Assembly (NCBI GenBank): GCA_027315205.1
Contig: DAHUYM010000004.1
Location: 1-40,803, forward strand
Length of the DNA stretch: 40,803 bases
Direction: 5' to 3'
DNA from: Leptospirillum sp.
GTDB taxonomy: Bacteria; Nitrospirota; Leptospirillia; Leptospirillales; Leptospirillaceae
Positions 1 through 40,803 of the stretch are shown here, in pieces. The position numbers were made by a program, and so were the translations under genes. Below the pieces are notes generated by a model. That model saw nothing but the letters and a program-made list of their open reading frames with translations, had not been told where the DNA came from and searched no databases. The first letter of the stretch is position 1; every line of letters begins with the position of its first letter.

Positions 1-75
1 ATGATGCCGGCGTTCAACTACCTTCGGAAGAAGGATCTGGATGCCCTGGCCGACTACATGGCCAGCCTGAAATAG
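1..75 (+). CDS. C-terminal end of a c-type cytochrome (possibly CcoO-like), partial
   Basis: The first 24 codons visible are the end of a gene that begins before the window; the stop is TAG at 73-75. The tail starts with MMPAF and ends in a helix with LADYMASLK. A Met-Pro-Ala-[FY] followed by a helix ending in L..Y..SL is the usual C-terminus of class I cytochrome c domains, where the Met is the distal heme ligand. The neighbours (cytochrome c, CcoS-like protein, CcoG) suggest a cbb3-type oxidase cytochrome subunit such as CcoO or CcoP. The CxxCH motif is outside the window, so the exact subunit cannot be named. The first ATG in the window is an internal codon, not a start. Confidence 0.6.
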   Translation: MMPAFNYLRKKDLDALADYMASLK

Positions 76-109
76 TTTTTATAAGGATAATTGCAATCAT
101 AACGATGTG

Positions 110-129
110 TCCGAATTTTCCGGATTTTT
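110..129 (+). terminator. Weak stem-loop with T run
   Basis: TCCG at 110-113 can pair with CGGA at 121-124 and is followed by five T residues. The stem is short. A larger inverted repeat, CCGAATT at 111-117 with AATTCGG at 138-144, overlaps it and could form instead. It may reduce read-through from the upstream cytochrome gene into the gene at 174, but this is a weak call. Confidence 0.25.
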
Positions 130-173
130 AAGAAGCGAATTCGGTTTCAAGACAACCGACAAGGAGTCTTTCA

Positions 174-506
174 ATGGCTGACATTGATGAAATGTTGACC
201 GAGCGGTTCGATGGCATTCTGGAAGGAACCAACAACATCCCGGCGGCATTGATCCTGATCTTGACAATGACGGTCGTGACGGCCGAATTGTTGACCTTTC
301 CTCTTTTCGGTGCTCGGCCCCAGTATCCGGGTCATCCTCACCACTGGCTGATTCAAGGTATTCCCGTGCTTAAGGCGCATCTGAGCAAAACTCTCGGACG
401 TCCCTGGTGGGATCAAGGTTATGTGGTCAATTCTACCTATGTGACGTGTTTTTATATCTGGATGGGATTGCTTATGAAGCGGACTGAGGTGGCCAAAGAT
501 TTTTAA
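174..506 (+). CDS. Small membrane protein of the respiratory block, function unknown
   Basis: This encodes 110 residues. The ATG is preceded by AAGGAGT at 161-167, a good ribosome binding site. One clear membrane segment lies at about residues 22-44, and a second aromatic-rich hydrophobic stretch at about 84-101 may also cross the membrane. Between them is a polar segment rich in His, Pro and Trp. I do not recognise a family. Its place 98 nt after a cytochrome c tail and before other small membrane proteins, a cytochrome c and CcoS/CcoG suggests an accessory or supernumerary subunit of a terminal oxidase; that role is inference from context only. Confidence 0.65.
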   Translation: MADIDEMLTERFDGILEGTNNIPAALILILTMTVVTAELLTFPLFGARPQYPGHPHHWLIQGIPVLKAHLSKTLGRPWWDQGYVVNSTYVTCFYIWMGLLMKRTEVAKDF

Positions 507-557
507 TTTCCGTTATTCATATTTGGTTCGGCGTGTCATGCCGAGGAGGTGGGCAAA

Positions 558-662
558 TTGTGGAATGTAAATAGCCCTTATGTTTTCTGGGTCATAACGA
601 TGATCATGCTCTTTGCGGGTTTGGTCTATTCGTTCTTTATCGACGAAAGGCGACCGGACTAA
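558..662 (+). CDS. 34-residue single-span membrane protein (oxidase small-subunit-like)
   Basis: A very short open frame starts at TTG 558, seven bases after a strong site GAGGAGGT (543-550), and ends at TAA 660-662. The product begins MWNVNSPYVFW, has one hydrophobic span at about residues 8-27, and ends with the charged tail FIDERRPD. A GTG at 549 is in the same frame but lies inside the ribosome binding site, so TTG is the better start. The size and layout (Trp near the N-terminus, one span, short charged tail) resemble tiny oxidase subunits such as CcoQ or CydX, but I see no diagnostic motif. It lies 51 nt after the 110-residue gene and is probably co-transcribed. Confidence 0.55.
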   Translation: MWNVNSPYVFWVITMIMLFAGLVYSFFIDERRPD

Positions 663-731
663 GTTCGGGCAAGTGCTTACAGTTTTTGCGCTTTTAAGCT
701 TGCTGTCGCTGTCTATAGAGAAAAGGTTTTG

Positions 732-764
732 AAAAAGGCGGTCTGTTGTCGGGCCGCCTTTTTT
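732..764 (+). terminator. Rho-independent terminator
   Basis: AAAAAGGCGG at 732-741 pairs with CCGCCTTTTT at 754-763 around a 12-base loop, and the T run extends to 764. It lies 70 bp after the 34-residue gene and just before the promoter at 766-794, so it separates the upstream oxidase genes from the operon that begins at 811. The A-run and T-run symmetry means it could work in both directions. Confidence 0.75.
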
Positions 765-765
765 A

Positions 766-794
766 TTGACCCCTTGTCGGGTCAGATCTATACT
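766..794 (+). promoter_or_regulatory. Sigma70-type promoter with an 18-bp palindrome over the -35 element
   Basis: TTGACC (766-771) and TATACT (789-794) are separated by exactly 17 bases, matching the vegetative sigma factor consensus at 5 of 6 and 5 of 6 positions. A perfect inverted repeat, TGACCC-N6-GGGTCA at 767-784, covers most of the -35 box and the spacer. A protein bound there would block RNA polymerase, so a repressor operator is a reasonable reading. The predicted transcription start near 801 would leave a leader of about 10 nt before the ATG at 811. Confidence 0.6.
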
Positions 795-810
795 CGTCTA
801 GAGGCCTTTT

Positions 811-1017
811 ATGCACATCAAAATGTCCGTTTCCATCGTCATTTTTACCTTCCTTCTTGCTGCCATCTTTGTCTTCATGATCATGTCCCGCTATATCGTC
901 GGACCGTTTTCCAAATTGAAAAGAGGGGAACAGGTTGTCGTTGTCCTCAGTTTTATCGGCGTCCTGGTCGTGCTGTCTTTTGCTGTCGTCCAACTGGTTT
1001 TGAAAATACTGGTGTGA
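811..1017 (+). CDS. Small two-span membrane protein, function unknown
   Basis: The 68-residue product has two hydrophobic segments, at about residues 6-26 and 41-67, joined by a short basic loop (KLKRGEQ). The start ATG at 811 is preceded by AGAGG at 800-804. It is the first gene after the promoter at 766-794 and lies 13 nt before the cytochrome c gene. I recognise no family. Small two-span proteins are common as accessory parts of cbb3 oxidase clusters, which fits the context but does not prove the role. Confidence 0.6.
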   Translation: MHIKMSVSIVIFTFLLAAIFVFMIMSRYIVGPFSKLKRGEQVVVVLSFIGVLVVLSFAVVQLVLKILV

Positions 1018-1030
1018 TCGGGACTCAACG

Positions 1031-1462
1031 ATGAAAACGGGTGAAAAGGTCGTTTTTCTTCTTGCAGGATTGATGATCTTTGTCGTGATGATTCTCTACG
1101 CGCTGGGACAGTTTCATGTCATAAATTTCTGGTCGACGGGGGATGTCTACGTTTTCAATAAGCAGACAGAAGCGGGATATCATGTATACAGAGAAAACGG
1201 TTGCCGAAACTGTCATGTCCTGTATGGTGTGGGCGATTTTGCCGGACCGGACATGGATGGGGAAGGAACGCGCCGGACCCGCGAATGGCTGGAAGCTTAT
1301 GTGAAAGATCCTCGATCGCTTGTCGCGAATACACGGCACGACGGGAAATTTGCGACAAATTTTTCGGATATTTCGGCAGAGGACAAAAAGAAGCTCGTGG
1401 ATCTCATGATGAGCCTTAAATCCCTGCCTGGATCTCCGAATTATCCGAAACCGCCTCAGTAA
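1031..1462 (+). CDS. Membrane-anchored monoheme cytochrome c
   Basis: The 143-residue protein has an N-terminal anchor at about residues 7-27 and a periplasmic cytochrome c domain. The heme site is CRNCH at residues 58-62. A G-D-F-A-G-P-D segment follows, and Met residues near the C-terminus (LMMSLKSL) can supply the distal ligand. The architecture matches CcoO-type subunits and related one-heme cytochromes, but it is shorter than a standard CcoO of about 200 residues. It sits directly before a CcoS-like gene. An electron-donor role for a heme-copper oxidase or NO-reductase-like partner is inferred from the neighbourhood. Confidence 0.85.
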   Translation: MKTGEKVVFLLAGLMIFVVMILYALGQFHVINFWSTGDVYVFNKQTEAGYHVYRENGCRNCHVLYGVGDFAGPDMDGEGTRRTREWLEAYVKDPRSLVANTRHDGKFATNFSDISAEDKKKLVDLMMSLKSLPGSPNYPKPPQ

Positions 1463-1484
1463 ACGAACCTGAAAGGGGTGTTCC

Positions 1485-1691
1485 ATGAAGTTACCGGAAG
1501 GAATTGTCGCCTATTTGTGGACGGCGACCGGACTGGTCTCGCTTGTCGTCATCGTGATCGGGATTTATTGGGCCTACAAGAACGGCCAGTTTGACGAGAA
1601 CATCAAATATATCGTTTTCATGGAAGACGACGATGAACGCAAGGACAAAATCGAGCAGATGAAAGCGGAGGAACTGAAGGACCGGAAATAA
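1485..1691 (+). CDS. ccoS: CcoS/FixS-like cbb3 oxidase maturation protein
   Basis: The 68-residue product has one membrane span at about residues 9-30 and then the segment WAYKNGQFDEN followed by an acidic cluster (MEDDDE). The GQ[FY]D motif just after the span and the Asp-rich stretch are the hallmarks of CcoS/FixS, which is needed for cofactor assembly of cbb3 oxidases. It is slightly longer than usual, with a charged Lys/Glu tail of about 20 residues. A GAAAGGGG stretch lies just before the ATG at 1485. CcoG further downstream supports the assignment. Confidence 0.7.
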   Translation: MKLPEGIVAYLWTATGLVSLVVIVIGIYWAYKNGQFDENIKYIVFMEDDDERKDKIEQMKAEELKDRK

Positions 1692-1700
1692 GCCTGGCGA

Positions 1701-2180
1701 ATGGAGAGCAGATTGGGAATGCGACCGCTTATTCGGATACCGGTTTCCCTGGTCCTCGGAGTCGCCTTGTTCTGGGGAGTCGACAAGGCGTTTCACCTGA
1801 CCGAGGGGGCTTTCCATCATTTGTTTGGAGGAGGGATCCTTTGGACGTACCTTCTCGTTCCGGCCCTGGTCGCCATAATCGTGGGATTCCTGATCGGAAA
1901 GTGGGGGAAGTTCTGGGGTGCGGTTCCCCCCATGATCTATATCCTATATGCTTATCTTATGGCCTCCCAACATGCCGATTTCGGAACGATCGGAATGCCG
2001 ATGGCCCCGTTCATGATGATCTTTTTCATTACTGTCCCGGAAGTCGCGTTCGCCGGCGGGTGGGTCGGGGAGGTCCTCAGGAAAAAGCACGACGTCCGGA
2101 AAAAAAGGAAGAACGCCCGCCTTCGAGAGGCCAGTATTGGCAAAGGGTTGCCGGACTCTGAAAGGGGAATCAAGAGATGA
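1701..2180 (+). CDS. Membrane protein of unknown function
   Basis: The product has 159 residues with about four membrane segments between residues 8 and 127 and a strongly basic C-terminal tail (residues 128-159, rich in Lys and Arg) that is probably cytoplasmic. The start at 1701 is the first in-frame ATG; the ATG at 1719 (MRPLIRIP) has GGAGAG about 10 bases upstream and is an alternative. The stop overlaps the start of the next gene by 4 nt, so it is very likely co-translated with the NorB/CcoN-like protein. I recognise no family. Confidence 0.6.
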   Translation: MESRLGMRPLIRIPVSLVLGVALFWGVDKAFHLTEGAFHHLFGGGILWTYLLVPALVAIIVGFLIGKWGKFWGAVPPMIYILYAYLMASQHADFGTIGMPMAPFMMIFFITVPEVAFAGGWVGEVLRKKHDVRKKRKNARLREASIGKGLPDSERGIKR

Positions 2181-2734
2181 CGATGAAAGCGAGCGATCAG
2201 CTCGGCGCCAAATTCATTCTGTTCGGGGTCTTCTGTCTGTTTGTGGGCACCCTTCAAGGTTTTTTGCAATCCACTCCCCGCTTGCGCCATTGGATCCACT
2301 CGACGGGACAGGCCGGTCACCTCGTGGATCCCTTGGCCCATGCGCACATCAATCTCATCGGGGGAGTTGTCTCGGTCGTGATGGCGGTCGTTTACTATCT
2401 CCTGCCCCGTTTGCTCGGAAGGAACATAGCGAGCCTATGGCTGGGATACGCCAATCTTTACCTGATGATCGCCGGGGTTTCCGGATTCTACCTTGTTCTC
2501 CTGACGTTCGGGATCCTCGAAGGAAACAGGATGCTGGACGGAGGGATCGTCTATCCACTCGCAAGAGCCCATTACCAGCCATTTCATAAAATTGGATTCG
2601 TTTTCTCGGCTCTTTTGATGGGTCTGGGACATTGGGTCTTTGTCGCGAATGTTTTCATGACATATTTCCGCAGAGAGCCCGTTGTCGTGACTTCCCAGGT
2701 CACGTCCCTTAAGGAGGGATCCAAGGTCCCATGA
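2177..2734 (+). CDS. Short heme-copper-oxidase-like membrane protein (NorB/CcoN fragment type), copy 1
   Basis: The 185-residue protein has about four or five membrane spans. Its core, HAHINLIGG at residues 55-63 followed by VYYLLPRLLG at 72-81, resembles the helix of NO-reductase NorB and cbb3 CcoN that carries a low-spin heme b ligand. Other His residues lie at 132, 137 and 152. It is less than half the length of a catalytic subunit I, and the downstream CuB and heme b3 ligand helices are absent. Heme binding is plausible, but catalysis by this chain alone is not. It overlaps both neighbours by 4 nt. A similar protein is encoded at 3926-4492. Confidence 0.7.
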   Translation: MTMKASDQLGAKFILFGVFCLFVGTLQGFLQSTPRLRHWIHSTGQAGHLVDPLAHAHINLIGGVVSVVMAVVYYLLPRLLGRNIASLWLGYANLYLMIAGVSGFYLVLLTFGILEGNRMLDGGIVYPLARAHYQPFHKIGFVFSALLMGLGHWVFVANVFMTYFRREPVVVTSQVTSLKEGSKVP

Positions 2735-3876
2735 ACGGAACGCCACATATCGAGACCCCCGGACCGGATCCGGAGAAAATCGTCCCTGCGGACGTATCTT
2801 CCCCGCAGACCCAAAAGCAAATGTCGCCTGCCTCTTTCGCGAGCGACGACGATCTCACTTTGGAGGAAATGACTCCATGGGCGCTTCCATGGAAAGCCAT
2901 TTCCATCACCCTTGTCGTCCTGATTCTCATTGCCGGGGCCATCCAGATCGTGGGATTGGCTTCGAACCGTATCGGAAGGTTGTCGGAAGCCAGTATCCGG
3001 ACTCATGGCAAGGAGCCGGGAAACTTTCGTCCGATGGGCGGAGTCGTGCCCCATTTGTCCTCGTCGCTCCCTGTGGTCAAGAGCGCCAATGGGGGGATCG
3101 CAGGCAGCCTGGTCGCGACTTCGCAGATCAAGGTCAATGCAACGGGTCTTGCCGTTCCCGAAGGTTTTGTTTTTGTCCCGGCCGGTCCTTTCGTCATGGG
3201 CAGCGACGATCCTTTTGCGAACTTCGATGAAAAGCCTGTGCATAAGGTCTACCTTCCGGGATTTTTCGTGAAAAAGACCCTCGTGACGAACGTGGAATAC
3301 AAGAAGTTCATCGACCAAACCCAGTACATTGCCCCGCCGGGTTGGCATAATCGCATGTATCCGGTCGGCAAGGGCGATCACCCGGTCACGTTCGTCAGCT
3401 ATTTCAATGCCCGCGATTACGCGCACTGGGAGGGAAGCCGCCTCTGTTCCGAAGAGGAGTGGGAGAAGTCGGCGAGGGGAAAGGATGCGCGCTTGTGGCC
3501 ATGGGGGAACGTGTGGGATCCCAGGCGGGCCAACGCCAACTATACCGTCGGGGATACGACACCTGTCATGCGATATGCGGCGGGGGTCAGCCCTTACGGC
3601 CTATACGACATGGCCGGGAACGTTTTCGAATGGACCCGTTCGGATTATTCGCCCTATCCTGGCAATGTTTCGAACAAAGCGCGCTTCCTGGCCTACAAGG
3701 TGGATGCCACGGGGGCCTTGCAACAGGTGAAGGGAAGGGTCTACAAGATTCTGCGCGGGGGGTCATGGAAAAGCGATCAGTACAGCGCGAGGGCGACCGC
3801 CAGAAATCCGACATGGCCGGACTACGCGTCGAATTTTTTTGGTTTTCGCACGTGCCGCGATGTAAAATCAAACTGA
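2731..3876 (+). CDS. Membrane-anchored FGE/SUMF1-like protein (NirV-like) without catalytic cysteines
   Basis: The product has 381 residues: a polar N-terminus, one membrane span at about 55-78, a linker, and a formylglycine-generating-enzyme-sulfatase domain from about 147 to 378. The domain shows the opening VPAGPFVMGS, the VSYFNARDYAHW region, LYDMAGNVFEW, and the closing RGGSW and NFFGFR motifs. True FGE enzymes carry two Cys between RGGSW and GFR; here that stretch has none, so sulfatase activation is unlikely. Members of this fold without the Cys pair occur beside denitrification genes (NirV) and elsewhere. Position between two NorB/CcoN-like genes suggests a role in that module. AAGGAGGG at 2711-2718 precedes the start. 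Confidence 0.8.
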   Translation: MNGTPHIETPGPDPEKIVPADVSSPQTQKQMSPASFASDDDLTLEEMTPWALPWKAISITLVVLILIAGAIQIVGLASNRIGRLSEASIRTHGKEPGNFRPMGGVVPHLSSSLPVVKSANGGIAGSLVATSQIKVNATGLAVPEGFVFVPAGPFVMGSDDPFANFDEKPVHKVYLPGFFVKKTLVTNVEYKKFIDQTQYIAPPGWHNRMYPVGKGDHPVTFVSYFNARDYAHWEGSRLCSEEEWEKSARGKDARLWPWGNVWDPRRANANYTVGDTTPVMRYAAGVSPYGLYDMAGNVFEWTRSDYSPYPGNVSNKARFLAYKVDATGALQQVKGRVYKILRGGSWKSDQYSARATARNPTWPDYASNFFGFRTCRDVKSN

Positions 3877-3925
3877 TCCGGATATCGAACCGCGAATGGC
3901 CAGAGGGTCGGGGGAGAGTGTGACG

Positions 3926-4492
3926 ATGGATCGGGAAATGGCGATCAAAGACTACACGATGAAGTTCTATTATGCATGCCTTTTGTACGCCATCGTGGGC
4001 TTTTCCTGGGGTGCGATCATGGGCGGAGTCGAGCAGTTCCGCAATTTTGTCCGGGCCGGCGCGGGAGGCCCTGCGGACCTGATCGTTCTCGGACATACGC
4101 ATATCAACCTGCTGGGTTGGGTCGAGATGGCGATCTTTGGGACGGTATACTATGTCGTCCCCAGGCTCTACCAGGCTCCCCTGTACAGCTACCGGCTCAT
4201 GAAAGTCCATTTCTGGACACACAATATCGGCCTGATTGGCATGGTCCTGTGCTTCAGTATCGCCGGCTACAAGGGAGGAATGATCCTCCTCCACGGTGAT
4301 GCGGCCGACATCAAGCCCGTCGTGACGCCCTACATGGAATGGGTCGGGCTTTTCGGCCTGATGGTCCTGTTTGCGAACATCGTTTTCGCGTACAACATTT
4401 ATAGCACAGTGCAGGTTGCGAAGGGGAAGAAGCAGGTCCCCGCGTACGAGAGGGAAAAGGAAAATGTTCCGGTTTTCGAAACAGCGCCCTGA
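3926..4492 (+). CDS. Short heme-copper-oxidase-like membrane protein (NorB/CcoN fragment type), copy 2
   Basis: The 188-residue protein has about five membrane spans. Residues 57-65 read HTHINLLGW, followed by VYYVVPRLY at 74-82, the same pattern as in the protein at 2177-2734. Further His residues are at 95, 99 and 123. ATG 3926 was chosen because GGGGAGAG lies at 3911-3918 with ideal spacing; an in-frame ATG at 3896 has no such site. Sequence between the two copies is clearly diverged outside the motif, so they are paralogues rather than a recent duplication. Function as a heme-b membrane subunit is inferred. Confidence 0.7.
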   Translation: MDREMAIKDYTMKFYYACLLYAIVGFSWGAIMGGVEQFRNFVRAGAGGPADLIVLGHTHINLLGWVEMAIFGTVYYVVPRLYQAPLYSYRLMKVHFWTHNIGLIGMVLCFSIAGYKGGMILLHGDAADIKPVVTPYMEWVGLFGLMVLFANIVFAYNIYSTVQVAKGKKQVPAYEREKENVPVFETAP

Positions 4493-4766
4493 AGGATGCC
4501 TTTCCGGGAGGATACTCCTGTCCTTCCGGAAAACCGTCCTTTTCCCCTTGGGCGTCCTGCCCTTTGTCGTGCTCGCTGTACCGGCGACGGTGCAAGCGTA
4601 CATGCCTCGTTATGTCCACGTGACCCTGGGGGTTCCCTGGGTGGCGTACCTGGTTTTCCTTCTGGGAGTCCTGTCCCCCGTCTTCCTTTATCTGGGCATA
4701 GCCTGGTACTGGAGGCACGAGCTCGAAGGGACCCCCGGCAGAAAAGACGACGGGGACGAGGAATGA
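4464..4766 (+). CDS. Small membrane protein, function unknown
   Basis: The chosen start, ATG 4464, gives 100 residues and overlaps the previous gene by 29 nt; AGGGAAAAGG lies just upstream. Two hydrophobic segments are seen at about residues 25-43 and 58-80, with a short loop (YMPRYVH) between them, and the C-terminus is acidic (KDDGDEE). The first segment could be read as a signal sequence ending in VQA. An upstream in-frame ATG at 4371 would add 31 Arg/Ser-rich residues lying entirely inside the preceding gene and is unlikely. I recognise no family; context suggests a small subunit or assembly factor. Confidence 0.55.
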   Translation: MFRFSKQRPEGCLSGRILLSFRKTVLFPLGVLPFVVLAVPATVQAYMPRYVHVTLGVPWVAYLVFLLGVLSPVFLYLGIAWYWRHELEGTPGRKDDGDEE

Positions 4767-4838
4767 CACGCCTGGAGTCGGTCCAGTTGTCCAAGAGACG
4801 GGCGTTTTACACCGGACGTTGTCCTGGAGATTTTTGAT

Positions 4839-6185
4839 ATGTCTGCGACTGTCAAGAGCCCGACCCTGATACCGATGCCCGAGATCCGGAAAAGGTCCGG
4901 AATCCGGAAATACCTGCGCGTCACGAACGTCCGGTACGCGGTCCAGGGATTTTTTCTGGTGTTTTTTGCGGTCCTTCCTTTTACGGGGCTTTTCCGGATC
5001 GACCTCTCCAACGGCCGCTTCGTGGTCGACGGCTATCAGGTCTGGTGGAGCGACTTCTTCCTGATCCTCCCTTTCTGGCTTTTTCTGATTTCTGGAGCGG
5101 CCGCCGTATACTCGGTCCTCGGAATGGTCTTCTGCGGTTGGTTGTGTATCCAGAACAGCCTTTCCGAGTTCGTGGACTTCATCATCCGGAAGGTGTTCGG
5201 TCCGAAAAAACGCTATATCGGCCTGGACACGCTGACGAATCACCCAGACAAGCTCCCATTGGACCTCGGTGTCGGGAAGTGGGCTCTCTTCATCGGATCG
5301 GTCTCGCTCTTGTCCCTGGTGTTCGGTATCGTGTTCGCGGGATATTTTGTCGCTCCGTCGGAACTCCTGTCGGATATTCGTACTGGAAAGGACATGGCCC
5401 AGGTGTTCTGGGTTATCGGCGTGATCGGTTCGATCATGCTCCTGAACCTGTTTCTGATCCGCCATTACTGGTGCAACTGGGTCTGCCCCTATCCGCTCTG
5501 GCAGCATTTCTTCAAATCGGAAGGGACAATGAAGGTGGCTTTCGACGATGCGCGCCGGGATGAATGTACGGCCTGCAACCTATGCGTCAAGTCCTGCATC
5601 GTGGACATCGATCCCCGCGACACGAAAAATTTTACCCGTTGCATCAACTGCGGAGAATGCGTCGTGGTTTGCGAGGATTATTCGGGTAAGAGAGGTGTTC
5701 CGTCCCTGCTGACGTTCCATTTTAATGGCGTGACGGTTGACCAGAACGGTAAACGCCGCCTGAACCGCCTGTCGCCGGTTTTCTCGCGTTTTTTCATGAC
5801 GGGTGCGTTCAGCCTGATTCCCTTGTCCCTTTTCATCTACGGGATCGTTTCCTACACGCCTTTTCACTTTAACCTGAGCCAGGTACCCGGGAACCTGAAT
5901 GCGTATTCGGTCCGGATTTCCAACAAAAAGCCGGTTTCCGCCACATTTCGGGTTCAGGAGTCGGGCCTTCCCTCATCGGCCGTTGACTGGTCGGACCGAA
6001 CGGTATCCGTTCCGCCGGGCGGGCAGGCGATCATTCCGTTGATCCTGAAGGGAGAACCTTCGCGGATCGGACCGGGTCTCCATTCGTTTTCCGTCCGGGT
6101 CGAAGCGCTTGGCGGGAAGCACCAGGTACTGACACAGGGGGCGACATACTTCATCCCGGCCGCATCCCCCGATCCGGGGTCGTGA
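4839..6185 (+). CDS. ccoG: Cytochrome c oxidase accessory protein CcoG (FixG)
   Basis: The 448-residue protein matches full-length CcoG. It has membrane helices in the first 210 residues, CGWLC at 99-103 and WCNWVCPY at 211-218. Two [4Fe-4S] binding motifs follow, with Cys at 243/246/249/253 and 268/271/274/278. Another helix lies near 308-325, and a C-terminal immunoglobulin-like FixG domain spans about 335-448. CcoG is known to act in copper reduction and delivery for cbb3 oxidase assembly. GGAGA lies 8 nt before the ATG. It is separated by 72 nt from the preceding gene and probably belongs to the same transcription unit. Confidence 0.93.
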   Translation: MSATVKSPTLIPMPEIRKRSGIRKYLRVTNVRYAVQGFFLVFFAVLPFTGLFRIDLSNGRFVVDGYQVWWSDFFLILPFWLFLISGAAAVYSVLGMVFCGWLCIQNSLSEFVDFIIRKVFGPKKRYIGLDTLTNHPDKLPLDLGVGKWALFIGSVSLLSLVFGIVFAGYFVAPSELLSDIRTGKDMAQVFWVIGVIGSIMLLNLFLIRHYWCNWVCPYPLWQHFFKSEGTMKVAFDDARRDECTACNLCVKSCIVDIDPRDTKNFTRCINCGECVVVCEDYSGKRGVPSLLTFHFNGVTVDQNGKRRLNRLSPVFSRFFMTGAFSLIPLSLFIYGIVSYTPFHFNLSQVPGNLNAYSVRISNKKPVSATFRVQESGLPSSAVDWSDRTVSVPPGGQAIIPLILKGEPSRIGPGLHSFSVRVEALGGKHQVLTQGATYFIPAASPDPGS

Positions 6186-6247
6186 ACGGACATCCGACAA
6201 ACAGTCGCCGTATTGAAAAGACGAAAGGGGTATGATAGTTTCCCGTC

Positions 6248-6712
6248 ATGGCAGAGCGATTTGAATTCAAGCCGGATAGGAAAGGCGCAGCGTGGAGTGG
6301 TCTTTTCCACGGTGCCGCCCTTTTCATGTCGGCCGTCCTGAGTCTTGAGTACTATCTTAAGGATCATTCTTCCTTTCTTTTCTATCTTTTTTTCTTTTCG
6401 TTCTGGCTGGCGCTTTTTTCGGGTGTCACGTCCGTTTTCAACCATTGTCTCCTGTTGTTCCCGAAATCCTTGAAGGCGGTCAAGATCGGAGACCGGTCCA
6501 TTGTCCTGGAATACAAGAACGGAGATGCGGATGAGATCGTTCGAAAGCTCCAGTTCCAGGGAGGGAGGACGATCCTTGGCATCTGGGGCGAGACGATAGA
6601 CAAAAGGCGGATACAGGCGACGATTCGGAGAAACTCCCTGTCAAAGGACGAATTCAACCAGATCCTCAAAGAATTCGGCCGGATCCGCGATATGGAAAAG
6701 GCGAAATCCTGA
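6248..6712 (+). CDS. Two-span membrane protein with a cytoplasmic domain, function unknown
   Basis: The product has 154 residues. Two hydrophobic segments lie at about 17-36 and 43-75, the second rich in Phe and Leu, and a soluble part of about 80 residues follows. That part has alternating beta-like stretches (VKIGDRSIVLEY, TILGIWGE) and a charged helix at the end. The layout is like small two-span proteins with a PH-like domain, but I cannot assign a family. No clear ribosome binding site precedes ATG 6248; a TATGAT sequence at 6231-6236 would put a transcript start very close to the ATG. Confidence 0.6.
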   Translation: MAERFEFKPDRKGAAWSGLFHGAALFMSAVLSLEYYLKDHSSFLFYLFFFSFWLALFSGVTSVFNHCLLLFPKSLKAVKIGDRSIVLEYKNGDADEIVRKLQFQGGRTILGIWGETIDKRRIQATIRRNSLSKDEFNQILKEFGRIRDMEKAKS

Positions 6713-6719
6713 GCCTGTC

Positions 6720-7019
6720 ATGGCCGTGAATGACCCGAAGCATTCCTTGCTCACCCTCGCAAAAAGGCACCCACTTCTGACGGCGATTTTTGCTTTCTGG
6801 GGTTTCGGTTATACTTTCATGGTGCCCAATCTCCTGGGGGGGCATTTCCTGTACTCCTTCTTTCGGATTGTCGGCAAATCCCCCGGAGACGCGTTTCTCG
6901 GATTTTCCATCCTGTTTGCTATGGTGGCACTCTTTGCCGGGGGTGTCCCGTTCATGATCTGGTATCTGGTGTGTCGGGCTCTCGAAAGCGGAGAATCTCC
7001 GTCGGCCCCCACCCACTGA
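6720..7019 (+). CDS. Small two-span membrane protein, function unknown
   Basis: The 99-residue product has hydrophobic segments at about residues 18-45 and 57-87, with a polar tail. It begins 7 nt after the stop of the preceding membrane protein and ends 19 nt before the DUF420-like gene, so the three form a likely operon. There is no strong ribosome binding site, which suggests translational coupling. I recognise no family. Confidence 0.55.
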   Translation: MAVNDPKHSLLTLAKRHPLLTAIFAFWGFGYTFMVPNLLGGHFLYSFFRIVGKSPGDAFLGFSILFAMVALFAGGVPFMIWYLVCRALESGESPSAPTH

Positions 7020-7038
7020 AAGGACGCGTGTCTTAGAG

Positions 7039-7647
7039 ATGCATGGATTCTTGGGTACCAAAGCGGATTTCTGGTGGGACCTTACGGTCACTTCCGAGAC
7101 GATCGTGTTCAGTTTTCTGGGGTTTGGAGGGTATTTCGCCAGGCGTCACCGTGGCAGCCTTCACCACAATACAATGCTGATCTCGTCGATCCTCGTGGCG
7201 GCCTGGTTCATGATGTACCTCGCCCAGCAATATATCGTGGGAATCATCGGTTTCGGGGGTCCGGACTTCATCAAGTATCTTGTTTATTATCCCGTGATCA
7301 TCTTCCATTCCCTGGTGTCGTCCGCAGCACTGGTCCTGACGGGGATCGTCGTTTTCAACGGATTCATGTCCACGACCATCGAAAACGGGGAAAGGGTGCT
7401 GGTCAAGAGCCCCATGGTCCATCGCCGGCTCGGTTGGGTGACCCTCCTGTGTTTCATCTTTTCCGTGGTGACAGCCTATTCGGTTTACGCCATGCTGTTT
7501 GTCATCTACAGTCCCGCCCGAAATCCGTCCTACGGCGTTCGTTCTTCCATCGGAGCCCTGTCCGGTATTGGTTCGTTCCTGATCCTTGCTCTCATGGCGC
7601 TTTTCTGGTACATCAATCGGACCAGAACCCGGAATCCGGCCATATAG
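7039..7647 (+). CDS. DUF420-like multi-span membrane protein
   Basis: The product has 202 residues and about five membrane spans. Conserved-looking His residues sit at helix ends: a double His after RRHRGSL, FHSLVSS, and MVHRRLGW. This arrangement (H..H, FH, HRxLG) resembles DUF420/YozB-type proteins, which often lie near cytochrome oxidase assembly genes; the assignment is by pattern and moderate. A second ATG at 7043 is out of frame. It closes the respiratory accessory block that starts at the window edge. No convincing terminator follows; 105 nt separate it from the Nudix gene. Confidence 0.6.
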   Translation: MHGFLGTKADFWWDLTVTSETIVFSFLGFGGYFARRHRGSLHHNTMLISSILVAAWFMMYLAQQYIVGIIGFGGPDFIKYLVYYPVIIFHSLVSSAALVLTGIVVFNGFMSTTIENGERVLVKSPMVHRRLGWVTLLCFIFSVVTAYSVYAMLFVIYSPARNPSYGVRSSIGALSGIGSFLILALMALFWYINRTRTRNPAI

Positions 7648-7752
7648 CGGGAACACCCTCCAAAGCTGCTTTCTCCCCGCCCGGGTCGCATCCGGGACCT
7701 CAAGGATCCGTTCGCTGCCTTTTTGGGGAACGAACGCACCGGAAGGAACACC

Positions 7753-8298
7753 ATGAATAAAAATCCGGACCGGTTCCAGGACGAAGGACAGAAGGTTTAC
7801 TCCGGAAAGCGGATCTCGCTTTGCGTGAAAACGCTTCCCGAAAACAACGGCATTTCCCGGGTTCACGAGACCGTGCAGTTCGGCGAAGGCGTTGCGGTCG
7901 TGGCCGTCGTGGATGACAAGATACTTCTGGTCCGGCAGTTCCGGCCATCCGTAGGGCGTGCCCTTCTGGAACTTCCTGCGGGAAAGGTCGAGCCCGGTGA
8001 GGATCTCCGGATCGCAGCGGCCCGGGAACTACGGGAAGAGGCAGGTCTCGTGGATGCCGAACTGACAAGCCTCGTTTCCATTTGGACCACTCCGGGATTT
8101 TGTGACGAACGAATTCACATCTTCCTCGCGAAGGGGGGCGTCCTGGAATCCAACGACCCGGACGACGGGGAGGTCATCGACGAAGTGGTCCTTTTGCCGA
8201 TCGGCGAAGTGTGGCAGCGGATCCGGGATGGGTCTATCGACGACGCCAAGACTATCGTCGGTGTATCCCTTCTCAAGGGAGCCACGGAAAAGGGCTGA
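7753..8298 (+). CDS. Nudix hydrolase, ADP-ribose pyrophosphatase type
   Basis: The 181-residue protein carries a complete Nudix box of the form GX5EX7REUXEEXGU: it starts at GKVEPGED and ends at ARELREEAGL. The upstream PAGK context and the LLVRQFRP strand match ADP-ribose pyrophosphatases, which hydrolyse ADP-ribose to AMP and ribose 5-phosphate. ATG 7753 was preferred because GGAAGGA (7741-7747) precedes it; an earlier in-frame TTG at 7723 is less likely. The gene leads the ferredoxin-regulator-trp run, 52 nt before the ferredoxin. Substrate choice is inferred from family resemblance. Confidence 0.85.
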   Translation: MNKNPDRFQDEGQKVYSGKRISLCVKTLPENNGISRVHETVQFGEGVAVVAVVDDKILLVRQFRPSVGRALLELPAGKVEPGEDLRIAAARELREEAGLVDAELTSLVSIWTTPGFCDERIHIFLAKGGVLESNDPDDGEVIDEVVLLPIGEVWQRIRDGSIDDAKTIVGVSLLKGATEKG

Positions 8299-8350
8299 AT
8301 CATGGTGTTTTCCGGACGGAAGAGCGGTTTTTGGGGTATCTTGGTGTGAT

Positions 8351-8554
8351 ATGATGAAAAAAGTTGCCGGAGGAAAGATCATTGTAGACGATCTCCTGTG
8401 TTTCCGCTGCGGGGACTGCGAGGAACTGTGCCCGACAGGCGCTTTGTCCCTGTCGACCCTTCCGGAAATTGGAATATGCGTTGCCTGCCGTCTCTGCCTC
8501 GCCAGTTGTTCCGTTTCAGCCCTGTCTTTCCCCCGAAAGGAAGGCGTGCGATGA
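8351..8554 (+). CDS. Small 2[4Fe-4S] ferredoxin
   Basis: The 67-residue protein has two cluster motifs: Cys at 17/20/23/27 followed by PTGA, and Cys at 43/46/49/53 followed by SVSA in place of the usual Pro. This is the bacterial-type 2[4Fe-4S] ferredoxin fold, a one-electron carrier in the cytoplasm. Two adjacent ATG codons (8351, 8354) are possible starts, and the ribosome binding site is weak. Its stop overlaps the regulator start by 4 nt, so the two proteins are probably made together and may work together. Confidence 0.85.
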   Translation: MMKKVAGGKIIVDDLLCFRCGDCEELCPTGALSLSTLPEIGICVACRLCLASCSVSALSFPRKEGVR

Positions 8555-9977
8555 AACCCGATCCTGTTCCATCGAAGCCGTTCTCCAGCCACAAGCGAGG
8601 GACGGTCTCCCATTTCGAGCGTACACTCGGGCCTATGCCCAATGGCGACCTGACGCCAGCGGACCCCCAAGTGATCCTTGATTCCCTTGACGAAGGGGTT
8701 CTCGCCATCGGCCTGGACAAGCGGGTTCTGTACATGAACCGTGCCGCCCGCGAGTTTCTGAATATCCGGGACAGCGACGGGGGTGGTCGCATGGAATGCC
8801 ACAAGGCGATGAATTCCTCAGCGTGCCAGACCTGTTGCGTCCTGGAAAAGACCCTCGAAACCGGCGAGCCGTTCCGGAATTACGAGGTGACGGTGACCGA
8901 TGCGAGCGGGCGCAAACGGACATTCCGGCTCAATACCGCGCTCTTGAGGGACGCCTCGGGAACCGTGTTCGGGGGGGTCGAGGTGTTCCATGACGTCACC
9001 CAGATCGTGGCGTTGAAGGAAGAGCTGAAGGGTCGGTATTCCTTCGGGCACATCATCGGCCGGAGCGAAAGGATGCAGGAACTTTTCGATCTTCTTCCGG
9101 TGATAGCCCAAAGCAAATCCACCGTCCTGATCGAGGGGGAAAGCGGCACCGGAAAGGAACTCGTCGCGCATGCCCTCCATGAAAACAGTCCCCGGATCGA
9201 GGGTCCGTTCGTCTCTTTGAACTGCGCGGTTCTCTCGGAAGGCGTCCTCGAGTCGGAACTGTTCGGACACGTGAGGGGGGCCTTCACCGGTGCCGTCCAA
9301 AGCCGTCCCGGGCGCTTCGAACTCGCTTCGGGGGGCACGCTCTTTTTAGACGAGATCGGCGAAATCTCCCCGTCGATGCAGGTGAAGCTCCTCAGGGTCC
9401 TTCAGGAAGAGGAGTTCGAAAGGGTGGGCGGGACCAAGACGGTGAAAGTCGACGTCCGGGTCATTGCCGCGACGAACAGGAACCTGAAGCAGGCGATGGA
9501 GTCGGGCGAGTTCCGGAAGGATCTCTATTACCGACTTCGCGTGATTCCGATCACCCTCCCGCCGCTCCGCGAGCGTTCCGAAGACATTCCCCTCCTGATC
9601 CAGTCGTTTCTGGACCGCTACAATGCGGAACTCGGCAAAGACATCCAGGGGTTCACGTCGGAGGCGATGCAGGTTCTCCTGAATTACCACTATCCCGGGA
9701 ACGTCCGTGAACTCCAGAACGTCGTCGAGCACGCGGTTCTCCTGTCGAACGAGAGCCGGATCGACGTCCGGCATCTTCCGGGCGACCTCGTTCCGGTCCC
9801 GGGGAAAGCGACCTTCCTCGAGAAGGTGCTTTCGGAAAAAGAACCGCTTAAATACCTGGAGCGGGAGTTGATCCGGAAAACCATGGAGATTTCCGGTGGA
9901 AACGTATCCGAAGCCGCCAGGAAGCTTGCGATCGGCCGATCCACCCTGTGGCGGCGACTGAAAGAAATGAAGATGGC

Positions 9978-9981
<4 letters not shown>
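8551..9981 (+). CDS. PAS-domain sigma-54-dependent transcriptional activator with a Cys cluster
   Basis: The 476-residue protein has an N-terminal PAS domain (about 36-155), a sigma-54 AAA+ domain (about 168-400) and a C-terminal Fis-type helix-turn-helix (about 440-475). The AAA+ core shows Walker A GESGTGKE (196-203), the sigma-54 contact GAFTGA (243-248) and Walker B GGTLFLDEIG (261-270). There is no receiver domain, so it is not a classic two-component regulator. The PAS carries Cys83, Cys92, Cys95 and Cys96, a spacing suited to metal, Fe-S or thiol redox sensing. It overlaps the ferredoxin and trpE by 4 nt each. Target promoters are not evident here. Confidence 0.92.
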
Positions 9982-11470
<1,489 letters not shown>

Positions 11471-11483
<13 letters not shown>

Positions 11484-12067
11484 TGATCGATAATTACGAT
11501 TCTTTCACATACAACCTGGTCCAGTATTTCTGGGAACTGGGGAGCGAGATGGACGTGGCGAGGAACGACCGGATCACGATTCCGCAAATCCGGGCGGGAG
11601 GTTATGGTGGAATCGTCCTTTCCCCCGGACCGGGTGATCCGTCACAGTCCGGAATCTGCCTGGACGTCGTCCGCGAACTGTCCGGGGAAATTCCGATATT
11701 GGGCGTCTGCCTCGGCCATCAGGTCATTGGTGAAATCTTCGGCGGGAAAGTGATCAGGGCCGGTCGGTTGATGCACGGCAAAACCTCTCCGATCCGGCAT
11801 GTTCGCTCCGATCTTTTTGAAGGTGTCTCGGATCCGTTTGAAGCGACGCGTTATCATTCTCTTGTCGTGGAACCAGGCTCGATCCCGGATGTCCTGAAGG
11901 TGACGGCGTGGACGGACGAAGGTGAAATCATGGGGCTGGCCCACACGACACTCCCGGTATGGGGCGTCCAGTTCCATCCGGAATCGATCCTGACATTCGA
12001 GGGAAAGAAGATCCTGGACAATTACCTTCGCCTGGCGGAAAGACATCCGGTGGTACGGAGATCATGA
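11471..12067 (+). CDS. trpG: Anthranilate synthase component II, glutamine amidotransferase (TrpG)
   Basis: The 198-residue class I glutamine amidotransferase supplies ammonia to TrpE. Signature features are the N-terminal MIDNYDSFTYNLVQY, the SPGPGDP loop, the nucleophile Cys in GVCLGHQ, and the His/Glu of QFHPES near the C-terminus. ATG 11471 lies inside the end of trpE, and the stop overlaps trpD by 4 nt. TrpG and PabA are often shared between tryptophan and folate synthesis; its place in the trp run favours TrpG, but a dual role is possible. Confidence 0.93.
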
Positions 12068-13092
12068 TTTCGGAAAAACCTTTGCCGAAGATCCTTAGTG
12101 GAATATCCCTATCCCGCGAAGAGGCGCGCCAGTGGCTGAACGATGTCCTCGAGGGAAAGATCCCGGATTGCGAGACAGGAGCCGTTCTGTCCGCGTTGGC
12201 CATGAAGGGCGAGTCGAGCTCTGAACTTTCCGGTATCCTGGACAGCCTCCGGGAGCATATCGTCCGGTTCCCGCTTCCGGAGGAATACCTGCCTTCTGTG
12301 ATCGACACGTGCGGCACGGGAGGGGACGGGTCCGGAAGCTTCAACGTTTCGACGACCGTCGCTTTCATCCTTGCCGGCGGGTCGATCCCGGTGGTCAAGC
12401 ACGGGAACCGGGCCATTTCGAGCCGGTCGGGAAGCGCGGATGTTTTGGAAGCCCTCGGCATTCGGATCGACGTCTCCCCCGAACGGTCCCTGTCTCATCT
12501 GGAGCAGCTCGGGATCACCTTTTTATGGGCTCCCATCTATCATCCCGCCCTCAAGGTTCTTGCGCCGGTCCGAAAAGCGCTCGGGATCCGGACGGTCATC
12601 AACCTGGTCGCCCCGCTCGCCAATCCGGCCCTTCTGAAACGGCAGATCCTGGGCGTTTCCTCGGCGGATCTCGTTCCGGTCCTGGCCGACGTTCTCGAAA
12701 AAGAGGGTGCCAGTGCTTGTTGTGTGGTCCACGGCGACGGCCTCGACGAGGCCACGCTTTCCGGTCCGACCCACGTCTGCCGGATGCGGGGAGGGGTGCG
12801 TACGGAAGAGGTTTTCTACCCCGGGGACTTCGGGTTGACAGCTTCTCCGAAGAGTTCGGTCGCAGGGGGGGACGCCGCCCGGAATGCCGCCATCGTTAGG
12901 GAGGTTCTCTCGGGAAAACCCGGGCCGTTTCTGGATTATGCACTGGCAAATGCCGCCCTTGGGTTATGGGTCGCGGAACGTGTTTCGGATCTTCGGGAGG
13001 GAGTGGCCTTCGCCCGGGAAACGATCCGGTCCAAAAAACCAATGGAGATTCTGGATAAATGGATTCGACGGTCGCAGGAAACCCACTCCTAG
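12064..13092 (+). CDS. trpD: Anthranilate phosphoribosyltransferase (TrpD)
   Basis: The 342-residue protein transfers phosphoribose from PRPP to anthranilate. The PRPP-binding glycine-rich loop CGTGGDGSGSFNVST and the KHGNR motif are present, along with the family segment LNLVAPLANPA-like (INLVAPLANPA here). ATG 12064 overlaps the trpG stop. The 3' end overlaps trpC by 34 nt, which supports coupled translation. Length is typical for bacterial TrpD as a separate chain. Confidence 0.94.
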   Translation: MISEKPLPKILSGISLSREEARQWLNDVLEGKIPDCETGAVLSALAMKGESSSELSGILDSLREHIVRFPLPEEYLPSVIDTCGTGGDGSGSFNVSTTVAFILAGGSIPVVKHGNRAISSRSGSADVLEALGIRIDVSPERSLSHLEQLGITFLWAPIYHPALKVLAPVRKALGIRTVINLVAPLANPALLKRQILGVSSADLVPVLADVLEKEGASACCVVHGDGLDEATLSGPTHVCRMRGGVRTEEVFYPGDFGLTASPKSSVAGGDAARNAAIVREVLSGKPGPFLDYALANAALGLWVAERVSDLREGVAFARETIRSKKPMEILDKWIRRSQETHS

Positions 13093-13883
13093 AATCGATT
13101 GTCTCGGCCAAGGTCCGGGAGGTCGAACGGAGAAAGATCGATCGTCCGATCTCTGACCTGGAGCGGGAGATCCCCAGGATGTCGTCTCCATTCCCTCTGG
13201 AGAGGGAATGGAGAAAGACCCGCGGGACGGGCGTGAAGGTGATTGCGGAGCTCAAGAAAAAATCCCCTTCCAGGGGCATCCTTCGCGATCCTTACGAGCC
13301 GGACGCGATCGGAATGTCCTATGTAAGGGCGGGTGCGAACGGGATCTCGATTTTGACCGACTTTCCCTTTTTCGGGGGACATCTCGAACACCTCAGTGCC
13401 TTGAGGAACGCTCTCGGGACGGAGTGCGGAATTCCTCTTCTGCGAAAGGATTTCCTGATCGACCCCTATCAGGTCTGGGAAAGCCGCCGGGCCGGTGCCG
13501 ACATTGTGCTTCTCATCGTCCGGATTCTAGACGATCCCCGCCTGAAGGAGATGATCGCCCTGGCCGGTTCCCTGGGTCTCTCCGCCCTCGTGGAGGTTCA
13601 TTCCGAACGGGAACTGGAGCGCGCCTTGAGTGTCGGAGCCACTTTGGTCGGGGTCAACCATCGGGATCTAGACAGTCTTGCCATGGACTTTACCCTTTCC
13701 GAACGATTGACGCCGTTGATTCCGGATGCGGTCCTCAAGATTGCCGAAAGTGGTCTTAAAACGCCCCGGGATCGCAAGCGCATGGAGAATCTGGGTTACG
13801 ACGCCGTTCTCGTCGGAGAGTCTTTCCTGGCGGAGCCGGAGCCTGGAAGGGCGCTGGAAAGGTTCCTCGAACATGTGGATTAA
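13059..13883 (+). CDS. trpC: Indole-3-glycerol phosphate synthase (TrpC)
   Basis: The 274-residue TIM-barrel enzyme closes the ring of carboxyphenylamino-deoxyribulose phosphate to indole-3-glycerol phosphate. Family motifs include ELKKKSPSRG, LLRKDFLIDPYQV, the VGVNHRDLDS strand (GxNxRxL type) and IAESG. The start lies inside the end of trpD, and the stop overlaps trpF by 11 nt. It is a stand-alone TrpC, not fused to TrpF as in enteric bacteria. Confidence 0.94.
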   Translation: MDSTVAGNPLLESIVSAKVREVERRKIDRPISDLEREIPRMSSPFPLEREWRKTRGTGVKVIAELKKKSPSRGILRDPYEPDAIGMSYVRAGANGISILTDFPFFGGHLEHLSALRNALGTECGIPLLRKDFLIDPYQVWESRRAGADIVLLIVRILDDPRLKEMIALAGSLGLSALVEVHSERELERALSVGATLVGVNHRDLDSLAMDFTLSERLTPLIPDAVLKIAESGLKTPRDRKRMENLGYDAVLVGESFLAEPEPGRALERFLEHVD

Positions 13884-14526
13884 AATCTGCGGGATCGCGA
13901 CTGTCGAGGATGCCCGGATGGTCGCAAGGTGCAAACCCGATGCGATCGGTCTCGTGTTCTATCCGCGTTCTTCCCGGTTCGTCGACGTCGACCGCGCAAG
14001 AGTTATCGCCGACGCGCTCCCCGCCGAGATCCGAAAAGTGGGGGTGTTCGTGGATCCAGACTGGGACGGGATCAGATCTTTGGCCCGGACCGTCCCTCTG
14101 GACCTGATCCAATGGCATGGTGGAGACCTGTCTCCCGAAGGCCTGGAGCGCTTGGACGCGATGGGTGTCCCATGGATCGATGTCCGGAAAATCCGTCCGG
14201 GGGAACCCCTTCCAAAAGACATTTCCCCGCGCGGCGGCGCTTCCTATCTTCTGGTAGAAGGCGCATCGGATCGCTCTCCGGGGGGAAACCGGGTTCAATG
14301 GGACCGGTCCGTCATGCGGGGTGTGCGATGTCCTTCCCCGCTTATTCTTTCGGGGGGACTGGATCCCGAAAATGTGCTCGATGCTTTGAGAGCGGCTTGT
14401 CCGTTTGGTGTCGATGTTTCCTCCGGGGTCGAATCGCGCCCCGGGAAAAAAGATCCGGGCCTCCTCGAGGCCTTTTTTTCGGAGGTGAGACGTTATGGGG
14501 CAACCTTTCAGGATGCGGTCCTCTAA
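13873..14526 (+). CDS. trpF: Phosphoribosylanthranilate isomerase (TrpF)
   Basis: The 217-residue enzyme isomerises phosphoribosylanthranilate. The N-terminal KICGI carries the catalytic Cys, followed by [10 protein letters not shown] and VGVFVD. The C-terminal part has [10 protein letters not shown] and [15 protein letters not shown], all typical of TrpF. ATG 13873 lies inside the last codons of trpC. The coding sequence ends 32 nt into trpB. The codons near 14458-14479 also encode a terminator-like hairpin with a T run, listed separately. Confidence 0.93.
14458..14479 (+). terminator. Terminator-like hairpin inside the end of trpF
   Basis: GGCCTC at 14458-14463 pairs with GAGGCC at 14467-14472 across a 3-base loop, and seven T residues follow directly (14473-14479). 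This is the form of an intrinsic terminator, but it lies within the trpF reading frame and ends just before the trpB ribosome binding site (GGAGGTGA, 14481-14488). Ribosomes translating trpF would normally prevent the hairpin from forming. It could cause partial termination when translation of trpF is poor. Confidence 0.5.
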
Positions 14527-15730
14527 GATCCGGCCGGCATCCCTCCCGGATCGCCTGGGGTATTTCGGGGCGTTCGGGGGTCGTTTTGTTTCGGAAACCC
14601 TGATGGCGGCTCTCTACGAGCTTGAGCAGGCGTTCCGGGAGGCATGGAAAGACCCGGAATTCCATCGAGAAATGAAGGGGGTCTACAGGGATTTCGTCGG
14701 TCGCCCGAGCCCCCTGTATTTCGCCGAAGCCTTGACCCGAAAGATCGGAGGGGCCCGGATCTATCTGAAACGCGAAGACATGCTCCACACCGGGGCCCAC
14801 AAGATCAACAATACCGTCGGTCAGGCCCTCCTGGCCCTTCGCATGAAGAAAAAGCGGCTCATCGCCGAAACAGGGGCCGGCCAGCACGGTGTGGCGACCG
14901 CGACCGTCGCGGCCCGGTACGGGTTCGATTGCGACATCTACATGGGGACGGAGGATGTCCGTAGACAGTCCCTGAACGTGTTCCGGATGAACCTTCTGGG
15001 AGCCAGGGTCCGTCCCGTTGAAGGCGGCACGAAAACCCTCAAGGACGCCATCAGCGAAGCCCTCAGGGACTGGTCCCAATCGGTGCTTTCAACCCACTAT
15101 GTTCTGGGAACGGCATTCGGGCCCCATCCGTTCCCCCTGATCGTCCGTTCCTTCCAGTCCGTCATCGGCCGGGAGGCCCGGAAGCAGATCCTCGGGAAGG
15201 AAGGCCGTCTTCCCGACGCCCTGGTGGCATGCGTCGGAGGCGGAAGCAATTCGATCGGGCTTTTCTATCCCTTCCTGAAAGACCTTGGATGCGTACTTTA
15301 CGGGGTCGAAGCAGGGGGAAGGTCGTTCCGCCCAGGGGAGCACGCGGCACGTTTCAAGACGGGGAAAGTCGGGGTGCTTCAGGGATCGAAAACCTTCGTC
15401 CTTCAGGATCCGGACGGCCAGATCGAAGGAACCCATTCCGTTTCCGCCGGGCTCGATTATTCGGCGGTGGGTCCGGAACTCTCCTATTACCGCGAGAGCG
15501 GAAGGATCTCCTTCACGTCCGTGACGGACGACGAGGCCCTGAACGGCTTCGAAACCCTCTCCCGTACGGAAGGGATCATCCCGGCCCTCGAAAGTTCCCA
15601 CGCCATCGCGTGGGGCGTAAGGTTGGCCCGTGAACTGGGCCCGGACAGAATCGTTCTCATCAATCTCTCCGGCCGTGGCGACAAGGATGTCATGGAAGTC
15701 GCCCGCATCAAGGGGGTGTCCCTGACATGA
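14495..15730 (+). CDS. trpB: Tryptophan synthase beta chain (TrpB)
   Basis: The 411-residue PLP enzyme joins indole and serine to make tryptophan. The PLP lysine lies in HTGAHKINN, the substrate carboxylate loop in ETGAGQHG, and the phosphate loop in GGGSNS. It opens with the usual [16 protein letters not shown] region. The ribosome binding site GGAGGTGA at 14481-14488 is strong, unusual within this overlapping run, and may give trpB independent re-initiation. It overlaps trpF by 32 nt and trpA by 4 nt. Confidence 0.96.
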
Positions 15731-16551
15731 AAAAAGTTCCGTCTCGGTCGAACGGTGACCCGGAGAAACGGGTGATTCCCTATCTGATGGCGGGGGATCC
15801 GGACCTCAAAACGACCGCGGCTCTTCTCCGTTCCGCCAAAAAAGCGGGTGCCTGGGCCATCGAACTTGGAATCCCCTTCAGCGATCCGATGGCGGACGGT
15901 CCGGTAATCCAGAAGGCTTCGTCCCGGGCCATGTCCAAAGACACGTCTCTCAAGTCGATCCTCGGGTGGCTCGAAACGATTCCGGCCGGGGACCGACCTC
16001 CGGTGTACCTGATGACGTATTTCAACCTCTTCCTTTCGATGGGACTTGAAACGTTTGTCCGGAAAGCCGTTGCCGCCGGGGGAATCCGCGGTGCCGTCAT
16101 CCCGGATCTTTCCTTCGAGGATTCATCGGAGGTCCGTAGGGTTTTTCGCAAGGCGGGACTGTCCCTCGTTCCGTTCATCGCTCCGACCACCTCCCAGGAT
16201 CGGATGAGGAAGATTGTTGCAACTGGCGAGGATTTTATTTACTTTGTATCTTTGTTGGGAACCACGGGCAAGGAATTGTCGGATCCACGCGACGTGGGTC
16301 GGCATGTTTCCCTCATCAAGTCGATGACACAGGTCCCGGTCTGCGTCGGGTTCGGTATCCAGTCGCCGGAAACGGTACGGGAGATACTTGACGTGGCAGA
16401 CGGAGTGATTATCGGGTCCCGCCTGGTTCGGGAAGAGAACGACCCGGTCCGATGGGGAAAGCTCCTCTCCTCGTTCATACAAGCGGCACGTTCCGTTCGG
16501 TTTTCCGGAAAGCGGTCGACAGAACGGTCGGTTCGGGAACGTTCTCATTGA
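15727..16551 (+). CDS. trpA: Tryptophan synthase alpha chain (TrpA)
   Basis: The 274-residue TIM-barrel subunit cleaves indole-3-glycerol phosphate and channels indole to TrpB. The catalytic Glu is in ELGIPFSDP and the catalytic Asp in MADGP, both at their usual places. Later motifs include VSLLGTTG (usually VSxxGVTG) and CVGFGI. The start overlaps trpB by 4 nt. The C-terminus carries a basic, Ser/Arg-rich extension of about 20 residues. It is followed 21 nt later by accD, an order seen in many bacteria. Confidence 0.95.
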
Positions 16552-16572
16552 AAACGTCAAGGAGGTAATGGA

Positions 16573-17496
16573 ATGGGTTGGCTCACGCGGTCCAAGCCCC
16601 AGGGAACTCCCGGGGGGCCTGAAGACCGGACGGCCGGAGAGGCGGGACGGAAAGTCCGCATTCCCGAAGGTCTCTGGATCAAGTGCACCGTTTGCCGCCA
16701 GATCGTCTACCGGAAGGAAGTCGAGAGGGCGGGAAAAGTATGTCCGAAGTGCAATTATCATTTCCCGATCACGGTGGAAGAACGGATCGAACAGCTGAGC
16801 GACCCCGGAACATTCGAGGAGTTCGCCGGGGATATCGAACCGGTCGACCCGCTTCATTTTGTCGACAGCCACCGGTACCCGGACCGTATAAAAAGCGCCC
16901 AGAAGAAGACCGGACTGAAGGAAGCGGTACGTATCGGGGACTGCCTGATCTCGGCAAGGCCCGCCGTTCTTGGGGTGTTCTCGTTCGATTTTATGGGCGG
17001 GAGCATGGGATCCGTCGTCGGCGAGAAGGTCGTCCGGGGCGTCGAACGAGCGCTGGAACGCCGCGTTCCATTGGTTCTGGTGACCTCGTCCGGCGGCGCA
17101 CGCATGCAGGAGGGGATCTTCTCCCTGATGCAGATGGCCCGAACGAGCGCGGCGGTCGGCCGCTTGCACGAGGCCGGTGTCCCTTACATATCTGTTCTTT
17201 CCGATCCGACGTTCGGAGGCGTGACGGCCAGTTTCGCGATGCTCGGGGACGTGATCATCGCCGAACCCCGTTCCCTCATCGGTTTTGCGGGGCCCCGAGT
17301 GATCGAGCAGACGATCAAGCAGCAGCTGCCCGAGGGGTTTCAAAGGGCCGAGTTCCTTCTGACCCACGGTTTTCTGGACATGGTCGTGGAACGCGGCAGA
17401 CTCAAGGAAACGCTCGCCCTGCTGATGTGCCTCTTCTCCCCGGGAGACCGTATCTGTTCTTCCGCTCTCTCAGAGGCGGGAGATGGCGGGGGATGA
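16573..17496 (+). CDS. accD: Acetyl-CoA carboxylase carboxyltransferase beta subunit (AccD)
   Basis: The 307-residue protein forms, with AccA (not in this window), the carboxyltransferase that makes malonyl-CoA for fatty-acid synthesis. It has an N-terminal zinc ribbon with CTVC and CPKC pairs (about residues 38-60) and the crotonase-fold core with SSGGARMQEG and GGVTASFAMLGD. AAGGAGG just upstream of ATG 16573 is strong. The gene abuts folC with no gap. The trpFBA-accD-folC order is a known conserved neighbourhood. Confidence 0.95.
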   Translation: MGWLTRSKPQGTPGGPEDRTAGEAGRKVRIPEGLWIKCTVCRQIVYRKEVERAGKVCPKCNYHFPITVEERIEQLSDPGTFEEFAGDIEPVDPLHFVDSHRYPDRIKSAQKKTGLKEAVRIGDCLISARPAVLGVFSFDFMGGSMGSVVGEKVVRGVERALERRVPLVLVTSSGGARMQEGIFSLMQMARTSAAVGRLHEAGVPYISVLSDPTFGGVTASFAMLGDVIIAEPRSLIGFAGPRVIEQTIKQQLPEGFQRAEFLLTHGFLDMVVERGRLKETLALLMCLFSPGDRICSSALSEAGDGGG

Positions 17497-18849
17497 TTGG
17501 AATTTCCCGATCTAAGATCCGCCGGAGCCTACCTTGCGGGGTTGACCCGTCACGGAATCCATCCAGGGCTCGATGAGATCCGGAAGATCCTGGCCGATGC
17601 CGGACATCCGGAAATCGCCTGCCCGGCGATTCAAATTACCGGAACCAATGGAAAAGGGACAACCGCCATTCTCGTGGAAGCCTTTCTCCGGGAGGGAGGT
17701 TACAGGACGGGGTTGTTCACGTCTCCTCACCTGCTGGACGTGCGGGAGCGAATCCGGATCGACGGAAACCCGATCGACGCCGAATCGTTTCTCGACTGCC
17801 TCGAGAAGACGCGTCGTCTGGAGATTTCCGGGAACGGCCAGCTAACATTTTTCGAAACACTGACCGTGATGTGTTTCCTGGCTTTCCGGAAGGCTGCCGT
17901 CCAGATCGCCGTTCTCGAAGTCGGGCTCGGCGGCCGTTGGGACGCCACTTCCGTAGCGGATCCCGAAGTGACTGCCCTGACTTCGATCTCGCGGGATCAT
18001 ACCGAGATCTTAGGAGACACACTGGAGAAGATTCTGTCCGAGAAAGCCGCGATTGGCCGTCCCGGGAAGCCTTTTGTTGCGACGGTTCCGGACTCGCTTC
18101 TTCCCGCATGGTTCCGGGAAGAGGAATCGGGGCGGTTTCGGTCCGTTCTCCGGGGCCGGGACTTCGATGGCCGATGGCTGGAGCGGGGGTCCCGGTCGAT
18201 GCGATCATTCGAGTTCCGGGGCAGGAACGGGACAAAAGTCTTCCGGACATCCCTCGTAGCGGGATATCAGTTGAACAATCTCCTTTCGGCTCTGGCGATC
18301 CTTGACGAGTCCCCCTGGCGCGTTCCCGAGTCGGCGATCGGACGTGCCCTCGCTACCACAAAGAATCCCGGACGATGGGAACGGGTTCCGGGTCCTCCCG
18401 ATGTCGTGTTCGATGGTGCCCACAATCCCGAATCCATGGCGGCTCTCGCATCCCAGGTCCGCGACGCCTATCCCGATCCGGCGAAGGTCGGATTTTTGCT
18501 GGGAATTCTCCAGGGCAAGGACTGGGTGTCGATGATCCCGGAGTTGAACGGAGTCGGGGACACGTATTTTATTACGGAACCCCCTGAAACCCTTTCCGTT
18601 TCGCCTCTTGTTCTCGCGGAGGCCGTACGGGACCAGCCGACGCGCGCCGGATTGTCTGTCTATGTCGAGCCCGGTTCGTTTCCCGATGTCTGCAACCGGG
18701 CATTCCGATGGGCGACGGAGGACATCGGCAGGGTGATCGTGGTAACGGGTTCGTTCTATCTCGTCGGTGCCGTCAAGCGGTGGCTATCGGGCCAGGAAAC
18801 GCCATTAATCGCGGGCGAGAAAAACGTATCTATCCCCCGAATCCCGTGA
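17497..18849 (+). CDS. folC: Folylpolyglutamate/dihydrofolate synthase (FolC)
   Basis: The 450-residue Mur-ligase-family enzyme adds glutamate to folates, and usually also to dihydropteroate. The ATP loop ITGTNGKGTT, the segment LFTSPHLLDVRERI and the C-terminal VFDGAHNPES motif are diagnostic. The start appears to be TTG 17497, directly after the accD stop, with a G-rich stretch just upstream; alignment of the N-terminal YLAGL..HGIHPGLDEI region supports it. The stop overlaps lptD by 4 nt. Confidence 0.9.
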   Translation: MEFPDLRSAGAYLAGLTRHGIHPGLDEIRKILADAGHPEIACPAIQITGTNGKGTTAILVEAFLREGGYRTGLFTSPHLLDVRERIRIDGNPIDAESFLDCLEKTRRLEISGNGQLTFFETLTVMCFLAFRKAAVQIAVLEVGLGGRWDATSVADPEVTALTSISRDHTEILGDTLEKILSEKAAIGRPGKPFVATVPDSLLPAWFREEESGRFRSVLRGRDFDGRWLERGSRSMRSFEFRGRNGTKVFRTSLVAGYQLNNLLSALAILDESPWRVPESAIGRALATTKNPGRWERVPGPPDVVFDGAHNPESMAALASQVRDAYPDPAKVGFLLGILQGKDWVSMIPELNGVGDTYFITEPPETLSVSPLVLAEAVRDQPTRAGLSVYVEPGSFPDVCNRAFRWATEDIGRVIVVTGSFYLVGAVKRWLSGQETPLIAGEKNVSIPRIP

Positions 18850-21137
18850 ACCGGGCGAAAATATCCCTTCTCGTTTTTTTTCTCCTCTGCGGAGGACTCT
18901 TCCCCTGGACCCTTTCCCCCGTTTTCGGGGAAACCGACACCCATCCTGGGAACCCTTCCTCCAGTGGCGAAAAAAAAGTCGTCATCATGGCCGATCATCT
19001 CCGCTTCAATCGGACCACACACTTGATCCATGCGGTCGGACACGCCTTCCTCCAGCGAGGCAGCCTGACACTGAAAGCGGATGAACTCATCCTGAACAAG
19101 TCCACGAATGTGGTCTGGGCCGCCGGTCATGTCGTCCTGAACGGACCTAAGACGATCATGAAAGGACCGCGAATGAGGATGAATCTCATGACCGGTCACG
19201 CTGTCGTCTACGAAGGCAAGGTCGAGACACGCCAGTTCTATACACAGAACAATACCCAGACCGAATACACGTACCATATCCGCGGAAAGAGGATCGAACG
19301 GGTGACCCCGGATCATTTCCACGTGGACGATGGATCGGTCACGACATGCGATTGTCTTCCCGGAATCTCGCCCTCCTGGCTTCTTTCAACGAACTCGGGG
19401 GACGTGTACTTGAATGATCATTTCTCGAGTTCCAGCGACTTCCTCCATATCAAAAGCGTTCCGAGCCTTTACCTCCCGTACTTCAGCTTTCCGATCTCTC
19501 CAAGAAAGTCCGGGTTCCTGTTCCCGTTTGTCCAGTACAACAGCATCCAGGGGCTGGTTTTCTACGATTCCTTCTTCTGGAATCTTGATCCTTCCTACGA
19601 CCTGACCTTTACGTTCGATGAAATGTCCAACTTCGGCCTTGGAGAAGGGATAACGTACAACCAGTCCATTTCATCGAACCAGAATCTGAGCCTGAATGTC
19701 ACGCAACAGGCTGTGAACGATCCTGTCCTCGGCCTGAACTCGAACATCCTTTCGACGACGGATCTGTATTCGTACCTCGGTGAAAGCACGGCGGTCCTGG
19801 CGAATATCAACTATGTGAACGCCCAGAACTTCTATCAGTTGATGAGCACAGGAAGCACAATGTCTTTCAATCCCCAATTGATGTCCTCACTGTTCGCCAA
19901 TTTTTACCAGGACAATAGCGAAGTGAACCTGGCCGGGGAGTACAACGAAGATATTTTTCCGGGCCTCAATACAACCGTTTCCAAGCTACCGCAGGGGAGC
20001 TCGAACATTTACGACTATAAACTGGGGGATTCGCCGTTCTACTTTTCGTCTTTTCTCTCGGGAGTCGATTTCCAGAGCGGATCGCTTTTTCTGCAAAGGG
20101 GGGTCGTGTACCCTCACGTGAGCGGAGCATTCTCGTTCGGCGACGGCCTTGTCGAGATGTCCCCCCATGCCGGGGTTCTGGAATCCGCCTATAGCGTGAC
20201 GAATGCCGTGGCATCACCATACAGCCAGACCGTGCCGAATTTCGGAGTGGCCTTCCAGTCGATGGTGGAAAGGGATTATACCCTCCCCGATTTCATGGGA
20301 GGCGGGGTTCTGACGCATGAAGTCGAGGTGAACTCCGATTTCGAATACGCGCCCCAGAACGATGAAACCCAGATCATCCAGAGCGGGTTTACGGACAACA
20401 TCCTGGGAATGAACACGCTCTATTACTCGATGACGAACCGGTTTTTCTATTCCGGAAAAGGGGTCAGCAAGGAAATCCTTTCCTTGAAGATCGCGGAAGA
20501 CTACCAACTCCAGTCGCAACCCTATTATGCGACGCCGGTCAATTACGCCGGGCAGTTCCTCTCAAATCCGTTCGTACCGTTGAACCAGCCCTTTTCCCCG
20601 ATCTACGCGTCCGTTCACGTCCTGCCGAACGATCCCGTCTCGTTTTTCGGGGAAGGGTTTTACGACCCCTCTCAGAACGATCTCGTGACCGAGGATTCGG
20701 CGATCATTTTCAATCAGGCTGCGATCTATCCCGCGCCGGTCATGCTGCTTCTGCAGCTTGGGCAAACATCCATCCGGGCAGGAAATGTCCCCGTCATGGG
20801 CAACTTCTTCAATCCGATGGCAATTACGGTCGGCTACCAGCAGCCCGAAGGGGCGAACTTCATCGTGCCATCGATCTCGGTGAACACCTCGATCGGCCTA
20901 TTCGGTGGCGTTGCCTATTACCAGGACCTTGGCGGGGGAACGACCGGAGGAATCCAGATGGAATCCATGAACCTCGGATACAACGGACAGTGCTGGAACG
21001 CAGGCTTCATGTACTATGTGGTGGAAGAACCGGCTCCACTGCCTGCCCAGACGGGCTTCGGTTTCACGATCACGCTGAACGGCATCGCAAGTCTGGCTCC
21101 GATCGTCAATCCTATAAGTCCGATACCGGTACCCTGA
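18846..21137 (+). CDS. lptD: LPS-assembly protein LptD (OstA/Imp family)
   Basis: The 763-residue outer-membrane protein inserts lipopolysaccharide into the outer leaflet. It has an N-terminal signal peptide (about 1-28, ending PVFGE), an OstA/LptA-like domain (about 40-160) with MADHLRFNR, AVGHAFLQRG and VVWAAGHVVL, and then a long beta-barrel domain rich in Asn, Ser and aromatics. The region PSLYLPYFSFPISPRKSGFL is typical of LptD. GTG 18846 overlaps the folC stop; longer in-frame starts would put 46 extra basic residues ahead of the signal peptide. Confidence 0.88.
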   Translation: MNRAKISLLVFFLLCGGLFPWTLSPVFGETDTHPGNPSSSGEKKVVIMADHLRFNRTTHLIHAVGHAFLQRGSLTLKADELILNKSTNVVWAAGHVVLNGPKTIMKGPRMRMNLMTGHAVVYEGKVETRQFYTQNNTQTEYTYHIRGKRIERVTPDHFHVDDGSVTTCDCLPGISPSWLLSTNSGDVYLNDHFSSSSDFLHIKSVPSLYLPYFSFPISPRKSGFLFPFVQYNSIQGLVFYDSFFWNLDPSYDLTFTFDEMSNFGLGEGITYNQSISSNQNLSLNVTQQAVNDPVLGLNSNILSTTDLYSYLGESTAVLANINYVNAQNFYQLMSTGSTMSFNPQLMSSLFANFYQDNSEVNLAGEYNEDIFPGLNTTVSKLPQGSSNIYDYKLGDSPFYFSSFLSGVDFQSGSLFLQRGVVYPHVSGAFSFGDGLVEMSPHAGVLESAYSVTNAVASPYSQTVPNFGVAFQSMVERDYTLPDFMGGGVLTHEVEVNSDFEYAPQNDETQIIQSGFTDNILGMNTLYYSMTNRFFYSGKGVSKEILSLKIAEDYQLQSQPYYATPVNYAGQFLSNPFVPLNQPFSPIYASVHVLPNDPVSFFGEGFYDPSQNDLVTEDSAIIFNQAAIYPAPVMLLLQLGQTSIRAGNVPVMGNFFNPMAITVGYQQPEGANFIVPSISVNTSIGLFGGVAYYQDLGGGTTGGIQMESMNLGYNGQCWNAGFMYYVVEEPAPLPAQTGFGFTITLNGIASLAPIVNPISPIPVP

Positions 21138-21142
21138 GGACT

Positions 21143-21937
21143 TTATCGGGATTGGTGTTCTTTGACGACGGTGCTCACGATCGTCCGAAAGGCGAGGACG
21201 TGCATCTGGACCCGCGAAGAAAAATCGATCAATGCGGGGGTTTCGAGGGTAAAGGTTCTTCTCGTGCCATGGCGGTACAGATAGAGAGCCTCGGGCCATC
21301 CATGACGACGGAATTTCACCCTACGCATCCTCCTGGGGTGGATGATCCCGTTATGGGCGGGCATGCCTTCGATCACGGGATCCTTCAGGATAGGGAACCC
21401 CGACCCTTCAAGGGCCGAGATCACTTCCGGACCGATCGGTTCCTTGTGGTCGGGAAAATGTTCATAGAGGTAGAACCCCTTGGTGTCGACATCCTCGTGA
21501 AACTCGATGGACAGCTCGAAGGTCCTATTCCGGAGCACATCCATGAGGCACCGGATCTCCGGCGAAGGATGTCCTTTGGCGAACTCCCTGTTGAGATCAA
21601 TCTCTTCCCTGTTGGTACGGGTCTTGTTCAGGAACCCAGACGGATTGATCAACGGAAATGAGGTGAGGTTGATGAGGTTTGAGAAGCCCGGATTCCCGAT
21701 TTCGGACCTGAGGAGTTCGAGCACGGCATGCGGACCTGCCGGTTCGTCGCCGTGAATTCCCGCCGAAAGCAGGATGCGGGGAAACCCCGGATCGGTTTTT
21801 CTGGAGATTTGAAGGAGCGGGCAGAGCCCCTTGTCAGTCTCTACGGACATGAGTGTCCGGACACGTTGAAAATCGAGTTCCTTGGCCGCCTTTACAATGG
21901 ATAAACACAGGGCGTTCGGATCGTGAAAGATCTCCAT
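21143..21937 (-). CDS. M14-type metallopeptidase or succinylglutamate desuccinylase/aspartoacylase-like protein
   Basis: The 264-residue protein shows zinc-ligand motifs of the M14 carboxypeptidase/AstE-ASPA superfamily: LSAGIHGDEPAG (His and Glu), DLNREF, EFHEDVDTKG (third ligand His) and FTLETPA (catalytic Glu). The reaction may be cleavage of an amide or peptide, but the substrate cannot be told. ATG 21937 was chosen, with AGGTGG upstream; an in-frame TTG at 21961 is possible. It is convergent with lptD, 5 nt apart at the 3' ends, and lies 39 nt downstream of nadK on the same strand. Confidence 0.8.
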   Translation of the reverse strand: MEIFHDPNALCLSIVKAAKELDFQRVRTLMSVETDKGLCPLLQISRKTDPGFPRILLSAGIHGDEPAGPHAVLELLRSEIGNPGFSNLINLTSFPLINPSGFLNKTRTNREEIDLNREFAKGHPSPEIRCLMDVLRNRTFELSIEFHEDVDTKGFYLYEHFPDHKEPIGPEVISALEGSGFPILKDPVIEGMPAHNGIIHPRRMRRVKFRRHGWPEALYLYRHGTRRTFTLETPALIDFSSRVQMHVLAFRTIVSTVVKEHQSR

Positions 21938-21976
21938 GCTTCCTTTCCACCTTCTTTGCAATAGATAAAACAGATT

Positions 21977-22888
21977 TTACTTCTGGTAGCGGTCTCCCCA
22001 TTTCAGCTTGTCGCGAAGCACTTCGAAGTAGTTCCGTTCGGGATAAACGATCAGATGCGTGACGGATGAGGATTTTGTTATTTCCACGAGATCTCCCGCG
22101 GTCAGGAGGAAATCTACCTGCCCATCGAATGTGGATGTGACGGATTCGCCTTTCTTGATCAGGATCTCGATCCGGACATGTCCCGGAAGGACCAATGGGC
22201 GATGCGTCAGGGTGTGGGGGCAGATGGGGGTCATGATGATCCCCTCCATTTCCGGATAGACGATCGGACCGCCGGCGGACAGATTGTAGGCGGTCGATCC
22301 TGTCGGGGTCGAAAAGATGACCCCGTCGCCCTTCAAGGCTGTCACGAACAGGGCGTCCATATATATGTCGAACTCGATCAGCCGGACTTTCGATCCTTGA
22401 TTGATGACGACATCGTTCAATACATGGGATTCCGTGACTGCGCGTCCATGGCGTATGACTCGCGTCTTCAGCATCATCCGGGCATCGGTTTGGTAGTTGC
22501 CCCTTAGGGTATTCTCGAGAACCTCGAAGAGTTCCGACGCCTGGACCTCCGTAAGGAATCCGAGGCTTCCGAGGTTCACGCCAAGGATCGGGATCCCGGG
22601 CGATTTGGTTTCCGTTGGCGCCTGATGTTCCGCCAGAGCCCTTGCGGCCGAGAGGAGCGTTCCGTCCCCTCCGAGAACGAGCAGAAGGTCCGCCCGGTCG
22701 GCGATCTCCGATTTTTCCCATGTTTTTTCGCCCGGCACCGTACGTGCGCCTTCGTTGTCGAGGAAATAGGCAATACCCCTTTCCCTTAGCCAAGGGAGGA
22801 GTTTGTGAAGAATCGAACGGATTTCCTCGGACCGATGGGGCTTTGTCAGGATTCCGATTCTTTGGATCGACTGTCGCAATGGTTGCAT
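21977..22888 (-). CDS. nadK: NAD kinase (NadK)
   Basis: The 303-residue protein phosphorylates NAD to NADP. It carries the GGDGT motif at residues 73-77, the NLGSLGFL segment, the nucleotide-site Asn-Asp at 158-159 (Asn-Glu in most homologues) and GSTAYNLSAGGPI at 197-209. AGGAAAGAG precedes the ATG at 22888. A weak minus-strand TATAGT (plus positions 22995-23000) could be its -10 element. It probably forms a two-gene unit with the M14-type gene. Confidence 0.94.
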   Translation of the reverse strand: MQPLRQSIQRIGILTKPHRSEEIRSILHKLLPWLRERGIAYFLDNEGARTVPGEKTWEKSEIADRADLLLVLGGDGTLLSAARALAEHQAPTETKSPGIPILGVNLGSLGFLTEVQASELFEVLENTLRGNYQTDARMMLKTRVIRHGRAVTESHVLNDVVINQGSKVRLIEFDIYMDALFVTALKGDGVIFSTPTGSTAYNLSAGGPIVYPEMEGIIMTPICPHTLTHRPLVLPGHVRIEILIKKGESVTSTFDGQVDFLLTAGDLVEITKSSSVTHLIVYPERNYFEVLRDKLKWGDRYQK

Positions 22889-23087
22889 GCTCTTTCCTGA
22901 CCGGTAGCGCCGGCGTGGAACGGCCCAAACTGTCCCGAGTCCCGTCGACGGTGTTTCTGTCGGAGAAATTTCGGATTAACCGCTGTTCCCGAACACTATA
23001 GTACGATCTTTTCCCGAAATGAAGAGCTCCGGAACGCTTTGGAGCCCTTCCGATGATTGCAAACAAGGCTCTGCGTAGCCTTCGAGA

Positions 23088-23125
23088 ATGAGAACCAGGA
23101 TCACACCAAAGTTCTCATGGATCCT
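23088..23125. promoter_or_regulatory. Interleaved inverted repeats just upstream of the bc promoter
   Basis: ATGAGAAC (23088-23095) and GTTCTCAT (23111-23118) form a perfect 8-bp inverted repeat with arm centres 23 bp apart, about two helical turns. AGGATC (23097-23102) and GATCCT (23120-23125) form a second one, whose last base is the first T of the -35 box. Their position directly upstream suits an activator or repressor site. No regulator can be named. Confidence 0.4.
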
Positions 23126-23153
23126 TGACTTGTTTAAGTGGTCATGGTATAAA
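23125..23153 (+). promoter_or_regulatory. Sigma70-type promoter of the bc-complex operon
   Basis: TTGACT (23125-23130) and TATAAA (23148-23153) are separated by exactly 17 bases, matching the consensus at 5 of 6 positions in each box. Transcription would start near 23160, giving a leader of about 180 nt before the ATG at 23341. Confidence 0.65.
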
Positions 23154-23232
23154 CGCCGAACCTAAAAACGCCAATCTCGCAACCTGTCTTTTGCTCGCAT
23201 GAGTTCTCCCCGTATCGAGACGGTATGGGTGT

Positions 23233-23252
23233 CGCCTTATCTGGATAAGGCG
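23233..23252. repeat. Perfect 9-bp inverted repeat in the bc operon leader
   Basis: CGCCTTATC (23233-23241) and GATAAGGCG (23244-23252) are perfectly complementary with only TG between them. In DNA this is a compact near-palindrome fit for a dimeric regulator; in RNA it would be a tight hairpin with a 4-base loop. It lies about 75 nt after the predicted transcript start and has no T run, so it is not a terminator. Confidence 0.5.
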
Positions 23253-23340
23253 GAATACCCCTACTCTAAACCGGCTCAAACCGCTTATGGCGTTTCATAG
23301 AACCGAGCCTTCCGAGGCGAGGAAGGTGGAGGATGGCATA

Positions 23341-25182
23341 ATGAAGGGGAAATACAAGTTACACATACCGGAATATGAATATTATGCGGATCAGGTGGCC
23401 TGTCGAAAGGGCTGTCCGGTCGGTACCGATGCAGGTGGATATGTCCAGGCCATCCGGAGCGGCGAATATGAAAAGGCCTATGCCATCGCCCGGGGCCCCA
23501 ATCCTTTTGCTTCAATCTGCGGTTGGGTGTGCAACGCTCCCTGCGAAGCCGCCTGCACCCGTGGCAATATCGACTCCCCGGTCACCATCCGGGCGCTGAA
23601 GCGATTTGTGACTGAGAAGTTCGGGGTGGAGGCCGTCAGCGATCCGGCCGTTACCCTGCGGTATTCCACGGCTCCGGGGGTTCCCTACGGCCGGGCTACC
23701 GGCGAAAAGGTCGCGATTATCGGAGGCGGTCCTGCAGGGCTTACCGCCGCTCACGATCTTGCAAGGCTTGGATACCGTACGACCCTGTTCGAGTCGAACA
23801 AGAGGCTTGGCGGGCTCTTCTACCTCGTTCCGGAATACCGCCTTCCGCGTCCCCTCATCAAGGCCGAAGTCGACGCTATCGCAAGCATGGGCCTCGACAT
23901 CCGTCTGAATACCACTGTCGGGAAGGACGTTTCCTTCAAGGAGATCCAGGACTCGTTCAAGGCTATCGTGATCGCCGTAGGGGCCTGGGGTAGCCGTCCC
24001 ATTCCTTTCGAGGGCAAGGATCTCGAAAATGTCTATTCCGCTCTTCCTTTCCTTCAGTCCGTCTATCTCGATCACAGTCCCGCAGCCGTTGGCCGTAATG
24101 TCGCCGTGGTAGGAGCGGGAAACGTGGCCATGGACGTTTGCCGGACCGCAGTCAGGCTCCCGGGGGTGCAGAAAGTCACGGTCATCGCCTTGGAAGATTG
24201 GGATGAGATGCCGGCCGACGAAGCGGAAATTGAAGATGCCGTCGCCGAGGGAGTGGAGTTCCTGACACGAAAGGGAACCCGAAAAATCAACGGGTCCGGG
24301 AAGGTAGACGGGCTGGAGCTCGTTCGGGTCGTATCCGTTTTTGACGACCAGGGCCGTTTCGCCCCGGTTTTTGACGAAGCCGACAGGACGGTGGTTCCGT
24401 TCGATTCGGTGATCCTAGCGATCGGGCAAACGATCGATTCCTCGTTTGTTCCCCCGGAACATGATTCGATCGTTGGCCGCAACGGCGTCATCAGGGCCAA
24501 TATCCATAGCATGGATACCGGAGTTCCCGGAGTATTCGCGGCAGGCGACGTTGTGACGGGGCCCCGGATTTTTATCGATGCAATCGCGGGCGGACAGGTT
24601 GCAGCCGCTTCAGTTCACCAGTATCTCTCCCAAGGAGCGGTGGATTCAAAGGTTTATGGGATTTCGACGCCGGTCGAACACCGTTCGAATCCAACCCCCA
24701 TCTGGCCCGTTGATGTCAATGTCGACGGATATTATTCCATTTCCCGGAATAACCCCCCTCTCCTTACCCCCAGTTTCCGCCGAACGAACTTCGAGCTTGC
24801 TGAACTCTCCTTCGGCGAAGACGAAGCCCGCGCCCAGGCGGCGAGATGTCTGACCTGCCATGTCAATCCGATTTTCGTCGGGGAAAAATGCATCATGTGC
24901 GGCGGGTGCGTGGACGTTTGCCCGGAGTATGCCCTCAAGATGATTCCCCTGACCGATGCGGATCTTGACCAAGACAAGACGGTAAAGGTCATTGAAAACT
25001 TTCTGGGCGTTGAGATTGACCAGCCGAACGACCATGAGGTAGTTCAGCAGTTAAGCCTTTCAACGGCCATGATTTGGGACGGAGCACGTTGCATCCGTTG
25101 CGAATTGTGTGCAAAGAGATGTCCGACGGGTGCCATTTCGATGGAATTCTTGGAAGTTAAACAGGAGGTCACCTTGTCATGA
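23341..25182 (+). CDS. GltD-like FAD/NAD(P) oxidoreductase with C-terminal ferredoxin domain, bc-complex associated
   Basis: The 613-residue protein resembles the small subunit of glutamate synthase. An N-terminal Fe-S domain has CRKGCPVG at 21-28 and [16 protein letters not shown] at about 60-75. An FAD motif GGGPAGL follows at about 126, an NAD(P) motif GAGNVAMD at about 258, and a closing GDVVTGP FAD motif. The C-terminus adds ferredoxin motifs [12 protein letters not shown] and [15 protein letters not shown] 23341 has GGAGGA 7 nt upstream. No gltB is adjacent; instead Rieske and cytochrome b genes follow with a 4-nt overlap. It probably passes electrons between the bc complex or quinone pool and NAD(P) or ferredoxin. 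Confidence 0.9.
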
Positions 25183-25799
25183 GTACGGCTCTCACCGGTA
25201 CCGAAAATCAGGATCCTTCAAAAGAAACCGCCAGTCCGGCGGATCTTGAAAGACGAAAGTTCATGGTGTCTGCCGGATGGGGTGTCGTGGGTCTGACCCT
25301 CGCCGGTTCGACTTATGCCGCATATAAATTCATGTTCCCCCCGATTCTCTACGAACCTCCGACGGTCTTCAAGATCGGTCACGTGACCGATTACGGCCTC
25401 GGTGTTGACGAAAGATGGAAGTTGAAGGGTCGGTTCTGGGTTGTCCGGAATATGCGCGGTATCTATAACATGATTTCCATCTGCCGCCACCTTGGGTGCA
25501 CGCCGAATTGGTTCCCCGACCAGAAACGATTCCGTTGCCCTTGCCACGGGTCGATTTATGACGTTCACGGAAACGTGCGCGGTGGGCCAGCACCAAGAAC
25601 CTTGTGGAGAGGCCAGATCACGAAAGACCCCGTTGACGGCCAGCTTGTCGTCAATACAGTTATACGGCTCGATCCCAATCCGGCCCAAACCCCGCAGGGA
25701 CTCTGGGTCAAGGAGAAGATCAAGGAAATCCAGCCATACTGGATCACGCATACCTCTCCTCCCGGGGCATCTTGTGCTGCGAACCGTCTGTTGTGCTGA
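25179..25799 (+). CDS. Rieske [2Fe-2S] protein of a bc-type complex
   Basis: The 206-residue protein has a basic N-terminus (RRK at 25-27), a membrane anchor at about 30-52, and a Rieske domain. The cluster ligands are Cys102 and His104 in CRHLGC, and Cys120 and His123 in CPCHGS; Cys107 and Cys122 would form the usual disulfide. A GGPAPR loop follows. The start overlaps the flavoprotein gene as ATGA. The C-terminal 30 residues, ending in two Cys, go beyond the standard domain. It oxidises quinol at the Qo site in the forward direction. Confidence 0.93.
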
Positions 25800-25809
25800 G
25801 GGCGTTTTG

Positions 25810-25846
25810 CCGGCGGAGCCTAATCCAGGGCTCCGCCGGTTTTGTT
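25810..25846 (+). terminator. Strong hairpin with T-rich tail between Rieske and cytochrome b genes
   Basis: CCGGCGGAGCC (25810-25820) pairs perfectly over 11 bp with GGCTCCGCCGG (25829-25839), with an 8-base loop and then TTTTGTT. It has the form of an intrinsic terminator but lies 66 bp before the cytochrome b start, inside what should be one operon. It may act as a partial terminator or as an RNA processing or stability element that sets different levels for the two parts of the operon. Confidence 0.65.
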
Positions 25847-25912
25847 CTCGTTCCCCGATTTTTCAGGATATTGGCTTTTTTAGCCGGAAACGACTATTTG
25901 AAAGGATAGCGA

Positions 25913-26674
25913 ATGCTTGAGAATGTGAAGGAGAAAATTGTCAAGTCCCAAGTGTTTCGTTCCATCTTTCGGCATGGGTTTCCGGACAACGATCTCAACC
26001 GGGCCTATGTCGTTTTCAGCAACGTATTCCTCCACATTCATCCCGTAAAGGTGCGGAGAAGCGCTCTGCGAATGCGCTACACGTTCTGCCTCGGGGGAAT
26101 CACCCTCTTTCTTTTCATCATGCTCACGGTCACCGGAATCTGGCTGATGTTCTACTATACCCCCTATACCGGTCTTGCCTACAGCAATATCCAAGACATC
26201 CAGTTCGTCATTTTCGGGGGAAACCTGATGCGGGACCTTCATCGGTTCGCGGCGCACGGGATGGTTCTTTTCGTATGGCTCCACATGACCCGCGTTTTTC
26301 TTACGGGGGCATACAAGGCTCCTCGTGAGTTCAATTGGGTTGTCGGGGTGGTCTTGTTGGTCAATACGCTCATCTTGAGCTGGACGGGATACCTCCTTCC
26401 CTGGGATCAGCTGGCCTACTGGGCGGTGACGGTGGGAACCAAGATGGCTTCCTACACTCCATTTATCGGTCAGAACGGACCCTGGGGGGCCCAGTTGGGA
26501 TTCCTCCCCACCAACGACATCATGTTCATGCTGATCGGTGGAACAGTGGTGGGCCAGAACGCCCTCATCCGTTTTTATGTGCTTCATTGTGTGGTCCTCC
26601 CGCTCGTCGTGACCGTGTTCCTCGCGGTGCACTTCTGGCGGATCCGCAAGGATGGCTTTTCCGGGCCTCTATAA
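25913..26674 (+). CDS. petB: Cytochrome b N-terminal half (b6-like)
   Basis: The 253-residue protein has four core membrane helices and the two bis-His heme sites: His110/His124 in the second helix and His225/His240 in the fourth. The 15-residue step in the second pair is that of b6-type proteins. GYLLPWDQ at 159-166 is the conserved Qo-side motif. It lacks the C-terminal helices, which the next gene supplies. AAAGGA precedes the ATG. It forms the quinol-oxidising membrane core together with Rieske. Confidence 0.92.
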
Positions 26675-26733
26675 AATTTGTGGTTTCGGTCTTATCGGGT
26701 ATGACCATTCCATTGCAAAGAGGGGATGCCTGA

Positions 26734-27564
26734 ATGGAGAATAAAGTGACTCGCGAAATATTTCCGCGTGATTCTCGAAAGAGTTACGGGCTTGTCGAGC
26801 TCATGAAGGGAACGGTTCCCATTGTGCGCAAGGAGCCTGAAGATACGGTTTATGTTTGGCCGAACCTGATCCTGATTGAAGTCATCTGTGCGCTTTTGGT
26901 CACAGCGGGACTGATTCTTCTCGTACAGTTCGTCCATGCCCCGCTCCGGTCCCTGGCCGACCCTTCCACGACACCGAACCCGATGCGGGCGCCCTGGTAT
27001 TTTCTGGGACTTCAGGAACTTCTCGTTTATTTCGATCCGTGGTATGCCGGGGTTGCTCTCCCGGGAATGATCATCGTGGGGCTGATGGTATTTCCCTATG
27101 TCGATACCAATCCAAAGGGTACCGGTTACTTCACCCTCACGGAACGGCCATTCGCCATTTTCAATTATTCTTTCGGTTTCGCCCTCTGGTGGGTCACGAT
27201 TGTCATCGGGACCTATCTACGGGGACTCGATTGGCAATGGTACTGGCCGTGGAGCAATCACCTCGAGCATATGAACCCCGCCCTCGTGACACTGGTCCCG
27301 CTCCATATCGTTTTCGTCAATTTCTTGCATGTCTCCAAGGATATCGCTAAAGGACTGTGCGATATCCTGTTCTTCGCGTATTTTGCGATCGGGATGGCCA
27401 TCCCCTATTTCTTCATGCGAAAATTCTACGATTCGCTGGGGGGGGCGCGTTATTTTGTCTTCATGCTTTTTTTCCTCTCGATGATGGGAGTCGGTTTCAA
27501 AATCATTCTGAGGCTCCTGTTCAATATCAAATACATTGTGGTCACTCCCTGGATCAATGTCTGA
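26734..27564 (+). CDS. petD: Cytochrome b C-terminal half (subunit IV-like)
   Basis: The 276-residue protein has about six hydrophobic helices. The Qo-site PEWY position reads APWY (residues 86-89) in the context APWYFLGLQELL, a form known from several non-proteobacterial bc complexes. It is longer than the 160-residue b6f subunit IV, with extra helices at the C-terminal end. It follows the b6-like gene by 59 nt. I infer that it pairs with that subunit to complete cytochrome b. Confidence 0.88.
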   Translation: MENKVTREIFPRDSRKSYGLVELMKGTVPIVRKEPEDTVYVWPNLILIEVICALLVTAGLILLVQFVHAPLRSLADPSTTPNPMRAPWYFLGLQELLVYFDPWYAGVALPGMIIVGLMVFPYVDTNPKGTGYFTLTERPFAIFNYSFGFALWWVTIVIGTYLRGLDWQWYWPWSNHLEHMNPALVTLVPLHIVFVNFLHVSKDIAKGLCDILFFAYFAIGMAIPYFFMRKFYDSLGGARYFVFMLFFLSMMGVGFKIILRLLFNIKYIVVTPWINV

Positions 27565-27707
27565 GTGAAGCTTGGGAACGAGTGGAGTAGGGGGCGCCGA
27601 ATCGTACGCCCTTTGCTGCCACGGGTTTCTTGAGAGGGAATGTTTGTGTCGTTGATGACGATGACCGGAACTGGTTCACAGTCAGTTTCATAGGTTAAGG
27701 AGAGGCA

Positions 27708-27926
27708 ATGAGTCCATTCCACAATCTCTTGAATGAGCCCTGGGTGGAGCAATATTTTGGGTACCCTTACCGTATCGGGATATTCCTGACCCTCTTGGTT
27801 GGGACCGCATTCTTCTATTATCTGATTATCTGGTTTCAGAAATGGCAGGAACGCTCGTTCTATCCGGAAGGTCATCCGCTTCGGAAAGATCCTGATGCGG
27901 TGAACGAAAGGGGCCGGCGCGCATGA
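27708..27926 (+). CDS. Small single-span membrane protein in the bc operon
   Basis: The 72-residue product has one membrane span at about residues 22-43 followed by a basic, polar tail. AAGGAG (27697-27702) precedes ATG 27708 at a good distance, and the stop overlaps the tetraheme cytochrome gene by 4 nt, so it is surely translated with it. I recognise no family; an accessory subunit of the bc complex is the simplest reading. The 143-bp gap before it holds no other gene that I can see. Confidence 0.65.
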   Translation: MSPFHNLLNEPWVEQYFGYPYRIGIFLTLLVGTAFFYYLIIWFQKWQERSFYPEGHPLRKDPDAVNERGRRA

Positions 27927-28888
27927 AAACGAAAGTCTATGTCCTGTTTTTCCTTTCTACCCTTTTCCTTGCAGGAACCTTCCTGATCGAGATGTACAAG
28001 GATACGCATCCCGAATGGATGAAGTATCAGCGCCAGTATTACCAATTGTTGGCGCAGAAGACGAACAATCCGGCTCTCGCGAATTCGCCGCTGATAGTCG
28101 TCCAGACCTGGAACAGCATCCTGAATCGGGCCGACCGGTGCCAGACCTGCCATATGGGGATCGATGTCCCGATTTTCAAGGATGCTCCCCAACCGTTCAC
28201 GACCCATCCGGACTTGACGGGGTACATGAGCAAGCACCCCTTTGGGAAGTTTGGCTGCACGGTCTGCCATGACGGAAACGGTTTGGCGACGACGGTTGAC
28301 CATGCCCACGGGTTCAACGTGACGCTCGATTACCAGCCGAAGATCGGACCTTTTGCAGAAGCGACCTGTACCAAGTGCCACACTGACCTTTACAATGACG
28401 GGGTCAATCCTCCCATGACCCCGTACCTTAACCTGGCAAAAAAGACCATCAAGCAGAAGGGTTGCGGGTCCTGTCACACGATGGTCCAGTTCAACTTGCA
28501 CGGGGTGCTGGCGCCGGACCTTTCCGGATTCGGGTCCCGGACCGAACTGGGTTTCTACAATGTGCATGCCTTTATGTATGTGAACGGGGTCCATTCTGAA
28601 CGGGAATGGGAGTGGGAGCATTTCAAGAACCCCCGACGGATTTCCCCCGGGATGCCCGCATTCAAGGTGCCCCCCACGATCATGCCCAATTTCCATCTGA
28701 CGGATGAACAGACCACGGCGTTGACGACGTGGGTGTTGGGCCTTGTGGATCCTGCCGTCATCACCATTCCCCAGAAGTACCTTCCGGTCGAGATGGCGCA
28801 TGGTCGGCCCGTTCCGATTCCCGTGACCAAGGGAGACATCGGCGTGCTGCCTGAAGCGGCCTTTAAAAAGGTTTCGATGAATCAGTAG
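27923..28888 (+). CDS. Tetraheme cytochrome c of the bc complex
   Basis: The 321-residue protein has an N-terminal anchor or uncleaved signal (about 4-22) and four CxxCH heme sites: residues 73-77 (CQTCH), 112-116 (CTVCH), 149-153 (CTKCH) and 181-185 (CGSCH). The last is followed by a class I cytochrome-like domain with Met residues (PGMPAF) as possible ligand. It occupies the place of cytochrome c1 or f in the operon and is the likely electron exit or entry point of the complex on the periplasmic side. Confidence 0.92.
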   Translation: MKTKVYVLFFLSTLFLAGTFLIEMYKDTHPEWMKYQRQYYQLLAQKTNNPALANSPLIVVQTWNSILNRADRCQTCHMGIDVPIFKDAPQPFTTHPDLTGYMSKHPFGKFGCTVCHDGNGLATTVDHAHGFNVTLDYQPKIGPFAEATCTKCHTDLYNDGVNPPMTPYLNLAKKTIKQKGCGSCHTMVQFNLHGVLAPDLSGFGSRTELGFYNVHAFMYVNGVHSEREWEWEHFKNPRRISPGMPAFKVPPTIMPNFHLTDEQTTALTTWVLGLVDPAVITIPQKYLPVEMAHGRPVPIPVTKGDIGVLPEAAFKKVSMNQ

Positions 28889-28933
28889 TCTGTCTCATGA
28901 CTGTATTCTGTCGGTCCTAAATTTCGTCTTCGG

Positions 28934-28963
28934 AAAAGCCCCGGGAAACCGGGGCTTTTTTTT
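28934..28963 (+). terminator. Rho-independent terminator closing the bc operon
   Basis: AAAAGCCCCGG (28934-28944) pairs with CCGGGGCTTTT (28949-28959) around a GAAA tetraloop, and the T run continues to 28963. The 11-bp stem and eight T residues make it a strong terminator. Confidence 0.9.
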
Positions 28964-28986
28964 GGGGACCCGTTTCCGGGAAGCGC

Positions 28987-30009
28987 ATGGAACTACATCG
29001 AGCCCTCAAGTACAATCATCCTATGATCGAAGTCGAGAAACTGACGAAGATTTATTCTTCTTCACGGAGTAAAAGAACCGCGGTGGACGACGTTTCCTTC
29101 TCCGTCCCGAAAGGGGAATTCTTCGCCCTCCTCGGACCGAACGGCGCCGGAAAAACCACGACCATTTCCATATTGGCGACCATCCTCTCACCGACATCGG
29201 GAGAGGTCCGGGTCGACGGGATCGACGTTCGGAAGGACCCGCACCTCGTACGCCAAAAGATCGGGGTGATCTTCCAGGACCCCAGTCTGGACGATCGCCT
29301 TTCTGCTTTCGAGAACATGGAGTTTCACGGAAGGCTTTACGGGATGCCGCGCGAAGTGCGATCCAGGCGGTCGGAGTTCCTTCTGAATATGGTCGAGCTG
29401 TGGGACCGGCGCAACGACCTTGTCCGGACGTTTTCCGGAGGGATGCGCCGTCGCCTTGAAATTGCCCGTGGCCTGATGCATTTTCCCCAACTCCTGATCC
29501 TCGACGAGCCGACCATCGGTCTGGATCCTAAGACGAGGCGTTCGCTCTGGGAGTATATTCACCGTGCCCGGCGGGAATGGACAATGACGATTCTCCTGAC
29601 GACCCATTACCTCGAAGAGGCCGACGGAGCCGACCGTGTGGCGATCATGGACCAGGGCCGTTTCGTCGCCCTCGATACTCCGGCCGCCCTGAAAAAATCG
29701 CTCGGACCGGAAGTGATCATTCTCGAAACGCCGGAAGAGAATCGCGATTCTCTCCGGAAACACTTGGTCGGGCGGTATGGTCCCTCTCTCGAAATCCATG
29801 ACGAAGGAGAGGGAAGAATCTCCTTTCCTCTCCCGTCCCACGAACGGTCTTCCGTCCAGCTTATTCGGGAACTCCCCGGTACGATACTCTCCGTCACGGT
29901 CAGAACCCCGCATCTGGACGATGTCTTTATTCAGCTGACGGGAAGGGGTATGGTTCCGACCGATGAAGGGACGGCACCGTTCCATCGCGTCTACAGGGGA
30001 AAGCTTTGA
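28987..30009 (+). CDS. ABC exporter ATP-binding protein (DrrA/CcmA type)
   Basis: The 340-residue protein has Walker A GPNGAGKTT, the signature FSGGMRRR (variant of LSGGQ), Walker B LLILDEPTIGLDP and the switch His in LLTTHYLEEAD. The C-terminal extension of about 90 residues is typical of DrrA-like ATPases of ABC-2 exporters. The start at 28987 has GGGA upstream; ATG 29023 (MIEVEKL) is an alternative with no visible site. It overlaps the permease gene by 4 nt. The exported substrate is unknown; drug, lipid or polysaccharide are all possible. Confidence 0.9.
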   Translation: MELHRALKYNHPMIEVEKLTKIYSSSRSKRTAVDDVSFSVPKGEFFALLGPNGAGKTTTISILATILSPTSGEVRVDGIDVRKDPHLVRQKIGVIFQDPSLDDRLSAFENMEFHGRLYGMPREVRSRRSEFLLNMVELWDRRNDLVRTFSGGMRRRLEIARGLMHFPQLLILDEPTIGLDPKTRRSLWEYIHRARREWTMTILLTTHYLEEADGADRVAIMDQGRFVALDTPAALKKSLGPEVIILETPEENRDSLRKHLVGRYGPSLEIHDEGEGRISFPLPSHERSSVQLIRELPGTILSVTVRTPHLDDVFIQLTGRGMVPTDEGTAPFHRVYRGKL

Positions 30010-30854
30010 CTGCGTCGCCGAACGCCTCGGGCCCGTCTGGGGTCCTGGATGGAAATCTGCCGGAACAGCCCTTCGGACTGCCATCTCCGCTCATCCGTGA
30101 CCTCAGGGGAGTCTATACTCTCTGGCTCAGGGATGTGATACGCCTGTGGCGGGACCGCGTGCGCCTGATCGGGTCGTTCATCCAGCCCCTCCTGTTCCTG
30201 TTCATCCTTGGGGGAGGGATCCGGGCCCGATTCTCGGGGCCCAATCCCTCTCTCGATTATCAGACCTTCATCTTTCCGGGAATCCTGGCGATGAGCATCC
30301 TCTTCACGGCTTCGTTCGCGGGTATCGCCGTCGTCTGGGATCGCGAGGTGGGTTTTCTGAAAGAAGTCCTGGTCGCTCCCCTTTCCCGGACGGCGGTCGT
30401 GATGGGTAAGGTATTGGGCGGAAGCACCAACAGCCTGATACAGGCGACGATCCTGCTCGGACTGTATCCCTTCTTTGGTATCCACCTCTCCGGGTTCCGG
30501 TTTGTCCTCGCATTGGGTGTGATGTTTCTGATCGGCATTTCCCAGACGGCAATGGGGATTGCCCTATCGGTCAGAATGTCGTCGACCCAGGGTTTCATGG
30601 TTCTCCTGAACTTCGTTATCCTTCCGCTTTACTTCCTGTCCGGAGCGATGTTTCCCATGGATCGCCTTCCATTGTGGCTTGCGATCTTCGCAAGAATCGA
30701 TCCGGTGACGTACGGGGTGGATCTTCTGAGGGGACTTCTCCTCGGGATCCATCATTTTTCCTATTTCGTGGATTTTGGGGCATTGGTCGTATTCGGTGCG
30801 ACCATGGTGTGGATCGCTGTCCGTTTGTTCAAACAGGAAGCTCCGGCCTTCTGA
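30006..30854 (+). CDS. ABC-2 type permease
   Basis: The 282-residue protein has a polar N-terminus and six hydrophobic segments from about residue 55 to 275. The pattern FIFPGILAMSILFTASFAG and the segment LYFLSGAMFPMDRLP are typical of ABC-2/DrrB-like permeases. The start is TTG 30006, overlapping the ATPase stop, with AGGGGA just upstream. Together with the ATPase it forms a complete two-gene exporter. Confidence 0.88.
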   Translation: MTASPNASGPSGVLDGNLPEQPFGLPSPLIRDLRGVYTLWLRDVIRLWRDRVRLIGSFIQPLLFLFILGGGIRARFSGPNPSLDYQTFIFPGILAMSILFTASFAGIAVVWDREVGFLKEVLVAPLSRTAVVMGKVLGGSTNSLIQATILLGLYPFFGIHLSGFRFVLALGVMFLIGISQTAMGIALSVRMSSTQGFMVLLNFVILPLYFLSGAMFPMDRLPLWLAIFARIDPVTYGVDLLRGLLLGIHHFSYFVDFGALVVFGATMVWIAVRLFKQEAPAF

Positions 30855-30892
30855 CGCCCTTACATTGATTTTTTCATCCGAATGGAGAATCT

Positions 30893-31387
30893 ATGGCATC
30901 CGAGAGTTCGTTCGACATCGTCTCAAAGGTGGATATGCAGGAGGCGAGGAATGCAGTGGATCAGGCGAACAAGGAACTGTCGACGCGCTTCGATCTGAAG
31001 GACAGCGGGTCAAAGATCGAATGGGAAAAAGAAGAACTCGTCGTCCATGCTCCCGATGCCCATAAACTGAGAGCGGTCGGAGAAATCCTGGATTCGAAGT
31101 GCGTTCGCCGGGGAATCTCGCTCAAAAACCTCGACCGGCAAAAGGTCGAGGAATCTCTCGGGGGTAAAGTGCGGCAGCATATCCGGTTCAAGCAGGGTTT
31201 GTCGCCCGAAATCGCCAAGGAGATCGCCAAGGAGATCAAGAACACCAAATCGAAAGTTCAGGCCCAGATCCAGGGAGATACGGTCCGGGTGTCGGGGAAG
31301 GCAAAGGACGACCTTCAGTCGGTGATCTCCCATCTGAAATCGAAAGATTTCAAAATCGAACTTCAATTTGTCAATTTCCGGTCGTAA
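30893..31387 (+). CDS. yajQ: YajQ-family nucleotide-binding protein
   Basis: The 164-residue protein matches YajQ in length and motifs: ESSFDIVSKVD at the N-terminus, RFDLKDS, and IKNTKSKVQAQIQGDTVRV followed by KDDLQ. YajQ proteins bind nucleotides or RNA, and in Xanthomonas a homologue binds cyclic di-GMP; the role here is unknown. A short tandem repeat, EIAKEIAKEIK, is part of the coding sequence. It lies 26 nt before sppA. Confidence 0.93.
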   Translation: MASESSFDIVSKVDMQEARNAVDQANKELSTRFDLKDSGSKIEWEKEELVVHAPDAHKLRAVGEILDSKCVRRGISLKNLDRQKVEESLGGKVRQHIRFKQGLSPEIAKEIAKEIKNTKSKVQAQIQGDTVRVSGKAKDDLQSVISHLKSKDFKIELQFVNFRS

Positions 31388-31413
31388 TCGGCCGTCAAGC
31401 CTGGAGTCTAAGA

Positions 31414-32403
31414 GTGAAAAGAATTTTGTTGGCGCTTTCACGCGTTTTCCTATGGATGATGCCCCTTGCGCTGGGGGGGTGCATCACTCTCAACCTGCTT
31501 CCGGCCGAAAAGGGACTCCAGGAGGAAATCCTCTCCGGAGAAGGTGCGAAGGACAAACTCCTTCTCGTACCGATCGACGGATTCATCGGCGACCAGAATC
31601 AAAAGGGGATCCCGTTCCTGGGAGGAAGGGTCGATTCGGTGACGGAATTAAGAAAGACATTCATGAAAGCCTCCCACGATCCCAGGGTAAGGGGAGTCGT
31701 CCTTCTGGTGGACAGCGCCGGTGGTTCGGTGACTGCCTCCGACCGGATCTATCATCTGATCCGCCTCTTCAAACAGAAGAGCGGCACTCCCGTCATCGCG
31801 CTGGTTGGCGACATGGGCGCGTCCGGGGCCTATTATGCCTCGGTCGGAGCGGACGAGATCTGGGCGCACCCGACGAGTGTCGTCGGGAGCATCGGAGTCG
31901 TGATCTTCAACGTCGGCTTGACCGGTCTGATGCAGAAGATCGGCGTTGAAGACCGGTCCATCGCATCGGGGCCAGAAAAGGAAATGGGCTCTCCCTTGAA
32001 GCCCATGACCGAGAAAGACCGGAAAATCTTTCAGAGCCTGGTCGACGATTTGTACCGGCAATTTCTGGACACCGTTTCAAAGAACCGACAGATGTCGACG
32101 TCCACACTGGAACCCTTGGCCGACGGGCGCGTCTATACGGCACGGGAAGCCCTGAAACTCCACTTGATCGATCGGATCGGATACCGGGACCAGTTGATCG
32201 ACCACCTGAAACGGCTGATGCATGTCGAGGAATTCGAGGTTGTCGAGTATCGGGAGCCCGCCCTGGCGGGAGGATTGTTCGGGAGCCAAAGCGAGGCCAC
32301 CGACCCGCTCTCGGACAGTTCGCGGCTGGCGGGCGCGCTGAAGCGCCTTGGACCGACCCCCCTCTACCTCTGGACCCCCGGTCTCGCCGGGAGCATGAAA
32401 TAG
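31414..32403 (+). CDS. sppA: Signal peptide peptidase SppA, lipoprotein form
   Basis: The 329-residue protein is a short-type SppA (S49 family) that cleaves residual signal peptides in the membrane. The likely nucleophile is Ser137 in MGASGAYY and the general base Lys189 in GPEKEMGSPLKPMT; the 52-residue step equals that of Bacillus SppA. The start is GTG 31414 with GGAG upstream. Unusually, the N-terminal signal ends in a lipobox LGGC at residues 20-23, which predicts lipid attachment rather than a membrane helix. Its 3' end overlaps the convergent gene by 40 nt. Confidence 0.9.
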   Translation: MKRILLALSRVFLWMMPLALGGCITLNLLPAEKGLQEEILSGEGAKDKLLLVPIDGFIGDQNQKGIPFLGGRVDSVTELRKTFMKASHDPRVRGVVLLVDSAGGSVTASDRIYHLIRLFKQKSGTPVIALVGDMGASGAYYASVGADEIWAHPTSVVGSIGVVIFNVGLTGLMQKIGVEDRSIASGPEKEMGSPLKPMTEKDRKIFQSLVDDLYRQFLDTVSKNRQMSTSTLEPLADGRVYTAREALKLHLIDRIGYRDQLIDHLKRLMHVEEFEVVEYREPALAGGLFGSQSEATDPLSDSSRLAGALKRLGPTPLYLWTPGLAGSMK

Positions 32404-32729
32404 GGCGCTTCTCCCAGAAGATACCAGGCGCTATGGGGATTGGAACGGCAATACGCGAGACGGGACCCCTTTGCGAAACGTTTCCACTCTTGGGTCAGGC
32501 GAGGGAGATCCTGTTTGTGTGAAATCGTGTCGGCCGGTATGGACGAGAACCCCTTCCGGCAAGCGGTCCGGAAGTTTTTGGCCGTCATGGACGCATGCAG
32601 ATACAGGGCCTGGCGGATATGCGTCTGGCCCCAGTATGCGACGGCGTATTCTCCTGGCTCCCCGGCCCGGACCGGTCCGGAAGGCAGAAGAAGGATCGCC
32701 AAAACGAGGATGATGGAAGCAAGCGGCAT
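32364..32729 (-). CDS. Small secreted protein, function unknown
   Basis: The 121-residue product has a clear signal peptide (hydrophobic 4-16, cleavage near VRAGE). The mature part of about 98 residues is rich in Tyr, His and basic residues and contains two Cys. AAGGAGGA (32740-32733 on this strand) precedes the ATG by 3 nt, and overlaps the stop of the kinase gene, so the two are coupled. I recognise no family. It overlaps the sppA 3' end. Confidence 0.6.
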   Translation of the reverse strand: MPLASIILVLAILLLPSGPVRAGEPGEYAVAYWGQTHIRQALYLHASMTAKNFRTACRKGFSSIPADTISHKQDLPRLTQEWKRFAKGSRLAYCRSNPHSAWYLLGEAPYFMLPARPGVQR

Positions 32730-32738
32730 AGGTCCTCC

Positions 32739-34019
32739 TTAATAAGACGGTGGAAAATAGATCCAGAGAAGGTCGTTCAGATTCGTTTCCGTCGGGCCTG
32801 TCCGGATGGCGAAGCCTTCCCGTTCCGCAAACCCGCCCGTGTCATGGGTGGAGAATGCGGCCCTCAACCCCGAGGACCGCATTCCCTTCGTAAGATCGGT
32901 CGTCCGGAAGAGGACCCCCGCCAACCCGGAATTCCCGTCGTTCCCATCTGTCGCGAGGCATCCGACAACGGCAGGCACGTCCCCCAGCGACATGCCGAGC
33001 GCCAATCCCAATTCAAACGTTCTTCCGCCTTTTCCGCGCCCTTTCCCGAGGGTCACGGTTGTTTCCCCGGATGCGAGATAGCATTGTCCCTTCCCGGTGC
33101 CGACCTTCGGGAGGAGGAGGGAAGCGAGAACACGACCCGCTTCCCGGGCCTCGCCTTTCAGGCAGGGTGTCAGGCACTCGTAATCGATTCCCTCAGGGAC
33201 GAAGTATTCCCGGGCCTTTTGAAGGACGGTCGATGAGTCTCCGAGGATGATCGGAGCCTCATGCCGAAATGGCTGGCCGGGAGTTTCTTCCATCGTGGAA
33301 GAAAGGAAAGACGAGACCGTATCCGGTATTTCGCTGCGAGGGATCCATGCTTCCAGGATCTCCAGGGTTTTCCGGCCGTTTCTAAGGACCGGGATGGAGG
33401 GTCCCGACCCGACGACCGCCGGAGAAAGGCACGGAGTGTCGGAGAGGAGGACCGTGAGCGCGATTTCCCCCCGGAACGGACGAAGCAATCCGCCCCCCTT
33501 GATCGCAGACAGATGGGTGCGGGCCGTATTCAGGATCTCGATGGGAGCTCCGCGATCCATCAATTTCTTGAGGACGGCCTTCTTGTCGCGTCCGGGTATC
33601 CCTTCGGCCGGGAGGAATAGGAGGCTCGACGTCCCTCCCGATATCGCACACATCAGCGTTCCGTCCCTCGGGGTCGAAGCGACGAAATCGAGTGCTTTCA
33701 ATGCCGCGTTCCGGCTCGCTTCCGACGGATAAGGATGGCTCCCGTGGACGTGAGGGGTCGCAGGGGGAGGATATCCACGAGGAAGGATCGTCAACGTGTT
33801 TTCCGGAGGGATTCCGAACTGGTTCGAAAGTGCTTGGGTCAAAGGTGTGGCGGCTTTTCCTGCGGAGATGAGGAAGAGGGGACCGTTACCCAAGGGCCAG
33901 CGATCCGGTCGGGATTGGGGCAGAAGCCGGACAGGCGACAGGGAGTCCAGGAAATCGGGTATGGATCGACGGCATCGGGAGAGGTACCGGTCCGGCGACG
34001 GAGCCATTTCATGGATCAC
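32739..34019 (-). CDS. Glycerate 2-kinase, MOFRL/DUF4147 type
   Basis: The 426-residue protein matches class II glycerate kinases: an N-terminal DUF4147 domain with ISAGKAA, ISGGTSSL and THLSAIKGGGL, and a C-terminal MOFRL domain with LASGETTVTL and ATDGNDG. The enzyme makes 2-phosphoglycerate from glycerate and ATP. The start was set at GTG 34019, whose bases overlap the stop of the YHS-like gene; ATG 34007 is a close alternative and GTG 34052 a longer one with no ribosome binding site. Confidence 0.88.
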   Translation of the reverse strand: MIHEMAPSPDRYLSRCRRSIPDFLDSLSPVRLLPQSRPDRWPLGNGPLFLISAGKAATPLTQALSNQFGIPPENTLTILPRGYPPPATPHVHGSHPYPSEASRNAALKALDFVASTPRDGTLMCAISGGTSSLLFLPAEGIPGRDKKAVLKKLMDRGAPIEILNTARTHLSAIKGGGLLRPFRGEIALTVLLSDTPCLSPAVVGSGPSIPVLRNGRKTLEILEAWIPRSEIPDTVSSFLSSTMEETPGQPFRHEAPIILGDSSTVLQKAREYFVPEGIDYECLTPCLKGEAREAGRVLASLLLPKVGTGKGQCYLASGETTVTLGKGRGKGGRTFELGLALGMSLGDVPAVVGCLATDGNDGNSGLAGVLFRTTDLTKGMRSSGLRAAFSTHDTGGFAEREGFAIRTGPTETNLNDLLWIYFPPSY

Positions 34020-34279
34020 GAATGGGGACCCGCAAGATACCGGTCGCGGCACTGGGCACTGCAGAAATAGACAGTTTCCCCGGTGAGCGATTTTTCATGC
34101 ACAATAGTAGGAGACTCAGGGTCCAGGAACATTCCGCAGGTCGGGTCTCTGACAGTGGAGCCCGGCTTGGTCTGCCGGGTTCCCTCGCGGATCGTGGTCC
34201 CGATCCGCCGGAAGGCCCAGATGGCGAAAGGAAAAAGGATCAGGAAGAGAAGAATGCGGAAAAGAAGCATCGGCGGCAT
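34016..34279 (-). CDS. Membrane-anchored YHS-like small protein
   Basis: The 87-residue product has an N-terminal membrane span at about residues 4-22, a basic linker, and a YHS-like metal-binding segment: DPTCGMFLDP at about 45-54, then a YFCSAQCRDRYL ending. Cys residues in CGM and in CSxxC are the expected metal ligands. It is like the PP0621-type YHS proteins. It overlaps the kinase gene by 4 nt. Its partner and metal are unknown. Confidence 0.7.
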   Translation of the reverse strand: MPPMLLFRILLFLILFPFAIWAFRRIGTTIREGTRQTKPGSTVRDPTCGMFLDPESPTIVHEKSLTGETVYFCSAQCRDRYLAGPHS

Positions 34280-34300
34280 CGTCCAGAGAAGGAGAAGTGG

Positions 34301-35416
34301 GTGGAAAGGATGACGTTCCGGGATTACATGAAATGGTCTCTTGCCGACCCGGGGCGCGGTTATTACACGCGTTCAGCACGGATCGGATTCGAGGGAAGCG
34401 ATTTCTACACAGCCCCCGAACTCAGTCCGGCCTTTTCCCTTCTGCTATCCCGGCAGATGGTCGAACTCGATGCGGCGCTGAATCATCCGAGTCCATTTTA
34501 CCTGATAGAGGCCGGGCCGGGCAACGGAACGCTCATGGCCCATCTCCTGGCCTCGCTCCGGATGACGGCTCCGGACCTCTTCAATCGGGCGCACCCGATC
34601 CTGTACGAAATCAGTCCGGTCCTTCGCGAACGCCAACGGGAAAGACTTTCCCGGATCGCCGGGATCCGACCGGAATGGATCGATCCTTCCGATCCGGACT
34701 GGGTACGCCGGGATCCGATCCGGGGGGTGATCTTCGGAAACGAGTTCATCGACGCACTTCCCGCCCACAGGTTGAAAAAAATCGATGGGGAAATCCTGGA
34801 GATTTACGTTGTACCCCGGGAGGGCGGAGCTTTCGATGAAGTGACGGGCCCCCTGTCAGATTCCGGTTTGGCCGAAGGGATCTTTTCCCCCCCATCGGAC
34901 CTTCCGGACGGGTTCGAATGGGAAGTGAGTCCGGACATGTGCGACGTCCTCGACCGGCTCGACTCGATCCTGGACCCGGGATTCATGCTTTGGGTGGACT
35001 ATGGCCACACGCATCGGGAGAAGTTCTCTCCCCGGAAGGCCGCCGGGACGGTCATGGGTTATCGGTCCCACCGGGCGGTCGACGACGTCCTATCCCGACC
35101 GCCCGGCACCATCGACCTGACCGTTCACGTAGACTTCACTCTCCTGTACCGTCATCTGTCGAAACGGGGATATACGCTCGAAGGCTTCACGGACCAGACT
35201 TCGTACCTGACAGGACTGGGGATCGAATCGCTTTGCAGCCCGGAGGAGGGACTGTCTGAAGAGGAACGGTCGTCGATCGCGACATTGATCCACCCTCTTC
35301 GCATGGGGAGGATATTCAAGGCGATGCTTCTTTCGAAAGGCGATGTCGGGCATCCGTCCTGGGCCGGGTTCCGGTCCGGGACCCTGCCGGTCGAGCCCGA
35401 CGGCCAACCGGGCTAG
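34301..35416 (+). CDS. MidA/DUF185-type SAM-dependent methyltransferase
   Basis: The 371-residue protein is of the MidA (NDUFAF7) family. It begins with the usual FRDYMKWSLADPGRGYYT region, then DFYTAPELSPAFS, the SAM loop EAGPGNGTL, and NEFIDALPAH. In mitochondria this family methylates an arginine of complex I; bacterial targets are less clear. GTG 34301 has AAGGAG 6 nt upstream; ATG 34310 is the alternative. The open frame extends back to 34022 but that part lies opposite the YHS gene and is very basic, so it is not used. The 3' end overlaps the convergent cytochrome c gene by 4 nt. Confidence 0.85.
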   Translation: MERMTFRDYMKWSLADPGRGYYTRSARIGFEGSDFYTAPELSPAFSLLLSRQMVELDAALNHPSPFYLIEAGPGNGTLMAHLLASLRMTAPDLFNRAHPILYEISPVLRERQRERLSRIAGIRPEWIDPSDPDWVRRDPIRGVIFGNEFIDALPAHRLKKIDGEILEIYVVPREGGAFDEVTGPLSDSGLAEGIFSPPSDLPDGFEWEVSPDMCDVLDRLDSILDPGFMLWVDYGHTHREKFSPRKAAGTVMGYRSHRAVDDVLSRPPGTIDLTVHVDFTLLYRHLSKRGYTLEGFTDQTSYLTGLGIESLCSPEEGLSEEERSSIATLIHPLRMGRIFKAMLLSKGDVGHPSWAGFRSGTLPVEPDGQPG

Positions 35417-35748
35417 GAAGGTTTCTGGTGACCCAGAACGTAATCGACGATGTGCCCGACCTGTGCGGAGGAAAGCGAACGGTATCCCATCTGTGCCATG
35501 TAGCGGTTCATCTTGAGGACCAGAAGCCTCCATTGTTCCGGACTTTTCTGGTTCAGCGTCGGCAATGAATGACACTGCGTGCAGGCCTTGTGAAAAAGGT
35601 CCTCGGACGAAAGGGTGGCTGGAAATTCCCGGAGGCCGGATTTTTGGACGTCCGACCCCCCTTTCTGCCGGATCGGGAGGGCCATGAAAAGTCCGAAAAG
35701 GACGGTAGCCACGGCCAGAGTCACGACAAGGGCCATGCGGTTGTCCAT
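35413..35748 (-). CDS. Small membrane-anchored cytochrome c
   Basis: ATG 35748 gives a 111-residue protein with a membrane anchor at about 6-25 and one heme site CTQCH at residues 56-60. The context of heme-site Leu/Pro and a Met-rich helix (LKMNRYMAQMGY) is that of small cytochrome c or heme-binding proteins of the class with PxLNQKSPEQW. The open frame extends upstream to 35967, but that part overlaps the lipoprotein gene and is not expected to be coding. It lies 17 nt after that gene. Confidence 0.78.
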   Translation of the reverse strand: MDNRMALVVTLAVATVLFGLFMALPIRQKGGSDVQKSGLREFPATLSSEDLFHKACTQCHSLPTLNQKSPEQWRLLVLKMNRYMAQMGYRSLSSAQVGHIVDYVLGHQKPS

Positions 35749-35765
35749 GGAAGGAAATTTCCCGC

Positions 35766-36380
35766 TCACTGGGAATCTCCGTTCCGGAATGCCTTGAGTG
35801 TCGGGATCAGGTCTTTCTGAAGGGAGTCGTTCAGCAGGAGCCCCATCGTCTGGGGCGGGGCGTTCTTGTCGAACATGGCCGATGCTGTCGGGGCATTGAA
35901 GCGGTTCGACGTTTTGACCAGTGTCGAAAGCTGGTCCCCCGAACGTTTCGTCAGCACGTAGTCGCATTTGAGGACGGCTTCTTCCTTCACATGGAGCACG
36001 TTCGCTGTCACCCTGTCGGAGAAGGAATGTACCGTCATTTGCACAGAAAGGGAGTGCCTGTTCGTCGTGGCATCGTATGGACGGTATCCGCTGGCCTTGA
36101 GGACCGCTTTCAGGGATTTCGAAAGAGAATCCGCAACCGACCGGTGGAGCAGGAGATCCGAGATGCCCCCGGTGGTGTGGAACATGACGCCGACTTTCCT
36201 GTCGTTATCGTTTCCGGCGAGTTCGACGGGGAGTACGGCAATGGGAATGCCACCTTTGATCCCCGAAGACTCCAGCACGCTTGGAACGATCGGGTCACTC
36301 AGGTAAATCGGGGGAGGGGGGGTCGACGAACAGGCCGCGATGAAAGCAAGCACCATGAAAACCATTCGATTCAAGAGCAT
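35766..36380 (-). CDS. YajG-like lipoprotein
   Basis: The 204-residue protein has a lipoprotein signal ending FIAAC (Cys at residue 17), then a Ser/Pro-rich linker. The mature part has VAVLPVEL-like beta strands, a VADSLSKSLKAVLKASGY helix and alternating strands, similar in layout to YajG-type outer-membrane lipoproteins; identity is moderate. GGGAGGTG precedes the ATG. It is 18 nt after the secreted-protein gene and before the small cytochrome c, likely one operon. Confidence 0.7.
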   Translation of the reverse strand: MLLNRMVFMVLAFIAACSSTPPPPIYLSDPIVPSVLESSGIKGGIPIAVLPVELAGNDNDRKVGVMFHTTGGISDLLLHRSVADSLSKSLKAVLKASGYRPYDATTNRHSLSVQMTVHSFSDRVTANVLHVKEEAVLKCDYVLTKRSGDQLSTLVKTSNRFNAPTASAMFDKNAPPQTMGLLLNDSLQKDLIPTLKAFRNGDSQ

Positions 36381-36398
36381 GGGGCACCTCCCGGGGCA

Positions 36399-36761
36399 TT
36401 AACGGTTTTTTTCGATTGTCACGGTCCGTGTTTCGCGGACCGCATGTTTGTCCGGCGGGTTTCGCCACAGAACGGTCACCTTATGGGAGCCCGGCTTGAG
36501 CGGAGGAAGTTCGACGGTCGTCCGGTCTGTCCGCGACACATCCGCCAGTTCGGCCGCGACCCCGTCGATCCGGATTTCGATCCGGTAGAAATCGTTATCC
36601 GTCGGCGGCGACGGGAAGCGGACGAGAATATGGACCGGTCCATCGGTTCCGGCCCTCTCGGGCGCCGTGACGGAGAATCCCTGGCCGGCGGCCACGCTGG
36701 GGGGATTGGCCGTCAGGACCGTCGCCAGGCCAAAAAAGAGGATGGGGATCGTGCGCCCCAT
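36399..36761 (-). CDS. Secreted beta-rich protein, function unknown
   Basis: From ATG 36761 the product has 120 residues: a signal peptide (about 1-25, ending SVAAGQ) and a mature domain of about 95 residues with an immunoglobulin-like strand pattern, including PLKPGSHKVTVLW. GTG 36794 would add 11 residues; no ribosome binding site is clear for either. It is the first gene of the minus-strand group, and is divergent from the DUF2127 gene with 61 bp between starts. Confidence 0.6.
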   Translation of the reverse strand: MGRTIPILFFGLATVLTANPPSVAAGQGFSVTAPERAGTDGPVHILVRFPSPPTDNDFYRIEIRIDGVAAELADVSRTDRTTVELPPLKPGSHKVTVLWRNPPDKHAVRETRTVTIEKNR

Positions 36762-36822
36762 CCGTGTTTCGTTTAAATGCCATCGAATCGACACAGACGG
36801 CTCTCTCTGCTAAACTCTCCCA

Positions 36823-37329
36823 ATGTTCGCCTGGAAAAAATCTCACCTTTTTTTAAAATACATCATCTTGGAACGGATTGCGAAAGGCACGCTGGCCATT
36901 CTTCTTGGTGTCGGCGGGCTCAGCATGGTTCATGCCGATCTGTCGTCCCTCATCCAGAAGATTGCCCAGAACCTCAATGTCGACATCGAAAACGCCCTGA
37001 CGGGATATCTTCTCCACGCAGCGGGCCTCATCTCCCCGGGCCTCTTGAAGGTGATCTCGCTCGGAGGGGTCGTATACGGGGCGGCCAATTACCTCGTGGC
37101 GTGGGGACTGCATAAAAGGTTTCGATGGGCCGAATACATGACGATCCTCGAGATTTCCGCCTTTATCCCCGTGGAAATTTACGCCCTGAACGCGCATTTC
37201 TCTTGGTTTCGCCTATCCGCATTCGGACTGAACGTGGCGATTGTCGTCTACCTGATCCGGAACCGTTCGCTCTTCCATCCGATGAAGGAAGAGACCGGAT
37301 TGGCAGAAACCTCCCTGCCGCCCCCCTGA
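36823..37329 (+). CDS. DUF2127-type membrane protein
   Basis: The 168-residue protein has about four membrane segments and the DUF2127 layout: an ERIAKGTLAILLG first helix, a variable loop, YGAANYLVAWGLHKRFRWAEYMT in the middle (shown here in two parts: the YGAANYL helix and the RWAEYMT motif), and an EIYAL segment. The function of the family is unknown. It is 16 nt upstream of the MFS gene, so they may be co-transcribed. Confidence 0.75.
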   Translation: MFAWKKSHLFLKYIILERIAKGTLAILLGVGGLSMVHADLSSLIQKIAQNLNVDIENALTGYLLHAAGLISPGLLKVISLGGVVYGAANYLVAWGLHKRFRWAEYMTILEISAFIPVEIYALNAHFSWFRLSAFGLNVAIVVYLIRNRSLFHPMKEETGLAETSLPPP

Positions 37330-37345
37330 CGGAGACCGCTATTCT

Positions 37346-38554
37346 ATGAATCCGGGCTCTGCGGCGCTTTCGGGACTTCTTCTCGGAGCCAATCTCTTAA
37401 ACTACCTCGACCGGCAGCTTTTTCTTTCCATGTTCCCCCTTTTTAGGGGACGCTTCCATCTCTCGGATCTTTGGCTCGGGCTCCTTGCCTCCTCCTTTAC
37501 GGCCATTTATGTCATCGTGGCGCCCCTTTCAGGCTACCTGGTCCGAAGGTTCCCGGTCGGACGACTTCTTGGGAGCGGCATCATTCTCTTTTCACTTGGC
37601 ATGGCGATATCCGCCTTTTCGCGGGACACGGTCACCCTGTTTATGGGACGAATGCTCACCGGCGCCGGCGAGTCCGCTTTGACGACATTGGGGCCACTGG
37701 TCATCCTCGGGAAAAACGTCGTCCGCCCCGGAAACCGACTCGGCTATTTCTATGCCGCCATCCCTCTCGGTTCGGCCCTGGGATTTGGTGCCGGCGCCCT
37801 GTTTCCGGGGATGATGGATTTTCAGAGGGTTCTCCTGCTCCCCGTCCTTCCCGGGCTCCTGGCCGGGGTGTTCCTCTGGAGAGTCCGCCTGGAGGAGGAA
37901 ATGCCGGACAGGGCGTCACGTTTTTTCTATCTTTCGTCTCGCGATCGGGCGTTGACCCCGTGGGGCCGCGTCGGCCTGTCGTTCTTTTTCCAGACGGCGG
38001 GCACGTTCGTGCTGGGAGGAATGGCGGCCTGGATCAGCATTTACCTGACCCGGATCAAAACGTTCGACCTGTCGTTCGCGAATGCCCTGACCAGCGGATC
38101 GCTCGTTTTAGGCGGCGTGACGGGGATGATGCTGGGGGGCGTCCTTCTAGACCGGGAACGCCGGAGGGACCCCGAAGCCTGGGGACGCATGGTAATCGCG
38201 GCAGGATTTGCGTTTGCCGCCGCCGGTATCGCGACGGTTCTCCTGTGCCACGGGAAAGGCTCCGTGGCGATTGGACTCGCAGCGGCTTCGTTCGGGTTGT
38301 TCCTTGGGATCGTTCCTGTCAACTGGATGATACTGTCGGCGGGAGCCCCCGTCCTGACGGCCCCTCTCCTGGGGTGGTCCCTCCTGATCACCCACCTTTT
38401 CGGAGACCTTCCGTCTCCGACTTTGATCGGGTGGGCGTCGCAAGGGTTTGGACTCGACGTATCCCTCGCCGTTCTCCTTCTCCTCCCCGTGGGTTCCGCC
38501 CTTGCCCTGGCATTGTTCTCTCGCCCCGGATGGGTTGCTTCCCGCGCTTCCTGA
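37346..38554 (+). CDS. MFS transporter, spinster-like
   Basis: The 402-residue protein has about 12 membrane helices. NYLDRQ at 18-23 and the GRMLTGAGES segment near residue 101 are typical of the spinster-like/MFS family, and GYLVRRFPVGR is the usual loop 2-3 signature. Substrate is unknown. CGGAGAC lies upstream of the ATG. Confidence 0.85.
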   Translation: MNPGSAALSGLLLGANLLNYLDRQLFLSMFPLFRGRFHLSDLWLGLLASSFTAIYVIVAPLSGYLVRRFPVGRLLGSGIILFSLGMAISAFSRDTVTLFMGRMLTGAGESALTTLGPLVILGKNVVRPGNRLGYFYAAIPLGSALGFGAGALFPGMMDFQRVLLLPVLPGLLAGVFLWRVRLEEEMPDRASRFFYLSSRDRALTPWGRVGLSFFFQTAGTFVLGGMAAWISIYLTRIKTFDLSFANALTSGSLVLGGVTGMMLGGVLLDRERRRDPEAWGRMVIAAGFAFAAAGIATVLLCHGKGSVAIGLAAASFGLFLGIVPVNWMILSAGAPVLTAPLLGWSLLITHLFGDLPSPTLIGWASQGFGLDVSLAVLLLLPVGSALALALFSRPGWVASRAS

Positions 38555-38645
38555 GGGTTCCCGGGCGTCTGGAAAGCGATCTCCCGTTGGAGTAGGATAT
38601 CCGAAAAGAGGTTGGATACCGTGCACACAAAGGGAGCGGCAGGCG

Positions 38646-39095
38646 ATGAAAGCGAAGGATCTGATGAGCGGCAACGTGATTTCCGTTAAACCGGAAGCCA
38701 GTTTGAGGGAACTCGCGGACGTACTCGTCAAGAACCGCATCAACGGGGTGACCGTGATCGACGGCTCCGGCCGATTTGTCGGGGTCGTCGGAGAGCACGA
38801 CCTGATCCACCATGAAAAACCCCTGCACATTCCGACGACCGTATCCCTTCTCGATGCCTGGTTTATCCTCGAGCCCCCGGGAGCGCTTAAAAAAGAGATC
38901 GAACGCATCGCTGCGACCCAGGTCAAGGACATTTGCCAGCGAAACGCTCCGACGATTACCCCCGATGCGACTGTCGAATCGATGGCGCTCCTGTTCGAAA
39001 AGTCGAACGCGGATCTCCTTCCGGTCATCGACGGGGCCAGGGTCATAGGAGTCATCGGCAGGGGCGACCTCGTAAGAGCTCTTCTGCAGGAATGA
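38646..39095 (+). CDS. Two-CBS-domain protein
   Basis: The 149-residue protein is made of two CBS repeats: the first from MKAKDLMSGNVISV to about residue 60, the second from VKDICQRNAPTITP to the end with VIGVIGRGDLVRAL. CBS pairs bind adenine nucleotides and serve as energy or redox sensors; the partner is unknown. ATG 38646 is preceded by GGGAGCGGCAGGCG. It overlaps tsaE by 4 nt. The linker between the repeats is longer than usual. Confidence 0.88.
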   Translation: MKAKDLMSGNVISVKPEASLRELADVLVKNRINGVTVIDGSGRFVGVVGEHDLIHHEKPLHIPTTVSLLDAWFILEPPGALKKEIERIAATQVKDICQRNAPTITPDATVESMALLFEKSNADLLPVIDGARVIGVIGRGDLVRALLQE

Positions 39096-39655
39096 GGATG
39101 TCCAGCGTTTTCATTTTCCCTTCCGGATTCCCGACGTCCGGGCTCGGTGAAATGGTGTCCCTGGACTGTCCGAAGGGATCTCTCGTTCTCCTGGAAGGGC
39201 CGACTGGGATAGGAAAAACCCAGTTCGCCAAAGGGTTCGCCGCGATGCTGGGCATCGGCGAAACCCTCACGAGCCCGACGTTCGTGACGATTCAGGAGTA
39301 TGAAGGCGATAGAGGGGCCCTGTTCCACGGGGATCTGGACCGGTTCCCGTCGGGACCGGATCCCGACTTCCTGGAAGCCTTCCTTTCCAACCGGGAAAAC
39401 CGCTGGACCCTGGTCGAATGGGGCGAGAGGATCGGAACTTCGCTTTGGGTCCTTTTTCCCTATGTGTTTCGGGTCTGCCTCTCCTGGGAAGACGGAGGGG
39501 GCAGAAAGGTCGAGGTCACTTACCTTGGTGGCATCGGCCCTAGGCTCCAGGGAGAAACGGCGTTCGAACGCCTTTCCGGATCCTTGGGGACAGCCCTTAA
39601 AGCGTTCATGGGCCAGACCGAAAAAATGGGGCCGGGAGGGGTTCCGGGATCCTGA
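39092..39655 (+). CDS. tsaE: tRNA threonylcarbamoyladenosine biosynthesis ATPase TsaE
   Basis: The 187-residue protein has the TsaE signature: Walker A GPTGIGKT (36-43), SPTF (61-64), HGDLDR (79-84, normally HxDxYR) and EWGE (109-112). TsaE is the ATPase that drives the t6A modification of ANN-decoding tRNAs with TsaB, TsaC and TsaD. The start at 39092 overlaps the CBS gene as ATGA; ATG 39098 is an alternative. The C-terminal tail of about 30 residues is longer than in short homologues. Confidence 0.88.
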   Translation: MRMSSVFIFPSGFPTSGLGEMVSLDCPKGSLVLLEGPTGIGKTQFAKGFAAMLGIGETLTSPTFVTIQEYEGDRGALFHGDLDRFPSGPDPDFLEAFLSNRENRWTLVEWGERIGTSLWVLFPYVFRVCLSWEDGGGRKVEVTYLGGIGPRLQGETAFERLSGSLGTALKAFMGQTEKMGPGGVPGS

Positions 39656-39678
39656 CATCGGAACCTTAAGGAGTATGG

Positions 39679-40194
39679 ATGGAATATTTGAGTTCACCCT
39701 GGCGCATGAAGTACATCCGCGGCGAATCCCGTTCCGCGCCCGACGGTGGGTGTCTTTTCTGCTCCCTCTCGAGAGTCGGCGTATCACGGGAGCACCTGGT
39801 CCTCCATCAAAGCGCCCGTTGCTTCGTCGTGATGAACGCCTATCCCTACACCAGCGGCCATATGATGGTCGTGCCCAACGGACACGGGGGATCCCTTCAG
39901 GAGCACTCTCCGGAAACCCTCCGCGAAGTGATGGATCTCCTCCGGGAGTGCGAGCGCATCCTGGTCGATGAATACAAACCCGCGGGTCTCAACCTCGGGA
40001 TCAATGTCGGGAAAAGCGCCGGAGCGGGGATCCAGGAACATCTCCATGCCCATATCCTTCCCCGCTGGGACGGCGACACGAATTTCATGACGACGGTCCA
40101 TGAGGTCAGGGTTCTCCCCGAAGACCTGGGTACCTCCTACGACCGGCTTTTTCCCCGTTTTGCGGGGATCGGGGCTTCCGGTCGTCCCATTTGA
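39679..40194 (+). CDS. HIT-family nucleotide hydrolase/transferase
   Basis: The 171-residue protein carries the HxHxH catalytic motif as HLHAHILPRW (His121, His123, His125). It also has a CxxC pair at residues 25 and 28, and MNAYPYTSGHMMVVP, typical of the Fhit/Ap4A phosphorylase-like branch. Likely substrates are dinucleoside polyphosphates or nucleoside phosphoramidates; which is not evident. AAGGAG (39668-39673) precedes ATG 39679 by 5 nt. Confidence 0.9.
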   Translation: MEYLSSPWRMKYIRGESRSAPDGGCLFCSLSRVGVSREHLVLHQSARCFVVMNAYPYTSGHMMVVPNGHGGSLQEHSPETLREVMDLLRECERILVDEYKPAGLNLGINVGKSAGAGIQEHLHAHILPRWDGDTNFMTTVHEVRVLPEDLGTSYDRLFPRFAGIGASGRPI

Positions 40195-40214
40195 ACGTTT
40201 TTTCTCGGGTGATG

Positions 40215-40223
40215 TGGTATAGT
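40215..40223 (+). promoter_or_regulatory. Extended -10 promoter element
   Basis: TGGTATAGT is an extended -10 motif (TG, one base, then TATAGT). It lies 22 nt before the ATG at 40246, and no good -35 box is at the right distance; TTGAAC at 40191-40196 is 21 bases away, which is too far. Confidence 0.45.
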
Positions 40224-40245
40224 TGAATACGAAAAGGGAGGGAAG

Positions 40246-40803
40246 ATGAAAAAGGGGGCTCTCCGGATCTTCATCATCCTGGCGATGGGTGTGTGTTCCT
40301 TCGTCTCCATACCCGGCCAGGCGCAGGCTTGGGTGGTAGACCAGAAGGCCGATTATCCGGTCAAGGACGTCCAGATCCGCCTGGCGCTTCTGTACAATCA
40401 ATACAAGACGATGGCCACCGAAATGGACGCGATGCTCGACCGTCAGGACGTGTCCAAGGCGGAGTACGAGCGGTGGAAGTCCGGATGGTCGACACGCATG
40501 CTGGCCGCAGAGCGCGAACTTCACGCCCTTTACGGGTATTTTATGCCGATCAACCAGCACCCGTGGACACGGGAAGCGGCCGTCTTCACCGATCTTCAGG
40601 GAGTCAGGGAATGGCTTTGGACCGTTTCCCAGGACAAGGAAAGCCTCGTCCTCGGAAAACCCAACTTCGACATTGAGAAGGGCCGGATCTACCCCCGGAA
40701 TATCGACATGTACCGCGGTTTCCTGATGAAGGCCGGTTCGATCTTGACCGGAGGGCCCTTTTACGGTAATTTCTTCAAGGACACGCAGGCCACGATTCTG
40801 GCG
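40246..40803 (+). CDS. Secreted protein, function unknown, 3' end cut by the window
   Basis: The 186 visible codons start with a signal peptide (about residues 1-28, ending GQAQA). The mature part has helical, charged segments (KDVQIRLALLYNQYK, EYERWKSGWSTRM) and several Trp and Tyr residues. I recognise no family. GGGAGGGA lies just upstream of ATG 40246. The reading frame is open through 40803, so it continues past the window. Confidence 0.7.
   Translation, partial: MKKGALRIFIILAMGVCSFVSIPGQAQAWVVDQKADYPVKDVQIRLALLYNQYKTMATEMDAMLDRQDVSKAEYERWKSGWSTRMLAAERELHALYGYFMPINQHPWTREAAVFTDLQGVREWLWTVSQDKESLVLGKPNFDIEKGRIYPRNIDMYRGFLMKAGSILTGGPFYGNFFKDTQATILA

Follow-up and report, generated by a model that had tools for sequence, protein, structure and literature searches.

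The closest described systems are the NAD(P)-linked Rieske/cytochrome b complexes, which in the literature we searched are described for anammox bacteria. Complexes of this kind in Kuenenia co-migrate experimentally, AlphaFold3 models of them place the reductase on the cytoplasmic side, and the generation of NAD(P)H by them has the standing of a proposal (PMC12954380). A limited literature search returned no description of an NAD-linked Rieske/b complex in the group of the present host. Here we consider an operon in a 40,803-nucleotide stretch of Leptospirillum sp. DNA (the window), whose membership among the anammox-type NAD(P)-linked Rieske/b complexes appears well supported by alignments and motifs. 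It departs from the described complexes in its predicted NAD(H) site, in having a tetraheme cytochrome as partner and in its host, which is probably an acidophile.

The initial annotation had placed a flavoprotein, a Rieske protein, a cytochrome b and a tetraheme cytochrome in one operon at 23341-28888. Both the coordinates and the domains were confirmed, as was the overlap of the flavoprotein and Rieske genes, which amounts to 4 nt (ATGA). Two features were absent from it: cytochrome b is split in the b6/subunit-IV style, and a small one-helix subunit is encoded next to the tetraheme gene.

23341..25182, + strand: GltD-like FAD/NAD oxidoreductase subunit, 613 aa, with Fer4_20, Pyr_redox_2 and C-terminal 4Fe-4S motifs and without a membrane helix
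25179..25799, + strand: Rieske 2Fe-2S protein, 206 aa, ligand motifs C102-x-H104 and C120-x-C122-H123
25810..25839, + strand: strong hairpin with 11-nt arms, then TTTTGTTCT, between the Rieske and cytochrome b genes
25913..26674, + strand: cytochrome b6-like subunit, 253 aa, PF00033
26734..27564, + strand: subunit-IV-like protein, 276 aa, PF00032, with a C-terminal membrane extension
27708..27926, + strand: one-helix small subunit, 72 aa, overlapping the tetraheme gene
27923..28888, + strand: membrane-anchored tetraheme cytochrome c, 321 aa, CxxCH at residues 73, 112, 149 and 181
28934..28963, + strand: terminator-like AAAAGCCCCGG-GAAA-CCGGGGCTTTT and T run at the operon end, found by eye and unlisted by the consensus scan

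Position 23287 is also possible as a start of the flavoprotein reading frame, while relatives begin at the position of 23341. The hairpin downstream of the Rieske gene is possibly a partial terminator or a processing site; the transcript could be split there, which counts against reading the genes as a single operon. A promoter scan was uninformative. Compared with a relative, the 72-aa reading frame differs at 2, 3 and 32 first, second and third codon positions, that is, almost entirely at the third, and across the same family it measures 71-73 aa, one relative being read from an upstream start. Small one-helix reading frames also occur at the same place in another family of the phylum (f9, 38-40 aa) and at a different place in a Kuenenia operon (51 aa), both compared by their helix and not as homologues.

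Among the matches listed, the order flavoprotein-Rieske-cytochrome b is kept in all 16 same-family loci, in other families of the host phylum (four f9 loci, three f3 loci, one f6 locus) and also in Acidobacteria, UBA7659 and Abyssobacteria. One of the three f3 loci carries two in-frame stops in its flavoprotein match, and one relative (G002) has two contigs (L054 and L055) that both carry the operon in full. The 4-nt overlap recurs in 13 of the 16 same-family loci and in 4/4 f9 loci; in the remaining three same-family loci the ORF caller chose an upstream Rieske start. As a set, the genes are clustered in the host family, in other families of its phylum, in Acidobacteriota, in Hydrogenedentota and in anammox bacteria, in at least three gene orders, the anammox loci keeping the set together but ordering it otherwise.

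For a direct comparison, the Kuenenia genome was located through a Planctomycetota search with the Rieske fragment of PDB 9rk3 (100% match), and both of its NAD(P)-linked operons were read. The residues named in PMC12954380 (Kuste4571 His43 and Arg247; Kustd1481 His62, Arg266 and Lys267; Kuste4570 Arg511; Kustd1483 Arg550) sit where that paper puts them, which confirms the identification. The suggested kinship with anammox bacteria is borne out, since Rieske protein, cytochrome b, subunit IV and flavoprotein all align near full length with both operons, at identities of 59/53% for cytochrome b, 42/46% for subunit IV, 37/37% for the GltD-like protein and 39/32% for the Rieske protein. In the window, as in Kuenenia, one cluster holds a Rieske protein, a b6-like cytochrome b, subunit IV, a GltD-like reductase and a multiheme cytochrome c. 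Kustd1480-1485 shares with the window the Rieske protein, the b6-like cytochrome b with its heme c_n cysteine, the APWY motif of subunit IV, the GltD-like reductase, a one-helix reading frame, the putative heme b His/Arg/Lys positions, Arg550 (window Arg593) and a multiheme c sequence that matches the window tetraheme cytochrome. It differs in having an octaheme instead of a tetraheme cytochrome c, Arg-Arg instead of Leu-Glu at the coenzyme site, and the order Rieske-b-small-GltD-subunit IV-c. Kuste4569-4574 has the same core subunits, all aligned to the window, but a hexaheme cytochrome c plus an HAO-like octaheme protein, an Arg-Arg site and the order Rieske-GltD-b-subunit IV-c6-c8; moreover, whereas flavoprotein Arg593 of the window aligns with Kustd1483 Arg550, Kuste4570 Arg511 maps elsewhere. 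The tetraheme profile matched octaheme Kustd1485 at 4.5e-65 and hexaheme Kuste4573 more weakly (3e-16).

The closest PDB sequence to the Rieske protein is the Kuenenia Rieske 9rk3, and its CHGS-x-Y motif provides a Ser and a Tyr that would be expected to raise the redox potential. With cytochrome b6f the locus shares a split cytochrome b, the heme c_n cysteine (Cys59) and the histidine spacings H-x13-H (His110/124) and H-x14-H (His225/240), but it has a tetraheme cytochrome c and a GltD-like subunit and no cytochrome f subunit. Subunit IV carries APWY where that of cytochrome b6f has PEWY, and its Glu49 lies at the presumed position of the proposed heme c_n ligand. It aligns with the five-helix Kuenenia version including the C-terminal extension, although the hydropathy scan shows overlapping segments; the subunit IV of cytochrome b6f has three helices (PMC12954380). 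In a cytochrome b tree the window protein clusters with the NAD-linked clade and stands apart from the b6 of plants and cyanobacteria, and the lineage nearest to anammox bacteria was not resolved in that tree.

In Kuenenia, a cytochrome b histidine has been proposed as a ligand of an additional heme b, which would lie on the path to NAD(P) (PMC12954380). The window has His41, Arg245 and Lys246 at these putative positions, aligned with His62, Arg266 and Lys267 of Kustd1481. Whether His41 marks coupling to NAD can be judged from complexes without a flavoprotein gene nearby. A cytochrome b could be scored in 19 of the 20 planctomycete loci fetched. Eighteen of these 19 have no full-length same-strand flavoprotein gene within 6 kb, the remaining one (L216) having a flavoprotein gene of 680 aa; the wider cytochrome b clade does not have the flavoprotein throughout. 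The set used comprises 18 complexes with no same-strand GltD match within 6 kb (L185 on the minus strand, L198-L204 and L206-L215) and L205, 19 in total, absence being scored locally by that strand and distance. The minus-strand complex of L185 shares its locus with a flavoprotein gene on the opposite strand. L205 (G270:C8:141000-154000) has a 155-aa GltD-like reading frame, which is a fragment, a pseudogene or unrelated; since the full subunit has roughly 570-680 aa, it was counted as lacking a full-length gene. His41 is kept in 18/19 complexes of this set (17/18 without L205), the exception being L215, where position 41 is Gln, position 43 is Asn and the pair 245/246 is Arg-Arg. Arg245 and Lys246 are both kept in 16/19; besides L215, there is no aligned residue at these positions in L202 and L209. 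As a marker of NAD coupling His41 was therefore rejected. The three residues are general among complexes without a nearby flavoprotein gene, and so appear to mark the clade and not NAD coupling, which calls for caution, as the histidine argued for an extra heme on the NAD(P) route is clade-general. The heme c_n cysteine is itself variable in the clade, Cys59 being Gly in L211, L213 and L214, and L063, L066 and L072-L074 likewise have a cytochrome b without it.

Sixteen conserved cysteines of the flavoprotein (C21, C25, C60, C64, C68, C72, C503, C506, C517, C520, C523, C527, C584, C587, C590 and C594) correspond to the complete Fe-S cysteine set of the anammox reductases and would be enough for up to four Fe-S clusters. 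They are kept across the aligned Rieske/b-linked homologues, apart from a single position that is Leu in Kustd1483 and in its G408 relative. An AlphaFold2 model from a 10-row alignment reached a mean pLDDT of 59.9 and was set aside. As a general rule in Rossmann folds, the residues at the end of the strand near the coenzyme 2'-phosphate predict NAD or NADP. At this predicted position the window flavoprotein has Leu284-Glu285, and its coenzyme is thus predicted to be NAD(H), not NADP. Leu-Glu is also found in the other aligned Rieske/b-linked homologues outside anammox bacteria and in some GltD-like proteins without adjoining Rieske/b genes (loci L067-L070). The Arg-Arg pair typical of NADP, which is seen in Kuenenia, in NfnA-type proteins, in a NuoF-GltD fusion of the host genome and in the homologue of locus L065 (no Rieske/b genes were found beside it), is not what the window flavoprotein has. 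In the anammox literature searched, Arg-Arg versus Leu-Glu is a difference between variants and not a defining trait. Low-potential ferredoxin had been named as an alternative electron destination; nothing was found that points there, and the coenzyme site looks to be of the NAD type.

It had also been stated that no glutamate synthase large subunit is present. This is correct for the window and does not extend to the genome, where contig C41 has a 1565-aa GltB-like gene. The GltD-like protein might then be the small subunit of this GltB, its place in the operon being incidental. The genome yielded no canonical GltD gene, and PDB scores of the GltB fail to separate NADPH from ferredoxin types, both of which would suit such a pairing. 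We nevertheless regard it as very improbable: the C41 GltB is unlinked, with no GltD homologue beside it; adjacency to the Rieske gene is kept across phyla and gene orders; and the flavoprotein has, in addition, a two-cluster ferredoxin domain at its C terminus. In the PDB it matches NfnA (9n5u) and 9bov best, with GltD proteins scoring lower, and among NCBIfam models it is nearer PRK12771 than GltD. Flavoproteins of the NfnABC and NfnA type resemble it in combining FAD/NAD(P) domains with Fe-S domains, but they are soluble bifurcating enzymes without attachment to a Rieske/b complex. Besides this flavoprotein, the one GltD homologue that turned up in the host genome is a 1048-aa fusion of NuoF-type and GltD-like parts (L010:6822-9968, G000:C41), possibly a soluble bifurcating enzyme.

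We consider it fairly probable that the products of the operon form a single membrane complex, one of the anammox NAD(P)-linked Rieske/b kind, which serves reverse electron transport for carbon fixation. From the gene content, homology, motif conservation and clustering observed, we infer its physical assembly, its cofactors, NAD over NADP, its role and its direction. Cytochrome b and the subunit-IV-like protein would provide the binding sites for quinone and the b hemes, and probably that for heme c_n. The Rieske protein and the tetraheme cytochrome c would form a high-potential branch on the periplasmic side, and the GltD-like subunit, probably cytoplasmic, a low-potential branch that comprises as many as four Fe-S clusters as well as FAD and ends in NAD(H). 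These branches would meet at the quinol-oxidation site, where QH2 exchanges one electron with the Rieske protein and tetraheme c and the other with the b hemes and NAD(H). The complex would work beside a separate bc1-like complex and proton-pumping complex I, its most likely role being reverse electron transport for carbon fixation. The host genome does have a second b/c complex, of bc1-like type (L012:7603-9989, G000:C40), with a Rieske protein and a cytochrome b that carries a fused cytochrome c domain and falls outside the NAD-linked clade; it also has complex I genes including NuoF and NuoG, and two POR-type genes.

The direction of electron flow is another matter. The initial annotation had electrons driven by proton motive force from the tetraheme cytochrome through quinone to NAD(P), which is not supported. 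In a Q-cycle, quinol oxidised at Qp feeds one electron to the low-potential branch, and the other goes to the Rieske protein and the c cytochrome. It follows from this chemistry that the tetraheme cytochrome must accept electrons whenever NAD+ is reduced. The energetics were estimated as E_c + E_NAD - 2E_Q(p) + dpsi with assumed values, that for methyl-plastoquinone being the +58 mV measured in Nitrospira (PMC12324825). Under the assumed potentials, and with a periplasm at pH 1.5, NAD+ reduction comes out uphill, by an estimated 262-532 mV for methyl-plastoquinone and 6-276 mV for menaquinone; with menaquinone and acceptors of at least +700 mV, it becomes slightly downhill at pH 2.5. An acid periplasm is estimated to make NAD+ reduction uphill at nearly all quinone and cytochrome potentials tried. 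With a very acid periplasm the estimate favours the reaction of NADH, reduced cytochrome c and Q to QH2; for neutrophilic relatives with low-potential quinones it favours NAD+ reduction. Because the quinone, the cytochrome potentials and the lifestyle are assumed, the direction is something that we infer. Overall, composition and kinship are well supported, and any direction weakly.

These estimates tell against forward bifurcation of the Kuenenia type, with one quinol electron passing to tetraheme c and an oxidase and the other lifted to NAD(P)+. The core architecture is common to the Kuenenia complexes, where the same is proposed, and the Rieske Ser and Tyr would suit a high potential. At pH 1.5-2.5, however, potentials like those of methyl-plastoquinone or ubiquinone leave it uphill with all acceptors tried, up to +770 mV; it takes menaquinone and an acceptor of very high potential to come near break-even or pass it, and the genome gave no MqnA/D match and no MenD above the cut-off. 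We regard it as rather unlikely in this host. Tentatively, and as a possibility only, the complex may run the other way, NADH and Fe(II)-derived cytochrome c each giving one electron to the reduction of quinone at Qp. NADH would provide added drive for uphill quinone reduction, and complex I would remake it at the expense of proton motive force. Such confurcation is downhill in most acid conditions tried, whereas the reverse bc1 reaction alone is marginal, the Leu-Glu site suggests NAD(H), and complex I genes are in the genome; yet no precedent was found in the literature searched, the proton cost per quinol exceeds that of reverse bc1, and the case rests on assumed potentials. With considerable doubt, we suggest that in these acidophiles the complex could be a confurcating quinone reductase, which would give reverse electron transport a second gear alongside the bc1-like complex. 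It is unlikely that the flavoprotein instead feeds quinone at the cytoplasmic side (heme c_n/Qn), as a non-pumping NADH:quinone reductase. Heme c_n Cys59 and Glu49 are kept, but NADH would be wasted in an autotroph, and for Kuenenia, where quinone access near heme c_n is noted, reduction at the Qn side is argued to be unlikely (PMC12954380).

The reading of the operon as one complex for reverse electron transport makes it a candidate part in moving electrons against an energy gradient. Since the same core, with an NAD-type site, occurs in what is probably an acidophilic iron oxidiser, and also in other phyla, the flavoprotein would seem to be an add-on module of wide distribution, and the acidophile offers a second setting, beside anammox bacteria, in which the coupling of quinone, cytochrome c and NAD(H) could be studied and tested. 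The host genome further has a membrane cluster (L189:6900-13566, G000:C11) with 49-kDa/30-kDa-like and antiporter-like subunits, which resembles energy-converting hydrogenase-related complexes. Within the window, an NAD kinase gene (21977-22888, - strand) lies divergent from the operon. It adjoins the operon here and in 7/7 same-family loci scanned and in none of the other loci scanned, and because it is confined to the same family among these loci, this neighbourhood is weak evidence. A tryptophan biosynthesis gene cluster lies upstream of the operon, at 9948-16548.
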